From an uncultured Azospirillum sp. (lineage in GTDB: Bacteria; Pseudomonadota; Alphaproteobacteria; RF32; CAG-239): a stretch of DNA of 59,956 nucleotides. The DNA lies in contig CAMYUM010000009.1 in NCBI GenBank assembly GCA_947301965.1, forward strand, positions 1 through 59,956, written 5' to 3'. Below the pieces are notes generated by a model. The model was not told where the DNA came from. It saw only the letters and a list, made by a program, of their open reading frames with translations, and made no database searches. Shown one piece after another: positions 1 to 59,956 of this stretch. Within the stretch, counting starts at the first letter, position 1; each line of letters opens with the position of its first letter. The translations under genes and the position numbers were made by a program.

Positions 1-441
1 GACTGATTGCGGAGCTCCTTGCAGGCTGGTTAATTGATTGTATTCGCAACTGAAATTTCCACCGACTGATTGCGGAGCTCCTTGCAGGCTGGTTAATCTA
101 TTGTATCCGCAACTGAAATTTCCACCGACTGATTGCGGAGCCCCTTGCAGGCTGGTTAATTGATTTCTAGAGCAATCGAAATCTCTATCGACTGATTGCG
201 GAGCTCCTTGCAGGCTGGTTAATTGATTGCCACTGCAGTCAAAATTTCCATTGACTGTTTGAGGTGCCCCTTGCAGGCTGGTTAATTGATTGTCGCTGCA
301 ATAGAAATTTTTACCGACTGATTGCGGAGCTCCTTCCAGGCTCGTTAATATATTGTTTCCGCAACTGAAATCTCCACTGACTGATTGCGGAGCTCCTTGC
401 AGGCTGGTTAATTGATTGTTAGAGCAAGAGAAAGATCCATT
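1..441 (-). repeat. Seven in-frame 63-bp tandem repeats encoding leucine-rich repeats
   Basis: Units begin at 1, 64, 127, 190, 253, 316 and 379, with no length variation. The half encoding LTSLQGAPQSV is almost invariant at the DNA level, while changes cluster in the half encoding GxFxCxxN. The array continues past the window start. Confidence 0.95.
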
Positions 442-1503
442 AACAGTAATTTGTGATAGGTCAGGTAATTCAGTTAGTTCTTGGTGAGAAAAGTCTAAAT
501 CTCCTTCAACCACAAAACCTTGAGGTAATTTATAGATATCGTAATATTCTTGTTTTCTAGTCTTTTTGTCATATTGTTTTATTAAGCCGATATTTTGCAT
601 ATCACCTTTGATGTCAAATTTATTTTGTTTTACAAATGTTTGAAGATAAGGGCGATATTTTGCAATAGGAGCTTTATTACCTTTACCTTTGCACTGATGT
701 ATTGTGTCATTTCCATTAGGATTGGGGCTTATCTCAAAAGTTGCATGAGGTTTTCCATCTCTATCACGCAGAGAATATATTTTTATCCTTCCGTCTTTAA
801 CGTATTGATCATAGATACCTTTACCAACGCAGTGCCCCATGTATTCACTTTCATAGTCAAGAGCTTCAGGCGTGCTCAGTTGCACTATCTCCATACCGTC
901 ATCAAATTTCATTATCGGAGAAGTTCCGTCTAGTGAGGCTCTGTACATTGCTTCGTTATGCTCTTGGTGTTCGGCTTTTTCAGCCATCAACTCATGCCAT
1001 TTTTGAGCAGCGTCTAGAGTTTTTTCATAAGAGTCCCATTCGTTACTTGTTTTTAAGTAGTCTATACGTAATCGTGGTTTTTGATCGTTTTTTTCTGCTT
1101 TAATGATGGTTTTGTCAACATAACTGTCAGCAGCTGAATATAAATAGTCTCGTATGGAAGAAATTTCTTCAGTCATTCGTTGTGGCATTTTTTCAGCAAC
1201 GAAACGGTGGACAGTTTTACCTTCATCCAGGCAACGTTCTGCCCACGAGGGAAGGTCTGTCTCATCACGAGATATAGGAACTAAGAAATCTTTATTTTGT
1301 TTTGTTTCAGTTGCTAAATGAGTACGCAGACGGTGTTTGGTCCATTGTGCTAACATTGAACGCACAATGGCATCTTTATTTTGCCGTACATAGTCAACGG
1401 AGTTGAACTCGCCTTTGGTAAAAGTTTCTATAGGCTGGCCTTGATAGATAATATCTGTCAAATACTCATTGAGGGCTTTTTCGTTAATTAGGTTTACAGG
1501 CAT
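1..1503 (-). CDS. PcfJ-like protein with C-terminal leucine-rich repeats (partial, 3' end outside window)
   Basis: The frame opens at an ATG (complement of 1501-1503) with GGAGA upstream and stays open for 501 codons to the window edge, so the C-terminus is missing. Residues about 1-200 are a charged, mostly helical region I do not recognise. Residues about 205-300 carry a PcfJ-like core: MGHCVGKG at 222-229, then IYSLRDRDGKPHATFEI and QCKGKGNKAP. From residue 355 there are seven 21-residue repeats of the form LTSLQGAPQSV followed by GxFxCxxNQ, preceded by one degenerate capping repeat. PcfJ-like domains are known from conjugative plasmids, phages and accessory regions; their biochemical role is unclear. 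Family assignment rests on the motif and is fairly secure; the function is unknown. Its leucine-codon use resembles the surrounding chromosome. Confidence 0.75.
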   Translation of the reverse strand, partial: MPVNLINEKALNEYLTDIIYQGQPIETFTKGEFNSVDYVRQNKDAIVRSMLAQWTKHRLRTHLATETKQNKDFLVPISRDETDLPSWAERCLDEGKTVHRFVAEKMPQRMTEEISSIRDYLYSAADSYVDKTIIKAEKNDQKPRLRIDYLKTSNEWDSYEKTLDAAQKWHELMAEKAEHQEHNEAMYRASLDGTSPIMKFDDGMEIVQLSTPEALDYESEYMGHCVGKGIYDQYVKDGRIKIYSLRDRDGKPHATFEISPNPNGNDTIHQCKGKGNKAPIAKYRPYLQTFVKQNKFDIKGDMQNIGLIKQYDKKTRKQEYYDIYKLPQGFVVEGDLDFSHQELTELPDLSQITVNGSFSCSNNQLTSLQGAPQSVSGDFSCGNNILTSLEGAPQSVGKNFYCSDNQLTSLQGAPQTVNGNFDCSGNQLTSLQGAPQSVDRDFDCSRNQLTSLQGAPQSVGGNFSCGYNRLTSLQGAPQSVGGNFSCEYNQLTSLQGAPQSV

Positions 1504-1725
1504 GATAGTTTCTCCGATATTTCTTTGATTTTATCATAATTTCAAAGAATATTCAACTTTTTTGTCTATTTTCTCTAATTACATTATATCTTATTAAAGG
1601 TCAACGTTTGGTAAACAAATTTAGGAATAAGGAGTTTTTTATGGTGTAAAATATCAGATGGTGCCCTTTTGTTGTTGCAAACAAATTTATTGTTTGTATT
1701 ATTGAGGACAATGGGAGAGATTGAA

Positions 1726-3240
1726 ATGGCTGAAAATAATTTTGTACAGGTACAGAATTCCGTCGCAGAAGGAATTAACAACAGCGATATGGATTATATC
1801 GTCGCCAATCGTGATTTTTTGAAAGAACCTGATTGGGATAGGGCACAAACGGCTTTTGTGGTTACACAGCCGGAAGCGGCTCGTCTGGAATTTTATCATG
1901 ACGAGCAGAAAAAACTGGTTGCAGAGTTGGAACCGTTGCGCAAAGAATTGCAAGATTTGGAAAAAGAAGTTGCAGATAATGAGCGGCAACAGCAGAGTGA
2001 GTTTGATATGCTACGTAAAATCTCCGATTTTAAGGGCGAATTGCTGGCGGTATTGCCGGAAAAATATTTGTACGACGGACGCAGGTTTTTGAACCTGTTT
2101 TTGGCTCATAAAAATGATGATGAAGTTTTTCCGTGGGAAAAAAACAGTCCCGAGGGCCTAAAATCCAAAGCGTTGCAGTTATTAGCAATGCCTAAACTCA
2201 AAAAATTCAGAACTTTGTTTGAGCAAAGAAAAGCGGAGTTTAAAGGGATACGCGCCCGCTTTGATGTGAGTTTGAGTAAAGATGAAATTGAGGCAGATAT
2301 TGAAAAATATTATAATATCGGCGGTCAAAAACAGCGCATCAAGGAAATTGGCACCAGACTGGCAAAAATCGGTGAAAGACAAAATGAAAACGCCCGCGGA
2401 ACAGCTAATGAGCGTAAATCGTTAGATGCAAAGGTCGAAAAGTTTAAGTCTGTTTATCGTAAAAATTTGTATAAAAAGGTAAATTATGACGAGGTGCCTT
2501 TCTCAACTGAAAAAGAAGCCGCATTTAAAAGCTATGTTCATGCCAGCCATTTGTGGAGCGAGATTATGGAAAATGCCGCTAATATGAACATTCACTTTGG
2601 CGAAACAGAAGGTTTGTTGCAAAACGATTTGCCGGTAGCCGCCGTATATGATCGAAAACTGAATCGGATTTTGTGCAACAAGAGTTTTGTGGTTGATGAA
2701 CAGGTTTTTGAGGTAGCGTTGGCTCTGTTGGATAAAGTGCGTCAGCCGCTGGTAGGCGATTATGATGTGCGAACAAAATATCAATATGAATTGTGTCGGC
2801 AGGCCGAAAAAGTTGCAAAGATGGTGGTTTTGGCCGAGGAACTGGTCGGCACGTTGCCAAAGTTTGAAAACAGAGCATTGGCAAAATTTCCTAAAGAAAT
2901 GTCAGCGTATATGGGAAACGGTACGGCAAAAGAAAAATATACGATGGCGTTTGTTGAGGCATTGGCTTCGCCAAAAGTCAGGGAAAGAGTTGAGTTTGAA
3001 CTGTCTAATCAAATCAAACAAAATCAGAAGGTCGTGGTTGAAGGTGATAGCTATAAACCGATGGAACTTACTGTCGGAGAGATAATTAATCCGTTTGTTT
3101 TGGCGGGTTTGGCATTGATTAATGAAAATCCGGAAATAAAATCAGAGTTGGAACGCATTCCGGTTTTGAGCAGAAATCGTTTGCAGGAGCTGGCAAACGA
3201 CGACAAAGATTACAGCCTGATGAACTTACAAGATTATTGA
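1726..3240 (+). CDS. Hypothetical coiled-coil protein, 504 aa
   Basis: I do not recognise this family. The ATG at 1726 is preferred because GGGAGA lies 7 nt upstream; an in-frame ATG at 1711 has AGGA only 2 nt away. Residues about 45-95 (FYHDEQKKLVAELEPLRKEL onwards) and about 190-240 are strongly charged heptad-like stretches and probably coiled coils. There is no signal peptide or membrane segment, so a cytoplasmic location is likely. The composition is rich in Lys, Glu and Leu and the C-terminal third is helical. Leucine codons are mainly TTG, like neighbouring genes, so there is no sign of recent transfer. A strong terminator follows at 3248. It lies between the PcfJ-LRR gene and another unrecognised large protein. 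Confidence 0.6.
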   Translation: MAENNFVQVQNSVAEGINNSDMDYIVANRDFLKEPDWDRAQTAFVVTQPEAARLEFYHDEQKKLVAELEPLRKELQDLEKEVADNERQQQSEFDMLRKISDFKGELLAVLPEKYLYDGRRFLNLFLAHKNDDEVFPWEKNSPEGLKSKALQLLAMPKLKKFRTLFEQRKAEFKGIRARFDVSLSKDEIEADIEKYYNIGGQKQRIKEIGTRLAKIGERQNENARGTANERKSLDAKVEKFKSVYRKNLYKKVNYDEVPFSTEKEAAFKSYVHASHLWSEIMENAANMNIHFGETEGLLQNDLPVAAVYDRKLNRILCNKSFVVDEQVFEVALALLDKVRQPLVGDYDVRTKYQYELCRQAEKVAKMVVLAEELVGTLPKFENRALAKFPKEMSAYMGNGTAKEKYTMAFVEALASPKVRERVEFELSNQIKQNQKVVVEGDSYKPMELTVGEIINPFVLAGLALINENPEIKSELERIPVLSRNRLQELANDDKDYSLMNLQDY

Positions 3241-3247
3241 TAACAAC

Positions 3248-3276
3248 AAAAAAGAACGCCGGCGGCGTTCTTTTTT
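3248..3276 (+). terminator. Rho-independent terminator
   Basis: A perfect 13-bp stem (AAAAAAGAACGCC / GGCGTTCTTTTTT) with a GGC loop ends in a T run just after the 1726-3240 gene. Confidence 0.9.
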
Positions 3277-3374
3277 GTTAAGTGTTTCGGGGCTTGTGGA
3301 TACCAAAATATAAGTTGTTGCGGTTTTGCAATTTATTGACTAAATTTTGAAGTAGTATCAACAGGGTGTTTGAA

Positions 3375-4853
3375 ATGGACGTTGTTGCCGGTAAAAATGG
3401 CAGTTTTTTTGTCGTGAAAAGAGATGTCGATGCAGAAACGGCATTTAAACTCGCAGATATTTCGTTTGACGAGTTCTGTCGCTATAATGCCTGGTCAACA
3501 ATGAAAAAAATATCCAAACTAAACGGCCAGCAATACGCTGCCCAAAACTCGTTAAAGTTTCACACTCTTGAAAACTTTGATCGTTTAGCCGCCGCAGTTG
3601 ATTTTAAGGCAACACAGGAACTGGTGTTTTTTATAGAAACGGAAGTCGGGCGCGAGCAACTTGAAGACGAATTTGAAATCAGAATAATCAATCCCAATAA
3701 TTTTAAGAACGCTTTTGCTTATACCGCGCCCAAAGAAGTTGCCGGAGTATTGACCGACCCCGTGGTTCTGCGTGATGGAGATATTCCACAGTTGCTTAAA
3801 AAGACGGGAATTTCAATTAAAAGATCGGTGATTTCTCATTTTGTAAAATGGAATAATGTTATGTACCGCGTTGATGTGTCACCGGCATCGGCAGATATTA
3901 AAAAGATTTCGGCGCACGGTTCGGAAATTATGATCGGCGAGCACTGCTATGTTTTTAATTCTGATGACTGGAGTTATATTAAAAAAATCGATAATGAGCT
4001 GAATCGTCGCCAAAATGCCAAAAAATCGTGGTTTGTCAGAGAAAAAACACCGACAGAGATTTTTGTTGAAGTTATCAGAAAGTTTTGCAAAGACAGAAAA
4101 TCGCAGATTATGTATTCGTGTTTGTATAAAACCTATGCAGAGTTGCGTGAAACCCATGCGGATTACCGCAGTATTTTGGTGCATGAATATCATCATTTAA
4201 AAAATCGAATTTTGTTGGAAAACCGTTGCCTTAAAACAGATGCAAAAGCTCTGCTTGCGGCTGATTCGTATTATATTTTGGTGGAAGATGAACGTTCGGC
4301 ACATTTGGCGGTAACATTGGACCGGCTTGAGCGTTATTGGCATGATCATGATTGGGACGCGTTGGCCAGGAAAGAGCAATGTTTTGCGGTTTTGGCCTCA
4401 AGAAGTGAGGCAGAACGTAATCGTCTTTTGAGTAATCTTGATTTTGTGGTGAATACCAAACTCAAATATTGGACTGATTACAGTTTGGATGCTCATTATG
4501 AGAAATTGGCGCAAAGGTTGCAGTGGCTGCTGCGTTTTAGCTCGGTCGCAAAAGGGTTGGACGAGTTGCGCAAGGAATACGTGCTGATGCGTTCAATGCT
4601 GTATAGTTTTAGGGTGTATAATCCATATACGGGAAAATATAAGTTTGTACAACTTGATAAATATATTAAAATAGATATTCCGGTTACAGGCAGGGTGCTG
4701 GCTAATATTATCGGTAAGACACAGATGTTTTTGGATCGGAAACTCGGTGCGCGCAATATGCTTAAGATTAAATACGGCATAGGAGATCGTCTGATTAAAA
4801 AGGCAGCGAACATATATGACAACAATTTGCGTATGAAAAAGGTAAAAAATTAA
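3375..4853 (+). CDS. Hypothetical protein with a zincin-like HEYHH motif, 492 aa
   Basis: The ATG at 3375 has AGGG 8 nt upstream; an in-frame GTG at 3366 would have AGG directly adjacent and is less likely. I recognise no overall family. Residues 270-274 read HEYHH, matching the HExxH zinc-peptidase signature and lying in a predicted helix (SILVHEYHHLKNRILLE). About 30 residues downstream comes VEDERSAHLAV, whose acidic residues or His could provide a third metal ligand. There is no signal peptide or membrane segment. A short HExxH match can arise by chance, so peptidase activity is inference. The gene stands alone after a terminator, and its codon use is like the chromosome. Confidence 0.55.
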   Translation: MDVVAGKNGSFFVVKRDVDAETAFKLADISFDEFCRYNAWSTMKKISKLNGQQYAAQNSLKFHTLENFDRLAAAVDFKATQELVFFIETEVGREQLEDEFEIRIINPNNFKNAFAYTAPKEVAGVLTDPVVLRDGDIPQLLKKTGISIKRSVISHFVKWNNVMYRVDVSPASADIKKISAHGSEIMIGEHCYVFNSDDWSYIKKIDNELNRRQNAKKSWFVREKTPTEIFVEVIRKFCKDRKSQIMYSCLYKTYAELRETHADYRSILVHEYHHLKNRILLENRCLKTDAKALLAADSYYILVEDERSAHLAVTLDRLERYWHDHDWDALARKEQCFAVLASRSEAERNRLLSNLDFVVNTKLKYWTDYSLDAHYEKLAQRLQWLLRFSSVAKGLDELRKEYVLMRSMLYSFRVYNPYTGKYKFVQLDKYIKIDIPVTGRVLANIIGKTQMFLDRKLGARNMLKIKYGIGDRLIKKAANIYDNNLRMKKVKN

Positions 4854-4912
4854 ACATTTTTTTAATTTTAAGATTTAGAAATATCAGTAAATAACCAACG
4901 GAGGACTGAATA

Positions 4913-5146
4913 ATGAGATTATTGATTACTTTGGCAACGTTAATTGCGTTGATTTTTGCGGTTGCATGGTGGGGATATGATATTGAACCGAAGGCTCTTT
5001 ATTATAAAACGATTAATGCCGTAAAATCCGCAGTAACAACGACCGAAAAAGGTACTTCAAATGTTAGTGACGGCGCTTCACGTTTTTCGGATGTAATGAA
5101 AAGCCGTTACAATAGTCAGGATATGACCGAACCTACAATGCGTTAG
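4913..5146 (+). CDS. Small membrane-anchored protein, 77 aa
   Basis: A clear SD (GGAGG, 7 nt before the ATG) supports this start. Residues 2-20 (RLLITLATLIALIFAVAWW) form one hydrophobic segment, either an uncleaved signal anchor or an N-terminal membrane helix. The remaining roughly 55 residues are polar, Ser/Thr/Lys-rich and probably periplasmic. I recognise no family. A strong terminator overlaps the region just past the stop codon, so it is probably monocistronic. Confidence 0.6.
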   Translation: MRLLITLATLIALIFAVAWWGYDIEPKALYYKTINAVKSAVTTTEKGTSNVSDGASRFSDVMKSRYNSQDMTEPTMR

Positions 5147-5160
5147 TTGAGTTTGGACTT

Positions 5161-5190
5161 AAAAAAGCTCCGTGAAAGCGGAGCTTTTTT
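5161..5190 (+). terminator. Rho-independent terminator after the small membrane protein
   Basis: A perfect 12-bp stem (AAAAAAGCTCCG / CGGAGCTTTTTT) with a TGAAAG loop. Confidence 0.9.
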
Positions 5191-5192
5191 GT

Positions 5193-5221
5193 TTGACTTT
5201 TGGACGGGAGAAAAGTACAAA
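5193..5221 (+). promoter_or_regulatory. Candidate promoter of rnhB
   Basis: TTGACT (5193-5198) and TACAAA (5216-5221) are separated by 17 bp. They lie between the upstream terminator and the SD of rnhB, where a promoter is needed. The -10 match is only partial. Confidence 0.4.
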
Positions 5222-5242
5222 GATACAAGAGAGGAGCGCAAA

Positions 5243-5863
5243 ATGCCTGATTTTGAACTAGAAAATATGTATGACGGTGTGGTTGCCGGAATCGATGAGG
5301 CGGGCAGGGGGCCATGGGCCGGACCGGTGGTTGCCGGTGCGGTTGTGATATTGGATAAAAACCTGTCTAAAACGCTTCTTGAAGGTTTAGATGATTCTAA
5401 AAAACTTTCAGCCAAAAAAAGAGAAATATTGTATAATGAACTGTTTTCGGAGCAGGAAAAGGGGAAATTATATATAGGTATAGGCGAGGCAAGCTGTCAG
5501 GAAATAGATAAACTGAATATTTTGCAGGCAACTTTTCTGGCTATGAAACGGGCGGCGGATAAATTGCCGCAATGCCCCGATGTAGCATTGATTGATGGGA
5601 ATCGGACACCAAATAATTTTAAGTGCAGAACCAAGACGGTGATTAAGGGCGATGCAAAGTCAATGTCGGTTGCCGCGGCATCGATTGCGGCAAAGGTTTA
5701 TCGTGACCGGATTATGAAAGAAATGGCCAAAAAATATCCTTATTATGGTTTTGAAAAAAATGCCGGTTATGGGACGGCCAGCCATATTGAGGGCTTAAAA
5801 AAGTATGGAATCACCCCCGAACATAGAAAAAGTTATAAGCCAATTCAAGCACTTATAAAATAA
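5243..5863 (+). CDS. rnhB: Ribonuclease HII
   Basis: RNase HII cleaves the RNA strand of RNA-DNA hybrids and incises at single ribonucleotides left in DNA. The ATG at 5243 has GAGGAG upstream and gives 206 residues, normal for the family; a longer in-frame reading would run back through the 5161-5190 terminator. The catalytic motif GIDEAGRG is at residues 16-23 (Asp18, Glu19), followed by PWAGPVVAGAV. A later VALIDGN supplies another catalytic Asp, and SMSVAAASIAAKVYRDR and the GYGTASH region are also family-typical. It precedes a small atypical gene and then ccrM. Confidence 0.97.
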   Translation: MPDFELENMYDGVVAGIDEAGRGPWAGPVVAGAVVILDKNLSKTLLEGLDDSKKLSAKKREILYNELFSEQEKGKLYIGIGEASCQEIDKLNILQATFLAMKRAADKLPQCPDVALIDGNRTPNNFKCRTKTVIKGDAKSMSVAAASIAAKVYRDRIMKEMAKKYPYYGFEKNAGYGTASHIEGLKKYGITPEHRKSYKPIQALIK

Positions 5864-5887
5864 TGCGTCTAATTTGTCAAAAAGTTA

Positions 5888-5945
5888 TTGACTTTTGTCC
5901 AAAAATATGAGATAATGTTTTTTACAACACTAATTATTTGTAGTT
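5888..5945 (+). promoter_or_regulatory. Promoter and SD-less leader of the 5946 unit
   Basis: TTGACT (5888-5893), a 17-bp spacer and GATAAT (5911-5916) form a near-consensus sigma-70 promoter. The leader contains ACTAATTATTTG at 5929-5940, 5 nt before the ATG. The same 12-mer at the same distance precedes the ATG at 53809. There is no SD. Confidence 0.75.
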
Positions 5946-6212
5946 ATGATCAAGAAAAAGAACAATATGGCAGAAGAGTGGCACATGATGTCAACCGCCG
6001 CAGTAGAGAAGATCAATAAATATATCAGCGCCTACGGGATATCCGATGAACTGAAAGAATCAATCAAAGGTCGTCGGGTCGGCAAAGTGGTCTGCGATTT
6101 TTCCGGTGACAAAGTCCGAGTTCTGACCAAGTCACGCTCGTCAGAACGCCGCAGAACCATGAATATGGCCAAAGCCCGCGCCGCGAAGGAATATATGCTT
6201 ATGGTAGGATAA
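5946..6212 (+). CDS. Small basic hypothetical protein (cassette-type unit), 88 aa
   Basis: I recognise no family. The ATG is fixed by its leader motif, whose distance matches the unit at 53809. An internal Met8 is the alternative start. The N-terminus MIKKKNN is AT-rich, while the body uses more C/G-ending codons than the neighbours. A central stretch (GRRVGKVVCDFSGDKVRVL) suggests a small beta structure. The C-terminal third is strongly basic (KSRSSERRR, then KARAAKEY), so nucleic-acid binding is possible but unproven. It has its own promoter and a UUCG-loop terminator, so it is monocistronic between rnhB and ccrM. Confidence 0.6.
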   Translation: MIKKKNNMAEEWHMMSTAAVEKINKYISAYGISDELKESIKGRRVGKVVCDFSGDKVRVLTKSRSSERRRTMNMAKARAAKEYMLMVG

Positions 6213-6256
6213 GCTCTTCCGTACTCTTCCCCCACTTCTTCTTCATTTCTTTTCGC

Positions 6257-6282
6257 AAAGCGTCCTTCGGGACGCTTTTTTT
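6257..6282 (+). terminator. Terminator with UUCG loop
   Basis: The stem AAAGCGTCC / GGACGCTTT has a TTCG tetraloop and a T run. It follows the 5946 gene after a pyrimidine-rich stretch (6213-6255). Confidence 0.9.
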
Positions 6283-6296
6283 GTTGTGAATTTTTA

Positions 6297-6330
6297 GATT
6301 CTTTGCGGTGGATTGTTAATGTTTTGGTAA
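6297..6330 (+). promoter_or_regulatory. Candidate GANTC site and CtrA-like half-site pair upstream of ccrM
   Basis: GATTC (6297-6301) is a GANTC site. TTAA at 6316-6319 and GTAA at 6327-6330 are 7 nt apart, one base off the TTAA-N7-TTAA CtrA box. In Caulobacter, ccrM is controlled by CtrA and by GANTC methylation. In AT-rich DNA this match can occur by chance. Confidence 0.35.
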
Positions 6331-6367
6331 CTTTTTGTGTGCCATACTTTGGAGCAGAGAAATGTAA

Positions 6368-7483
<1,116 letters not shown>

Positions 7484-7569
7484 TGCCGGAAGATAAAAAA
7501 CTTGCTCTTGCAATATAAATCGTTCAGAATTACAAAGGTGGTTTTGTATGGTATGAATGATAGTAAAAG

Positions 7570-8643
7570 ATGCAGAAGTATAATAAATTAAGAAAAACGG
7601 AAGAAAATGTACGAACCTATGCGGCCATAGATTTGGGTACGAATTCCTGTCGACTGGTAATCGCTACCCCGACACCGGCATCTTTCAGAATCGTAGAGAC
7701 TTTTTCACGTATTACTCGTTTGGGCGAGGGAATTATTAATGAAAACCGCCTCAGTAAAGATGCAATCAGGCGGACGGTTCGCGCCTTAAAGATTTGTTCC
7801 GAAGTTGTAAGTGAATATGCTCCGATATATCGGTCACGCTTTGTGGCTACGGCAGCTTGCCGTCGGGCTGATAATTGCAAAGAGTTTTTGAATGAAGTAA
7901 AAAAACAGACCGGACTTAATCTTGAAATTATATCATCACAAGAAGAATCAAGACTTGCGGTTGTCGGTTGCGTGCCTTTGCTTAATCGTAATTTGAAAAG
8001 GCTGATGGTTTTTGATATCGGCGGAGGTTCAACCGAAATATCGTTGGCAAGGGTAACCAGCAGCGGTAAAACTTTTATTGAAGGGTATGTTTCGTTGCCA
8101 TACGGCGTGGTGACGGTGTCGGAGGCTTTTCCGAACAAAGATATGACCAATCTGGCGTATGATACGATTGTTGAGCGTACGCATAAACTTTTGGAAGATT
8201 TTGAAGAAAAACATCACATTTATGAGGCCATAAAAAATCAGGAAATTCAGGTAATAGGTACGTCCGGAACAGTAACGGTTTTGGGGGCAATCCAGCTCAA
8301 TCTAACACGTTATAACCGTTCCGCGGTTGACGGAATTTCAATTACTAAACAAGATTTGGAACATTCAATCACGCGTATAAGACGTATGGGAACCGAGGGG
8401 CGCAAAAAACACCCCTGTATCGGTCCGTTAAAAGCAGATTTGACGATTGCCGGATGTGCAATTATTGAGGGAATTTGCTCGTTTTGGCCGATTTCGGAAA
8501 TTACGGTTGCAGATAGGGGAATTCGTGAGGGAATGTTGCTTGATATGATGCATAATCATAATACAAAAGGGCGCAGACACAATTTTTATCGGCGCGGCAA
8601 GAGGAGAGAAGGACGTGAGGGATACAAGTCTGGCAGCCATTGA
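7570..8643 (+). CDS. Ppx/GppA phosphatase family protein (copy 1)
   Basis: The family hydrolyses polyphosphate or pppGpp using an actin-like ATPase fold. Signature loops are AAIDLGTNSCRL near residues 18-29 and MVFDIGGGSTEISL near 140-153. It is 357 residues long, a short version without the C-terminal HD-like half of long Ppx proteins. The ATG has only a weak upstream AAAAG. The C-terminus ends in a basic tail (RRHNFYRRGKRREGREG) whose coding sequence overlaps the start of a second copy by 29 nt, so the two are co-translated. Which substrate it prefers cannot be read from sequence. Confidence 0.9.
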   Translation: MQKYNKLRKTEENVRTYAAIDLGTNSCRLVIATPTPASFRIVETFSRITRLGEGIINENRLSKDAIRRTVRALKICSEVVSEYAPIYRSRFVATAACRRADNCKEFLNEVKKQTGLNLEIISSQEESRLAVVGCVPLLNRNLKRLMVFDIGGGSTEISLARVTSSGKTFIEGYVSLPYGVVTVSEAFPNKDMTNLAYDTIVERTHKLLEDFEEKHHIYEAIKNQEIQVIGTSGTVTVLGAIQLNLTRYNRSAVDGISITKQDLEHSITRIRRMGTEGRKKHPCIGPLKADLTIAGCAIIEGICSFWPISEITVADRGIREGMLLDMMHNHNTKGRRHNFYRRGKRREGREGYKSGSH

Positions 8644-9556
8644 TTTGGGAACGAATTCGTGCAGATTGCTGATTGCCGATAAAAACGGCAATGAAGTGTT
8701 TAAGAATGCGGTGCCGACCCGCTTGGGCGAAGGTATGGCAAAAAATAATTGTTTTACTGACGAAGCAATGGCGCGCGGTATAGATTGTTTTTGTATGTTT
8801 AAAATGTTTATGGACGAGTATAATGTGCAGAGATACCGTGCGGTTGCAACGGCAGCCTGCCGAATGGCCGAAAACGGAAGCGAATTTGTACATAAGGTAA
8901 AGCAGCAGGCAAATATTGATTTGGAAGTAATTGACGGGTATGAAGAGGCTCGTTTGAACTTATTGGGATCGATGGCAAATGTCAAAGATGAAAATGTAAA
9001 ATATATTGTGGTATATGATTTGGGCGGCGGTTCAACAGAGATTACGTTGGCAACGAAAGAATTAAGGCCTAAAATTTTACACACGGTTTCCATTCCTTGG
9101 GGCGCACGTAACAGTTCAGAAAAATTTGAGCTTAATGATTATGATGAAAATAAGGCTCAAAAGTTAGCATATGAAATAAGCAGGTATAGCAAGAAATTTG
9201 CAGAAGAGGCGGAATTGGATAAATACAGAGATAAGGTTTGTTTTGTGGCAACTTCAAGTACTCCGCTCAGGCTTACGCATATGGTTAAAGGCTGGGATAC
9301 GTACGAAAGGTCAAGAGCCGATGGAGTTGCGGTAGAAACAAAAGATTTTGAACGGGTGATAGCCGCAATTCGTAAAATGAATTTTGAAGAAAGGTTGGAA
9401 CACCCCTGCATAGGTCAGTCCCGAGCTGATATATTTAATGCCGCATGTGTGATTTTTGCGCAGATATATCATGATTTGGGGGCAAAAAAAATTATAGCAT
9501 CGCTGAAAAGCGCAGTTGACGGTATGATAACGGAGTTAATCAATGGCACAGACTAG
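8615..9556 (+). CDS. Ppx/GppA phosphatase family protein (copy 2)
   Basis: This is a second, divergent family member of 313 residues. It starts at a GTG after GAGGAGAGAAGGA inside the end of copy 1. It has AAIDLGTNSCRLL at about residues 7-19 and VVYDLGGGSTEITL near 130-143, so both phosphate-binding loops are kept. The overlap with copy 1 and with rlmE (14 nt) indicates one operon of Ppx, Ppx, rlmE, RsmB-like methyltransferase and a lipoprotein. Tandem copies may split polyphosphate and pppGpp hydrolysis, but this is inference. Confidence 0.9.
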   Translation: MRDTSLAAIDLGTNSCRLLIADKNGNEVFKNAVPTRLGEGMAKNNCFTDEAMARGIDCFCMFKMFMDEYNVQRYRAVATAACRMAENGSEFVHKVKQQANIDLEVIDGYEEARLNLLGSMANVKDENVKYIVVYDLGGGSTEITLATKELRPKILHTVSIPWGARNSSEKFELNDYDENKAQKLAYEISRYSKKFAEEAELDKYRDKVCFVATSSTPLRLTHMVKGWDTYERSRADGVAVETKDFERVIAAIRKMNFEERLEHPCIGQSRADIFNAACVIFAQIYHDLGAKKIIASLKSAVDGMITELINGTD

Positions 9557-10229
9557 AACGGCAAACTCAATTATGGCAAAACGTGGTTTGGCGGTAAAAG
9601 TAAAAACCTCAAAATATCGAAAGAAATCGTCAAATCAATGGTTGTTGCGGCAATTGAATGATCCATATGTGGCGGAAGCACAAAGAGTTGGTTACAGATC
9701 ACGGGCAGCGTTTAAGCTTATTCAGCTGGATGAAAAATTTAAGTTTTTGGGAAAAGGTAAGACCATTGTGGATTTGGGATGCGCTCCGGGCGGTTGGACG
9801 CAGATTGCGGTGCAGCGCAACAAAGGCACGGGGCAGGTGGTAGGACTTGATATTTTGCCCACAGAGCCGATTGAGGGGGCAACGTTGATACAACAAGATT
9901 TTACGGCTGAAGATGCTGCCGATAAATTAAAAGCACTTTTAAACGGCAAGGCTGATATTGTAATGAGTGATATGGCGGCGAACACTACGGGGCATCAACA
10001 GACTGATCATTTGAGAACTATAGCATTGGTAGAATTGGCGTATGACTTTGCCAAAGATGTGTTGGCAGAAGGCGGAATTTTTATTGCCAAAGTGTTTAAG
10101 GGCGGAGCTGAAGGTGAGTTTTTGAAAGAGATAAAAAAGAATTTTGCAAAAGTTGCTCACTTTAAGCCGGATGCCAGTCGCAAGACTTCTCCGGAAGAAT
10201 ATTTGGTAGCAATCGGCTTTAGGGGGTAG
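9543..10229 (+). CDS. rlmE: 23S rRNA (uridine-2552-2'-O)-methyltransferase
   Basis: RlmE (FtsJ/RrmJ) methylates U2552 of 23S rRNA late in 50S assembly. Family markers are YRSRAAFKLIQLDEKF, the SAM site VDLGCAPGGWTQ, VMSDMAANTTGHQQTDH and the catalytic Lys in FIAKVFKGG. A basic N-terminal region of about 40 residues precedes the fold. The ATG at 9543 overlaps the preceding ppx copy by 14 nt and has GGAG upstream; Met12 is a possible alternative start. Its stop is followed almost directly by the next methyltransferase. Confidence 0.96.
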   Translation: MAQTRTANSIMAKRGLAVKVKTSKYRKKSSNQWLLRQLNDPYVAEAQRVGYRSRAAFKLIQLDEKFKFLGKGKTIVDLGCAPGGWTQIAVQRNKGTGQVVGLDILPTEPIEGATLIQQDFTAEDAADKLKALLNGKADIVMSDMAANTTGHQQTDHLRTIALVELAYDFAKDVLAEGGIFIAKVFKGGAEGEFLKEIKKNFAKVAHFKPDASRKTSPEEYLVAIGFRG

Positions 10230-10231
10230 TG

Positions 10232-11458
10232 ATGCAAACTTCGGCACGTTATCAGGCGATTGCAGAGTTAATTGAGGAAGTATTTGCCGACAAACAATCG
10301 GCTGATAATATTTTGAATATATATTTTCGCGAAAGACGTTTTATCGGTTCAAAAGATCGAAAATTTATAAGCGAAGAAGTTTGGAAGATTATTCGTCATC
10401 GCCGGAGATTGGAGTTTGAGGCGCAAAGTCGGGATATAAGAAAGATTTTGCTTGTTTATTTAAAGGATCAAAATCTTGATGAGATTTTTGCCGGCGGAAA
10501 GTATGGATTGTTGCCGATAACAAAAGAAGAAAAAGATTGGTTGCAAAATCTGAAAGAGATTCCGTATCCGCCCGATGTTGAGGCAGAATGTCCAAAGTGG
10601 CTGTACGATAAAATTAAGGATATTTCATTATTGAAGAGTTTGAATACAGTAGCGAGTGCTGATTTCAGAATTAATGCACAAAGCAGACAAACCGTCATTC
10701 AAAAGATGAAAGATGAAGGCTTTGATGTTGTTCCGACGCCGTTTTCTCCAATAGGGATACGTTCTCGTGAAAGAGTAAACCTTAATAATTGCATGACTTT
10801 TCAAGACGGGTTGATTGAACCGCAGGATGAAGCTTCACAATTGGTATCAATACTATGTGATGTAAATCCGGAGCATAAAATTATTGATTATTGCTGCGGG
10901 GGCGGTGGCAAAAGTTTGGCTTTAGCTTATTTGTTGCATAATAAAGGTACGATAGAAGCTCATGATGTTGATATAAAAAGAATGGACGGGTTAGATGCAA
11001 GAATGAAACGCCTGCAAATTTCGAATATTGTGAAAGTATCAACAGAAAAGGTCAGTGATGATTATGATCGTTTTGTTATTGATGCTCCATGTTCGGGAAG
11101 CGGAACATGGAGGCGAAGCCCTGATGCAAAATTTAGATTAAGCGAAGGAAAATTGGCAGAGATTACAAGCGTGCAGGCGGAATTATTGAAGCTTGCAGCC
11201 GATAAGGTGAAAATCGGCGGGCAAATCATATATATAACATGTTCGGTCTTGGAAGAGGAAAACAAAAGACAAATTGATGCTTTTTTGGCGAAGAATAAAA
11301 ATTTTGAGCAGGTTGATATTGAGGAAATATGGAACCGCAAAATTGAGGCAATATATCCGTTTGAAAGCAAAAATCGGTTGCAGTTTTCTCCTGCGGCGAC
11401 AGGTACGGACGGATTTTTTGTTTCAATATTGCGCAAAAAACAGGAATACAAAAAATGA
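10232..11458 (+). CDS. RsmB/NOP family RNA (cytosine-C5) methyltransferase
   Basis: Members form m5C in rRNA using two cysteines. The catalytic motif VIDAPCSGSGTWRRSPDAKF and the second motif YITCSVLEEEN are both present, as is the SAM-binding IDYCCGGGGKSLAL. The first 130 residues are an N-terminal helical domain like the NusB-like part of RsmB. The ATG at 10232 has AGGGGG upstream and is preferred to a GTG 3 nt earlier. In alphaproteobacteria this subfamily is usually annotated only as RsmB/NOP family, so I give no symbol. ATGA overlap links it to the next gene. Confidence 0.92.
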   Translation: MQTSARYQAIAELIEEVFADKQSADNILNIYFRERRFIGSKDRKFISEEVWKIIRHRRRLEFEAQSRDIRKILLVYLKDQNLDEIFAGGKYGLLPITKEEKDWLQNLKEIPYPPDVEAECPKWLYDKIKDISLLKSLNTVASADFRINAQSRQTVIQKMKDEGFDVVPTPFSPIGIRSRERVNLNNCMTFQDGLIEPQDEASQLVSILCDVNPEHKIIDYCCGGGGKSLALAYLLHNKGTIEAHDVDIKRMDGLDARMKRLQISNIVKVSTEKVSDDYDRFVIDAPCSGSGTWRRSPDAKFRLSEGKLAEITSVQAELLKLAADKVKIGGQIIYITCSVLEEENKRQIDAFLAKNKNFEQVDIEEIWNRKIEAIYPFESKNRLQFSPAATGTDGFFVSILRKKQEYKK

Positions 11459-11811
11459 AAAAATTTTGTTGTTTGTTGTTATCAGTGTTGGTTGCCGGTT
11501 GTGCGACTCAAGAAAAATATGCTCAAATGCTTAACAACTATGTCGGGTTTAGCGAAGAAGAACTGGTCAGCCGTATGGGACCGCCGGATAATGTTTATGA
11601 ACTTAATAAAAATACGAAATATCTGACTTATAAGCGTGAATACAGATATTATAATCCGCCGAGTGCCACCACTCATTTTTGGGGAAACACCGCTTATACG
11701 GATTTTCATGGCGGGTATGAGCAAAAATTGTGGTGCAATACAACTTTTACACTAAAAAACAGAGTGGTTGAAAATTATCGTTTTGAAGGTAATAATTGCG
11801 TAGCCAAATAA
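11455..11811 (+). CDS. Outer-membrane lipoprotein, SmpA/BamE-like
   Basis: The signal sequence has a lipobox LVAGC, with the lipidated cysteine at residue 16. After it, the segment GFSEEELVSRMGPPDNVYEL resembles the start of the BamE/SmpA fold, in which a short helix and a GPP turn lead to a small beta sheet. The C-terminal part contains two further cysteines (LWCNTTF and NNCVAK) that could pair. The start codon overlaps the stop of the upstream methyltransferase as ATGA, so it is translationally coupled. The BamE-like assignment is by pattern only. Confidence 0.6.
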   Translation: MKKFCCLLLSVLVAGCATQEKYAQMLNNYVGFSEEELVSRMGPPDNVYELNKNTKYLTYKREYRYYNPPSATTHFWGNTAYTDFHGGYEQKLWCNTTFTLKNRVVENYRFEGNNCVAK

Positions 11812-11895
11812 TTTAAATGTGGAAAAATTTTTCTCGAGATTGTGAAAAAAGTAAATTGTGATACAGTTGCAATATCGTTTTTATGGAGAAGCACT

Positions 11896-12114
11896 ATGTC
11901 AGGTGAGTTTTTGCACAATTTTTGCATGTATCAGAACGCTATGCTCAATGTAGGAAAAAAGGCGGATCAATGCCGTGTCCAAAATGTGGCAGAGAACAAC
12001 CTTGACCTGGATATTAACGATATGATATCTGCCGCCTATAAGGCCGAAAGAGAATTGTCAGAAGTTATGAGTATTAGCGATTCGTATAACGAGATTCTAA
12101 AAATGATAATGTAG
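11896..12114 (+). CDS. Small hypothetical protein, 72 aa
   Basis: The ATG at 11896 has GGAG 7 nt upstream; a longer reading from a GTG at 11842 lacks an SD. The protein has no signal peptide or membrane segment and is helical and acidic, with an amphipathic middle (DINDMISAAYKAERELSEVM). I recognise no family. It lies just before tRNA-Leu. Confidence 0.45.
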   Translation: MSGEFLHNFCMYQNAMLNVGKKADQCRVQNVAENNLDLDINDMISAAYKAERELSEVMSISDSYNEILKMIM

Positions 12115-12182
12115 TCAGAAAAAATGCTTGATTATTTTTTCAAACTAGTTTAAATCACTTTTGACTTTGTAATAAAAGTTGT

Positions 12183-12268
12183 GCGGCTGTGGCGAAATTG
12201 GTAAACGCGTAACGTTGAGGTCGTTATGAGCTAAGCTCTTGGAAGTTCAAGTCTTCTCAGCCGCACCA
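12183..12268 (+). tRNA. tRNA-Leu (anticodon GAG)
   Basis: The acceptor arms GCGGCTG / CAGCCGC pair and the CCA is encoded. The anticodon stem-loop TAACG-TTGAGGT-CGTTA gives anticodon GAG, and the long variable arm (class II) fits leucine. Confidence 0.95.
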
Positions 12269-12324
12269 ATTAAGTTCTATGAGGGTTTTGCCAAAATATA
12301 ATTTTTAACCAAGGGAGGGATTTG

Positions 12325-13770
12325 ATGACAAAGAAAACCAAGAAAAAGTCTCCCGTAATTAAGCGCAAATTTGGCAACCGTTTTTCAAAAAAGCAAAAAC
12401 AAAAGAAAAAAGAGCAGCAGACCTATTTGGGACTGGGGCCGAAGTTTGTTAAGTCGATTATTATCGGCTTAAACGAAGATGACGATATCCATGTTAAAAA
12501 GATTGTTGCCGGTCTTGATGAATATGATTTGGCAAAATTGATTGAAGTTTTGGATATCAACCACCGCCGCAAACTTATCAATATATTGGGTGACAAGATT
12601 GATCCGGCGGTATTCCCGGAATTAAACGAAGTCGTTCAGGAACAAGTTTTAGAAAGTTTGGATGAAAACCAAATCGTTAAGATTGTTAACGAGTTGGATT
12701 CAGACGATGCGGTTGAGGTCTTGGAAAATCTTGATGACGATGAACAAGAGCAAATTATTCAGCACTTGGATCCCGAACTGCAATATCAAGTTCAGTCATC
12801 ACTCAATTATCCGGAAGATTCTGCCGGTCGTATCATGTCACGTGACTTTGTCAGTATGCCTGACAACTGGAGTGTGAAAGAGGCCAAACAATATTTGTTG
12901 AATAATGAAGAGCTTCCTGACGAATTTTATACAGTATTTTTGGTAGATGAAAAAACGTTGCGTCCTACCGGCGAAATTACGTTGGATAAATTGTTGCGCG
13001 CAAAGGCGGATGAAAAATTAAGCGCAATTATGGACGGTGAAATTGTTCCGGTTGATGTACATACCGACCAAGAAGAAGTGGCGCACATGTTCCGTGAATA
13101 CGGTTGGATGTCAGCTATGGTGGTTGATGCCAAAGGTCGTCTTATCGGCGTGATTAATGTTGACGATGTAATTGAGATTATTCACGAAGAAGCTAACGAA
13201 GATATTATGGGTATTGCCGGTGCGGAGAGCGGTGACGTATATCGTTCGGTGTTTGACATATTTAAATCCCGTTCGATTTGGTTAGTTACCAATTTGTTTG
13301 CAACGATTATTGCGGCATCGGTTGTAGGCGGTTTTCAGGATATTATTGCCGAAATGTCAGTTCTGGCGGTTCTAATGCCGATTGTGGCTTCAATGGGGGG
13401 AACAACCGGACAGCAGACGTTGGCTGTGGTGGTACGTTCGTTGGCAACAAAAGAGTTGAATTCACGTAATGCTTTGCGGATGATCGGTAAAGAGTTTATG
13501 GTCGGTCTGTGCAACGGACTTTTGTTTGCGACTATGATTGGTGTCGCCGTTTATGTATGGGTGCCGGAAAAGATTATAATCAGTTATATTATTGCTTTGG
13601 CAATGCTATGTAACTTGGTGGTAGCCAGTCTTGCCGGTATTTTGATTCCATTGACACTTAACCGCCTGAAAGTTGATCCGGCCATCAGTTCCGGTGTATT
13701 TTTGATTGCTTGTACGGATTCAGGCGGATATTTCATCTTTTTAGGCTTGGCAAAGCTGTTACTGTTCTAA
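12325..13770 (+). CDS. mgtE: Magnesium transporter MgtE
   Basis: MgtE is a gated Mg2+ channel of the inner membrane. The order of parts is typical: a basic N-terminal tail, a MgtE N domain (repeated D/E-rich helical hairpins, residues about 40-150), two CBS domains (about 155-275; SAGRIMSRDFV and MSAMVVDAKGRLIGVI) and a five-helix membrane domain (about 305-481). The membrane part contains the conserved SMGGTTGQQTLAVVVR and the ion-path region ACTDSGGYFIFLGLA. The ATG at 12325 has GGGAGGGA upstream. The N-terminal basic run (KKTKKKSPVIKRKFGNRFS) is longer than usual. Confidence 0.96.
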   Translation: MTKKTKKKSPVIKRKFGNRFSKKQKQKKKEQQTYLGLGPKFVKSIIIGLNEDDDIHVKKIVAGLDEYDLAKLIEVLDINHRRKLINILGDKIDPAVFPELNEVVQEQVLESLDENQIVKIVNELDSDDAVEVLENLDDDEQEQIIQHLDPELQYQVQSSLNYPEDSAGRIMSRDFVSMPDNWSVKEAKQYLLNNEELPDEFYTVFLVDEKTLRPTGEITLDKLLRAKADEKLSAIMDGEIVPVDVHTDQEEVAHMFREYGWMSAMVVDAKGRLIGVINVDDVIEIIHEEANEDIMGIAGAESGDVYRSVFDIFKSRSIWLVTNLFATIIAASVVGGFQDIIAEMSVLAVLMPIVASMGGTTGQQTLAVVVRSLATKELNSRNALRMIGKEFMVGLCNGLLFATMIGVAVYVWVPEKIIISYIIALAMLCNLVVASLAGILIPLTLNRLKVDPAISSGVFLIACTDSGGYFIFLGLAKLLLF

Positions 13771-13851
13771 ATTTTCATTGCATAGATTGAATTTTGTGCT
13801 TTGTGTGGCGCCATTTTGCCGTATAATGACGGCAAAATAAAGGAGTTTGTG

Positions 13852-14322
13852 ATGTTGTCCGGTCTTATTGTCGCCGCGATTGTGGTTGTGTTGGATCAGC
13901 TGTCCAAGTTTTGGGTGCTGAATTATGTTTTGGCAACTTATCCGTATATAAAAATAGCTTCGTTTTTTAATGTTGTTAACGCCTGGAATACCGGCGTTAG
14001 TTTTTCAATGTTCAGCAGTAACGGCTCGTGGGGAACCATAATTTTGTGTGTGATGGCGCTTGCAATTGTGGCAATGTTGCTTTGGTGGCTGAAAAAAGAA
14101 AAAACACTGTTGATGCAGATTGCGTTGGGATTGGTTATCGGCGGGGCAATCGGTAATGTTATTGATCGTATCCGTTTAGGTGCGGTGTTTGACTTTTTAG
14201 ATTTTCATGCGGCAGGGTATCATTGGCCGGCGTTTAACCTTGCTGACAGTGCAATTTGTATAGGTGCGTTATTAATTTTTGTCAGAAGTTTATTTCAGGA
14301 TAAAAAGGGAGAAAAAAAGTGA
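13852..14322 (+). CDS. lspA: Lipoprotein signal peptidase (signal peptidase II)
   Basis: LspA cleaves prolipoprotein signal peptides in the inner membrane. The ATG at 13852 has AGGAG 6 nt upstream and gives 156 residues, normal for the family. Four hydrophobic segments are visible. Catalytic aspartates lie in NVIDRIRLGAVFDFLDF and FNLADSAI. The lipoprotein genes nearby, including the next one, are expected substrates. The stop overlaps the next start (TGATG), giving an operon with a DUF3035 lipoprotein and two M16 peptidases, an order common in alphaproteobacteria. Confidence 0.96.
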   Translation: MLSGLIVAAIVVVLDQLSKFWVLNYVLATYPYIKIASFFNVVNAWNTGVSFSMFSSNGSWGTIILCVMALAIVAMLLWWLKKEKTLLMQIALGLVIGGAIGNVIDRIRLGAVFDFLDFHAAGYHWPAFNLADSAICIGALLIFVRSLFQDKKGEKK

Positions 14323-14507
14323 TGAGAAGGCTGTTTTTGTTGGTGGTATTGGTTTGCATGGCGGGAGCATGCGGGCTTACGAAGAAAAATTTGGGGTTGG
14401 AAAAGACAGCACCCGATGCATCAAACGTCAGCGCAAAAGAAGCTTTAATTTTACCTCCGAACTATCATCAGCGGCCGGTGGTCGAGATGAAAAAGGCTGA
14501 AGAATAA
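14322..14507 (+). CDS. Small DUF3035 (BamF-like) lipoprotein
   Basis: This 61-residue protein has a lipobox MAGAC (Cys about residue 17). It is followed by the family pattern GLEKTAPDASNV and LILPPNYHQRPV, close to the alphaproteobacterial DUF3035 consensus of PDE, LxLPP and LRPP. Members were linked to the outer-membrane BAM complex in Caulobacter (BamF). Its place directly after lspA supports the assignment. The start is the ATG overlapping the lspA stop, with GGGAG about 10 nt upstream. Confidence 0.75.
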   Translation: MRRLFLLVVLVCMAGACGLTKKNLGLEKTAPDASNVSAKEALILPPNYHQRPVVEMKKAEE

Positions 14508-14519
14508 GGGGATGTTAAT

Positions 14520-15848
14520 TTGAAAAAACTTAAACTTTTGTTTTTGTTAGCAGCATTAATGTTGATTGCTCTGCCGGCTAAGGCGGAGCTTTTCGGCTTA
14601 AAAGGGTATGTGCTAAAAAACGGTATGCGTCTGGCGGTAGTACCTAACCACAAGGCTCCGATTGCCAAACATATGGTGTGGTATAAGGTGGGAGCGGCAG
14701 ACGAAGAACTGGGTAAGGGCGGTTCGGCGCATTTGTTAGAACATTTGATGTTTCGCGGCACCCAAAAGGTGAGAGGGCAGTCTTTTAACCGTATTTTAGA
14801 GGAAAACGGGGCTGAAAACAACGCCTTTACAGCTCAGGACGTTACGGTTTATCACGAGGCTGTTGATATCAGCAGGTTGGAATTGGCAATGGCTTTAGAG
14901 GCAGACAGAATGCGTAATCTGAGCATTGACGAAAACAGCTTTGAAACCGAGCGCAAGATTGTGTACCAAGAACGTAAACAGGTAGTGGAAAACAATCCTC
15001 TCTACAAGTTTAGTGAAGAGTTACAGCGTGTATTTTGGCAAGATCATCCTTACAGCCGTCCGATTACCGGGAGTGAAAGTGAGATTTTGAGCCTTACACG
15101 CAAAGATGTAAAAGATATTTATAACCGTTATTATGTGCCGAATAATGCGGTATTGGTTATTGCCGGAGATATTGAACCTGATGCGGTATATCGTTTGGCG
15201 GAAAAGTATTATGGCAAAATTAAACCGGTAACTTTACCGCTTAATAAGGAAATCTTTGATGCAAAAGTTGAGAGCCAAACGGCTTTGAGAATGAAATTGC
15301 CTGATATTGAGTTGCCGCGACTGATTAAAAAATACCATGTTCCGGGCTATACAGAGGCTAAAGACGGGATATATCCGTATATAGTGCTGTCAAAATATTT
15401 AGGTGAGGGCGAGGTATCAAAATTATATGTTAATTTGGTCGTAAAAAGTAAAATTGCTACCGGAGTATCTACGGATTATAACTTTGTGGCGATAAGAGGA
15501 GGAAGTTTCAGCATAAGTGCAATTCCGGCAAAGGGAGTGAGTGTTGATGATTTGAAATCAGCACTTGAGAGCGCAATGAAACAGGCAATGAGCGAACTTG
15601 ATGCGAAAACATTGCAAAAATATAAAAAACAGATGTTGTCGGGACTGATGTATGCCAAAGATAATCCGAATGAGGCTGCACAGGTAGTCGGAATGCTGGC
15701 ATCTGCCGGTATGAGCGATGATGAGATTGAAAATTATGCCAACAATATTGAAAAAGTTACGGTGGCTGACGTTAAAAAGGCATTCAATACAATAATAAAC
15801 TCAACCCAGACCGAAGCCATGGTCGAGCCGGAAGGAGCAAAGAAATGA
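14520..15848 (+). CDS. M16 family zinc metallopeptidase (catalytic partner)
   Basis: This periplasmic pitrilysin-type peptidase starts at a TTG with AGGGGA 7 nt upstream. A signal peptide covers about residues 1-22 (cleavage after AKA). The inverted zinc motif HLLEH is at 71-75 and the third ligand Glu at about 151 (VYQERKQ), as in HxxEH-X75-E. The length of 442 fits bacterial M16B enzymes. It overlaps the next gene by 4 nt; bacterial M16B proteins often form heterodimers with such a partner. The substrate is unknown. Confidence 0.93.
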   Translation: MKKLKLLFLLAALMLIALPAKAELFGLKGYVLKNGMRLAVVPNHKAPIAKHMVWYKVGAADEELGKGGSAHLLEHLMFRGTQKVRGQSFNRILEENGAENNAFTAQDVTVYHEAVDISRLELAMALEADRMRNLSIDENSFETERKIVYQERKQVVENNPLYKFSEELQRVFWQDHPYSRPITGSESEILSLTRKDVKDIYNRYYVPNNAVLVIAGDIEPDAVYRLAEKYYGKIKPVTLPLNKEIFDAKVESQTALRMKLPDIELPRLIKKYHVPGYTEAKDGIYPYIVLSKYLGEGEVSKLYVNLVVKSKIATGVSTDYNFVAIRGGSFSISAIPAKGVSVDDLKSALESAMKQAMSELDAKTLQKYKKQMLSGLMYAKDNPNEAAQVVGMLASAGMSDDEIENYANNIEKVTVADVKKAFNTIINSTQTEAMVEPEGAKK

Positions 15849-17251
15849 GTCACAGACCTTTGTATGCCAAAAGACATCACAGACGGTGGTTATGGTTGCT
15901 GTTTGCTGTTTTAGTAATATTTTGGGGGTGGCGATATTATTTTGTCTTTAATCCTCAAAAAATAATCGAAAACTCCGAGTTTAAAAATAAATCATTTGCC
16001 AGTGAAGTGGTGGAGATTACGGCTCCAAAGAGCGGTATTAAGGCGTATTGGATGCAGGAAAAGAGCAATCCGATTGTAAGTATGAGTTTTGTGTTTGCCA
16101 ACAGCGGCTCGGTTCGTGATGTAAAAAGAGGAACGGCAAATTTTGTTGCTGCGATGCTGACGGAAGGTAATGAACAACTGAGCAGCCAGAGTTTTAAAGA
16201 AAAACTTGAGGAGTATGCAATCGGCATAAGTTTTAGCGCTGATAAAGATGATTTTAGCGGCAGCATGGTTACGTTGAAAGAAAATTTGCCTTTGGCAAAG
16301 GATTTGTTGCATAAAGCGCTGGTTGCTCCTCGTATGGATGAAACTGATTTTGTAAGAATAAAAAATCAGATATTGCAAAGCTTGGAATATTTGCATGAAA
16401 AACCGCAACACAGATTGAGAGAGCTGACCAACAAAGAAATATTCGGCAACCATGCCTATGCATACGAGCCGTTGGGGCAGATAAATGATATTAAGACAAT
16501 TTCGGTCGAGGGTTTGCGTGCGTTTATCAAAGGCAATTTGACACGTGACAGAATATATGCGGGGATTGCCGGTGATATATCACGCGAAGAGGCTGAAAAA
16601 TTGATTGATGAAGTGTTTGCTGATTTACCCGAAAAAGGTAATGATAAAGAGGTGATTATACCGGAAATTGATTTTTCGGCACGAGAGGTTGATACGGTCG
16701 ATGAAAAATTGCCGCAGGTGCTGACGGCAATAGTGGCTCCGTCGGTGGAAAGGCTGGATAGAGATTTTTATCCGCTGTATATTGCCAATTATGTGTTTGG
16801 CGGAGCAGGGCTGAATTCACGCGTGAATCAGGCGGCGAGAGAAAAAGAGGGATTGACCTATGGCGCACATACGGGAATGTCGTTGCTGTATGGGGCTCCG
16901 CATTTGGTCGGAGGTTTTTCAACAACGCCGCAAAATTTTGAACGGATGAGCAAAATATTTGCTGATGAATGGCAAAAAATGGGGACCGAAGGGATAAGTA
17001 AAGAAGAATTAACGGCAGCAAAAAATTATTTAATTAATTCGTATAATCTGCGTTTTGCGGATATCGGCACTTTATCGGCCATCTTAGTTAGTATGCAGAA
17101 AGAAAATTTAGGCATAGACTTCCTGCAAAAGCGTAATTTTTATGTTGAGCAGGTTACGCTGGAACGAGTTAATCGTGCGGCAAAGAAATATTTTTCTCCC
17201 GAAAAGTTGATTTTTATCAATATGGGGAACATTAAAGCAGAAAGGAACTAA
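15845..17251 (+). CDS. M16 family peptidase homologue lacking the zinc motif
   Basis: This is the second M16 protein, 468 residues, with an N-terminal membrane anchor (about residues 13-33, after an HRPLYAKRHHRR basic start). At the position of HxxEH it reads TANFVAAMLTEG, so the zinc ligands are missing. It keeps the substrate-binding R/Y region EKEGLTYGAHTGM. In M16B heterodimers one chain is catalytic and the other provides the R/Y motif, which matches this pair. It is therefore probably an inactive but required subunit. The ATGA overlap gives coupling with the catalytic gene. Confidence 0.9.
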   Translation: MSHRPLYAKRHHRRWLWLLFAVLVIFWGWRYYFVFNPQKIIENSEFKNKSFASEVVEITAPKSGIKAYWMQEKSNPIVSMSFVFANSGSVRDVKRGTANFVAAMLTEGNEQLSSQSFKEKLEEYAIGISFSADKDDFSGSMVTLKENLPLAKDLLHKALVAPRMDETDFVRIKNQILQSLEYLHEKPQHRLRELTNKEIFGNHAYAYEPLGQINDIKTISVEGLRAFIKGNLTRDRIYAGIAGDISREEAEKLIDEVFADLPEKGNDKEVIIPEIDFSAREVDTVDEKLPQVLTAIVAPSVERLDRDFYPLYIANYVFGGAGLNSRVNQAAREKEGLTYGAHTGMSLLYGAPHLVGGFSTTPQNFERMSKIFADEWQKMGTEGISKEELTAAKNYLINSYNLRFADIGTLSAILVSMQKENLGIDFLQKRNFYVEQVTLERVNRAAKKYFSPEKLIFINMGNIKAERN

Positions 17252-17253
17252 AA

Positions 17254-18894
17254 ATGAATAAAACAGTAAATAAAACTCTGGCGTGGAAAAAACTGGCGCT
17301 TCATTATCGCCTGCATAAAAAAGACGAAATGAGAGATTTGTTTGCTAAAGATAAAAATCGTGCAGAAAAATATACTGTTAATTTGGGAAACCTCTATCTT
17401 GATTATTCAAAGAACAGAATTAACAGTAAAACAATGCGTTATCTGATTGACTTAACAAAAGAGGTTAAGTTAAAAGACAAGATAAACGCCATGTTTAACG
17501 GTGAAAAAATTAATGTTACGGAAAACAGAGCGGTTTTGCATGTGGCTCTGCGCAATCGGCAAAATACCCCGATTTATGTGGATGGAAAAGATGTGATGCC
17601 GGATATTAATGCGGTATTGGCAAAAATGAAAAAGTTTTGTGATGCAGTCAGATTTGGTAAATTTAAGGGTGCAACCGGCAAAAAACTGACCAATATTGTC
17701 AATATCGGTATCGGAGGTTCGGATTTGGGGCCGGTTATGGCGACCGCCGCTTTGAAAGAGTATTGGGCAAAGGATATGAAATGTTATTTTATATCAAACA
17801 TAGACGGTTCTGCCTGTGAAGATGTGTTGTCGGAAGTCGATCCGGAAAGAACACTCTTTGTTGTGGTTTCAAAAACATTTACAACTATCGAGACTTTGAC
17901 CAATGCAAAAACCTGCCGGAAGTGGTTGGTCGATGCCTTGGGAGAGCCGGCTGTAGCAAAGCATTTTGTGGCCGTATCAACTAACGAGAAGGAAGTAGCA
18001 AAATTCGGCATTAATACCAATAATATGTTTGGATTTTGGAACTTTGTGGGCGGCAGATATTCTATGTGGTCTGCTGTCGGTCTGTCGATTGCTTTGATGG
18101 TCGGAATGGAAAATTTTGAAAAAATGCTCGATGGCGCAAATGCCATGGACTTGCATTTCAAAAATGCGGAGTTTGAGCAAAATATTCCGGTTATCCTCGG
18201 TTTACTCGGAGTTTGGTATAATAATTTCTTCGGTTTTAAAGAGTATGGAATTATTCCGTATGACCAAGATTTGCGTTTTTTGCCGAAATATCTGCAACAG
18301 CTTGATATGGAAAGTAACGGCAAGTTTGTTGATGTAAACAATCAGTTTGTTAAGTATGAAACCGGACCGATTATTTTCGGCGGGGCAGGAACCGATGTGC
18401 AACATTCGTTTTTCCAGTTATTGCATCAGGGAACGAAAATTGTGCCGCTGGATTTGATTGTGCCGGCTATTTCGCATAATGAAATCGGCGAACATCATGA
18501 GATTTTGGTGGCAAACGCTTTGGCACAGGGTGAGGCGATGATGCGCGGTAAAACGGTACGGGAGGCGGCTTCGGAATTATCTAAAGCGGGAAAAACCAAA
18601 AAAGAAGTTGCTAAACTCAACCGTTATAAGAGCTTTAAGGGAAACCGTCCGACGAATACCATCGTGATTAAAAAATTGGATCCGTATACATTAGGTATGC
18701 TGGTAGCCATGTATGAACACAAAGTCTTTGTACAAGGTATTATTTGGAATATTGATTCCTTTGATCAGATGGGCGTGGAGTTGGGTAAACAAATGGCTTT
18801 GAGTATTTTGCCGGAATTGCAAGGCAATGCTCACGGGCTTCATGACAGTTCAACCAATGGTTTGATTTCATTAATCAAAAAAATCAGGAAATAG
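17254..18894 (+). CDS. pgi: Glucose-6-phosphate isomerase
   Basis: Pgi interconverts glucose 6-phosphate and fructose 6-phosphate in the cytoplasm. The protein is 546 residues, the long form typical of proteobacteria. Family signatures are VNIGIGGSDLGPVMA, VVSKTFTTIETLTNA, GGRYSMWSAVGLS and, near the C-terminus, NIDSFDQMGVELGKQMA. The ATG follows the M16 stop by 2 nt with AAAGGAA upstream, so it may be co-transcribed with the peptidase genes and, with a 9-nt gap, mutL. Confidence 0.97.
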   Translation: MNKTVNKTLAWKKLALHYRLHKKDEMRDLFAKDKNRAEKYTVNLGNLYLDYSKNRINSKTMRYLIDLTKEVKLKDKINAMFNGEKINVTENRAVLHVALRNRQNTPIYVDGKDVMPDINAVLAKMKKFCDAVRFGKFKGATGKKLTNIVNIGIGGSDLGPVMATAALKEYWAKDMKCYFISNIDGSACEDVLSEVDPERTLFVVVSKTFTTIETLTNAKTCRKWLVDALGEPAVAKHFVAVSTNEKEVAKFGINTNNMFGFWNFVGGRYSMWSAVGLSIALMVGMENFEKMLDGANAMDLHFKNAEFEQNIPVILGLLGVWYNNFFGFKEYGIIPYDQDLRFLPKYLQQLDMESNGKFVDVNNQFVKYETGPIIFGGAGTDVQHSFFQLLHQGTKIVPLDLIVPAISHNEIGEHHEILVANALAQGEAMMRGKTVREAASELSKAGKTKKEVAKLNRYKSFKGNRPTNTIVIKKLDPYTLGMLVAMYEHKVFVQGIIWNIDSFDQMGVELGKQMALSILPELQGNAHGLHDSSTNGLISLIKKIRK

Positions 18895-18903
18895 GGATAA
18901 AAC

Positions 18904-20718
18904 ATGACCATTCGTATTCTTCCGAACAATCTAGTAAACCAAATAGCCGCCGGCGAAGTAATTGAGCGTCCGTCGTCAGTGGTAAAAGAGTTGGTTGAAA
19001 ATGCCATCGATGCCGGTGCTTCATCAGTTGAGGTAACGTTGGTTGACGGTGGCAAAAGCCTGATTGTGGTTAAAGATAACGGAAAAGGTATGAACTCTGA
19101 TGAGTTGGTTTTGGCAGTCAAAAGACATGCAACCTCAAAGTTGCCGGATGATGATCTGTTTCATGTAAATTATCTGGGGTTTAGGGGTGAGGCTTTGCCG
19201 TCTATTGCTTCAGTAGCCAAGCTTTCAATTATTTCACGGACGAAGGAAGCCGACAGCGCGTGGAAAATAGAGGTAATTGGCGGAGAAGAAAAAAAAGTGG
19301 TTCCGGTTGCCGCAACTAAAGGAACAACAATTGAAGTCAGAGATTTGTTTTATGCTACACCGGCAAGGTTGAAATTTCTTAAAACCGGGGCGAGTGAAAC
19401 GGCTCAATGTGTAGATGTGCTTAATCGTATTGCCTTGGCTAATCCGTCGGTTTCGTTCTATTTGTTTGATGACAAAAGGAAAAGGATTGCTCTTAATTCA
19501 TGCCAGGGAGAACTGTTTGACGCAAGATTGAAACGCATAAGCGACGTTATGGGGGCAGAATTCGGTGAAAATTCATTGCTGATTGATGCGCATAAAGACG
19601 ATGTGTCAATCAGCGGTTTTGTCAGTTTGCCGACTTATAACAAAGCTAACTCGTTGTCGCAGTATTTGTTTGTAAATAATCGTCCGGTAAAAGATAAGTT
19701 TTTGCTGGGGGCATTAAAAGCCGCTTATCAGGGAGCGTTAGAGCTGGGCAGGTATCCGGTATGTGCGTTGTTTTTTGAAGTAAAACCGGAACTGGTTGAT
19801 GTTAATGTGCACCCGACCAAAGCAGAAGTCAGGTTCTTTGATGCCAATGCCGTCCGCGGATTGTTGATTAGTGCGGTCAGGAATGCGCTTGCCCGAGGCA
19901 GTATGCAAACGGCACAGACAACAGACTTTTCAAAAATTTTACAAGACAATTTGCCAACAGATGAAGTAAGCAGCAGTAGTACGATGTTTTTGCGGGATAA
20001 TTCTGTAAGGAATTGGCAGATGCCAAGCCACGGGCGCTCGGCTTCGGCACGAAGAATGATTGAAGATGAGGTTATTCCGCAACTGCATAAAACTTTTTCG
20101 GTCAAGGCGGAAGAAATATCTGAAAATGTTGAAAATTGCGGTGTGTTGGGTATGGCTAAGGCGCAGTTTCATAATACATACATAATTTCGCAGACTGAAG
20201 ATAGCGTTATCATTGTAGATCAGCATGCGGCACATGAACGGATTGTTATGGAAAAATTTAAGGCGGCACAGGCTGAAAAAGAAAAAATTCCGACCCAGAT
20301 GTTATTAATTCCGGAAGTGGTTGATTTATCCCTGGCGGAAAAAATTGCCGTGTTGGAAAATGCCGAGGAATTGGGTAAATTGGGGCTTGTGATTGAGGAA
20401 TTTGGCTCAACAGCAGTAATTGTGCGTGAGGTGCCGGCGCTGATTGCAGACTGTGATGTCAAAAGTTTGGTTCATAATTTGGCCGAACAAATCAGAGAAT
20501 GGGGCAAAGATTTTGCTTTGGAAGAAAAAGTCAATCATTTCTGTGCAACAATGGCGTGCCACGGATCGGTGCGGGCAGGGCGCAGCTTGAACTTGGCAGA
20601 GATGAACAAGCTTTTGCGGGATATGGAAAAAACGCCTTATTCAGGACAATGTAATCACGGGCGTCCGACGTATATTGAGCTGAAGCTGAATGATATTGAT
20701 AAATTGTTTCATCGCTAA
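18904..20718 (+). CDS. mutL: DNA mismatch repair protein MutL (endonuclease type)
   Basis: MutL couples mismatch recognition by MutS to strand incision. The GHKL ATPase part shows IAAGEVIERPSSVVKELVENAIDAG, DNGKGM and LGFRGEALPSIASV. The C-terminal half carries DQHAAHERIVME, matching the DQHA(X)2E(X)4E endonuclease motif, plus ACHGSVRAG and CNHGRPTY near the end. It therefore probably nicks DNA itself, as expected in bacteria without MutH. The linker (about residues 335-420) is variable. The ATG has GGGAT upstream. Confidence 0.97.
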   Translation: MTIRILPNNLVNQIAAGEVIERPSSVVKELVENAIDAGASSVEVTLVDGGKSLIVVKDNGKGMNSDELVLAVKRHATSKLPDDDLFHVNYLGFRGEALPSIASVAKLSIISRTKEADSAWKIEVIGGEEKKVVPVAATKGTTIEVRDLFYATPARLKFLKTGASETAQCVDVLNRIALANPSVSFYLFDDKRKRIALNSCQGELFDARLKRISDVMGAEFGENSLLIDAHKDDVSISGFVSLPTYNKANSLSQYLFVNNRPVKDKFLLGALKAAYQGALELGRYPVCALFFEVKPELVDVNVHPTKAEVRFFDANAVRGLLISAVRNALARGSMQTAQTTDFSKILQDNLPTDEVSSSSTMFLRDNSVRNWQMPSHGRSASARRMIEDEVIPQLHKTFSVKAEEISENVENCGVLGMAKAQFHNTYIISQTEDSVIIVDQHAAHERIVMEKFKAAQAEKEKIPTQMLLIPEVVDLSLAEKIAVLENAEELGKLGLVIEEFGSTAVIVREVPALIADCDVKSLVHNLAEQIREWGKDFALEEKVNHFCATMACHGSVRAGRSLNLAEMNKLLRDMEKTPYSGQCNHGRPTYIELKLNDIDKLFHR

Positions 20719-20771
20719 TGTTTTTTAACTTGACAGCCGAGATTATATTTTGTAAAACCTCATAAGCTAAT

Positions 20772-20849
20772 GGCGAAAGTAGCTCAGTTGGTTAGAGTGT
20801 CGGTTTGTGGTACCGAATGTCGTGAGTTCGAGTCTCATCTTTCGCCCCA
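20772..20849 (+). tRNA. tRNA-His (anticodon GTG)
   Basis: The anticodon stem-loop TCGGT-TTGTGGT-ACCGA gives GTG. The 5' side GGCGAAAG pairs with CTTTCGCC over eight pairs, including the extra G-1:C73 pair expected for histidine, and the CCA is encoded. Confidence 0.95.
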
Positions 20850-20853
20850 ATAG

Positions 20854-20882
20854 AAAGCCACCCTGAAAAGGGTGGTTTTTTT
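20854..20882 (+). terminator. Terminator after tRNA-His
   Basis: The stem AAAGCCACCC / GGGTGGTTTT with loop TGAAAA is followed by T residues. Confidence 0.85.
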
Positions 20883-20886
20883 ATTG

Positions 20887-20953
20887 TTGACGAAAAGGAC
20901 AAAATTTGGTATAATGCGCGCAACAAGCATTATTATTAACAAATTATATTATT
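20887..20953 (+). promoter_or_regulatory. Promoter and SD-less leader of the KilAC unit
   Basis: TTGACG (20887-20892), a 17-bp spacer and TATAAT (20910-20915) form a near-perfect sigma-70 promoter. The leader holds the 16-mer TATTATTAACAAATTA (20931-20946), identical to 29626-29641 ahead of another atypical gene. There is no SD. Confidence 0.8.
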
Positions 20954-21457
20954 ATGAAGAAGAAAAACCAATCTATGGACGGCTTCGCAGGAAGTTTGTT
21001 CCCAGACATGGAGAGTAAGAATGTTGCTCCTGTAGCACGGAAAAAAACTCTCAAAGAGAAGCTCGCCGAAAAAGAAGCAGAGCTTCAGGAGATGAATCAA
21101 AAGTATGCAGAATTACAGAAAGAAAACGAAAAACTGAAGCAAAAGGCAGAAGCTTTTGATGAACTGTTGACCTCGGAATCTCTGTTCCCGACAAACATTG
21201 TGGCAAAGAGCTTCGGTTGGTCGGCAATCAAGCTCAATCAGTACCTGCACGACAAGAAGATCCAGTACAAGCACGGTGATGTGTGGGTTTTGTACCAGCA
21301 GTATGCGAACAGAGGGTACACGCGTGAAATGTGGTACAACTACGGCAGGAGAAATGATGTCGGAAAGGACCTCCATCGGGCGCACACCTACTGGACAATG
21401 AAGGGCATTATGTTCATCAGGGAACTGCTGAAGCGAGACGGTCAGATTACTGACTAA
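20954..21457 (+). CDS. Coiled-coil protein with KilAC (phage antirepressor C-terminal) domain
   Basis: The 167-residue protein starts MKKKNQS. It has a lysine/glutamate-rich coiled coil at about residues 32-70 and then a KilAC-type DNA-binding domain at about 70-160. The KilAC signs are FPTNIVAKSFGWSAIKLNQYL, IQYKHGDVWVLYQQYANRGY and HTYWTMKGIMFIREL. KilAC domains occur at the C-terminus of phage antirepressors. Here the usual N-terminal Bro or AntA domain is replaced by the coiled coil. There is no integrase, terminase or other phage gene around it. Leucine codons are largely CTC/CTG, unlike neighbours using TTG, which suggests transfer. It has its own promoter and terminator. Confidence 0.8.
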   Translation: MKKKNQSMDGFAGSLFPDMESKNVAPVARKKTLKEKLAEKEAELQEMNQKYAELQKENEKLKQKAEAFDELLTSESLFPTNIVAKSFGWSAIKLNQYLHDKKIQYKHGDVWVLYQQYANRGYTREMWYNYGRRNDVGKDLHRAHTYWTMKGIMFIRELLKRDGQITD

Positions 21458-21472
21458 CTCAGCTAGAAAGAT

Positions 21473-21510
21473 AACGGTGGAAATCATATGATTTTCCACC
21501 GTTTCTTTTT
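21473..21510 (+). terminator. Terminator of the KilAC unit
   Basis: A long hairpin AACGGTGGAAA / TTTTCCACCGTT around a CATATG centre is followed by TTCTTTTT. Confidence 0.85.
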
Positions 21511-21520
21511 GTAAAAAGCA

Positions 21521-22627
21521 TTATTTTTCGTAGCGTTCAAAAATTGTATTAAGCTGATGATTGACTTTAATAATGGAAGCGCATTTGGACATATATTTTA
21601 TGCACGATGCTCCCATATAAGTACAAGCTGATGCAATACCGCCTTTAATATCCTGAATAATTTTTTCCATTGAGCCGGTATAAGGAATTAAAACTTCACG
21701 TCCTTCTGAGGTTTTATAGTTACTCATGCCGCCGGCAAACTTGTTGTTGGCATAGGTTGAGGACATTCCGTAATATTCTTTGAATTTTTTGGTAATGAGC
21801 TTGCAAACCCCGTTTTCGACTTCGTTTGATTGATAGTGGCGCTCAACAATTTCACCTTCGGCCTCATCAGATCCGGCAAACATACCGCCAATCATAACAA
21901 AGTCAGAGTTGAGGGCAAAAGCTTTGCAAATGTCGCCGATGTCAACGATACCGCCATCAGCGCAAATATGTCCGCCGACGGAATGGGCAATATCGGCACA
22001 TTCTAAAATGAGTGAGACCATCGGGGTTCCGCAACCGGTTTGAGCACGGGTGCGGCATACGGAGCCTGAACCGATACCTACTTTGAGGCAATCGGCATAT
22101 TCAAGCAATTTGAGGCAAATGTCACCGCTGGCGATATTACCGCACATGATTACCGAGTTCGGAAATTCTTCCCGGGTCATTTTTAAGGTTTCAAGAGCCT
22201 TGGGAATGTAGAAGTTAGGAGCATCAATACAAATATTAAAATGGTCGTTCCATCCGGCTGTTTTGAGTTGTTTCAGCTTATTGACTTCGGAACTGCCGTC
22301 TTTGATGCCGATGGTTACAAAAAGGTTTTCGGTCGGAATGTTTTCGGTTTTGCATTGATTATAAAAATTGATAATTTCTTCGTTGGTATAGTGTTTATGC
22401 AGAGTTGCAAACAAACCGCTTTTTAGCAGTTGTTTGGCAATAGCAAAATTGCCGACGGTGGCCATGTTGGCATTAAATACACCCAAACCTCTGCGGATTT
22501 CCCCGTGCTTAAATTTGAATTCACGGGTGAGAATGACCTCCTTGCGAGAATTAAGGTTGTTTCCCATTTTAGGCTTGATTAAGATGTCCGAATAATCAAG
22601 ATAAGTCTCGGGTAACATGTGTGTCAT
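21521..22627 (-). CDS. guaC: GMP reductase
   Basis: GuaC reduces GMP to IMP with NADPH, feeding guanine nucleotides back to adenine nucleotides. The protein is 368 residues, without the CBS pair of IMP dehydrogenase, and begins with the GuaC-type TYLDYSDILIKPK. The active-site loop is GIGSGSVCRTR with Cys191, then GGHICADGGIVDIGDICKA, FVMIGGMFAGSDEAEGE and YYGMSSTYA. The C-terminal third is longer than in the E. coli enzyme and resembles the IMPDH/GMPR family in general. The start has GGAGC upstream. No neighbouring purine genes are present. Confidence 0.92.
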   Translation of the reverse strand: MTHMLPETYLDYSDILIKPKMGNNLNSRKEVILTREFKFKHGEIRRGLGVFNANMATVGNFAIAKQLLKSGLFATLHKHYTNEEIINFYNQCKTENIPTENLFVTIGIKDGSSEVNKLKQLKTAGWNDHFNICIDAPNFYIPKALETLKMTREEFPNSVIMCGNIASGDICLKLLEYADCLKVGIGSGSVCRTRAQTGCGTPMVSLILECADIAHSVGGHICADGGIVDIGDICKAFALNSDFVMIGGMFAGSDEAEGEIVERHYQSNEVENGVCKLITKKFKEYYGMSSTYANNKFAGGMSNYKTSEGREVLIPYTGSMEKIIQDIKGGIASACTYMGASCIKYMSKCASIIKVNHQLNTIFERYEK

Positions 22628-22775
22628 GGCAATTGCTCCTTAATTTAGTTCCGCAACTATTTTATACTTTAGTATATTTTTGACAATATTGTTTGCGATT
22701 CTTTCAACACATATTAGTGAAAATATATTTTTGTTGATTTTGTTTGAAATGAGGTTATAAAATTTAGTCACCGAT

Positions 22776-22849
22776 GCGAGTATAATTCAATGGTAGAATG
22801 AGAGCTTCCCAAGCTTTAAATGCGGGTTCGATTCCCGTTACTCGCTCCA
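22776..22849 (+). tRNA. tRNA-Gly (anticodon CCC)
   Basis: The acceptor arms GCGAGTA / TACTCGC pair and the CCA is encoded. The anticodon loop TTCCCAA gives CCC, and the T arm GCGGG-TTCGATT-CCCGT is regular. Confidence 0.93.
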
Positions 22850-22877
22850 TTTTTTACTTTGACTGGGAGAATTAAAG

Positions 22878-23192
22878 ATGAAAAAGTTATTTGCATTATT
22901 GGTTGCCGCAGGTTGCTTGACGGCTGTTGAAGCCAAGGCAGATTTAGTTAGTGCTGCTACACAAGCTCAAAATAAGATTGATGCTGCCACAGCAACTGTC
23001 GAGAGTACAAAAGCTTCTGTTGCTGACGCTAAGACCGAGGCTACAAAAAAGGTTGAAGCTAAACATCGCGAATTACAAGATAAAGTCGCCGCAGAAAAAG
23101 CAAAGGCTGACGCTAAAAGAGCAGAGCAGGAAAAAGCTCTTCATGATACTGAAAAGAGTTTGAATAATTTGAAAAATGCTTTGACCAAATAA
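22878..23192 (+). CDS. Periplasmic coiled-coil protein, 104 aa
   Basis: A signal peptide is clear (MKKLFALLVAAGCLTAVEAKA, with cleavage likely at about residue 21). The mature part is almost entirely alanine-, lysine- and glutamate-rich with heptad spacing, so it should form one long coiled coil. It resembles Lpp-like or other small envelope coiled-coil proteins in composition only. GCL in the signal is not a convincing lipobox because no clean LxxC is followed by a mature start there. GGGAG lies upstream. It is monocistronic and ends at a terminator. Confidence 0.65.
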   Translation: MKKLFALLVAAGCLTAVEAKADLVSAATQAQNKIDAATATVESTKASVADAKTEATKKVEAKHRELQDKVAAEKAKADAKRAEQEKALHDTEKSLNNLKNALTK

Positions 23193-23210
23193 TTTAGAAT
23201 GTATGCAATA

Positions 23211-23238
23211 AAAAATTCCCCAAATCGGGGAGTTTTTT
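23211..23238. terminator. Terminator between the coiled-coil gene and ppiD
   Basis: An imperfect stem ATTCCCC / GGGGAGT has an A run on one side and a T run on the other, so it could serve both converging genes. Confidence 0.7.
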
Positions 23239-23257
23239 ATTTTGGGAAAATAAGCCA

Positions 23258-25090
23258 CTAGTCTTCAAGACCAAGTTGACGATATTTTATACGTACGTCA
23301 TATTTGTCACCGTAGCTGTTAATCAGTTGCGAAGCGGCCTGTTGGCTGATATCAAGATTGAGACGGCGATTGATGACGTCCATATCTTGTTCGGTCATTT
23401 CACGAGGAGCAGCATCACGGTCGGTAACGGCGATTACAGTTTTGCCGTCAACGGTAAATTGTTTGCCGGTACTGTCATCATTAAACAACTCAACCATTTG
23501 AGATTGTTTGAGACCGGCAAAACTTTGGCTGCGGGTGAGGGCCTCGGTCGTGTCGACTTTGAGGTGGTAACGCCCGGCAACTTCATTGATTTTATCACCA
23601 TTTTCAAGATCGTTCATTACATCATTAACAATTTCCTGCGCAATGGCTGATCTTTCGCTTTCCTCCCAGAGTTGTTTGATTTTTGGTGTGGCTGCGGCAA
23701 TATCTTGAGGGTGCGAATCGACAATGTTATCAATTCGGACAAAGATAAAGCCGTTGTCGTTTTCTTCCGCTTGCGAAATCTCATCCTGATTGTAAGAAAA
23801 AGCGACTTCGGTATAGGGACTATCGCTGGTATCGGTCAGGCCCTTGATGGTTTTGAGAGTTACGCCGAGTTCTTTGGCAACTTCTTCAAGCGAAGAACCG
23901 GCACCGAGTTTGTCGTCAATTTCTTTGGTGATTTCATAAGCGTTTTCGTAGGCTTTTTCGGTACCTATGGCTTCTACGATTTGGGCGCGAGCCAGATTGG
24001 CATCCATTTTGGAGCCGGGTTTGATGTTTTTTATTTTCATAATATGCCAACCGAGTTCTGATTCTACCGGGCCGACGACAGCACCTTTAGTGGAAGCAAA
24101 AACATCATCGGCAATTTCAGCAATCAGCATATCTTTGGAAACATAACCGAGTTCGGTATCTTCTTTGCTTTGTTCGGCAAATTTTTGGGCGGCGGCATAA
24201 AAATCAGTGCCATCGGTCAAAGCTTTTGAAGCTTTTTCAGCAGTTTCCTGGTCTGCAAACAACATTTGCAAAACCTCGCGGGTTTCGGGTTTTTCAAAGC
24301 GTTCAATGTTGTTGTTATAAAATTCTTTAATGTCATCTTCGCTGATTTCAGCACGTTTGGCAATATCATCAAAAGTCAGCTCAAGCACGGAGATGTCACG
24401 AATTTCAGGCTCAATCAAATCTGTAGCAAAATCGCTGTAGTACTGTTCGATTTCGTCATCTGTAATCTTGCGGTCAATTTTAACCTTTTGAGGATCAACC
24501 TCAATGTATTTAAAAATTTTGCGTTGACCTTCGGCTTTGGCAGTCAAATCGACCAAGGTCTTGGAAGGTTTGATACCGCTGACCGGGGTATTGATAAGAA
24601 AACTTTTGATTAAATCATTGCGTAGGCTTTCAACATATCTCTGCTCGGTAAAATTTGATGCGGACAAAAAGTTTTTGAAACGGGCAGGGTTGAAACGTCC
24701 GTCTTCTTCACGGAATTGCGGTTGTGACATAATGATACTGCGGATTAAGTCGTTGCCGATGTATATATGTTTTTGAGCGGCAACTTCTTTGAGTATTAGT
24801 TCGCTTAAATCTTTTTGAACAAGTTCAGAAGCCATGGAGTTACGCATTTCGTCGGTGATTTCAATGTTGTCGCCGAATAGTTTGCGAGCCATGCGAATCT
24901 GTTCCTCAAGTTGCATGTTAAATTCAGCAAGGCTGATTTTGTTGTTATTAACTCTGATAACGGCAGGGTTGGCGGCGGCACGATTGAGATAACCGGAAAT
25001 TCCAAACAAAGACATAAAGCTCAACGCGGTGAGTGCAAAAATGAGTTTGGCTATCCACGAATCTTGAGCCTGGCGTAATTTAGTAATCAT
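23258..25090 (-). CDS. ppiD: Membrane-anchored peptidyl-prolyl isomerase (PpiD/SurA-like)
   Basis: PpiD is an inner-membrane-anchored periplasmic chaperone. The start chosen is the ATG at 25090 with AAGGACAAGAAGA upstream, giving 610 residues. One membrane helix lies at about 15-32 (WIAKLIFALTALSFMSLFGISG). A SurA-like N-terminal chaperone region follows (RVNNNKISLAEFNMQLEEQI onwards). The parvulin domain is around 255-350 (TREVLQMLFADQETAEKA, ELGYVSKDML and VGPVESELGWHIMKI). A second, degenerate C-terminal region completes the protein. Divergent tpiA is the usual alphaproteobacterial neighbour. Confidence 0.93.
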   Translation of the reverse strand: MITKLRQAQDSWIAKLIFALTALSFMSLFGISGYLNRAAANPAVIRVNNNKISLAEFNMQLEEQIRMARKLFGDNIEITDEMRNSMASELVQKDLSELILKEVAAQKHIYIGNDLIRSIIMSQPQFREEDGRFNPARFKNFLSASNFTEQRYVESLRNDLIKSFLINTPVSGIKPSKTLVDLTAKAEGQRKIFKYIEVDPQKVKIDRKITDDEIEQYYSDFATDLIEPEIRDISVLELTFDDIAKRAEISEDDIKEFYNNNIERFEKPETREVLQMLFADQETAEKASKALTDGTDFYAAAQKFAEQSKEDTELGYVSKDMLIAEIADDVFASTKGAVVGPVESELGWHIMKIKNIKPGSKMDANLARAQIVEAIGTEKAYENAYEITKEIDDKLGAGSSLEEVAKELGVTLKTIKGLTDTSDSPYTEVAFSYNQDEISQAEENDNGFIFVRIDNIVDSHPQDIAAATPKIKQLWEESERSAIAQEIVNDVMNDLENGDKINEVAGRYHLKVDTTEALTRSQSFAGLKQSQMVELFNDDSTGKQFTVDGKTVIAVTDRDAAPREMTEQDMDVINRRLNLDISQQAASQLINSYGDKYDVRIKYRQLGLED

Positions 25091-25247
25091 TCTTCTTGTC
25101 CTTAAAATTATATAACTGGGTGTCAATATAATAGATTTGTCGTTTTATGCAATTACAAAATATTGGTGTTGAAAAGTTTTTTTAGCTGGAAAATATTTTT
25201 TTAGTATGATAAAAGGGGAGCAATGTTAAATGTTTGAGGATTGAATA

Positions 25248-26006
25248 ATGACACGAAAAATATTAATTGCCGGTAACTGGAAGATGAACGGTTTGCTGGA
25301 AGACGGCGTAAATCTCGCTAAAGAAGTAGCCGCAGAAGTAAAAAAACTCGGTCGTCCACAATGTGAATTTTTAGTTTGTCCGCCGTTTACACTATTATAT
25401 TCGGTTAAGAAAGCTTTGCGCGGAGCAAAAGTAGCTCTCGGTGCGCAAGATGCTCATTTTGCCGTTAAAGGTGCGCATACTGGCGATATAAGTCCGGCAA
25501 TGCTCAAAGATTTGGGTTGCAGTTATGTTATTTTGGGACACTCGGAAAGAAGAGCCGACCATAACGAGAGCAATGAGTTGGTGGCCAAAAAGGCTGTTGC
25601 CGCTTATGAAAACGGGTTGAAGACGATTATTTGCATCGGTGAAACAGAAAAACAGCGTGATGAGGGCAAAACCATTGATGTTTGCTCTAAACAAATTTTG
25701 GGTTCGGTTCCGGCTAATGCCGATGCCTCAAATACGGTTATTGCATATGAACCGGTTTGGGCAATCGGTACAGGCAAAACTCCTACAGCTAAAGATGTTG
25801 AAGAGGTTCATGCTGCGGTACGTGCGGTTTTGGCTAAAAAATTGGGCAAGTCGGTTGCCAACAAAATGCGTATTTTGTACGGAGGTTCGGTCAAACCGGC
25901 CAACGCTAAAGAGTTTTTATCTTTGCCTGATGTCGACGGAGCTCTAATCGGCGGTGCAAGTTTGAAAGCTCAAGACTTTATGGCTATTGCAAAATCGGTT
26001 TGTTAA
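25248..26006 (+). CDS. tpiA: Triosephosphate isomerase
   Basis: TpiA interconverts dihydroxyacetone phosphate and glyceraldehyde 3-phosphate. It has 252 residues. Markers are AGNWKMNG at the N-terminus, the catalytic His in ILGHSERR, the catalytic Glu in AYEPVWAIGTGKTPT (loop 6) and YGGSVKPANA near the C-terminus. It is followed by secG with a 16-nt gap, so they probably share a transcript. Confidence 0.98.
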   Translation: MTRKILIAGNWKMNGLLEDGVNLAKEVAAEVKKLGRPQCEFLVCPPFTLLYSVKKALRGAKVALGAQDAHFAVKGAHTGDISPAMLKDLGCSYVILGHSERRADHNESNELVAKKAVAAYENGLKTIICIGETEKQRDEGKTIDVCSKQILGSVPANADASNTVIAYEPVWAIGTGKTPTAKDVEEVHAAVRAVLAKKLGKSVANKMRILYGGSVKPANAKEFLSLPDVDGALIGGASLKAQDFMAIAKSVC

Positions 26007-26022
26007 TTAAAGAGGATAGAAA

Positions 26023-26346
26023 ATGAGCACAGTTTTATTGGTACTACATTTGATGATTGCAATCTTTTTGGTTGCGTTTATTTTGTTGCAACGTTCTTCG
26101 GGCGGTGCTTTAGACGGCCTTGGCGGCGGTAACGGAGCTTCAAGCTTTTTGACGGCGAGAGGAACCGGCAATTTCTTGACCAGAGCAACGGCTATATTGG
26201 CAACATTGTTCTTTATTACCAGTATGTCATTGTCCTTGTACTACAAAGGGCATTCGACACAGACGGCAGCAAAATCTATTGTCGAACAAGTTCCGGTACA
26301 ACAGAGCGCACCGACAGCTCCGGTCGCGCCAACCGCAGAGAAGTAA
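26023..26346 (+). CDS. secG: Preprotein translocase subunit SecG
   Basis: SecG is the small two-helix partner of SecYE in the inner membrane. The first helix is LVLHLMIAIFLVAFILLQRS, the loop holds GGALDGLGGGNGASSFLTARG with the usual glycine-rich stretch, and a second helix follows (ATAILATLFFITSMSLSL). The C-terminal tail is rich in Pro, Ala and Val, common in alphaproteobacterial SecG. The ATG has GAGGA upstream. It sits between tpiA and pyrG, as in many alphaproteobacteria. Confidence 0.93.
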   Translation: MSTVLLVLHLMIAIFLVAFILLQRSSGGALDGLGGGNGASSFLTARGTGNFLTRATAILATLFFITSMSLSLYYKGHSTQTAAKSIVEQVPVQQSAPTAPVAPTAEK

Positions 26347-26370
26347 TATATGAGCGGCTACTCAAACATA

Positions 26371-26405
26371 AGGGACACCTTGAATTGTCAAGGTGTCCCT
26401 GTCAC
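26371..26405 (+). terminator. Hairpin between secG and pyrG
   Basis: A perfect 13-bp stem (AGGGACACCTTGA / TCAAGGTGTCCCT) with loop ATTG is followed by GTCACTTTTT. It is probably a terminator, though the T run begins 5 nt after the stem. Confidence 0.65.
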
Positions 26406-26433
26406 TTTTTAAATGGGATACGGTGGTTGTAAA

Positions 26434-28080
26434 ATGTCTGATAAAACAAATAGTAAAACAAAATTTATATTTATTACCGGCGGCGTGGTTTCGTCATTAG
26501 GTAAAGGGTTGGCTTCAGCATCGCTAGCCGCGTTGTTGCAGGCGAGAGGTTTTAAAGTAAGGCTGCGCAAGCTCGACCCGTATCTGAACGTTGATCCGGG
26601 AACAATGAACCCCTGCCAGCATGGCGAGGTATATGTTACCGATGACGGTACGGAAGCTGATTTGGATTTGGGGCATTATGAGCGTTTTTCAGGTATTCCG
26701 GCGACCAAATATGACAGCGTAACCAGTGGTAAAATATATCAGAGAGTGTTAGATAAAGAGCGTCACGGAGATTATTTGGGAGCCACAATACAGGTTATTC
26801 CGCACGTTACCAATGAGATTAAGGCCTTTATTTTGGGCAATATAACCGATGAGGATTTTGTATTGTGCGAAATCGGAGGAACAGTCGGTGATATTGAAGG
26901 GCAACCGTATTTGGAGTCGATTCGTCAGTTGGCCTATGAGCTCGGGCGTGACCGTACAATGTTTGTACATTTGACTTTGTTGCCATATATTCCGACAGCC
27001 GGAGAACTCAAGACCAAGCCGACTCAACATTCGGTTAAACAGCTGCAGGAGTATGGTATTCAGCCGGACATAATACTTTGCCGTTCTCAAATAGAAATTC
27101 CGCAGAATGAGCGGAAAAAGATTGCATTGTTCTGTAATGTGAAGGAAGAGTGCGTAATTGCGGCATTAGATGCAAAATCGATTTATCATGTGCCGCTCGC
27201 ATATTCGGCAGAAGGAATGGATTATCAGGTATGCAAATATTTCGGGCTTGAAACAAAGACCAAACCGGATCTTGATAAGTGGAAGCATATTGAAGAGGTT
27301 ATGCAAAATCCGGAAGGCGAGGTCAAAATTGCAATTGTCGGAAAATATCAGTTGCAGGAGGCATATAAATCTTTGGCCGAAGCGTTGACTCACGGTGGTC
27401 TGGCAAATCATTTTAAAGTCAAAATTAAGTGGCTTGATGCTGAAGACGTTGAAAAACAAGGACCTGATGAATTGTTGAATGATGTCAGCGGAATTTTGGT
27501 ACCCGGAGGATTCGGTAATCGCGGAACTGAAGGTAAAATCGCCGCGGCAAAATATGCTCGTGAACACAATATCCCATATTTAGGCATTTGTTTCGGTATG
27601 CAAATGGCGGTTATTGAAACCATGCGCAACGTGGCAGGGATTAAGAATGCCAACAGCAGTGAGCTTTCTGATGATTGCGAGGCGGTTGTGGGATTGATGA
27701 CCGAGTGGGATAAAGACGGAGCCAAGGAAATTCGTCATAAGGGCGGAGATTTAGGCGGTACAATGAGGTTGGGCGCCTATCCGACAGTTTTGGACGAGAA
27801 GTCTAAGGTTTATCAGATTTACGGTTGCAAAAACATAAGCGAGCGTCACCGCCATCGTTATGAAGTTAACATTAAGTACGAACCTGTGCTTAAAAAGTCG
27901 GGAATGGTAATTGTCGGAAAATCTCCTGATGGTAAGTTGCCGGAAATTGTTGAAAGACCGGAACATCCGTGGTTTATTGGAGTACAATTTCATCCCGAGT
28001 TGAAATCAAAACCGTTTGCCCCACATCCGTTGTTTGTGGCGTTTGTTAAAGCGGCAATTGATAACAGTCGTTTAATTTAA
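26434..28080 (+). CDS. pyrG: CTP synthase
   Basis: PyrG aminates UTP to CTP using glutamine and ATP. The synthase domain starts [22 protein letters not shown], and the class I glutamine amidotransferase domain has [12 protein letters not shown] with its catalytic Cys. HPEL near the C-terminus gives the His/Glu of the triad. An ATG at 26434 has GGTGG 7 nt upstream; a further in-frame ATG at 26413 would add seven residues with no SD. The length of 548 is normal. A 13-bp hairpin separates it from secG. Confidence 0.97.
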
Positions 28081-28095
28081 CATAAAGGAAAGACT

Positions 28096-28647
28096 ATGAG
28101 ACTAATAAGATATATTTTTGTATTTGTATTATTAACATTGTTTACTGCCAACAAGGCAGAGGCTTTTGAGTGGAGCAGGTGGTATAGTGATTTGAAAACA
28201 AATATCGCTGATACCTGGCACTGCGGCAGGTTAGATGCCTATGTCCCTTTTTATGCTTGGCACAATCGTATGTTTTACGATGATGATCACATAAGAAAAT
28301 ATAATGAAGAAGCCTGGGGTTTTGGTTTGGGTAAAGGATTATGGGATGGTAACGAATGGCATGGGCTTTACTTTATGGCATTTAAGGACTCTAACTTTTA
28401 TTTAGAAACCATGTTTGGTTATGGCTATCAGTATAATTGGAGTCTTTCAGAAGACGGTGACTGGAAGTTCGGTTTGGGTTATACTTTAGGCTTTACGCAA
28501 CGTCATGAATATAGCTATATTCCAGTACCGCTGCCTTTGCCGGTTGCCAGTTTAACATATGATAGATTTTCGTTGCAAGCAGCATATGTTCCAGGTATTA
28601 AAAACAATGGAAACGTATTGTTTATGTGGTTGAAATTCTCGTTTTAG
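28096..28647 (+). CDS. pagP: Lipid A palmitoyltransferase PagP
   Basis: PagP is an outer-membrane beta-barrel enzyme that moves a palmitate from phospholipid to lipid A. A signal peptide ends around AEA (residue 23). The match to E. coli PagP is strong along the whole length: AWH and the YNEEAWGFGLGKG segment, NEWHGLYFMAFKDSN (catalytic Asp-Ser pair), GLGYTLGFTQR, IPVPLPLPVASL and PGIKNNGNVLFMWLKFSF. The C-terminal Phe is typical of barrel proteins. It lies between pyrG and kdsA, close to another LPS gene. Confidence 0.93.
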   Translation: MRLIRYIFVFVLLTLFTANKAEAFEWSRWYSDLKTNIADTWHCGRLDAYVPFYAWHNRMFYDDDHIRKYNEEAWGFGLGKGLWDGNEWHGLYFMAFKDSNFYLETMFGYGYQYNWSLSEDGDWKFGLGYTLGFTQRHEYSYIPVPLPLPVASLTYDRFSLQAAYVPGIKNNGNVLFMWLKFSF

Positions 28648-28664
28648 TATGAGGAGTTGATGAT

Positions 28665-29501
28665 ATGGAACAAAAAAAGATTAAAATAAGTGATTTTGAA
28701 ATCGGGAATGATTTGCCGATAGCTATTATTGCGGGTCCGTGTCAGATTGAAAGTCGTCAGCATGCAGTTGATATTGCCGGACATTTGGTCGAAATTACAA
28801 AAGATCTCGGTGTTAATTATATTTTCAAAGCTTCGTTTGATAAAGCAAATCGTACTTCAATCAATTCTCCGCGTGGGGTTGGTATTGACGAAGGAATGCG
28901 TACGTTTGAAGAGATAAAAAAACTATATAATTGCCCGATATTGACGGATATTCACGAACGTGAACAATGCGCTATTGCGGCTCAGTATGTTGATATGTTG
29001 CAGATTCCAGCTTTTTTGTGTCGTCAAACTGACTTGGTCGTGGCTGCAGCCAAGACAGGAAAAGTCATCAATATCAAAAAAGGTCAGTTTTTGGCCCCAT
29101 GGGATATGAAACACCTAGTAATGAAAGCTGTTGAGTCGGGTAATGATAAAGTTTGTTTGACCGAAAGAGGAACTTCATTTGGCTATAATACACTAGTTAC
29201 TGATATGAGAGCTTTTCCGCAAATGGCAAATGATACAGGTTGTCCGATTATATTTGATGCCACGCACTCGGTACAGCAGCCGGGCGGATTAGGCGGAAAG
29301 TCGGGCGGTAACCGCGAGATGGCACCGGTTTTGGCGCGGGCAGCGGTTGCAGTCGGAGTCGCAGCGGTGTTTATGGAAACCCACGAAAATCCGGACAAAG
29401 CTTTGTCTGATGGTCCTAACAGCATATACTTGAGTGACATGAAGAGAGTTATTTCTGAACTGATGGCTTTTGATAAAGTGAGAAAGTCGATTATTAAATA
29501 A
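28665..29501 (+). CDS. kdsA: 3-deoxy-D-manno-octulosonate 8-phosphate synthase
   Basis: KdsA condenses phosphoenolpyruvate with arabinose 5-phosphate to give KDO 8-phosphate for lipopolysaccharide. It has 278 residues. Markers are AIIAGPCQIESRQHA, FKASFDKANRTSINSPRG, TDIHEREQ, KKGQFLAPWDM, TERGTSFGYNTLV and DATHSVQQPGG. The start has GAGGAG upstream. With pagP before it, this forms a short LPS-related pair, and a terminator follows. Confidence 0.97.
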   Translation: MEQKKIKISDFEIGNDLPIAIIAGPCQIESRQHAVDIAGHLVEITKDLGVNYIFKASFDKANRTSINSPRGVGIDEGMRTFEEIKKLYNCPILTDIHEREQCAIAAQYVDMLQIPAFLCRQTDLVVAAAKTGKVINIKKGQFLAPWDMKHLVMKAVESGNDKVCLTERGTSFGYNTLVTDMRAFPQMANDTGCPIIFDATHSVQQPGGLGGKSGGNREMAPVLARAAVAVGVAAVFMETHENPDKALSDGPNSIYLSDMKRVISELMAFDKVRKSIIK

Positions 29502-29523
29502 TTTGACAAAATCTATAACTTAT

Positions 29524-29554
29524 AAAAAGAGCCTATTTAACTGGGCTCTTTTTT
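29524..29554 (+). terminator. Terminator of kdsA
   Basis: The stem AAAAAGAGCC / GGCTCTTTTT with a TATTTAACTG loop is followed by T residues. Confidence 0.9.
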
Positions 29555-29581
29555 ATTAAGAAAAATAATTTGAAAAATATA

Positions 29582-29654
29582 TTGACAAAATAAACAAAAA
29601 ATGTTATTTATGTACTCGATATTAGTATTATTAACAAATTAAACTCTTAAAGAA
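29582..29654 (+). promoter_or_regulatory. Promoter and SD-less leader of the 29655 unit
   Basis: TTGACA (29582-29587), a 17-bp spacer and TATTTA (29605-29610) are followed by a leader with the 16-mer TATTATTAACAAATTA (29626-29641), identical to 20931-20946. No SD precedes the ATG. Confidence 0.75.
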
Positions 29655-30035
29655 ATGAAGAAATTAACTGAAACCGCAAAGGTCGTGAACCTGATTTCGT
29701 CTGTACAGGCATGGGGTGAAAGGCTCGATTACAACAATTATGAGAGCAAACTCATCACCGAAGTTCGTCCCGCCATTCTCGAAGATGGTAAGTACACGGA
29801 TCTCCGCACCGGCGAAGAACTGCAACTCAAGAGAGGTATGCAAGTCTGGGAGCTGTCTGTCGGCAATGTGCTCGAGTATCCTGACGGAAAGATGTTCCTG
29901 ATCTCCCGCCTCATCGACAAGGACCGCACGCGTGTCATCTTCGCCGACGACGAAGGAAACTGGCGTTACAGCCCCTCCTGCATGGTCAAGCACAAGGTGT
30001 TCAAGCGTGAAGTCAAGAAGGAAGATCTCTACTGA
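29655..30035 (+). CDS. Hypothetical protein of atypical codon use (cassette-type unit), 126 aa
   Basis: I do not recognise a family. The first codons, ATG then AAGAAATTAACT, share their 12-mer with the 53809 gene, although the proteins are unrelated. The body uses CTC/CTG for nearly every leucine and many C-ending codons, in contrast to TTG-rich recO and kdsA beside it. The protein has no signal or membrane segment. Residues about 60-110 look like a beta-rich domain with repeated short strands (QVWELSVGNVLEY, KMFLISRLIDKDRTRVIFADDEGNWRYSP). It ends in a basic/acidic tail. It has its own promoter and terminator. Confidence 0.6.
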   Translation: MKKLTETAKVVNLISSVQAWGERLDYNNYESKLITEVRPAILEDGKYTDLRTGEELQLKRGMQVWELSVGNVLEYPDGKMFLISRLIDKDRTRVIFADDEGNWRYSPSCMVKHKVFKREVKKEDLY

Positions 30036-30088
30036 CCAACCACCGGCGTCCAACGCCATTAATAACCAACTAACTAACCATTCAATCG

Positions 30089-30130
30089 GAAGCCCCGTCT
30101 CAGCAAAAGAGACCGGGCTTCTTTCATTTT
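30089..30130 (+). terminator. Terminator of the 29655 unit
   Basis: The stem GAAGCCC(C)GTCTC / GAGAC(C)GGGCTTC is followed by TTTCATTTT. A pyrimidine- and A-rich stretch (30036-30088) precedes it. Confidence 0.8.
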
Positions 30131-30169
30131 AAACTTGCTAAACGGCATAATTGTATTATCAATAAATGT

Positions 30170-30886
30170 ATGCAATTTAGAGATGAGGGATATATCATAG
30201 CCTTGCGCAAGTACGGCGAGAGTTCACTGATTGTGACGGTTGTCAGCAAACAGCATGGTTTGTTGTGCGGTTTTGTACGTGGTGCATTAAGCAAAAAGAA
30301 TTTAGGGATTTATCAAATAGGCAATTTGATAGGTATTGATTGCTATGCAAGAGTTGAAGAAAATATGCTTTCTTTCAAGTGTGAGCTGTTAATGCCGACT
30401 GCAGTTAATTTTATGAATGATGCAGCAAAGTTGGCAGCGTTGTCGAGCATGTGTTCGCTGTGTGTAGCTTGTTTGCCCGAAAACGAAAATTTGGAACGTT
30501 TTTATTATTACATAGACAGTTTTTTTCAGCTTATTAATGAGCCTAATTGGCGCGTGCATTATGCTTTCTTTGAATTTTATTTGTTGGAATATTTGGGAAT
30601 AGGGCTTGATTTGAGTACATGTGCCGATACCGGAAGCAGTGAGAATCTGGCTTATGTCTCGCCCAAAAGTGGCAAAGCCGTATGTGCAGAATCGGGAGAA
30701 CCATATAAGGATAAGCTGTTTATGTATCCGCACTTTATTGTGGATAAAAACTATAGTCCGAGTAGTACGGAAGTGGCTGATTTATTGAAGATGACGGAAT
30801 TTTTCCTCAACAAAAACTTTTTTCAAATCCATAACTTGAAATTTCCGCCAAACCGTGCTAGTTTGCTAGCAAATCTAGCATTATAA
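30170..30886 (+). CDS. recO: DNA repair protein RecO
   Basis: RecO helps load RecA at gaps in the RecFOR pathway. Residues 1-75 form the OB fold ([21 protein letters not shown] then [11 protein letters not shown]). The C-terminal half has the alphaproteobacterial pattern CADTG and [12 protein letters not shown], with a usual cysteine pair only partly kept, then PHFIVDK. The length of 238 is normal. No SD is visible before the ATG at 30170, which directly follows an AT-rich stretch. Confidence 0.93.
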
Positions 30887-30894
30887 GAGAAATT

Positions 30895-33120
30895 ATGTCG
30901 GAAACGGAAATAAAAATAAAAATAAAAGATGTGCAGTTGGCTGAAGAACTCAGCAAACGTTATTTGTCGTATGCAATGTCGACCATTGTATCGCGCTCGT
31001 TGCCTGATGTCAGAGACGGTTTGAAGCCTGTACACAGACGTTTGATGTATGCAATGCGTCAGCTGCATTTGGATCCTAAATCCGGCTTTAAAAAATGTGC
31101 GCGTGTGGTCGGTGATGTTATAGGTAAATATCACCCCCATGGCGATAGTGCCGTATATGGTGCTATGGCGCGTTTGGCACAAGATTTTTCGGTGCGCTAT
31201 CCTTTGGTGGACGGGCAGGGCAATTTTGGAAACATTGACGGTGACGGTCCGGCAGCAATGCGTTACACCGAAGCCAGACTGACAGATTTTGCCATGGCGT
31301 TAATGGAGGGTCTTAATGACAACGCCGTTGATTTTATGGATACATATGACGGTGAAGAAAATGAACCGTTGGTTATGCCGGCGGCGGTGCCAAATCTGCT
31401 TTGTAACGGGAGTTCGGGTATTGCAGTCGGTATGGCAACCAATATTCCTCCGCATAATTTGAGCGAAGTCTGTGATGCTTTACTGTATATGATTGATAAT
31501 CCGCAATGCGAGATTGAACCTTTAGTAAAAATGTTGAAAGGTCCTGATTTTCCGACCGGCGGTGTAATCGTTGACAAGTTTAAAACCATTTTGGACAACT
31601 ATACGAACGGCAAAGGCGTTTTCAGAATAAGAGCCAAATGGGAAAAGGAAGATTTAGGACACGGACAATATCAAATCGTAATTACCGAAATTCCGTATAT
31701 GGTGCAAAAAGCCAAATTGGTTGAAAAAATCGCTGAATTATTACTCAATAAAAAAGTACCATTGCTAAATGATATTCGCGATGAGTCTGCTCAAGACGTG
31801 CGTATTGTGCTGGAGCCAAAGAGCCGAATCGTTGATGCTAATTTGCTGATGGAACATTTGTTTAAGCAGACTGATTTGGAAAGCCGTTTCAATATGAATA
31901 TGAACGTGCTTGATTCTGACGGTGTTCCGAGAGTTATGAGCATTAAAGAGGTTTTGCGCGAATATTTAAATCATCGTCATAACGTGTTGTTGCGCCGTAC
32001 AAAATACCGTTTGGATAAAATTAATTATCGTTTGGAAATCCTGGGCGGATATTTGGTTGCATACCTGAATTTGGATCGGATTATTGAAATTATTCGCAAT
32101 GAAGATGATGCCAAAGCGGTAATGATGAAAAAATTTAAGCTTACGGATAATCAGGCCGAAGCAATATTAAATATGAAACTGCGTTCATTGCGTAAGCTGG
32201 AAGAAAGTCAAATTCGCGAAGAATATGATGAATTGAGCGGTGAAAAAGCCGGTTTGGAAGGTTTGCTGAAGAGTGAAGAAAAACAATGGCGTGCAATAGC
32301 TGATGAAATAAAGCAAACCAAAGAGCGTTTCGGCAAGAAAACTGCTCTCGGCCGTCGCAGAACCGAGTTTTCGGAAGTTGTTGACGTGGTTGAAGTTCCG
32401 ATTGAGGCATTAATTGAAAAAGAGCCGGTTACGATTATCTTATCGCAAAAAGGCTGGATAAGAGGACTTAAGGGGTATGTTGATTTGAATACCGACTTTA
32501 AGTTTAAGGATGATGATGAGCTGGCTTTTGCAGTACATGCACAAACAACCGATAAAATCGTTATTTTGGATAGTTCCGGCAAGTTCTTTAATATATCGGC
32601 GAACGATGTTCCGACCGGCAGAGGTTTTGGGCAGCCGCTGCGTCTGATGATTGATATTGCCAATAATGATTGTATTACCGCGATGTTTGTTTTTGAGCCT
32701 AAAGAGTCGTATTTATTGGCAACCAACAGCGGCAGAGGTTTTATTGTAGATGAAAACCATATTCTGGCACAAACCCGAAGCGGACGTAAGATTATGAATG
32801 TTGCGGCCGGAGAAAAATCGGTATTTTGTGTCAAAGTCAGCGGTAATATGGTGGCTACTGTCGGTGAAAATCGTAAACTTTTGATATTTAAAGCCGAAGA
32901 AATACCGACAATGGCTCGCGGACACGGTGTTCTGTTACAAAAGTATAAAGGCGGCGGGCTTGCGGATATTCAGTTCTTTAACGAGGCGGACGGTTTCAGT
33001 TTCAATCGTTCCGGCGGCGTAAGTGTTGAAACCGAATTGATGACTTGGCTGGGGCATCGAGGGCAGGTCGGAAAGCTTGTGCCGTTTGGTTTTCCGAAAA
33101 ATAATAAGTTTTTTAACTAA
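30895..33120 (+). CDS. parC: DNA topoisomerase IV subunit A
   Basis: ParC with ParE decatenates daughter chromosomes. The catalytic tyrosine is Tyr124 in AAMRYTEAR, and the winged-helix part contains [14 protein letters not shown]. The quinolone-region loop reads [13 protein letters not shown], with Ser85 retained and Gly89 at the position of E. coli Glu84. The C-terminal part (about 500-741) has the weaker repeats of a ParC-type beta-pinwheel rather than the GyrA box. The length of 741 is typical of ParC. It follows recO by 8 nt, so they are probably co-transcribed. Confidence 0.95.
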
Positions 33121-33132
33121 GCGGAGCTGGTT

Positions 33133-33819
33133 TTGGCAAATTTTGAGTATAAATGCTACGGTAACAGGCTAAATCCTAAGAAATTGGTCGTGTTTATACA
33201 CGGATATAAAAGTTCAATGAACGATTTGGCGGCAGATATGGGACTGTTGTCGTCTTTGTTGCCGGACTGCCTAATCGTTACGCCACAGTCGGATAAATAT
33301 CATAAAAACAGCAATGTACTTGAATGGTATGATGTGTCTGTTTATGACGCAGAACGCAAAAGACGTAATCCCGAAACTCCGGTAGATGAGATTGTCAGTA
33401 TATATAATCTTGCGGGTGATCAGCTGTCCGACAGAGCACGTGAAATGAATAAGTTTATTGATGAAATGCAAGTATTGTACGGATTAGATGATACTTGTAC
33501 TTATGTGGCCGGTTTTTCTCAAGGGGCAATGATGGCTATGTTTACATCTTTGAGCCGAAAAGGTCGAGTAGGCGGGTGTTTTGCACTTTCCGGGATTGTA
33601 GCGGGCAAAGATCGTTTGGAGCGAGAACTTCAGTCTAAGCCGATTGTTTATATGCTGCATGGCAAATCTGATATTACGGTGCAATATAAAACGTTAGATT
33701 TCTCTGTGCAGTGGCTGAAAAATCACGGCATAGATGTTCGTGTGCAAGAGTACGAAAATTTGCCGCACAAAATTATTGGCGATGAAATGGATTTTATTGC
33801 TGAAATAATCAAAAAATAA
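33133..33819 (+). CDS. Alpha/beta-hydrolase, phospholipase/carboxylesterase family
   Basis: The 228-residue protein starts at a TTG with GGAG 6 nt upstream, 12 nt after parC. The oxyanion region VVFIHGYKSS and the nucleophile elbow AGFSQGAMMA give Ser in GFSQG. The Asp in HGKSDITV and His in LPHKI complete the triad. The family includes small carboxylesterases acting on short acyl esters and lysophospholipids. There is no signal peptide, so it is cytoplasmic; the natural substrate is unknown. Confidence 0.9.
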   Translation: MANFEYKCYGNRLNPKKLVVFIHGYKSSMNDLAADMGLLSSLLPDCLIVTPQSDKYHKNSNVLEWYDVSVYDAERKRRNPETPVDEIVSIYNLAGDQLSDRAREMNKFIDEMQVLYGLDDTCTYVAGFSQGAMMAMFTSLSRKGRVGGCFALSGIVAGKDRLERELQSKPIVYMLHGKSDITVQYKTLDFSVQWLKNHGIDVRVQEYENLPHKIIGDEMDFIAEIIKK

Positions 33820-33972
33820 GAGGATTTTTACTACATATTTATTATAATATGCTGTAATAACAATGTGTTGCATTTTGATATTAAACTATACATAATATAG
33901 ATTATGCGACAAATATATATAGTTTTTTTAGGATTCCCCTACAAGTTTACAAGCATTTAAAACGAGCTTTTT

Positions 33973-35526
33973 CTACCATGCGGCCTTTATTAGCTGTTTA
34001 GTGTATTCTTTTTGAGGATGGTCAAATATTTGTTGTACGGTTCCTTGCTCGATGATTCGCCCGTCTTTCATAACAATAATATTATCAGACATAGCTTTAA
34101 CAGCCTTCATGTCGTGTGAAATAAAAATATAACTTATACCGTGATTGGATTGAATTTGTTGCAAAAGTTTTAGAACTTGGGCCTGAATGGTAACATCAAG
34201 CGCAGATGTCGGCTCGTCAAGAATAACCAGTTCGGGATTGAGAATTAAGGCACGGGCTATGGCAATGCGCTGGCGTTGTCCGCCTGAAAACTGGTGGGGA
34301 TATTTGGTTAGGTCGCCCGGCTGCAGACCAACCTCCTCTATGGCTCTGGTTACCCGCTTATGAAGTTCGGATTTTGGTAATTGCGGATAGTTGACCACCA
34401 GTCCTTCGCTGATAATTTGTTCAACATTCATGCGTGGATTCAGAGAGTTATACGGATCTTGGAATACCATTTGAATTTTGCTGCAGAAGTCGTGGCGATT
34501 TGATGAGCTTATACTCTGATTTTTATAAATAAAATCACCTTGGTAACGGTTTATGCCTACCAATGACAGTCCGAGAGTGCTTTTTCCGGAGCCGGATTCT
34601 CCGACAATTCCAAGGGTTTCGCCGGCAGAGAGCTGAAAAGATATGTCGTTTACGGCTTTTACAGATGATACCACCCTTCCCCAAAAGTTCTTTTTGAGGG
34701 GAAAGGTTACTTTTATATGTTTAGCATTTAGGATGACATCATTTTGATTATTATATATATTTTTCTGAATATTGGAAGAATTAATTAAAGTTTTTGTATA
34801 ACTGTGCCGAGGGTTATTAAATACCTTTTCTGTTGTTCCCTGCTCAACAATTTGTCCTTCTTTCATTACCAGAACCTTATCGGCAATTTTGCGAATTACT
34901 GATAAATCATGGCTGATAAAGATAATTGCCATATTCATTTTTTGACGCAATTTCAACAACAAATCAAGTATTTGTTCTTGTACCGTAACATCAAGAGCTG
35001 TTGTCGGCTCATCAGCAATTAAAATATCGGGATTGTTGGCAATAGCCATGGCAATCATTACCCTTTGCCGTTGTCCTCCTGATAATTCAAAAGGATAAGC
35101 TTTTAATCGTTGGGCCGTGTTCTGAATGCCGACGGTCTTTAAGAGCTGCAAAGCCTTTTCCTGGGCCGATGTTCGCGAAATATTGTTATGAATGGTGATT
35201 GCTTCGGTGATTTGGTTGCCGACGGTATGCAAAGGGTTTAGCGAAGACATCGGTTCTTGAAAAATAAAGCCGATTTTTTGACCGCGGATTGATTGCCATT
35301 CATGCTCACTGATAGTGGTCAGCTCTTGGTTGTTTAATTTGATTGAACTGCCGCGACAGCAAGGAAAAAGCCCGAGAATTGCTTGTGCGGTTAAAGATTT
35401 GCCGGAACCGGATTCACCGACAATTCCGAGAATTTCGCCGGAATTGAGTTTGAAACTTATGTCGTTAACAACTTTGCGCCCCTTGTCAACCGTGATGTTG
35501 AGGTTATTTATTTCAAGCAAACTCAT
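33973..35526 (-). CDS. yejF: ABC transporter ATP-binding protein, YejF-type (two NBDs)
   Basis: Two complete nucleotide-binding domains are fused. Walker A GESGSGKS occurs twice (about residues 37-44 and 320-327), each followed by an LSGGQ-like SGGQRQR signature and a DEPT Walker B. In E. coli YejF powers the YejABEF importer of microcin C and oligopeptides. The 517-residue length fits. It overlaps the preceding permease by 4 nt. The substrate here is inferred only from family. Confidence 0.9.
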
Positions 35527-36539
35527 GGTCTGGTTTTCCTTGTGTCAAGTGCATCACGTACGCCCTCGCCTATAAAAATAAGCAAAGTCAGCAAAGTTGA
35601 TAATACGACAAATATTGAAATTCCGATCCAAGGTGCTTGCAAGTTGTCTTTGCCTTGTCTGACCAAATCACCCAATGAGGGATAGTCTTGTGAAAGACCC
35701 AATCCCAGAAAATCAAGCGCGGTAAGGGCAACGATGGCTTCAGAAATTAAAAAAGGAACAAAAGTCACGGTGGCAACCAGAGCGTTTGGTAAAATATGGC
35801 GATAAATAATACGCCAGTTGCCGACGCCGAGTACTCTGGCGGCTTTTACAAATTCAAAATTGCGTGTGCGCATAAATTCAGCACGTACCATGCCGGTCAG
35901 TGATGTCCACGAAAAAAGCAACATTATAATCAGAAGTGTCCAAAACGTCGGTATAAACAGACTGGCAACAATAATAAGAATAAACAGTTGTGGCAATGAA
36001 TCCCATATCTCAATAAATCTCTGCATGATAATATCGGTTTTTCCGCCGAGATATCCTTGGATTGCACCGGCAAATATACCGATGGCTGATGATATGAGAG
36101 TCAGCGCAAAAGCAAAAGCGACCGAAATCCTTATTCCGTATAATATACGGGCAACAATATCCCTGCCCTCGTCGTCTGTACCCAACCAGTGAGTGCGACT
36201 TGGAGCTGACGGTGTCGGAGTGTTTAATTTGAAATCTACGGTATTAAACGAAAAAGGTATGATCGGCATAATCATCCAGCCGTTTCGGTTTATGTTTTGT
36301 ATAATAAAGTCATCTTTGTAATCGGCCGGTGTCGGAAAATCTCCACCAAAATCAAGATCGGTGTAGGTCTTAAAAATCGGGAAATAAATCCGACTGTTGT
36401 ATGAGATAACAAGAGGCTTGTCGTTTGCTATAAACTCGGAAAGTAAACTTACAAACAACAATAATAAGAAGACTATTGCTGACCAATAGGCGCGCTTGTT
36501 TTGACTGAAGAGATGCAGAGAATTACATTTCTTTATCAT
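35523..36539 (-). CDS. yejE: ABC transporter permease, YejE-type
   Basis: This 338-residue inner-membrane permease has a long extracytoplasmic N-terminal stretch typical of YejE (about residues 35-125), then LGTDDEGRDIVARILYG. Its permease core contains the EAA loop RTRNFEFVKAARVLGVGNWRIIYRHILPNAL. About six hydrophobic segments are visible. Its start overlaps the upstream membrane-protein gene by 17 nt. The usual partner permease YejB and binding protein YejA are not present in the window. Confidence 0.88.
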   Translation of the reverse strand: MIKKCNSLHLFSQNKRAYWSAIVFLLLLFVSLLSEFIANDKPLVISYNSRIYFPIFKTYTDLDFGGDFPTPADYKDDFIIQNINRNGWMIMPIIPFSFNTVDFKLNTPTPSAPSRTHWLGTDDEGRDIVARILYGIRISVAFAFALTLISSAIGIFAGAIQGYLGGKTDIIMQRFIEIWDSLPQLFILIIVASLFIPTFWTLLIIMLLFSWTSLTGMVRAEFMRTRNFEFVKAARVLGVGNWRIIYRHILPNALVATVTFVPFLISEAIVALTALDFLGLGLSQDYPSLGDLVRQGKDNLQAPWIGISIFVVLSTLLTLLIFIGEGVRDALDTRKTRP

Positions 36540-38661
36540 TAACTTCTTCCACAGGTTCGCGGCTCATTTCGGACAATGATTCAACTTTTGCTTCCGGTGC
36601 GACGTTTATTTGTCCGCTCATGACCTTACTTGTACCGATACTTTTTTCTTCCAATGGTAACATCTGCAGTTTTTTGTGAACGATTTCCTCATCATTGTCA
36701 TCATTTAGAGGCTTGGGTTCTCCTTCAGTGGAATCAGCGTCTTCAATAGGCTGCAGTTCAGGCTCGGGCTGAGGAGCGGCAAGGCTGGGATAATTGTTTT
36801 GCTTCCAGGCTTTTAACCATTCAACATACTGTTGATATGATTTTTGCGCGGTATCACTGCTGTAAACAACAGCATTTAACTTCTCAACAATGGCATCTTT
36901 AGTGTTTTTTGAAGATGTTTCACCATTAAATTCAGCACATTTATGATCATTCAGGGCTTGATTGAGAATGTCAGGAACGGCACAAATTGATTTGTTGATG
37001 GTGAACTTGCGGCTGTCGGGAGCAGAAATTGCAACATTTGTGGTTCTGCCGTTTAAGAAAGCATCGGGTTGAGAAACATCGGGTGTTCCGAGCATGTCAT
37101 CCATGCCGCTCAAGCCTTGAATAATGACAGTACTGTCAGCAAGCAGTTCCGATGTTTGTAAAGTTTGCATAAGTTGACTGAGCTTGCCGTACAGGCACAT
37201 GTTTTGCCTGAATTGGGCGCTGCGTTTTTCCATGCTGAAACTTTTTTTGGCCCAAGGCTGTCCGTATTTTGCAACCCATTCATCCATAGGTTTAAGCTTG
37301 CACATGTCATCATATACAAATGTTTCTGACGGCAGGTCAACAAAGATGAAATAGGCTTGTTTGCCTTTGTTGTTGGCAATATCCTGCATTGCAATATCGA
37401 GAGTTTGAAGAGAGTTGATTACATATAACCCGTCATACGAAGTTCCAATCAACGGAGTTTTATCGGGACTGAAGAACTTGTTTAGACGGTTGTATACAAC
37501 CGGAGCAGATTTTTCAAACCAACCGGTGCTCTCTAACCATTGTACCAGTATTACGCCGGCTTTTTCAAAGGCAGAGTATTCGTTGCCGACAAGGGTGTTC
37601 GGGTTACTGATTTTGGTTACACAATGAGAAACATTATTTTCATTATTCTTGCGGCATAGATTGATACCGTGTGACTGATAGGCGTTAATATGGTATCCCT
37701 GAGATTTAAGGTTATCAATCATTTCAGCGTTGGCAAGATTGGCCTCATAATGATTGCGCTGCTTGAAATTCCAATGGCTGTCTTTTTGGATTTGGGTTTG
37801 AATGTTGGCATATTTATCGGTCGGAATGGCAAAATTTAGGCTGTCAGCGGCATTCAAATACGGATTATAGTCATTTACATAAGCATTGGGGAACAGCTTA
37901 AAACCATATTGAGCGTAAAAACCAAGCATAATTGAACGTAATTGGTCGCGGTATACTTTGTTAGCCTGTTCGTCAGAAAGGCTGGAAACATAGCTGTAAG
38001 AAGGAAATCCCGGCAGCATAATGTTTATGAATGCAATATTTTTGTCGTTTTCCGTTTGAGCAGTTGTTTCAGCTTGGAAAATATTAAATTCCGGCTGATG
38101 AGTGTTTTGCTGCATTGATACATAGCAGAAAACGGCGACCAAAATACAAGCGAGAAGAAAACGTATTTTTTTCTTGCCCCAAAGCATAATGATAAAAAAG
38201 AGTATACTGATTATCAACGATATGTAAGTCGGTGATAATCCAAAAAATACCGATGATGTGCCGTAGTCGGAAAATTGATTAAACATTGCCGTTGAAAATA
38301 AATAGATAATACCGGCGGTTAAAAGTCCGAGCATGGTAGTAAAACCTGATAACAGGAAATAAATGATGCCCGTTGTCACGGCTATTATAATCAGGGCTGT
38401 CAGAATATCAGGACGCGGCATCGGAAAAGCAGAAAATATTTTGCCGGCACCTGACGATGAATAAAGCACAAAATCTATACCAAGGAGAGAAACTCCGATA
38501 ATCATGAAGAATATGAGATTGAGCCAATAATTAAGAGCCGGATGTTTTTTTACCCTGCTCCTCGGCGGGCGCGGAGAAGATGACATACGATAACTGGTAA
38601 TCGGGCCTTTAATTTCATTTGAATCGCTAAAACTTGGTTCTTTTCTTTCTGTTGTATTCAT
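36523..38661 (-). CDS. Inner-membrane protein with five TM helices and a periplasmic pseudo-hydrolase-like domain
   Basis: The ATG at 38661 has AAAGG 7 nt upstream and gives 712 residues. Five hydrophobic segments lie between about residues 40 and 190. A large extracytoplasmic domain follows (about 210-620), with a sulfatase/alkaline-phosphatase-like entry (NIAFINIMLPGFPSYSY) but no recognisable catalytic Thr/Ser or metal set. Later parts fit the fold (PLIGTSYDGLYVI, ADSTVIIQGLSGMDDML). The last 100 residues are acidic and proline-rich. The layout resembles the LapC/PbgA (YejM) family, which senses LPS. It overlaps yejE by 17 nt, so all three genes form one operon. Confidence 0.6.
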   Translation of the reverse strand: MNTTERKEPSFSDSNEIKGPITSYRMSSSPRPPRSRVKKHPALNYWLNLIFFMIIGVSLLGIDFVLYSSSGAGKIFSAFPMPRPDILTALIIIAVTTGIIYFLLSGFTTMLGLLTAGIIYLFSTAMFNQFSDYGTSSVFFGLSPTYISLIISILFFIIMLWGKKKIRFLLACILVAVFCYVSMQQNTHQPEFNIFQAETTAQTENDKNIAFINIMLPGFPSYSYVSSLSDEQANKVYRDQLRSIMLGFYAQYGFKLFPNAYVNDYNPYLNAADSLNFAIPTDKYANIQTQIQKDSHWNFKQRNHYEANLANAEMIDNLKSQGYHINAYQSHGINLCRKNNENNVSHCVTKISNPNTLVGNEYSAFEKAGVILVQWLESTGWFEKSAPVVYNRLNKFFSPDKTPLIGTSYDGLYVINSLQTLDIAMQDIANNKGKQAYFIFVDLPSETFVYDDMCKLKPMDEWVAKYGQPWAKKSFSMEKRSAQFRQNMCLYGKLSQLMQTLQTSELLADSTVIIQGLSGMDDMLGTPDVSQPDAFLNGRTTNVAISAPDSRKFTINKSICAVPDILNQALNDHKCAEFNGETSSKNTKDAIVEKLNAVVYSSDTAQKSYQQYVEWLKAWKQNNYPSLAAPQPEPELQPIEDADSTEGEPKPLNDDNDEEIVHKKLQMLPLEEKSIGTSKVMSGQINVAPEAKVESLSEMSREPVEEVNDKEM

Positions 38662-38730
38662 GATTATGCCTTTATAATTTGTTTTAATTGATATCGACAA
38701 TATAACAGGGTTAATAATCTTTTAAAGCAA

Positions 38731-38764
38731 AAACCCTCAAGATTGCACATAATCTTGAGGGTTT
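38731..38764 (-). terminator. Terminator of rpsD
   Basis: A perfect 14-bp inverted repeat (AAACCCTCAAGATT / AATCTTGAGGGTTT) with a 6-nt loop lies just after the rpsD stop and ends in a T run on the minus strand. Confidence 0.88.
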
Positions 38765-38787
38765 GAAATTGTGCGTTAAAACGCAGA

Positions 38788-39402
38788 TTATCTTGAGTAA
38801 AACTCGATAACCATGTTCGGTTCCATAACAGAAGCGTAAGGTACGTCTTCAAATTTAGGAACAAAGGTGTATTTAGCTTCCATCTTTTTGGTATCTACTT
38901 CCAAATATGCAGGAGTTTCATGGAGGTTAGATTCCAAAGAAGCAACAACCATAGCCATCTGTTTTGCACTGTCTTTGACAGAGATAACATCACCAACTTT
39001 AACCATGTAAGAAGGAATGTTTACTCTTTTGCCGTTAACCAAGATGTGTCCGTGGTTAACAAACTGACGAGAAGCAAAAATGGTCGGAACAAATTTGGCT
39101 TTATATACCAAGTTGTCCAAGCGAGATTCCAAAATACCGATTAAGTTCTCGGCGGCGTCACCGCGACGACGAATGGCTTCGGCGTAATATTTGGCAAACT
39201 GTTTCTCGGAAACGTTGCCGTAATATGTTTTTAATCTTTGTTTTGCTTGTAATTGTGCACCGTAGTCAGTCAATTTTTTCTTTCTGGCACCGTGTTGTCC
39301 CGGACCATACTCACGTTTGAGCAACGGGCTCTTCGGATCGCCCCACAAATTGGCATTAAGACTGCGGTTAGTCTTTTTCTTTGCTGTAACAATACTTTTC
39401 AT
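38788..39402 (-). CDS. rpsD: 30S ribosomal protein S4
   Basis: S4 nucleates 30S assembly and in many bacteria represses its own synthesis. The 204 residues include [20 protein letters not shown] at the N-terminus, the S4 RNA-binding domain ([37 protein letters not shown]) and [11 protein letters not shown] near the end. The SD is AAAGGAA. It stands alone here rather than in an S13-S11-S4 operon, as in other alphaproteobacteria. A GC-rich leader precedes it. Confidence 0.98.
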
Positions 39403-39500
39403 CGAATTTCCTTTATTTTATTTACGTTATTGTCCCGGTAGTTTTCATTAGAGAAACGGGGCGTTCCGCCGCCCTCTTTCCCGGAAGTGGGTGTAATGTA
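39403..39500 (-). promoter_or_regulatory. GC-rich leader upstream of rpsD
   Basis: In minus-strand sense this AT-flanked segment contains GGGCG-GCGGAA-CGCCC and further paired runs. An autoregulatory S4-binding leader is possible by analogy with other S4 operons, but I see no match to a named motif. Confidence 0.25.
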
Positions 39501-39536
39501 TTATAAATCAAAACAAAATGCAAGAGTTTTTTGAAG

Positions 39537-40262
39537 CTATTTTTTCTCAACTTCATCAGGAGAGACGATACCGCCGGAAATTATGAATTTGAGAGCTTCT
39601 TCAACAGTCATGTCCAAATAAACCAAATCTTTTTTGGGCATGAAAATCAAAAATCCGGAAGTCGGGTTCGGTGTGGTAGGTACAAACACATTGACCATCT
39701 CTTGTTTTAAAATATCTTTTACTTCACCTTCCGTGTCAGTGCTGACAAGTCCCAAAATCCAAATACCCTTGCGCGGATATTCCAGCAATACTACTTTTGA
39801 AAATGCGGAAGTTTTGTCGGAAAGAAAAGTTTCAAACACCTTTTTTAATAGAGAATATACCGTGGAAATCAGCGGTATGCGTTTAACAATCCAGTCGCCG
39901 AGGCGAATGAAAAATTTGCCGATAAAGCCGGCGGCAAACATACCGATTAAGGTCATAACCAAAATCAAAACAATAATGCCGAGCCCGGGTATGGTAAAAG
40001 GCAATGTATCGTAGTAAGAACGTAATTGCGGCGGCAAAAGTTTGCTGACACCGGTGTCTACCCATAAAATAACTTTATAGGCAACATAAAAAGTCATGGC
40101 AACCGGTGCGGTTACTAAGATACCGGTAAAAAAGTATGCACGGAGTTTGGCTCCGAGTTTCATAAATGCGCGGTTTTCTTTTTGTCTTTTGATTTCAGCG
40201 GTGCGAATTTCCTGAATGCGCCCTGCTCTTTTGTGTACATTTTTAGAATGTTTTTTTACCAT
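39537..40262 (-). CDS. DUF502 family inner-membrane protein
   Basis: The protein has a basic cytoplasmic N-terminus. Two membrane helices follow (FFTGILVTAPVAMTFYVAYKVI and PGLGIIVLILVMTLIGMFAAG), then a soluble domain with VFVPTTPNPTSGFLIFMPKKDLV. This last motif is the hallmark of DUF502. Its function is not established. GAGGG 7 nt upstream lies inside the end of recJ, and the start is 1 nt after the recJ stop, so the two genes are translationally linked. Confidence 0.9.
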   Translation of the reverse strand: MVKKHSKNVHKRAGRIQEIRTAEIKRQKENRAFMKLGAKLRAYFFTGILVTAPVAMTFYVAYKVILWVDTGVSKLLPPQLRSYYDTLPFTIPGLGIIVLILVMTLIGMFAAGFIGKFFIRLGDWIVKRIPLISTVYSLLKKVFETFLSDKTSAFSKVVLLEYPRKGIWILGLVSTDTEGEVKDILKQEMVNVFVPTTPNPTSGFLIFMPKKDLVYLDMTVEEALKFIISGGIVSPDEVEKK

Positions 40263-40263
40263 G

Positions 40264-42030
40264 TCATGCCCTCATTGCATCATCAATTATAAATTGTGTT
40301 TGGTTGCGTCCCTGCCAGTTGTCGCGACGCAAATTTCCGACTAAATTAAAACTTTGTCCCGCACCATTCAGCAAAGCTTTACCCATCTCGTTATCGGCAC
40401 AGCGAAACGCCATAGCTTTGAGGCTTCCGCCATTTAAAGAGGCCAGAAAGCAACGCACATGTCCGGAGCCGACAATTGATGACTTGGTGACAAGAGCATT
40501 GCTAAGCATAAGTCTGGGTTCGGGATTGCCTGATCCGTAGGGAGCTAACGCCTCAAGTTTGTCAATAAAATCTACCCCTGCGGCCGATATATCAATACTT
40601 CCGTCAATTTCCAAAACCGGAGTGAGAGTTTGTTCTTGCATTATATTTTGAATATATTCACCGGCAAATTTACGGAATTCTTCAATTTTATCTTGTTCTA
40701 AAGAAAATCCTGCCGCCATAATATGTCCGCCGCCTTGGGTTAAAATACCCTGCTCTTTGGCTTTCATAATCAAAGCACCGATATCAAGCCCGGGAACGGA
40801 ACGTGCAGAACCTTTGACTTCATCAGGCTCTACAGACATTACAAATGACGGAAGATTATAACGTTCACGAAGTTTTCCGGCAACAATGCCGATTACCCCT
40901 TGATGCCAATCGTTTCCATAAACAAAGGCCATGGGATAGCTTTGAGGGGTGCCTTCCAGAATTTCTATAGCTTGCAAAAGAACATAGGCTTCTATCTCTT
41001 TGCGTTGATTGTTAAATCCGTCCAATTTTTCCGCCAATGAAGCGGCTTCAAAATCATCTTTGCTGCATAATAGCTTGTTCCCCAATGACGAATCCCCTAC
41101 ACGTCCGCCGGCATTGATGCGCGGTCCGAGAATATATCCTAAATGGTAGCTGGTCGGAGCTTCGTTGATTGATGATTTGTCGATTAGTGCTTTTATTCCG
41201 ACGTTTTGACGGTGAGCCATAACAGTTAATCCCTGCCGTACAAAAGCACGATTAAGCCCCAATAAAGGAACAACATCACAGACTGTACCCAAAGCCACCA
41301 AGTCAAGCCATTGTTTTAAATCAGGTTCATTGCGGTTTTGATAAAAACCTTGATTGCGCAAGTGGCGGTTGACGGCAACAATAGTCATAAACGCAACACC
41401 GACGGCAGCCATGTATTTTAAATAAGGATAATTGTTTTCTTCGTCGAGGCGCTTGGGGTTAACAACAGCATAGACATTAGGCAATTTTTGTTCTGCCTGA
41501 TGGTGATCAATAACTATTGTCGGAAGGTCATGTTGAGTGGCATAATCCAAAACATCAAAAGCGGTGGTACCGCAATCCACGGTTATTAAAAGTTCGGCTC
41601 CGCAGGCAATAAACTCATCAACAGCTTTGATACTCGGACCGTATCCTTCATCTCTTTCGGGAATATGTATAAGGGGTTGAAGTCCGACACTTTCTAAAAA
41701 CAGACGTAATACCGATGATGAGGTTGCGCCGTCAACATCATAGTCTCCGATTATGGCAATTTTTCCGGATTTTATTATTGTTTCGGCGATGCGAACAGCC
41801 GCTTTTTCCATATCTTTTAAAACATAAGGATCGGGCATCAGTTTTTGAAGTTTGGGGTCGAGAAAATCGGGAATATCATCACCGACAATATTGCGTCCGG
41901 CAAGTATTTTGGCAATTAAAAAGGGAATATTGTATTTTTGTGCCGCCATCTCAACAGTACGATCATCAGGAGACAGAAATTTCCAGATGTTACCGTTCAG
42001 AGATTTTTGAGAGGCAAAATCAATTTCCAC
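40264..42030 (-). CDS. recJ: Single-stranded-DNA-specific exonuclease RecJ
   Basis: RecJ degrades single-stranded DNA 5' to 3' in recombination and mismatch repair. The DHH-phosphoesterase motifs are present: IGDYDVDGATSSS, ITVDCGT and VIDHHQAEQKLPN. The DHHA1 part contains GGGHIMAAGF. The 588-residue length is normal. The start is a GTG with AAAGG 7 nt upstream. It is followed by the DUF502 gene and preceded by an OmpA-like lipoprotein gene 14 nt away. Confidence 0.96.
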   Translation of the reverse strand: MEIDFASQKSLNGNIWKFLSPDDRTVEMAAQKYNIPFLIAKILAGRNIVGDDIPDFLDPKLQKLMPDPYVLKDMEKAAVRIAETIIKSGKIAIIGDYDVDGATSSSVLRLFLESVGLQPLIHIPERDEGYGPSIKAVDEFIACGAELLITVDCGTTAFDVLDYATQHDLPTIVIDHHQAEQKLPNVYAVVNPKRLDEENNYPYLKYMAAVGVAFMTIVAVNRHLRNQGFYQNRNEPDLKQWLDLVALGTVCDVVPLLGLNRAFVRQGLTVMAHRQNVGIKALIDKSSINEAPTSYHLGYILGPRINAGGRVGDSSLGNKLLCSKDDFEAASLAEKLDGFNNQRKEIEAYVLLQAIEILEGTPQSYPMAFVYGNDWHQGVIGIVAGKLRERYNLPSFVMSVEPDEVKGSARSVPGLDIGALIMKAKEQGILTQGGGHIMAAGFSLEQDKIEEFRKFAGEYIQNIMQEQTLTPVLEIDGSIDISAAGVDFIDKLEALAPYGSGNPEPRLMLSNALVTKSSIVGSGHVRCFLASLNGGSLKAMAFRCADNEMGKALLNGAGQSFNLVGNLRRDNWQGRNQTQFIIDDAMRA

Positions 42031-42044
42031 TTTGCAAACCTTTG

Positions 42045-42698
42045 TTAGTAGCTGATATAGATTTCAGCACGACGATTTAAACGTTCTCCTTCGGGCATAG
42101 CTTCACTATAAAGAGGATAGCGGTCAGACAAGGCTTCTACGGTTATATTACTACCCTTGACGCCGGCACGACGTAAGGCGGCGGCAACACTTTGAGCACG
42201 TTTCAGCGATGTGCGGAAGTTGATAACTTTATGTTCGGAAATACTGGTGTCTTTGGTGCGACTTGAGGCATGACCGTAAACATGAATTTGAGCATTGTGC
42301 TGTTTTGCCAATTTTGCTATTTGAGCAATTTTGCGGCGATATGCCGGACTGACCGAACTGCTGCCGTTATCAAATAAAACGGTTAAAGCCTGGTAGTTTA
42401 CGCTTGGAACGTAGCTTTTCGGGGTTTCGCGAACAATCGGAATCGATTTTTTAAGTCTGGGAGCTTTTTCCTCTTTAAGCTCAGGCATAAGCGGAACTTT
42501 GGCAACAGTAGTTGTGGTAGAGGAGTCACTGTAGTTGGCATTTTTTACATCTGATGGTATGGTTTTGCTGGAAGATATGTGTATAGGTTGGTAGTGGGCC
42601 TCTTCTTCTATCGGCTGTTGTTCAACCTTTTGGGTTGAAGAACAAGCAGTTAGCAAAGCAAGTGCAGACAACAATGAAACTAATTTTAAGTGCGACAT
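42045..42698 (-). CDS. OmpA-family peptidoglycan-binding lipoprotein
   Basis: A lipobox LLTAC lies at about residues 15-19, so this is probably an outer-membrane lipoprotein. A low-complexity linker follows to about residue 115, then an OmpA C-terminal domain. The domain signs are TVLFDNGSSSVSPAYRRKIAQIA, the VYGHASSRT segment replacing the usual GHTD, and RAQSVAAALRRAGV and NRRAEIYISY near the end. Such proteins tie the outer membrane to peptidoglycan. GAGGG lies upstream. Confidence 0.85.
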   Translation of the reverse strand: MSHLKLVSLLSALALLTACSSTQKVEQQPIEEEAHYQPIHISSSKTIPSDVKNANYSDSSTTTTVAKVPLMPELKEEKAPRLKKSIPIVRETPKSYVPSVNYQALTVLFDNGSSSVSPAYRRKIAQIAKLAKQHNAQIHVYGHASSRTKDTSISEHKVINFRTSLKRAQSVAAALRRAGVKGSNITVEALSDRYPLYSEAMPEGERLNRRAEIYISY

Positions 42699-42860
42699 AA
42701 TCAGTAACCCTCTTATATAATGATACTTATTTACTCATAACTTAATTATGAAACATTGACAAGAACAAAATCACAACGTTGAATAAAAATTAAAAAACAT
42801 TGTATTTCAAAAAATATTATTATATCATTTCGACTAGTGTTGTGTTTTTTGGAGGTAAAA

Positions 42861-43430
42861 ATGCGTAAGTTACTAGCAGCTACCGTTATAGTATTGGCTT
42901 TGGCCGCATGTTGGAAGTCAGAGTCTTTAAAAAGCGAAAAGTTAAGTATTGCTGATGCCGACGGTACTAAAGCAGAATATAAAGTTGAGTTGGCCCAAAC
43001 CGAAAAAGAGATGAGTAAAGGGCTAATGTTCCGTGAAAGCCTCAAGAATAATGCCGGAATGTTGTTTGCTCTTTGGAAAGTGGGCGAAGAAAGTGCAATG
43101 TGGATGAAAAATACCAAAATTTCATTAGATATGCTTTTTATTGATAAAGACGGAATGATTTATTGGATTTATGAAAACGCAGAACCTAATTCAACAAAAC
43201 TGATTATACCTCCGTATCCGGCTTATGCCGTTTTAGAGATTAATGGCGGTGAAACACAAAAACACGGTATTAAGTTGGGTGATGTTGTAAAATGCTCATG
43301 GTTTGAAACTGCGGCAGTTGCTGAGGATCAGCCCGTGGTTGAAGCCGAAGCAGTTGAGGCTCCGGTTGAGGAAACCGTAGAAAAAGTTGCCGATGAAGCG
43401 GAAAAACCGGCTCCGAAGTCTCTTGATTAA
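42861..43430 (+). CDS. DUF192 family lipoprotein
   Basis: The ATG at 42861 has GGAGG upstream. The signal ends in a lipobox LALAAC (Cys about residue 17). The DUF192 core is complete: EKEMSKGLMFRESL, GMLFALWKVGEESAMWMKNTKISLDMLFID and AVLEINGGETQKHGIKLGDVV. Its function is not established. After residue 155 there is an acidic tail of Val, Glu and Ala (VVEAEAVEAPVEETVEKV), unlike most members. Confidence 0.85.
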   Translation: MRKLLAATVIVLALAACWKSESLKSEKLSIADADGTKAEYKVELAQTEKEMSKGLMFRESLKNNAGMLFALWKVGEESAMWMKNTKISLDMLFIDKDGMIYWIYENAEPNSTKLIIPPYPAYAVLEINGGETQKHGIKLGDVVKCSWFETAAVAEDQPVVEAEAVEAPVEETVEKVADEAEKPAPKSLD

Positions 43431-43452
43431 AAAAAGATTTTAGGTCATTAGA

Positions 43453-43479
43453 GGGTGACATTTGTCACCCTTTTTTTTT
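43453..43479 (+). terminator. Terminator of the DUF192 gene
   Basis: The stem GGGTGACA / TGTCACCC with a TT loop is followed by nine T residues. Confidence 0.92.
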
Positions 43480-43487
43480 GCGCATTT

Positions 43488-46400
43488 TCAGAGATTGATG
43501 AGTTTGATGATAAAATTACGGATTGTTTCCAATCGTTGAGTATATTGGTCCAAATCACGAGCAATGAATATTTTTTGATCGGGGCGAACTTTGATACTTC
43601 CGCCGGAACGGGAAATTAAATCAACCAGCTTTTCCGGGGATTTGAAATTATTGTTATGAAAACCGATTACAAAACCTTTGGCACCGGCATCAATACGCTC
43701 GATATTGGCTTGACGGCACAATTGTTTGATTTCAACCGTTTTAAGTAAGTTTTCGACTTCAGGGGGAATTGGTCCAAAGCGATCGACCAGTTCTTCACGC
43801 ATATCTAACAGTTCTTCCGGCTTTTCAAGCGAACCGATACGCTTGTATAAACCCAAACGCACTCCCAAATCATGAACGTAGTTTTCAGAAATCATAATCG
43901 GAACGCCGGTAATAATTTGCGGGCTCCAATCGGTTGCGGATTTTTCTTCAAGCTTTTCACCATTTTTAATACGCATTATTTCTTCTTCAAGCATATGGTG
44001 ATAAAGTGCTATACCGACATCTTTGATATGACCGGATTGTTCTTCACCCAAAACATTGCCGGAGCCGCGAATATCCATGTCATGACTGGCAAGAGAGAAC
44101 CCTGCTCCTAAACTATCCAAAGCTTGTAAGATGCTTAAACGACGTTCGGCAATCGGTTTGAGCATTTTGTGTTGAGGAATGGTAAAGTAGCAATAACCGC
44201 GAACTTTTGAGCGTCCGATACGTCCGCGAAGCTGGTATAATTGAGCCAGACCGAACATATCGGCACGATAAACAATCATGGTATTAACCGAAGGCATATC
44301 AATTCCGGACTCAATAATAGTTGTAGAAAGGAGAATATCGCCTTTTTTATCGACAAAAGAGTTCATTACATCTTCAAGCTGTTTGACCGGCATTTGTCCG
44401 TGAGCAACCAAAATTTTGATATCGGGAGCAATTTCTTTTAAGATTTTTTGTACTTCGGGAATGTCGGAAACACGAGGACAAACCACAAAAGTCTGTCCGC
44501 CACGGAACTTTTCACGATAGATGGCTTCTTTTATCATCACACGGTCAAAAGGCATTACAAAAGTGCGAGCAGCTAACCGATCAACCGGAGGAGTAGCTAT
44601 AATACTCAGTTGCTTTACGCCGGTTAGTGATAGTTGTAAAGTGCGAGGTATCGGGGTGGCTGTTAATGTTAAAACATGTACATCATCTTTTAAGGCTTTT
44701 AGTTTTTCTTTGTGGGCGACGCCAAAATGCTGTTCTTCATCAATAATCAAAAGTCCGAGATTGTTGAATTCAATATTATCTGACAAAAGCGCGTGGGTGC
44801 CGATGACAATGTCAACAGAACCGTCTTTCATACCGGCCTTGATTTTGCGGGCTTCGGTAACTGTGGTCAGACGCGATAGCATGGCAACCTTAAGCGGAAA
44901 ACCGTTCATACGTTGCAAGAAATTGAGGTAATGTTGGCGTGCCAGTAACGTGGTCGGGACAATCAAAGCAACCTGCCCTCCGGACATAGCTACGGTAAAA
45001 GCTGCACGCAAAGCGACTTCAGTCTTGCCAAATCCGACATCGCCGCAAATCAGTCTGTCCATAGGAATTCCGGCGGAAAGATCAGCCATAACATCATTAA
45101 TAGCATTGAGTTGGTCATCTGTTTCATTATAAGGAAAACCGGAGCAAAACTCATCATACATTCCGTCGGAAGCAATATATGTTTCAGCCTTTTTGAGCTG
45201 ACGTCGTGCAGCAATGGCAATGAGTTTTTCGGCTAGTTCGTGAATGCGTTTTTTAACCTTGGCTTTTTTAGCTTCCCAAGCCATACCGCCCAACGTGTCA
45301 AGCTGAATGTTTTCATCATCGGCTCCGTAGCGAGAAACCATTTCAATATTTTCAACCGGAACAAATAATTTGTCATCATTGGCATAAACTATTTTTAAGC
45401 AATCGTGGTCGGCACCGCCGGCAGAAATATTTTCAAGTCCCATAAAACGCCCGATACCGTGTTCAATGTGAACCACGAGTTCTCCGATGTTTAATGATGA
45501 AACATCGGCAATAAAGTCTTTTGATGATACCTTATGAGAAGTATGACGGTTTTGTCTGGGACCGAATATGTCTTGTTCGGATATAAAATAAAAATCTTGG
45601 TTACGAAAACCATGTTGCAAACCAAGAACTATAAGTACTGTACTGCTTTGAGATTTTAGGCAGGCATCATGCCAATTATCAGCCAACGAGAGATTGAGTT
45701 TTAAGTTATTATTTGATGTTGCTTCATTTAATAAAGTAAAAATACGTTCGCGAGATCCGGCAGTGTAGCAGCAAATAAAGCGGGATAATTTGCCATATTC
45801 GGTGAGCGAATTTAGAAGTTCGGTATAGACTTGTGACGGAGTAATGTTTTTGGCTGATGAAAAATCGCGGCAGGGAATTGTTGCGGCATCAATATTGCTA
45901 TCGCTTTGAGGCAGATTGAGAGAAGTAAGTTGCAAGTCGACTTTAGGTAAAATGTCTTTGGGTTGCAAAAACATTTGTTCCGGCGGTACGGGGCGATAAG
46001 TGTCGACCTCATTTTGCGGGGTTTTCAAAGACAAGGCCTCAAGTCTTGCCTGGTAATGGTCAATAATGCCGTCATTCTTGGCTTGCATGGCAGCTTCGGC
46101 ATTGCGTCCGAAAATAATTGTAGCCTGCGGTAGATAGTCAAATAATGCGGGTAATGTGTCTTCATAGAAAAACGGAAGCCAATTTTCCATGCCCATATAT
46201 TTTTTGGAATTGGAAACAGCTTCGTATATTTCGTCGTCTTTACAAGCGGCACCGAATTTTTCACGGTAGTGAGAACGAAAACTTTTGATGGTGTTTTCAT
46301 CCAATATAACTTCGCCGGCTGCTTGAAAAGTGTAATGACTTTTCTCTCCGGTAGTGCGTTGAGTTAAGACATCAAAGGTGCGGATTTTTTCAATTTCGTC

Positions 46401-46961
46401 ACCGAATAAATCAATACGTAGCGGTTGCGGATTGCCGACCGGAAAAATATCTAATATATCGCCGCGGACGGCATATTCCGCAGGCTCCATAACCTGTTCT
46501 ACCCGTGTGTAACCATTGAGCGAAACATAATGTAAAAAGTCGGTGAGACTGAGCCGAGAGCCGACTTGAATCGATTTTACCGAATTTAAGAATACTTTTT
46601 TTGGGGGGAGTTTCTGCATTACTGCCCCAATACTGGTGACAATAATCCGCGGTTTTGCAGATGTAGGGTTTAGAGCCAAATGGGCAAGGACGTCAACTCT
46701 TTCGGCAACAATGTTAACGTTAGGCGATATACGATCGTAGGGAACAGTATCCCATGCCGGAAAGGTAAGAATTTCAGTTTCTGGGGCTATGTAACGCAAC
46801 ACGGAGGCTGTTTGCGCCAAAGAAGAACCATCGGAAGCTATAAAAATGATATCGTTTTTTGAAAGTTGAAGGATTTTTTGTAAAACAAAAGCTTCAGCTC
46901 CGTCGGCAACCGATGAGATGCTTTTGATTTCAGGGGGTAGTTTTTTCAACTGTTCAAGCAT
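43488..46961 (-). CDS. mfd: Transcription-repair coupling factor Mfd
   Basis: Mfd removes stalled RNA polymerase at lesions and recruits UvrA. The ATG at 46961 gives 1157 residues, normal for the family; an in-frame ATG at 47057 would overlap recG on the other strand. Parts in order are the UvrB-like N-terminal region, the RNAP-interaction CarD-like domain (GELVVHIEHGIGRFMGLENI) and the RecG-like motor with GDVGFGKTEVAL and IIDEEQHFGVAHKE. The TRCF C-terminal domain follows. It diverges from recG across 83 bp. Confidence 0.97.
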   Translation of the reverse strand: MLEQLKKLPPEIKSISSVADGAEAFVLQKILQLSKNDIIFIASDGSSLAQTASVLRYIAPETEILTFPAWDTVPYDRISPNVNIVAERVDVLAHLALNPTSAKPRIIVTSIGAVMQKLPPKKVFLNSVKSIQVGSRLSLTDFLHYVSLNGYTRVEQVMEPAEYAVRGDILDIFPVGNPQPLRIDLFGDEIEKIRTFDVLTQRTTGEKSHYTFQAAGEVILDENTIKSFRSHYREKFGAACKDDEIYEAVSNSKKYMGMENWLPFFYEDTLPALFDYLPQATIIFGRNAEAAMQAKNDGIIDHYQARLEALSLKTPQNEVDTYRPVPPEQMFLQPKDILPKVDLQLTSLNLPQSDSNIDAATIPCRDFSSAKNITPSQVYTELLNSLTEYGKLSRFICCYTAGSRERIFTLLNEATSNNNLKLNLSLADNWHDACLKSQSSTVLIVLGLQHGFRNQDFYFISEQDIFGPRQNRHTSHKVSSKDFIADVSSLNIGELVVHIEHGIGRFMGLENISAGGADHDCLKIVYANDDKLFVPVENIEMVSRYGADDENIQLDTLGGMAWEAKKAKVKKRIHELAEKLIAIAARRQLKKAETYIASDGMYDEFCSGFPYNETDDQLNAINDVMADLSAGIPMDRLICGDVGFGKTEVALRAAFTVAMSGGQVALIVPTTLLARQHYLNFLQRMNGFPLKVAMLSRLTTVTEARKIKAGMKDGSVDIVIGTHALLSDNIEFNNLGLLIIDEEQHFGVAHKEKLKALKDDVHVLTLTATPIPRTLQLSLTGVKQLSIIATPPVDRLAARTFVMPFDRVMIKEAIYREKFRGGQTFVVCPRVSDIPEVQKILKEIAPDIKILVAHGQMPVKQLEDVMNSFVDKKGDILLSTTIIESGIDMPSVNTMIVYRADMFGLAQLYQLRGRIGRSKVRGYCYFTIPQHKMLKPIAERRLSILQALDSLGAGFSLASHDMDIRGSGNVLGEEQSGHIKDVGIALYHHMLEEEIMRIKNGEKLEEKSATDWSPQIITGVPIMISENYVHDLGVRLGLYKRIGSLEKPEELLDMREELVDRFGPIPPEVENLLKTVEIKQLCRQANIERIDAGAKGFVIGFHNNNFKSPEKLVDLISRSGGSIKVRPDQKIFIARDLDQYTQRLETIRNFIIKLINL

Positions 46962-47044
46962 GGTTTGTATCTTATTGTTTACATCTGTTTCAAAAATATA
47001 TACAATTATGCAAGAATAGCAATCAAATTTTGGGATTTTGAGCA

Positions 47045-49123
47045 ATGCGGCCGCCAATTTTGTTTCCTCTTTTTGCTGATGTAACCACCTTTGCGGGAAT
47101 TGGCAGTAAATATGCTAAGCTATTGGGAAATCTGGATATAAAGAAAATCGGCGATGTGCTTTGGCATTTGCCCTACTCTTTGGTTAACCGCAATATTGTT
47201 CCATCATTAAAAAATGTTAAAATCGGAGAGATAAACACGGTTGAGGTATCGGTAATTGAACACGAACCCCCGCGCCGAAAAAGCCAGCCTTATCGCGTAA
47301 TGTGCGAGGACAATCTCGGTAATCAATTATTGCTTTGTTTTTTTAAGGCTTATACCAGCTCTATTGAAAAAAATCTTCCGGTCGGGGAAAAACGTTTTGT
47401 CAGCGGTAAAATCGAGAGTTTTAACAATATGCTGCAAATGAGTCATCCCGATTATATTGTTAAAGACTTGAAGGCTGTTCCGCAGTATGAGCCGATATAC
47501 GGTTTGACCGCCGGAATTACAAATAAATTTATGAATAAACTGGCCGAACAGGCATTGCAAAGAGTGCCTGATTTTGCAGAATGGCAGGATGAAAATTTTC
47601 TGAAACAACGTAGATTTCCAAGTTTTAATCAGGCTATTATTGCGGTTCATCACCCTTGCAACATTGATGACTTGTTGCCAACAAATCCAATGAGAACACG
47701 GCTGGCATATGATGAACTGTTGGCAAATCAGTTGGCGTTGGCAATTGTACGGCAAAAAATCAAAAAACAGAAGGGAAGAAAGATTGCCGGCAACGGGTTG
47801 TTGCGGCGAAAAGTCTTGGATATGCTGCCTTTTAAGCTTACCAATGCACAGGAAAAAGTTTTAGGAGAGATTTTTGCCGACCAGGCAAGTGATAACCGTA
47901 TGTTGAGATTATTGCAGGGCGATGTCGGTAGCGGCAAGACCATTGTTGCCTTGTTGACCATGCTTAATGCCGTAGAATGCGGAACTCAAGCAGCAATTAT
48001 GGCTCCGACCGAGATTTTGGCTAAACAACATATGGAGACTATCGGACCCGTTTGTGAGGCAATCGGTTTGCGCGCAGAATTGTTAATCGGTAAAGTTAAA
48101 GGAAAAGCACGTAACAAAATTATTGCCGATTTAGCTGAAGGAAAAATAGATATCTTAATCGGTACCCACGCCTTGTTTGTTGAAGATGTGGAGTTTAATG
48201 ATTTGGCCTGCGTAATAATTGATGAACAACATCGTTTCGGTGTGCATCAGCGGCTTAATTTATCAAATAAGGGAAACAAGGCTGATATTTTGGTTATGAC
48301 TGCAACTCCTATTCCGCGAAGTTTGATTTTGACGGCTTTCGGAGATATGGAATATTCAAAAATCGATCAACTGCCGGAAGGGCGTAAACCTATTGATACA
48401 AGGGTTATGCCGCTGACTAAAGCCGATGATGTGATTGAAGCTCTGAAGAACAAATTGAAACAAGGAGCGCGGGCTTATTGGGTGTGTCCGTTGGTGGAGG
48501 AATCCGAAAAATTGGATTTGGCAGCAGCAGAGCAACGCTTTGAATTGTTGCAAAAAGTGTTTGGAGACAAGGTCGGACTCATTCACGGGAAGATGAAAGA
48601 AAAGCAAAAAGACGAAATTATGGAGCAATTTAAATCCGGCAAAATAAATCTTTTGGTGGCAACAACAGTTATTGAAGTCGGTGTTAATGTGCCGGAAGCA
48701 ACAATTATGATTATTGAGCACGCCGAACGTTTTGGACTGGCGCAATTGCACCAATTACGCGGACGGGTTAAGAGGAGTAACAATGCGGCAACCTGTTTGT
48801 TGCTTTACGGATATCCAATCAGTGATACCGCACGTGCTCGTTTGCAAGTTATGAAGCAAACCGAAGATGGATTTTTGATTGCGGAAGAAGATCTCAAATT
48901 ACGCGGTGGCGGCGAGATTTTGGGTACGAAGCAATCCGGATTTACCAATTTTAAGTTGGCAGATATGAGTGTTCATCAAGGATTGTTACTGACGGCTTCT
49001 CAAGATGCAAAAATGATTGTGAATAATGATCCCGACCTTAAAACTCCGCGCGGAGAGGCTTTACGTATCCTGCTCTATCTTTTTGAGCGAGACGATGCCG
49101 TAAAAACTTATTTGGCAGGATAA
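47045..49123 (+). CDS. recG: ATP-dependent DNA helicase RecG
   Basis: RecG reverses stalled forks and processes branched DNA. The wedge/OB domain occupies about residues 1-230. The motor has LLQGDVGSGKTIVALLTML, VIIDEQHRFGVHQR, VMTATPIPRSLILTAFGDM and QLHQLRGRVKRS. The 692-residue length is normal. No strong SD precedes the ATG at 47045. A bidirectional terminator separates it from rpoD. Confidence 0.97.
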   Translation: MRPPILFPLFADVTTFAGIGSKYAKLLGNLDIKKIGDVLWHLPYSLVNRNIVPSLKNVKIGEINTVEVSVIEHEPPRRKSQPYRVMCEDNLGNQLLLCFFKAYTSSIEKNLPVGEKRFVSGKIESFNNMLQMSHPDYIVKDLKAVPQYEPIYGLTAGITNKFMNKLAEQALQRVPDFAEWQDENFLKQRRFPSFNQAIIAVHHPCNIDDLLPTNPMRTRLAYDELLANQLALAIVRQKIKKQKGRKIAGNGLLRRKVLDMLPFKLTNAQEKVLGEIFADQASDNRMLRLLQGDVGSGKTIVALLTMLNAVECGTQAAIMAPTEILAKQHMETIGPVCEAIGLRAELLIGKVKGKARNKIIADLAEGKIDILIGTHALFVEDVEFNDLACVIIDEQHRFGVHQRLNLSNKGNKADILVMTATPIPRSLILTAFGDMEYSKIDQLPEGRKPIDTRVMPLTKADDVIEALKNKLKQGARAYWVCPLVEESEKLDLAAAEQRFELLQKVFGDKVGLIHGKMKEKQKDEIMEQFKSGKINLLVATTVIEVGVNVPEATIMIIEHAERFGLAQLHQLRGRVKRSNNAATCLLLYGYPISDTARARLQVMKQTEDGFLIAEEDLKLRGGGEILGTKQSGFTNFKLADMSVHQGLLLTASQDAKMIVNNDPDLKTPRGEALRILLYLFERDDAVKTYLAG

Positions 49124-49126
49124 GGA

Positions 49127-49153
49127 AAAGCCCCGAAATAATCGGGGCTTTTT
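49127..49153. terminator. Bidirectional terminator between recG and rpoD
   Basis: The stem AAAGCCCCGA / TCGGGGCTTT has T runs in both senses, serving the two converging genes. Confidence 0.9.
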
Positions 49154-51238
49154 TTATTGATCCAAAAATGAACGAAGTTTGCGTGAACGGCTCGGATGTT
49201 TGAGTTTGCGCAAGGCCTTAGCCTCAATTTGACGAATACGTTCACGAGTAACGTTAAACTGTTGCCCTACTTCTTCCAAAGTGTGATCGGTGTTCATGCC
49301 GATACCGAAACGCATACGCAAAACGCGCTCTTCACGTGGTGTCAAAGATGACAAGATGCGGGTGCATGTCTCTTTAAGGTTGGAGTGAATTGCCGAGTCA
49401 AGCGGTTGCAATGCGCTTTCATCAGGAATAAAATCACCGAGAGATGAATCTTCTTCATCACCTACAGGAGATTCCAAACTTACCGGTTCTTTAGCAATTT
49501 TCATAACCTTGCGTACCTTTTCCAACGGCATAGATAAACGAGCAGCCAGTTCTTCAGGTACCGGTTCACGTCCCATCTCGGATAGCATTTGACGAGAAGT
49601 GCGAACAAGTTTGTTGATGGTTTCAATCATATGAACAGGAATACGAATAGTGCGAGCCTGGTCAGCGATTGAACGAGTGATAGCCTGACGTATCCACCAT
49701 GTGGCATAGGTGGAAAACTTATATCCGCGGCGATATTCAAACTTGTCAACAGCTTTCATTAAACCGATGTTACCTTCTTGAATAAGGTCGAGGAATTGCA
49801 AACCACGGTTGGTGTATTTTTTGGCAATCGAAATAACCAAACGCAAGTTAGCCTCAATCATTTCTTTTTTGGCGCGGTCAGCTTCACGCTCACCTTTTTT
49901 GATGGTATCAACCATGCGGCGATATTCACTGATCGGCAAACCGCATTCTTGAGCCATTTGAGCTACGCTGTCGCGTAATTCGGTAATTTCGGTTCCGTAT
50001 TTGGTAACAAATTCCTGCCAGTGTTTATCTTTTTTGCGTGAAATGTTCTTTAACCAGTCGGGATCAAGTTCGGATTGTTGATATTCACTAAGAAAATCAT
50101 CGCGTTTTACCTTGCAGGACAAAGCATAACGGAGCAATTTTCCTTCAAGTCCCATAAGTCTTTTGTTGAGCTCGTTAAGTTGTTCAACAAGCTGCTCAAT
50201 CCGTCCGGCATTCAAGTGAATTGAACTCATTAACTCAACAAGTTCACGTTTTATCTGAACATATTTCTTTTCTAATGCAGGTTTAATTGATTTTCCGGAT
50301 ATAATCGAAGTAACACGCTGACTTTGAATTTTTTTCAAATCATCATAGTAGCTTGAAATCTTATTTAATATCTCAAGAACGGGTTCCCACAAAGCCTCTT
50401 CCATAGCGGAAACAGAAGCAGAAGAATGTCCGCTGACATCATCGTCATCGATATCTTCAGTAGAAGCATTTTCCCCTTCTTCGTTGTTTTCTTCCTTATC
50501 GGAAATGTCATCAACATCGTCGCTTTCACCATCATCTACGGTGTCTTCAAGATCCATATCTTCTTCAAGGTCTTCGTCTAAATCGTCAAGGTCATTTTCT
50601 TTATCGGCGATTTCAGCGGTAACTTTTTCAAGATCCATGACGTTTGATGCTCCGTCTTCGTCATCATATACGATAGCTTCGGGGTCATCACCATACATCA
50701 TCTCAAGATCAACAACATCGCGAAGCTGCATTTGTCCGTTTAACAGGTCATCACGCCATGAAGCAATAGCCTTAATAGTCATCGGGCTTTCGCACAAGCC
50801 GTCAATCATAACGGTTTTGCCGGCTTCGATACGTTTGGCAATAGCGATTTCACCGTCACGAGACAAAAGTTCAACACTACCCATTTCTTTCAAATACATA
50901 CGAACCGGGTCATCATAACGACCAACATCTTTTTCATCAAGGTTGCCGCTTTCGTCGTATTCTTCAGGAGTGTCTTCGCTTTCCTCAGCTTCAAAATTGT
51001 CGGCATCCGATTCGGATATGATACTTATGCCCATGTCCGAAATTTCAGCCATGATGTCTTCGATTTGTTCGGAAGATTCTTTTTCAGAAGGCAGAGCTTT
51101 ATTCAGCTCTTCAACCGTAATATATCCGCGGGCTTTCCCCTTTTCAATAATACGTTTGACGGCGCTACCCAAGCTGTCAATCAAGGGAGCATCCGAGTTA
51201 TTTGAATCGTAAAAATCTTGATTTTCTGTGTCTGACAT
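49154..51238 (-). CDS. rpoD: RNA polymerase primary sigma factor RpoD
   Basis: This is the housekeeping sigma-70 factor. Region 1.1 covers about residues 20-80 and region 1.2 has [21 protein letters not shown]. The non-conserved region is long and extremely acidic at about 185-275, with long Asp/Glu runs. Region 2 contains [21 protein letters not shown] and [17 protein letters not shown], region 3 follows, and region 4 ends the protein ([33 protein letters not shown]). The SD is AGGA. It forms the yqeY-dnaG-rpoD order of alphaproteobacteria. Confidence 0.98.
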
Positions 51239-51414
51239 TATTTTTCCTAAAATCGACTTTAGTCCTCTCGGTGAGGATAAATTTTGCTAGCGGCTACTTT
51301 TTTAATGATTATTTGTTTATTTGTCAACAAAACGTTTGTTATTTGAGTAATATTTTCATACTACTGTAACAATAAATATGCCTAAGTTGGTGATTTTTAA
51401 AGCCTTTGGCGAAT

Positions 51415-53214
51415 TTAGATATTTTTTTCGTTCAGCAATGCCTGCCGATCTTTTTTGAGCATTTCATAGCGTTCATACACATCATCAGAGAACGACTCGG
51501 CGGTTTCCATAGCGCGAAGACATTCTTTTATATCTTTTTCAATTTGTCCGAGTTGCATTTCGAGGATTTTATTATGAATTTCTTCCCTAACCTTGGTAAT
51601 AAAATGGTTTTGCTGTTTCAACATCTTAAGTTCCCATAGTGATAAAACAATCTTGCCAAAATTAGAAGAATTAAGTTCGTTTATCATCGATTCGGCACTT
51701 AATTCATCATGCTCGTGGCTGATCTCAATCATTTTTTCCCAAAGCATATTGAGTTCGGCACTGGGAATTTCAAACATTCCCAATTGTTCCTCAAACTCTC
51801 CAATAAGTTGCGGATAATATATGAATGCGGAAAGCACAAAACGTGCAACATTCTCATCCAACGAGCGTTTTACTTTAAGGTTGGAGTTGGTATTTTTGCG
51901 GCGCACAGATGTGCTTTTTGAGGTTGACGGAGAAACCGGCTGAGAATGACGGATTTCATTATAGATGCGGGTGCGCATGTCTTGCAAATAATATCCCCTG
52001 ATCTTTTCGTCCGTAATTTTACCAATTTCTTCATAAATGTTTTTTTCAAACATGGCTTTTTGTTCGGGCGTGTCGATTGGCTGAGATTGTAAATTTTTGC
52101 GCCATAATAAATCTGCCAAAGGAGTGGTGTTGGTAATTGCTTTCTCGTATTCTTCAGCACCTTTGGCTTTTAAGAACTCATCAGGGTCCATTTTGTCAGG
52201 CAAAAATACGTATTTGAGCGAATATCCGGGTTTGAGTATGGGCAATACTCGGTCAACGGATCTGATTGCGGCTCGAACTCCGGCGCTGTCACCATCAAAA
52301 CAAAGGGTCGGTTCGGGACAGATTTTCCATGCTTCTTGGATTTGGTCTTCAGTAAGCGCCGTGCCCAAAGGCGCAACGGCATACTCAAACCCGTATTTGG
52401 ATTGAGCAATAACATCCATATAACCTTCGCAGACAATAATGCGTTTGTGCTCATAGGCTTTATCGCGGGCATAATTCAGATTATACAGGACTTTACGTTT
52501 ATTAAATATCGGTGTTTCCGGCGAATTGAGGTATTTGGGTTGTTCATCACCCATAACGCGTCCACCAAAGCCGATAATACGACCTCGCTTATCCATAATC
52601 GGAATGATGACACGATTGCGGAAAAAGTCGTAAACTTTAGAATTTTTCTCGGACAATACGGCAAGACCGAGTTCAATCATGTCGCTTTCGGAAACATTTT
52701 TGGATGATAAATAAGCGTACAAACCGTTGTTATCGGGGGCAAAGCCTAAACGAAATTTTTTGATAATTGCATCATCAAATCCCCGGCGATCCAAGTATTC
52801 AAAAGCCTCTCGTCCGGCCGGAAGAAGTAAGTTTTTCTCAAAAAATCCAGCAGCAAGTTCCATAATCTCGTACCAAGAGCTGCGATGTTTGGCTTCTTCC
52901 TCATTTTCACGACTGAATTGCGGAACTTTTAATCCAGCTTTATTGGCAAGCTTGGTAACTGCATCCATAAACGGAAGTCCTCCGGCTTCCATCTCAAACT
53001 TGATGACATCACCGTGCGCACCGCAACCGAAACAATGGTAAAAGCCTTTGGCTTCATTAACCGTAAATGAAGGTGTTTTTTCATTATGGAAAGGACACAG
53101 ACCGGTATATTCCCGCCCTTTACGTGTAAGCTTTACCCTAGCTCCGACCACATCGGCAATCGGAACTTTGGCGCGAATTTCATCAAGAAATCTATGAAAG
53201 TCTGTGTTTTCCAT
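51415..53214 (-). CDS. dnaG: DNA primase DnaG
   Basis: DnaG makes RNA primers for replication. The N-terminal zinc finger is complete (GLCPFHNEKTPSFTV then FYHCFGCGAHGD). The TOPRIM core includes IVCEGYMDVIAQSKYG, LCFDGDSAG and FLPDKMDPDEFL. The C-terminal helicase-binding part is from about residue 430. The 599-residue length is normal. It follows yqeY by 4 nt with no SD, so translation is probably coupled. Confidence 0.97.
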   Translation of the reverse strand: MENTDFHRFLDEIRAKVPIADVVGARVKLTRKGREYTGLCPFHNEKTPSFTVNEAKGFYHCFGCGAHGDVIKFEMEAGGLPFMDAVTKLANKAGLKVPQFSRENEEEAKHRSSWYEIMELAAGFFEKNLLLPAGREAFEYLDRRGFDDAIIKKFRLGFAPDNNGLYAYLSSKNVSESDMIELGLAVLSEKNSKVYDFFRNRVIIPIMDKRGRIIGFGGRVMGDEQPKYLNSPETPIFNKRKVLYNLNYARDKAYEHKRIIVCEGYMDVIAQSKYGFEYAVAPLGTALTEDQIQEAWKICPEPTLCFDGDSAGVRAAIRSVDRVLPILKPGYSLKYVFLPDKMDPDEFLKAKGAEEYEKAITNTTPLADLLWRKNLQSQPIDTPEQKAMFEKNIYEEIGKITDEKIRGYYLQDMRTRIYNEIRHSQPVSPSTSKSTSVRRKNTNSNLKVKRSLDENVARFVLSAFIYYPQLIGEFEEQLGMFEIPSAELNMLWEKMIEISHEHDELSAESMINELNSSNFGKIVLSLWELKMLKQQNHFITKVREEIHNKILEMQLGQIEKDIKECLRAMETAESFSDDVYERYEMLKKDRQALLNEKNI

Positions 53215-53218
53215 GCGA

Positions 53219-53674
53219 TTATTTGCTTAAAGCCGCTTTAATTTTACCGCTGGCAGACCCAAAATCCATCTGTCCGGCGTATTGTTCACGAAGTTTCCCC
53301 ATTACGGCGCCCATATCTTTCATTGATGAGGCGTTAAGTTCTTTAATGATTGAAGCAATGGCGGCATCAACCTCGGCATCGCTCATCTGTTTAGGCAAAA
53401 ACGAATTGATGATTGTAATTTCTTTTTCTTCTTTTTCTGCCAATTCGGGGCGGTTGCCGTCACGATACATTTTAGCTGATTCCTGACGTTGTTTAATCAT
53501 AGTCTGCATCATTGACATTAAATCAGCCTCAGCGGCACATTCTTTGCCTTTGCCACGGGCATCAACATCTTTTTCTTTAATGCCGGCCAAAATCATACGT
53601 GCAGTACTAAGTCTATCGGCATCATGGTTTTTCATTGAATCTTTGATTGCGTTTTGAATATCGTCTCTTAACAT
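53219..53674 (-). CDS. yqeY: GatB/YqeY domain protein
   Basis: The 151-residue protein has an N-terminal helical segment (LRDDIQNAIKDSMKNHDADRL) and the YqeY pattern MIKQRQESAKMYRDGNRPELAEKE, FLPKQMSDAEVDAAI and MGKLREQYAGQMDFGSASGKIK. The domain resembles the tail of GatB and may bind tRNA; the role of stand-alone YqeY is not settled. It begins the yqeY-dnaG-rpoD run and has GGAGA upstream. Confidence 0.95.
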   Translation of the reverse strand: MLRDDIQNAIKDSMKNHDADRLSTARMILAGIKEKDVDARGKGKECAAEADLMSMMQTMIKQRQESAKMYRDGNRPELAEKEEKEITIINSFLPKQMSDAEVDAAIASIIKELNASSMKDMGAVMGKLREQYAGQMDFGSASGKIKAALSK

Positions 53675-53752
53675 TGTTTTTCTCCATGATTAATTCTGCT
53701 ACCAATATACTTTATGGCTCATAAAATGCAATAAGAATAAAAATAAAAAAAC

Positions 53753-53808
53753 TTGACAAATGTACAAAATTTTTTCATATTGGCGCCATAAACTAATTAT
53801 TTGGGACT
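53753..53808 (+). promoter_or_regulatory. Promoter and SD-less leader of the carrier-protein unit
   Basis: TTGACA (53753-53758), a 17-bp spacer and CATATT (53776-53781) are followed by ACTAATTATTTG at 53792-53803, 5 nt before the ATG, the same 12-mer and distance as at 5929-5940. There is no SD. Confidence 0.75.
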
Positions 53809-54084
53809 ATGATTAAGAAATTAACTACTCACATTATTCGGCAAGCACTTGAGGAAACCGGGCTCTATCTTTATCGCAACGGGAACGAACTCAGGGAACT
53901 GCACAACAGTCTTGACGATCAGGCTTTTACATGTGCCTCGCTTGTCAATGATTTGTCTCTGGATTCAGTTGATATTGCATCACTGATCACTTACCTTGAA
54001 GACGAAGGTTTTACCTTTGAGCGTAAAGATGTAGCCAAGTGCGAAACCGTCGCTGACCTTATCGCCATTGCAAAAGTCAAGTAG
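53809..54084 (+). CDS. Acyl-carrier-protein-like protein, 91 aa
   Basis: The C-terminal half reads LVNDLSLDSVDIASLITYLEDEGF, which matches the carrier-protein helix II region with Ser53 in DSVD, the phosphopantetheine attachment site. VADLIAIAK at the end matches the final helix. The family carries acyl or amino-acyl groups as thioesters. Here no synthase, AMP-ligase or phosphopantetheinyl transferase gene is nearby. It is an expanded relative of the two units in the next gene (shared LDDQ/CDDQ, ASL/ADL, VADL/VADF patterns). First codons are AT-rich (MIKKLTT), and later codons are richer in C than in neighbouring genes. Confidence 0.7.
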   Translation: MIKKLTTHIIRQALEETGLYLYRNGNELRELHNSLDDQAFTCASLVNDLSLDSVDIASLITYLEDEGFTFERKDVAKCETVADLIAIAKVK

Positions 54085-54086
54085 CC

Positions 54087-54629
54087 ATGGACAGCTGTAT
54101 TGACATTCACGTGGGTTCCATAACCCTCGACATGTTCCGTAATGCCGCTGAGGTCACGCGGGGAGAAGATTATCTCAGAAAGTTCTGCGACGATCAGCTT
54201 GCAAAGGCTGACTTGGTCAAAGATCTCGGACTTGATTTTATCGGTATCACTAAAATCCGGTTGCAGTTGGAAACATGGTATCGCATCAAAATTGAAGAGC
54301 CCCCGACGGATCAGGCATTTAGTGTCGCTGACTTTTGTGCTCTGAAGATAACCCCGGAAGAAGATTATCGCTGTTGGATAACCCTCAGCATGCTTTGCAG
54401 AGCCATTGAGGCCACACGCGGCAGAGATTTTCTCGGCGGGTTCTCCGATGCCAGATTGGCAAAAGCCGATTTACTCAATGATTTAGGGTTTGACTCACTC
54501 GACATTATTGAAACCCAAGTCAACATGGAGAACATGTACAACATCAGAATTCGGGAAGACGGAGCAGAGACAGTCCGCACGGTCGCCGACTTTCTTGCTC
54601 TTGAAGCCCGGTTTAAATCTGGGTACTAA
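54087..54629 (+). CDS. Protein with two tandem carrier-like domains, the first lacking the serine
   Basis: The start is 2 nt after the 53809 gene, without an SD, so translation is probably coupled. Two homologous units are plain: about residues 10-87 (ADLVKDLGLDFIGITKIRLQ) and 97-172 (ADLLNDLGFDSLDIIETQVN). Both share ITLxM, ExTRGxDxL, LAKADL, a DLG motif and VADFxAL. In unit 1 the serine is Phe51; in unit 2 it is Ser137 in DSLD. So only unit 2 could carry phosphopantetheine. The body is C-rich relative to neighbours. The function is unknown; a terminator follows. Confidence 0.7.
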   Translation: MDSCIDIHVGSITLDMFRNAAEVTRGEDYLRKFCDDQLAKADLVKDLGLDFIGITKIRLQLETWYRIKIEEPPTDQAFSVADFCALKITPEEDYRCWITLSMLCRAIEATRGRDFLGGFSDARLAKADLLNDLGFDSLDIIETQVNMENMYNIRIREDGAETVRTVADFLALEARFKSGY

Positions 54630-54637
54630 TTCTCCAC

Positions 54638-54677
54638 AATCCCCCTTAAGCACCGGCGCTTTTGGGGGATTTTTTTA
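54638..54677 (+). terminator. Terminator of the carrier-protein unit
   Basis: AATCCCCC pairs with GGGGGATT around an inner AAGC / GCTT stem, followed by seven T residues. Confidence 0.88.
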
Positions 54678-54693
54678 TAAAAGATAAATAAGT

Positions 54694-56517
54694 TTAGAAA
54701 TAAAATCGGATAGAGGTCATGAATTCTTCGGAATCAAACTCTTTGCTGTTATCCTCAAATTTATATTCGGCGGATATGCCCCAGTTGGTTGAAAGCGGAA
54801 CGTTTGCCTCAAGTTTATATGTTTTTTGGTTGGCAAACCAAGTCGTGCCGACCATTTGTTTGGCCTCGGCCAAAAGTTTGAAATCGCGGAAGTGAACAAA
54901 AATACCGCTGGATACGAATAATCCGGCATAAGCATTATGTGGCAGAAAACCGCCGTATGCAATCCCTGCCCCGCCGTTTATATAGCCCCATAAATGAGGC
55001 AAAAGCTCAACCGTGGCACCGCCGTTGACATTGAGTTTTGTGGCATAGCCTTCTTTTTGATTGGTCGGGTTATAAGCGCGCCAAATATCCCAGTTGACCC
55101 CAAAAGATGTCGGCGCAAACATATAATTTATCGGTGAAAGCGAGCGAATACCCAGAATGTTAAATTCACTTAATACGGTTTTGTGGGTTTTATCATAATG
55201 ACGCCAACGACTGTTTAGAAAGTTAATCTCTGCACCGGTCAACAAGCCATAATCATTATCGGTCAAAGAATGATAAGCCGGACGATAAGAAATCTCCTGA
55301 AAAGCTTCACCGCGCAATTTGCCGATGCCGAATGTGGCACGCATGGCCTCGTGAGATTTCAGCGGGGAGCGACCTTTGGGGTTTTCGGACATTTGAGCTT
55401 TTTGTTTTAGGAGTTGATTACGCGCCATCAATCCCTTAAAACTGCGGCGACGATATTCTTTGAGATCAAACTCTTTTTTGACAAATTGATATTGTACATA
55501 TTGATAAGCGGTTTCCAAAACATCGGATTTTTCATCATCAGGGACATTAGTTAAGCTGTAATCTTCATCGTGAATGGTTTTGATAAACGCCCTTTTTTGC
55601 CGAGCATTCATTTGTTTGGCACGGTGAATGATTTTTGCTTGTCGTGACGGACGATAGTTGACGGATTTAACCATATTCTGACTGCGAAATACGGCTTTGA
55701 TGGTATCAACAGGAATGGTCTGAGCCGGAAACTTGTCTGCCAAATGTAATGATGGACGAACGGCATCAAGGGCTTCCATAATCATATAAGAACAGTTTTT
55801 AGAGAAAAAATAGTAACGGGTTTGAGTTTGCCCCATCTCCCACAAATGAGCGACGAACATATCAATTTCTTGCGGGCTTAAATCAAGATTAAGCTCCCAG
55901 ATATCGCGATTTTCGATATTGTTGTAAGTGTTGATAATATCATAATAAGGTTTTACCGTCCAGCCGCCGTAATATCCGCCGGTTAAACCATAAATCGCAT
56001 ATAATACGCTGTTTTCTTTGCCGGCAGTAAATGCTCCGTAATTGGCACCGTGAGCCAAAAGCTGTGTTCCCTTGCGGGCCGTATCAATGCGCAGTAATGT
56101 GTGCCCGAAAAGTGAGGACGGATTGTTCATATACGCGTCGGTAAACAACAAGGTTATGCCGGAGGGATTGAGATCAGATTTGAACTGGTTATAATCTTTG
56201 CAATCTACTTTAACTTGTTTCACTAATTTGTTGTTTTGCAGAAATATATATCTCGCAGGAAATAGGCATATCTTGTCTTTGTCGGTTCCGTCTTGAAACA
56301 ATTTTATGGTAGCATCCAGCTCTGATTTCGGGTTAGTACGCCCGTCTTGAGCGAGAAAAAAGTTGTCGCTGTCAATGCTCGATTTATAACCGCCTAACAG
56401 TTTGGGGCGATAATGTACCAATGCCAGCCATTCGGGAGAATGGGCGAGCTCAACTTCCGCACCATGGACAAGCGACGGTAAAAACAGGCAGAAAATTGTT
56501 AAAAGAAGCCGCAACAT
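54694..56517 (-). CDS. DUF4105 (Lnb N-terminal-like) envelope protein
   Basis: The ATG at 56517 gives a normal signal peptide (LRLLLTIFCLFLPSLVHGA) and 607 residues. A longer frame from 56562 would begin inside the terminator of the preceding gene. The DUF4105 core lies at about residues 110-280: LLFTDAYMNNPSSLFGHTLLRID, LLAHGANYGAFT, LTGGYYGGWTVKPYYD and the His/Asn-Cys region FFSKNCSYMIMEALD. The C-terminal 250 residues look like beta strands and end in Phe, so an outer-membrane barrel is possible. No SD is visible before the start. Confidence 0.8.
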   Translation of the reverse strand: MLRLLLTIFCLFLPSLVHGAEVELAHSPEWLALVHYRPKLLGGYKSSIDSDNFFLAQDGRTNPKSELDATIKLFQDGTDKDKICLFPARYIFLQNNKLVKQVKVDCKDYNQFKSDLNPSGITLLFTDAYMNNPSSLFGHTLLRIDTARKGTQLLAHGANYGAFTAGKENSVLYAIYGLTGGYYGGWTVKPYYDIINTYNNIENRDIWELNLDLSPQEIDMFVAHLWEMGQTQTRYYFFSKNCSYMIMEALDAVRPSLHLADKFPAQTIPVDTIKAVFRSQNMVKSVNYRPSRQAKIIHRAKQMNARQKRAFIKTIHDEDYSLTNVPDDEKSDVLETAYQYVQYQFVKKEFDLKEYRRRSFKGLMARNQLLKQKAQMSENPKGRSPLKSHEAMRATFGIGKLRGEAFQEISYRPAYHSLTDNDYGLLTGAEINFLNSRWRHYDKTHKTVLSEFNILGIRSLSPINYMFAPTSFGVNWDIWRAYNPTNQKEGYATKLNVNGGATVELLPHLWGYINGGAGIAYGGFLPHNAYAGLFVSSGIFVHFRDFKLLAEAKQMVGTTWFANQKTYKLEANVPLSTNWGISAEYKFEDNSKEFDSEEFMTSIRFYF

Positions 56518-57028
56518 AAAAAAACAAAAAAGGCTCTTGTTGTTGGCAAGAGCCTTTACCATAGCTTGAAGATAAAGCTTTCAACATAGAAAAGATTTGC
56601 TGTGTTACGAAAATGGCATCAACATTGCTGTCAGGGAAGATAGCAGCAAAGTTCTGCTGAGATTTTTTAGCAAATTCAGCTTTGTCAACGTTCAAGATAC
56701 CGGCCAAAGTGTCAAGGGTTTCACCCTCACCTCTGGCTGCATCAAGAGCATATTGTTCCATGTTGTTTTCAAGGAAGCTGAAAACCATTTTCTGGGTACC
56801 GCCGCTTACACGACCGTTAGGATCGCAGCCCGATGTACCGAAGGTGATGCCAAAAGTTTGGTTAGCAAATGTACCGTTAGTGGTAACTGCCAAAACTTGC
56901 GGAGCAATACCAGACTGTCCGCGCCAAGCCATAGAACCCAAACCGCAACCGGTGCTATCGTGAGCTTCTGCAGGATTAACTGCCAACAAAGCAGCGCAAG
57001 CAGCTGATAAAATGTACAATTTTTTCAT
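56450..57028 (-). CDS. DUF3015 family exported protein, C-terminus doubtful
   Basis: The start is the ATG at 57028 with GGAGA 8 nt upstream. A signal peptide ends at AEA (about residue 22). The mature part has the DUF3015 pattern GCGLGSMAWRGQSGIAPQVLA, TTNGTFANQTFGITFGTSGC and NGRV. The frame then runs through a strong terminator hairpin and 68 nt into the next gene, giving an unnatural tail of about 30 residues. In another frame a TAA lies at 56556-56558, right at the hairpin base. The stop given here is the literal one; a frameshift or assembly error is possible. Confidence 0.7.
   Translation of the reverse strand: MKKLYILSAACAALLAVNPAEAHDSTGCGLGSMAWRGQSGIAPQVLAVTTNGTFANQTFGITFGTSGCDPNGRVSGGTQKMVFSFLENNMEQYALDAARGEGETLDTLAGILNVDKAEFAKKSQQNFAAIFPDSNVDAIFVTQQIFSMLKALSSSYGKGSCQQQEPFLFFYVAASFNNFLPVFTVACPWCGS
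56523..56557 (-). terminator. Terminator at the end of the DUF3015 gene
   Basis: A perfect 11-bp stem (AAAGGCTCTTG / CAAGAGCCTTT) with a 7-nt loop is followed by T residues on the minus strand. The current DUF3015 reading frame passes through it. Confidence 0.85.
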
Positions 57029-57236
57029 TATAAAAATCTCCATGTAGTGTTTATAAACAATATGACTATATCATAATGACTATATATGAAAAGCAAAAAA
57101 ACAACTCGCACACAGAATATTTAGCTTGCAAATTGTGTAAATTTGTTTTATAAGGGACTCAAATTTGTTAAACCTGACTGTGGAAAGTTTTGCTTTTCCA
57201 GTCAAATTTTTTTCGCTTAATTTACGAGGTGATAAA

Positions 57237-57707
57237 ATGGATAAATATCCTTTGACCAAAGAAGGCTTTGCCGCTTTGGAACAAGAGTTAAAGAACTTAA
57301 AAGGCGTTGAACGCCCGAATATTATTGCAGCAATTGCCGAGGCTCGTTCGCATGGCGATTTGTCAGAAAATGCCGAATATCATGCCGCCAAAGAAAAACA
57401 AAGTTTTATTGAAGGGCGTATTCAGGAGCTTGAAGCTGTTGTTAGTCGTGCACAGGTTATTGATACTTCACTGAATAAAGGCGATGTCATCCGTTTCGGT
57501 GCGAAAGTTTTGGTCGTTGATGAAGATACCGACAAAGAAAGTAAATATCAAATCGTCGGCGACTATGAAGCCGATATTGAAAAAAATAAGATTTCGGTTT
57601 CTTCACCATTGGCAAAAGCCCTTATCGGCAAAGAAGTAGGCGATGTTGCCGAATATCTTGCGCCAGGAGGCAAAAAATCTTTCGAGATTTTAGAAATTTC
57701 ATATTAA
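57237..57707 (+). CDS. greA: Transcription elongation factor GreA
   Basis: GreA rescues backtracked RNA polymerase by stimulating transcript cleavage. The ATG at 57237 has GAGGTG upstream and gives 156 residues, normal for the family. The N-terminal coiled coil includes [18 protein letters not shown] and [18 protein letters not shown], with the acidic tip residues between its helices. The C-terminal FKBP-like part ends in [18 protein letters not shown]. Confidence 0.97.
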
Positions 57708-57716
57708 TTCCTTTTA

Positions 57717-57743
57717 AAACCGCTCTCGATGAGGGCGGTTTTT
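57717..57743 (+). terminator. Terminator of greA
   Basis: The stem AAAACCGCTCTC / AGGGCGGTTTT with one mismatch and loop GATG is followed by T residues. Confidence 0.85.
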
Positions 57744-57836
57744 CTAAATGTTTTTGGGGTGCATAATTATTGTTTTAGATTGTTATATGGAGTATACTAT
57801 AATATAGTATGAGCATAATTTGATATTGGGATAGAT

Positions 57837-58763
57837 ATGGTATTCAAAAAAACTTTTTCCATTGTTGTTCCGTTACTTTGGGTAATTTTCTGGGCTTTTC
57901 CCTGCCTGGCTGACTGGGAAACTGTGCAGGTTTTGGACTTTGGTGTAATTAAAAACACACCTGGGAGTACCGGAACAGTAAAGTTAAGTCCTGACGGTAC
58001 GATAACTGGCTCAGGAGGATATCAATCAATTGAAAATTATCATGTTGGAATCTTACGATACAACAACACTACCGGATCATCAATCAGAGTTAGACGACGT
58101 GCAGCTCCTTCGACTGTTACTCTGCCATGTGTTAGCAATTGTAGTTCAAATAGTTGTACAATGACGCTCAGAACATTTACTTTTACTCCGTCAAACACAG
58201 GTTGGATTACTGTAAACACAAATGCATCTCAAGACTTTTTGGTCGGAGCTACGGCTACAGTTACAGCTAACTGTACCGGTGTATATGAGGGAGTTGCTGC
58301 GCTTACCGTAGGTACCAATCCTGGATCAGCTAATGATACTTACAACTTTGGAGTAAAAATGATTGTTGGTGACATTCCGACAACTACTGTTACTCCGCAG
58401 GATGATCTAGATTTTGGAGATATATTATCCACGACGGCTTCAACTGTCACCATAGGGACAAATGGTAACAGAACCTGTTCTCCGACTTCGGTTTGTGTGG
58501 GGAATCAGAGTCAAAGAAGGAGTTTTTTGGTAGAAAATTCTTCAAGTACTCCATCTACAATTACGGTTGATTGTCCGACCAACAATGTGCAAATGGGTGG
58601 TTCCAACAACTTTTATATTAATTCTTTTGTTTGTTCACTGAGCAGTAATACGGTGAGTTCCGGTTCGCCGGCAACAGTAAATGTGGGAGCAACATTACAT
58701 GTTCCGCAAGGACAGGCCAGCGGACAATATAGTGCAACGTATACGGTTACAGTGAACAACTAA
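57837..58763 (+). CDS. Secreted protein with tandem DUF4402-like domains
   Basis: A signal peptide ends around CLA (residue 25). Two similar beta-rich units follow, beginning QVLDFGVI (about residue 31) and DDLDFGDI (about 187). Each has a TVKL or TVTI strand and a pattern close to the DUF4402 consensus, and the second ends VNVGATLHVPQGQASGQYSATYTVTVN. Several cysteines are present (CVSNCSSNSC in unit 1, CSPTSVCVG in unit 2), unusual for this family. DUF4402 proteins are thought to be surface or pilus-like, but the function is unknown. A terminator follows. Confidence 0.75.
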   Translation: MVFKKTFSIVVPLLWVIFWAFPCLADWETVQVLDFGVIKNTPGSTGTVKLSPDGTITGSGGYQSIENYHVGILRYNNTTGSSIRVRRRAAPSTVTLPCVSNCSSNSCTMTLRTFTFTPSNTGWITVNTNASQDFLVGATATVTANCTGVYEGVAALTVGTNPGSANDTYNFGVKMIVGDIPTTTVTPQDDLDFGDILSTTASTVTIGTNGNRTCSPTSVCVGNQSQRRSFLVENSSSTPSTITVDCPTNNVQMGGSNNFYINSFVCSLSSNTVSSGSPATVNVGATLHVPQGQASGQYSATYTVTVNN

Positions 58764-58797
58764 ATAAAAGTCAGCACAAAAAGCTGACTTTTATTTT
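58764..58797. terminator. Bidirectional terminator between the DUF4402 gene and trxB
   Basis: The stem AATAAAAGTCAGC / GCTGACTTTTATT with an A-rich loop can act for both converging genes. Confidence 0.88.
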
Positions 58798-58808
58798 TTG
58801 GGGCTTAA

Positions 58809-59741
58809 TCATTGACGCAAAAAGCGCTCGGCGTCCAAGAATGCCTGACAACCTGAGCCGGCGGCAGTTATTGCCTGGCGATACTGACTGTCTTTGACAT
58901 CTCCGGCGGCAAAAACTCCTTCAACGCTGGTTTTTGAACAACCCGGTTCAGTAATGATGTAACCCTCGGCATCAAGTTTGAGGTAGGGTTTAAAAATCTC
59001 AGTATTAGGTTTATGTCCGATTGCAATAAACAGACCATCAACTGTCAATTCTTTGGTTTTATCAGTTTTAAGATTTTTGATGATGACGCCGGTCATTGAT
59101 TTTGGGGTGTCGGTACCTTTGACATCAGTTACAACACTATCCCACTCAATATTAATTTTCGGGTGTTTGAAAAGCCTGTCCTGCATTACCTTGTCGGCAC
59201 GTAAGGCATCCCGACGATGAATAAGAGTAACTGAAGCTGCAATGTTGGCCAAATATAGGGCTTCCTCAGCAGCTGTATTGCCCCCGCCTACTACGGCGAC
59301 ATGACGATTGCGGTAGAAAAAACCATCACAGGTGGCACAGCCCGAGACACCAAAACCACGGAATTTGCTCTCATTCTCAAGTCCTAACCAACGGGCAGAT
59401 GCCCCGGTAGCAATGATTACGCTGTCGGCCTGATAAGAGTTCTGTTCGGAAATAAGCGTAAAAGGACGGTGGCTGAAATCAACCTCGGTAATGTGATCTT
59501 CTATGACTTTGACGCCCAGATTTGTCGCTTGCCGAAGCATACGATCCATAAGTTCGGGACCGGCAATAGGTTCGGGAAAACCGGGGAAATTTTCAACATC
59601 GGTGGTAATGGTCAACTGTCCACCTTTTTGAAAGCCGGATACCAAAATCGGCGAAAAACCTGCGCGAGCCGCATAAATACCGGCAGTATAACCCGCAGGA
59701 CCGGAACCGATGATTATTACTTTTGATTGATATTGTGCCAT
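58809..59741 (-). CDS. trxB: Thioredoxin reductase
   Basis: TrxB reduces thioredoxin with NADPH via FAD. The ATG at 59741 has AAGGAG upstream and gives 310 residues. FAD binding is shown by IIGSGPAGYTAGIYAA, the redox-active pair by SGCATCDGFF (Cys135, Cys138), NADPH binding by VVGGGNTAAEEALYL, and the C-terminal FAD motif by GVFAAGDVKDSQYRQAITAAGSG. Confidence 0.97.
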   Translation of the reverse strand: MAQYQSKVIIIGSGPAGYTAGIYAARAGFSPILVSGFQKGGQLTITTDVENFPGFPEPIAGPELMDRMLRQATNLGVKVIEDHITEVDFSHRPFTLISEQNSYQADSVIIATGASARWLGLENESKFRGFGVSGCATCDGFFYRNRHVAVVGGGNTAAEEALYLANIAASVTLIHRRDALRADKVMQDRLFKHPKINIEWDSVVTDVKGTDTPKSMTGVIIKNLKTDKTKELTVDGLFIAIGHKPNTEIFKPYLKLDAEGYIITEPGCSKTSVEGVFAAGDVKDSQYRQAITAAGSGCQAFLDAERFLRQ

Positions 59742-59884
59742 AGTTATTCTCCTTATTGGTGATAACATACTATGTTTGAGTTAGAATTCAAGAGCAAAAT
59801 ACGCTAAAGCGGATAAGCTGTTTTTTCAAACAAAATTATTGACAGATGTTAAAAAATATGCGAATTAAGTAGCCGTTATCCGAT

Positions 59885-59956
59885 GCGCTCCTAGCTCAGC
59901 TGGATAGAGCAACAGCCTTCTAAGCTGTGGGTCGGGCGTTCGAATCGCCCGGAGCG
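59885..59956 (+). tRNA. tRNA-Arg (anticodon TCT), 3' end cut by window
   Basis: The acceptor start GCGCTCC pairs with GGAGCG at the window end, whose last C lies outside. The anticodon stem-loop ACAGC-CTTCTAA-GCTGT gives TCT. The final base and CCA are outside the window. Confidence 0.92.

Follow-up and report, generated by a model that had tools for sequence, protein, structure and literature searches.

A two-gene carrier-like operon with a Ser-to-Phe unit belongs to a lineage-specific set of stand-alone carriers in small-genome Alphaproteobacteria

Few small proteins have been studied as thoroughly as acyl carrier proteins (ACPs), whose serine is regarded as indispensable. What, then, does a carrier-like unit do when this serine has been replaced? 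The locus studied here raises the question because the middle one of its three carrier-like units has a phenylalanine at the serine position. The locus lies in a stretch of 59,956 nucleotides (hereafter the window), which is an entire contig of a 1.29 Mb genome that is 100% complete. A preliminary description, made from the letters of this stretch, saw in the locus an orphan trio of active, inactive and active units that could act as a scaffold, perhaps as a phage-type regulator.

Three carrier-like units in a two-gene operon

ORF1 and ORF2 form a two-gene operon with three carrier-like units, which read Ser, Phe and Ser at the cofactor position (Table 1). The two genes are separated by only 2 bases between the stop of ORF1 and the start of ORF2, and the three residues and their codons are where the preliminary description had placed them. 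Sites comparable to the promoter-like site upstream of ORF1 also arise in shuffled sequences (mean 2.6); its TTGACAAATnTACAAAA recurs upstream of the syntenic operon in a genome of the same genus (G008). The terminator was found by folding and is absent from the list produced by a simple consensus scan. Codon usage of ORF1 and ORF2 is atypical, less typical than that of their neighbours, and the GC3 of ORF2 is 0.54 versus 0.31-0.44 in the neighbouring genes.

Table 1. Features of the carrier-like locus, with positions in the window
Feature	Position	Strand	Description and evidence
Promoter, sigma-70-like, TTGACA-17-CATATT	53753..53781	+	10/12 consensus bases
ORF1	53809..54084	+	91 aa, one carrier-like unit with Ser53; PF00550 22.7 bits against a cut-off of 20.8
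Ser53 codon TCA (ORF1, DSVD)	53965..53967	+	putative phosphopantetheine site; sequence and alignment to relatives
ORF2	54087..54629	+	180 aa, two carrier-like units in tandem; PF00550 27.2 bits
D1, middle unit (first half of ORF2)	54114..54353	+	Phe51 at the Ser position; profile of relatives, tree
Phe51 codon TTT (ORF2, DFIG)	54237..54239	+	serine position; sequence and alignment
D2, last unit (second half of ORF2)	54366..54626	+	DSLDIIE with Ser137; PF00550 22.5 bits
Ser137 codon TCA (ORF2, DSLD)	54495..54497	+	putative phosphopantetheine site; sequence
Terminator hairpin (54638-54671) and T run	54638..54677	+	-21.1 kcal/mol, z -2.62

The internal duplication of ORF2, first noticed from the shared TRG, LAKADL and VADF, was borne out by a comparison of D1 and D2, which are 46% identical over 76 residues (E 2e-21). 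ORF1 and D2 pass the cut-off of the Pfam PP-binding model, D1 has no match to it, and the ORF1 and ORF2 units reach none of the NCBIfam ACP cut-offs. Against a profile of relatives from other genomes only, ORF1, D1 and D2 scored 31.5, 34.2 and 48.1 bits, compared with best scores of 15.2, 11.1 and 10.4 bits, respectively, among 2000 shuffles of each. D2 also scored 34.0 bits against a profile of AcpP proteins. The direct score of D1 against the AcpP profile was not above chance (8.7 bits, best shuffle 10.3), and its link to carriers therefore runs via the relatives.

The two halves of ORF2 also differ at the positions that surround the serine. D2 preserves AcpP positions D35, S36, L37, D38 and E41. 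In D1, S36, D38 and E41 are lost, and Gly53 and Lys56 replace the usual Asp and Glu (DFIGITK versus DSLDIIE). In E. coli ACP, that Asp and Glu are part of the surface recognised by AcpS and the partner enzymes. Two structure models reached pLDDT values of 42.8 and 35.2, so the assignment of a carrier fold rests on profile homology. The best 60 matches of the family profile in the PDB were all carrier proteins by name. Profile homology places the three units in a single carrier family specific to the lineage; two of them have the putative cofactor serine and the third lacks it.

The same site in related species

The corresponding interval of G008, flanked by GatB/YqeY and the C-terminus of a DUF4105-like gene, has a two-gene operon of its own. 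Its genes (L031:4719-4967 and 4985-5239) encode single units, both with DSLD. The interval contains no ACP genes in G009, G002, G001, G006 and G011, some of which have other small ORFs there. Both of the most closely related species (G009 and G002) lack the locus, which is thus dispensable in the genus.

In the phylogenetic tree, all window and G008 units fell into one group of six sequences (support 96/83). Within the tree, ORF1 paired with the first of the two G008 genes (99/95) and D1 was sister to D2 (100/98). The deep branches remain open because the sequences are short. The interval beside GatB/YqeY (window 53675-54693) is variable in the genus: two species have ACP genes there, and further short ORFs found in it (G009, G002, G001 and G007) resemble small membrane proteins.

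A family-wide set of stand-alone carriers

A profile search of 152 genomes of the bacterial family revealed a maximum of 11 carrier-like domains in one genome (G137). At least three such domains were present in 31 of the 110 genomes with a completeness of about 90% or more, and the domains were concentrated in three genera (g3, g40 and g1). Many of them share an N-terminal signature, roughly K-x-ITLxxhRxAL followed by SDEeLLxAxLxxDLGLDSLD. Members with this signature reach 110 bits inside the family. Among the matches listed for 385 genomes across the class, those outside the family reached no more than about 53 bits, with at most three matches per genome; family sequences had served to train the profile, and this class-wide count is therefore biased towards the family. 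P0002 as a single-sequence query found no relative in genomic or viral contigs. One of 25 proteins matched Csn2 in PADLOC (E 0.0011), which we judged to be a chance match.

Most of the genes occur singly or in groups of two or three, flanked by unrelated genes that include groEL, secA, ribosomal protein genes and era (neighbour names were read from the sequences by eye). Some relatives are syntenic across species, for example beside groEL in G014 and G130. No pathway enzymes were found beside the relatives among the neighbourhoods examined. Some orphan carriers of the family (L028:6894-7343 and L103:6085-6552) have a long extra N-terminal region, with about 60-90 residues before the carrier domain.

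A set of stand-alone carriers has thus multiplied in one family of small-genome Alphaproteobacteria. We found no description of this expansion in the open-access literature, and it is apparently undescribed so far. The view of the trio as an orphan holds in that no pathway is linked to it, but the trio is not a lone oddity, as it belongs to a family-wide set. This lineage-specific ACP-like set with its conserved serine-less members is a more interesting result than the trio itself.

Repeated loss of the serine under purifying selection

The serine is not missing throughout the relatives, in keeping with the initial reading of the units as carriers. Its position is occupied by Ser in 47 of 64 signature domains, by Asn in 10, by Glu in 6 and by Phe in 1. 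The 17 domains without serine represent at least three separate losses. One is D1 of the window, whose sister D2 retains the serine, and another is unit 2 of the tandem protein L183, for which the L098 orthologue retains it. The third is a supported group of 15 (99/82) that comprises two types, GN (LxMGNIRVANVxIELQR) and DE (LGMDE). The genes for the two types are adjacent in three genomes (L164, L171 and L180), as if they act together.

Pfam barely detects the GN type, and its direct profile comparison with AcpP gave only 30%. Profile comparisons gave 98.7% between AcpP and the serine-containing orphans, 99.4% between these orphans and the GN type, and 99.1% between the GN and DE types. The GN type was found at 12 loci among about 85,000 prokaryote genomes. 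All 12 lie in assemblies with Alphaproteobacteria, Rhodospirillales/Rhodospirillaceae or proteobacterium as their title, and several of these are named as rumen isolates; the bacteria probably belong to the RF32 / CAG-239 group of GTDB.

Four pairs of serine-less orthologues had dN/dS values of 0.13, 0.18, 0.20 and 0.16. These values indicate strong purifying selection, and the serine-less proteins are therefore not decaying. Four serine-containing pairs ranged from 0.11 to 0.16, and a further, closely related pair had 0.40. The dN/dS between D1 and D2 was 0.25 with synonymous sites near saturation, and selection on D1 itself is judged by this comparison only. The serine was thus lost repeatedly in the family while the proteins were kept by selection.

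The host genome and candidate partners

The true acpP of the genome lies elsewhere (G000:C3:25195) and is followed by fabF and a mltG-like gene. This fabF is the only PF00109 ketosynthase in the genome. The initial statement that no biosynthetic enzyme is nearby was right for the window, where no enzymes of fatty acid (FAS), polyketide (PKS) or non-ribosomal peptide (NRPS) synthesis were found near ORF1 and ORF2. The genome encodes one phosphopantetheinyl transferase, AcpS, and three AMP-binding proteins, each with the PlsC-type acyltransferase fusion known from Aas. With one AcpS, one ketosynthase and AMP-binding proteins only of the Aas type, no PKS or NRPS was found for the trio to serve. 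No match to the LYR protein family (PF05347) in the genome exceeded the cut-off.

Several other features of the genome were recorded. The Aas-like proteins (L187:733-2961, L188:718-2928 and L189:1087-3870 on the minus strand) are its sole PF00501 proteins, and one of them has a weak MFS match. A second orphan ACP-like pair (L026:6799-7065 and 7183-7437) follows a ugd-like gene on another contig (G000:C2, about 44.8-45.4 kb). This pair has no pathway genes beside it, nor does it show the N-terminal signature that the window trio carries. In the window, two Ppx/GppA-like phosphatase genes are adjacent at 7570-9556, apparently a tandem duplication.

Proposed role and alternative explanations

We tentatively read the locus, with slightly less than even confidence, as an auxiliary, free-standing acyl-carrier-like operon that acts in trans, with active Ser53 and Ser137 units and the Phe51 unit as a docking or scaffold module. 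Ser53 and Ser137 would receive 4'-phosphopantetheine from the single AcpS, and the holo units would carry acyl groups to serve one or several housekeeping enzymes whose genes lie elsewhere. The Phe51 unit, predicted to be unmodifiable, may bind the same partner as a fixed module for docking or scaffolding, beside the active Ser137 unit. More generally, the family would provide carrier-like docking in trans and would not build chains within a cluster. Of the preliminary interpretation, the scaffold part is reasonable, as a scaffold-like role fits the selection on the serine-less relatives. Going further, and with less confidence, it is possible that this bacterial family has turned the ACP into a growing set of small, free-standing docking proteins, whose operons and tandem proteins mix cofactor-bearing units with units that are permanently without cofactor, and that part of the set acts by contact alone.

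The units could instead be dedicated acyl carriers for lysophospholipid acyltransferase/acyl-ACP synthetases of the Aas type, with D1 helping the tandem protein. Aas-type enzymes recycle fatty acids into membrane lipids. All three AMP-binding proteins contain a PlsC-type acyltransferase, so that enzymes likely to load an ACP are plentiful in this genome. There is also a precedent, as specialised pairs of ACP and acyl-ACP synthetase occur in Rhodobacteria (PMC9386255). However, carrier and AMP-binding counts were uncorrelated across 110 family genomes (Spearman 0.09, p 0.33; counts copied by hand, with genomes not among the AMP-binding matches listed set to zero), and five genomes with at least three carriers had no AMP-binding protein among the matches listed. 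This explanation, which also leaves the serine-less families unaccounted for, is in our view unlikely.

We consider it quite improbable that the units are ACP duplicates in relaxed drift, with the Phe unit as a decaying copy. The absence of the locus from the closest species, the atypical codon usage and GC3 and the high sequence divergence of the relatives would all agree with drift, but the low dN/dS values and conserved motifs of the serine-less orthologues speak against it. Moreover, D1 retains an open frame and its family score, and a promoter-like site and a terminator are present at the locus. Patchy presence and atypical composition would likewise suit cargo of a phage or mobile element, such as a regulator of host acyl transfer or a decoy for it. 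ACPs are indeed found in some phages, and PHROG 5934 matches 20 of 25 relatives. Yet no phage or mobility genes surround the locus in the window, none of the viral contigs searched encodes a relative, and the single matching phage record is marginal (E 0.09). No convincing terminal repeats flank the locus, and the relatives occupy chromosomal sites beside housekeeping genes, some of them syntenic (groEL in two genomes). The proposal of a phage-type regulator is therefore not supported, and a phage or mobile origin is highly improbable; the suggested decoy role towards a host phosphopantetheinyl transferase, of which the genome has one (AcpS), is conjectural, and the preliminary interpretation as a whole is partly supported.

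Comparison with known carrier systems

Like AcpP (TIGR00517, PF00550), the trio has a PP-binding core, DSL in D2 (DSV in ORF1), an acidic composition and about 90 aa per unit. Unlike AcpP, it scores below the NCBIfam ACP cut-offs, has a longer N-terminal region and does not adjoin fabF. By equivalog score and by acpP-fabF neighbourhood, the trio is thus not the AcpP of type II fatty acid synthesis. With no linked enzyme, it also falls outside the PKS/NRPS carrier domains. Phage ACPs (PHROG 5934 and 4154) resemble the trio in being small, stand-alone and without pathway genes, but the window locus is chromosomal and no viral contig was found with the signature.

Extra stand-alone ACPs are known, as four papers describe for Enterococcus AcpB, rhodobacterial AcpR and Pseudomonas/Ralstonia (PMC6509188, PMC9386255, PMC5686131, PMC9542644). 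The trio is similar in that it provides stand-alone carriers besides the one for FAS. AcpR, however, adjoins its synthetase and target enzyme, whereas the window trio has no nearby partner. The window set further differs from these auxiliary ACPs by its tandem units, some without serine.

The closest parallel to the Phe51 unit is the mitochondrial ACP of Plasmodium falciparum (PF3D7_1208300), which has Phe at the serine position. This protein is essential, and its binding to Isd11-Nfs1 does not require the cofactor (PMC8547962). With the Plasmodium protein as its starting point, an eLife search in 2021 detected ACPs of the serine-less kind in Apicomplexa and a single related alga only (PMC8547962). 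D1 shares with this protein the Phe for Ser, a non-modifiable residue in a conserved protein; purifying selection was shown for the serine-less relatives and, for D1, by comparison with D2 only. The Plasmodium protein is eukaryotic and organellar and has an LYR-protein partner, whereas D1 is fused to an active unit in a genome without an LYR protein by Pfam, and its partner must therefore differ from that of the Plasmodium case. In the bacteria studied here, serine-less members are under selection beside serine-bearing kin, and the window genome has a single AcpS and no polyketide machinery. It can now be tested whether bacterial carriers function purely as binding modules, and for which housekeeping enzymes they do so. 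If the family does form a docking-protein set, this set would be a bacterial counterpart of the cofactor-free Plasmodium ACP.
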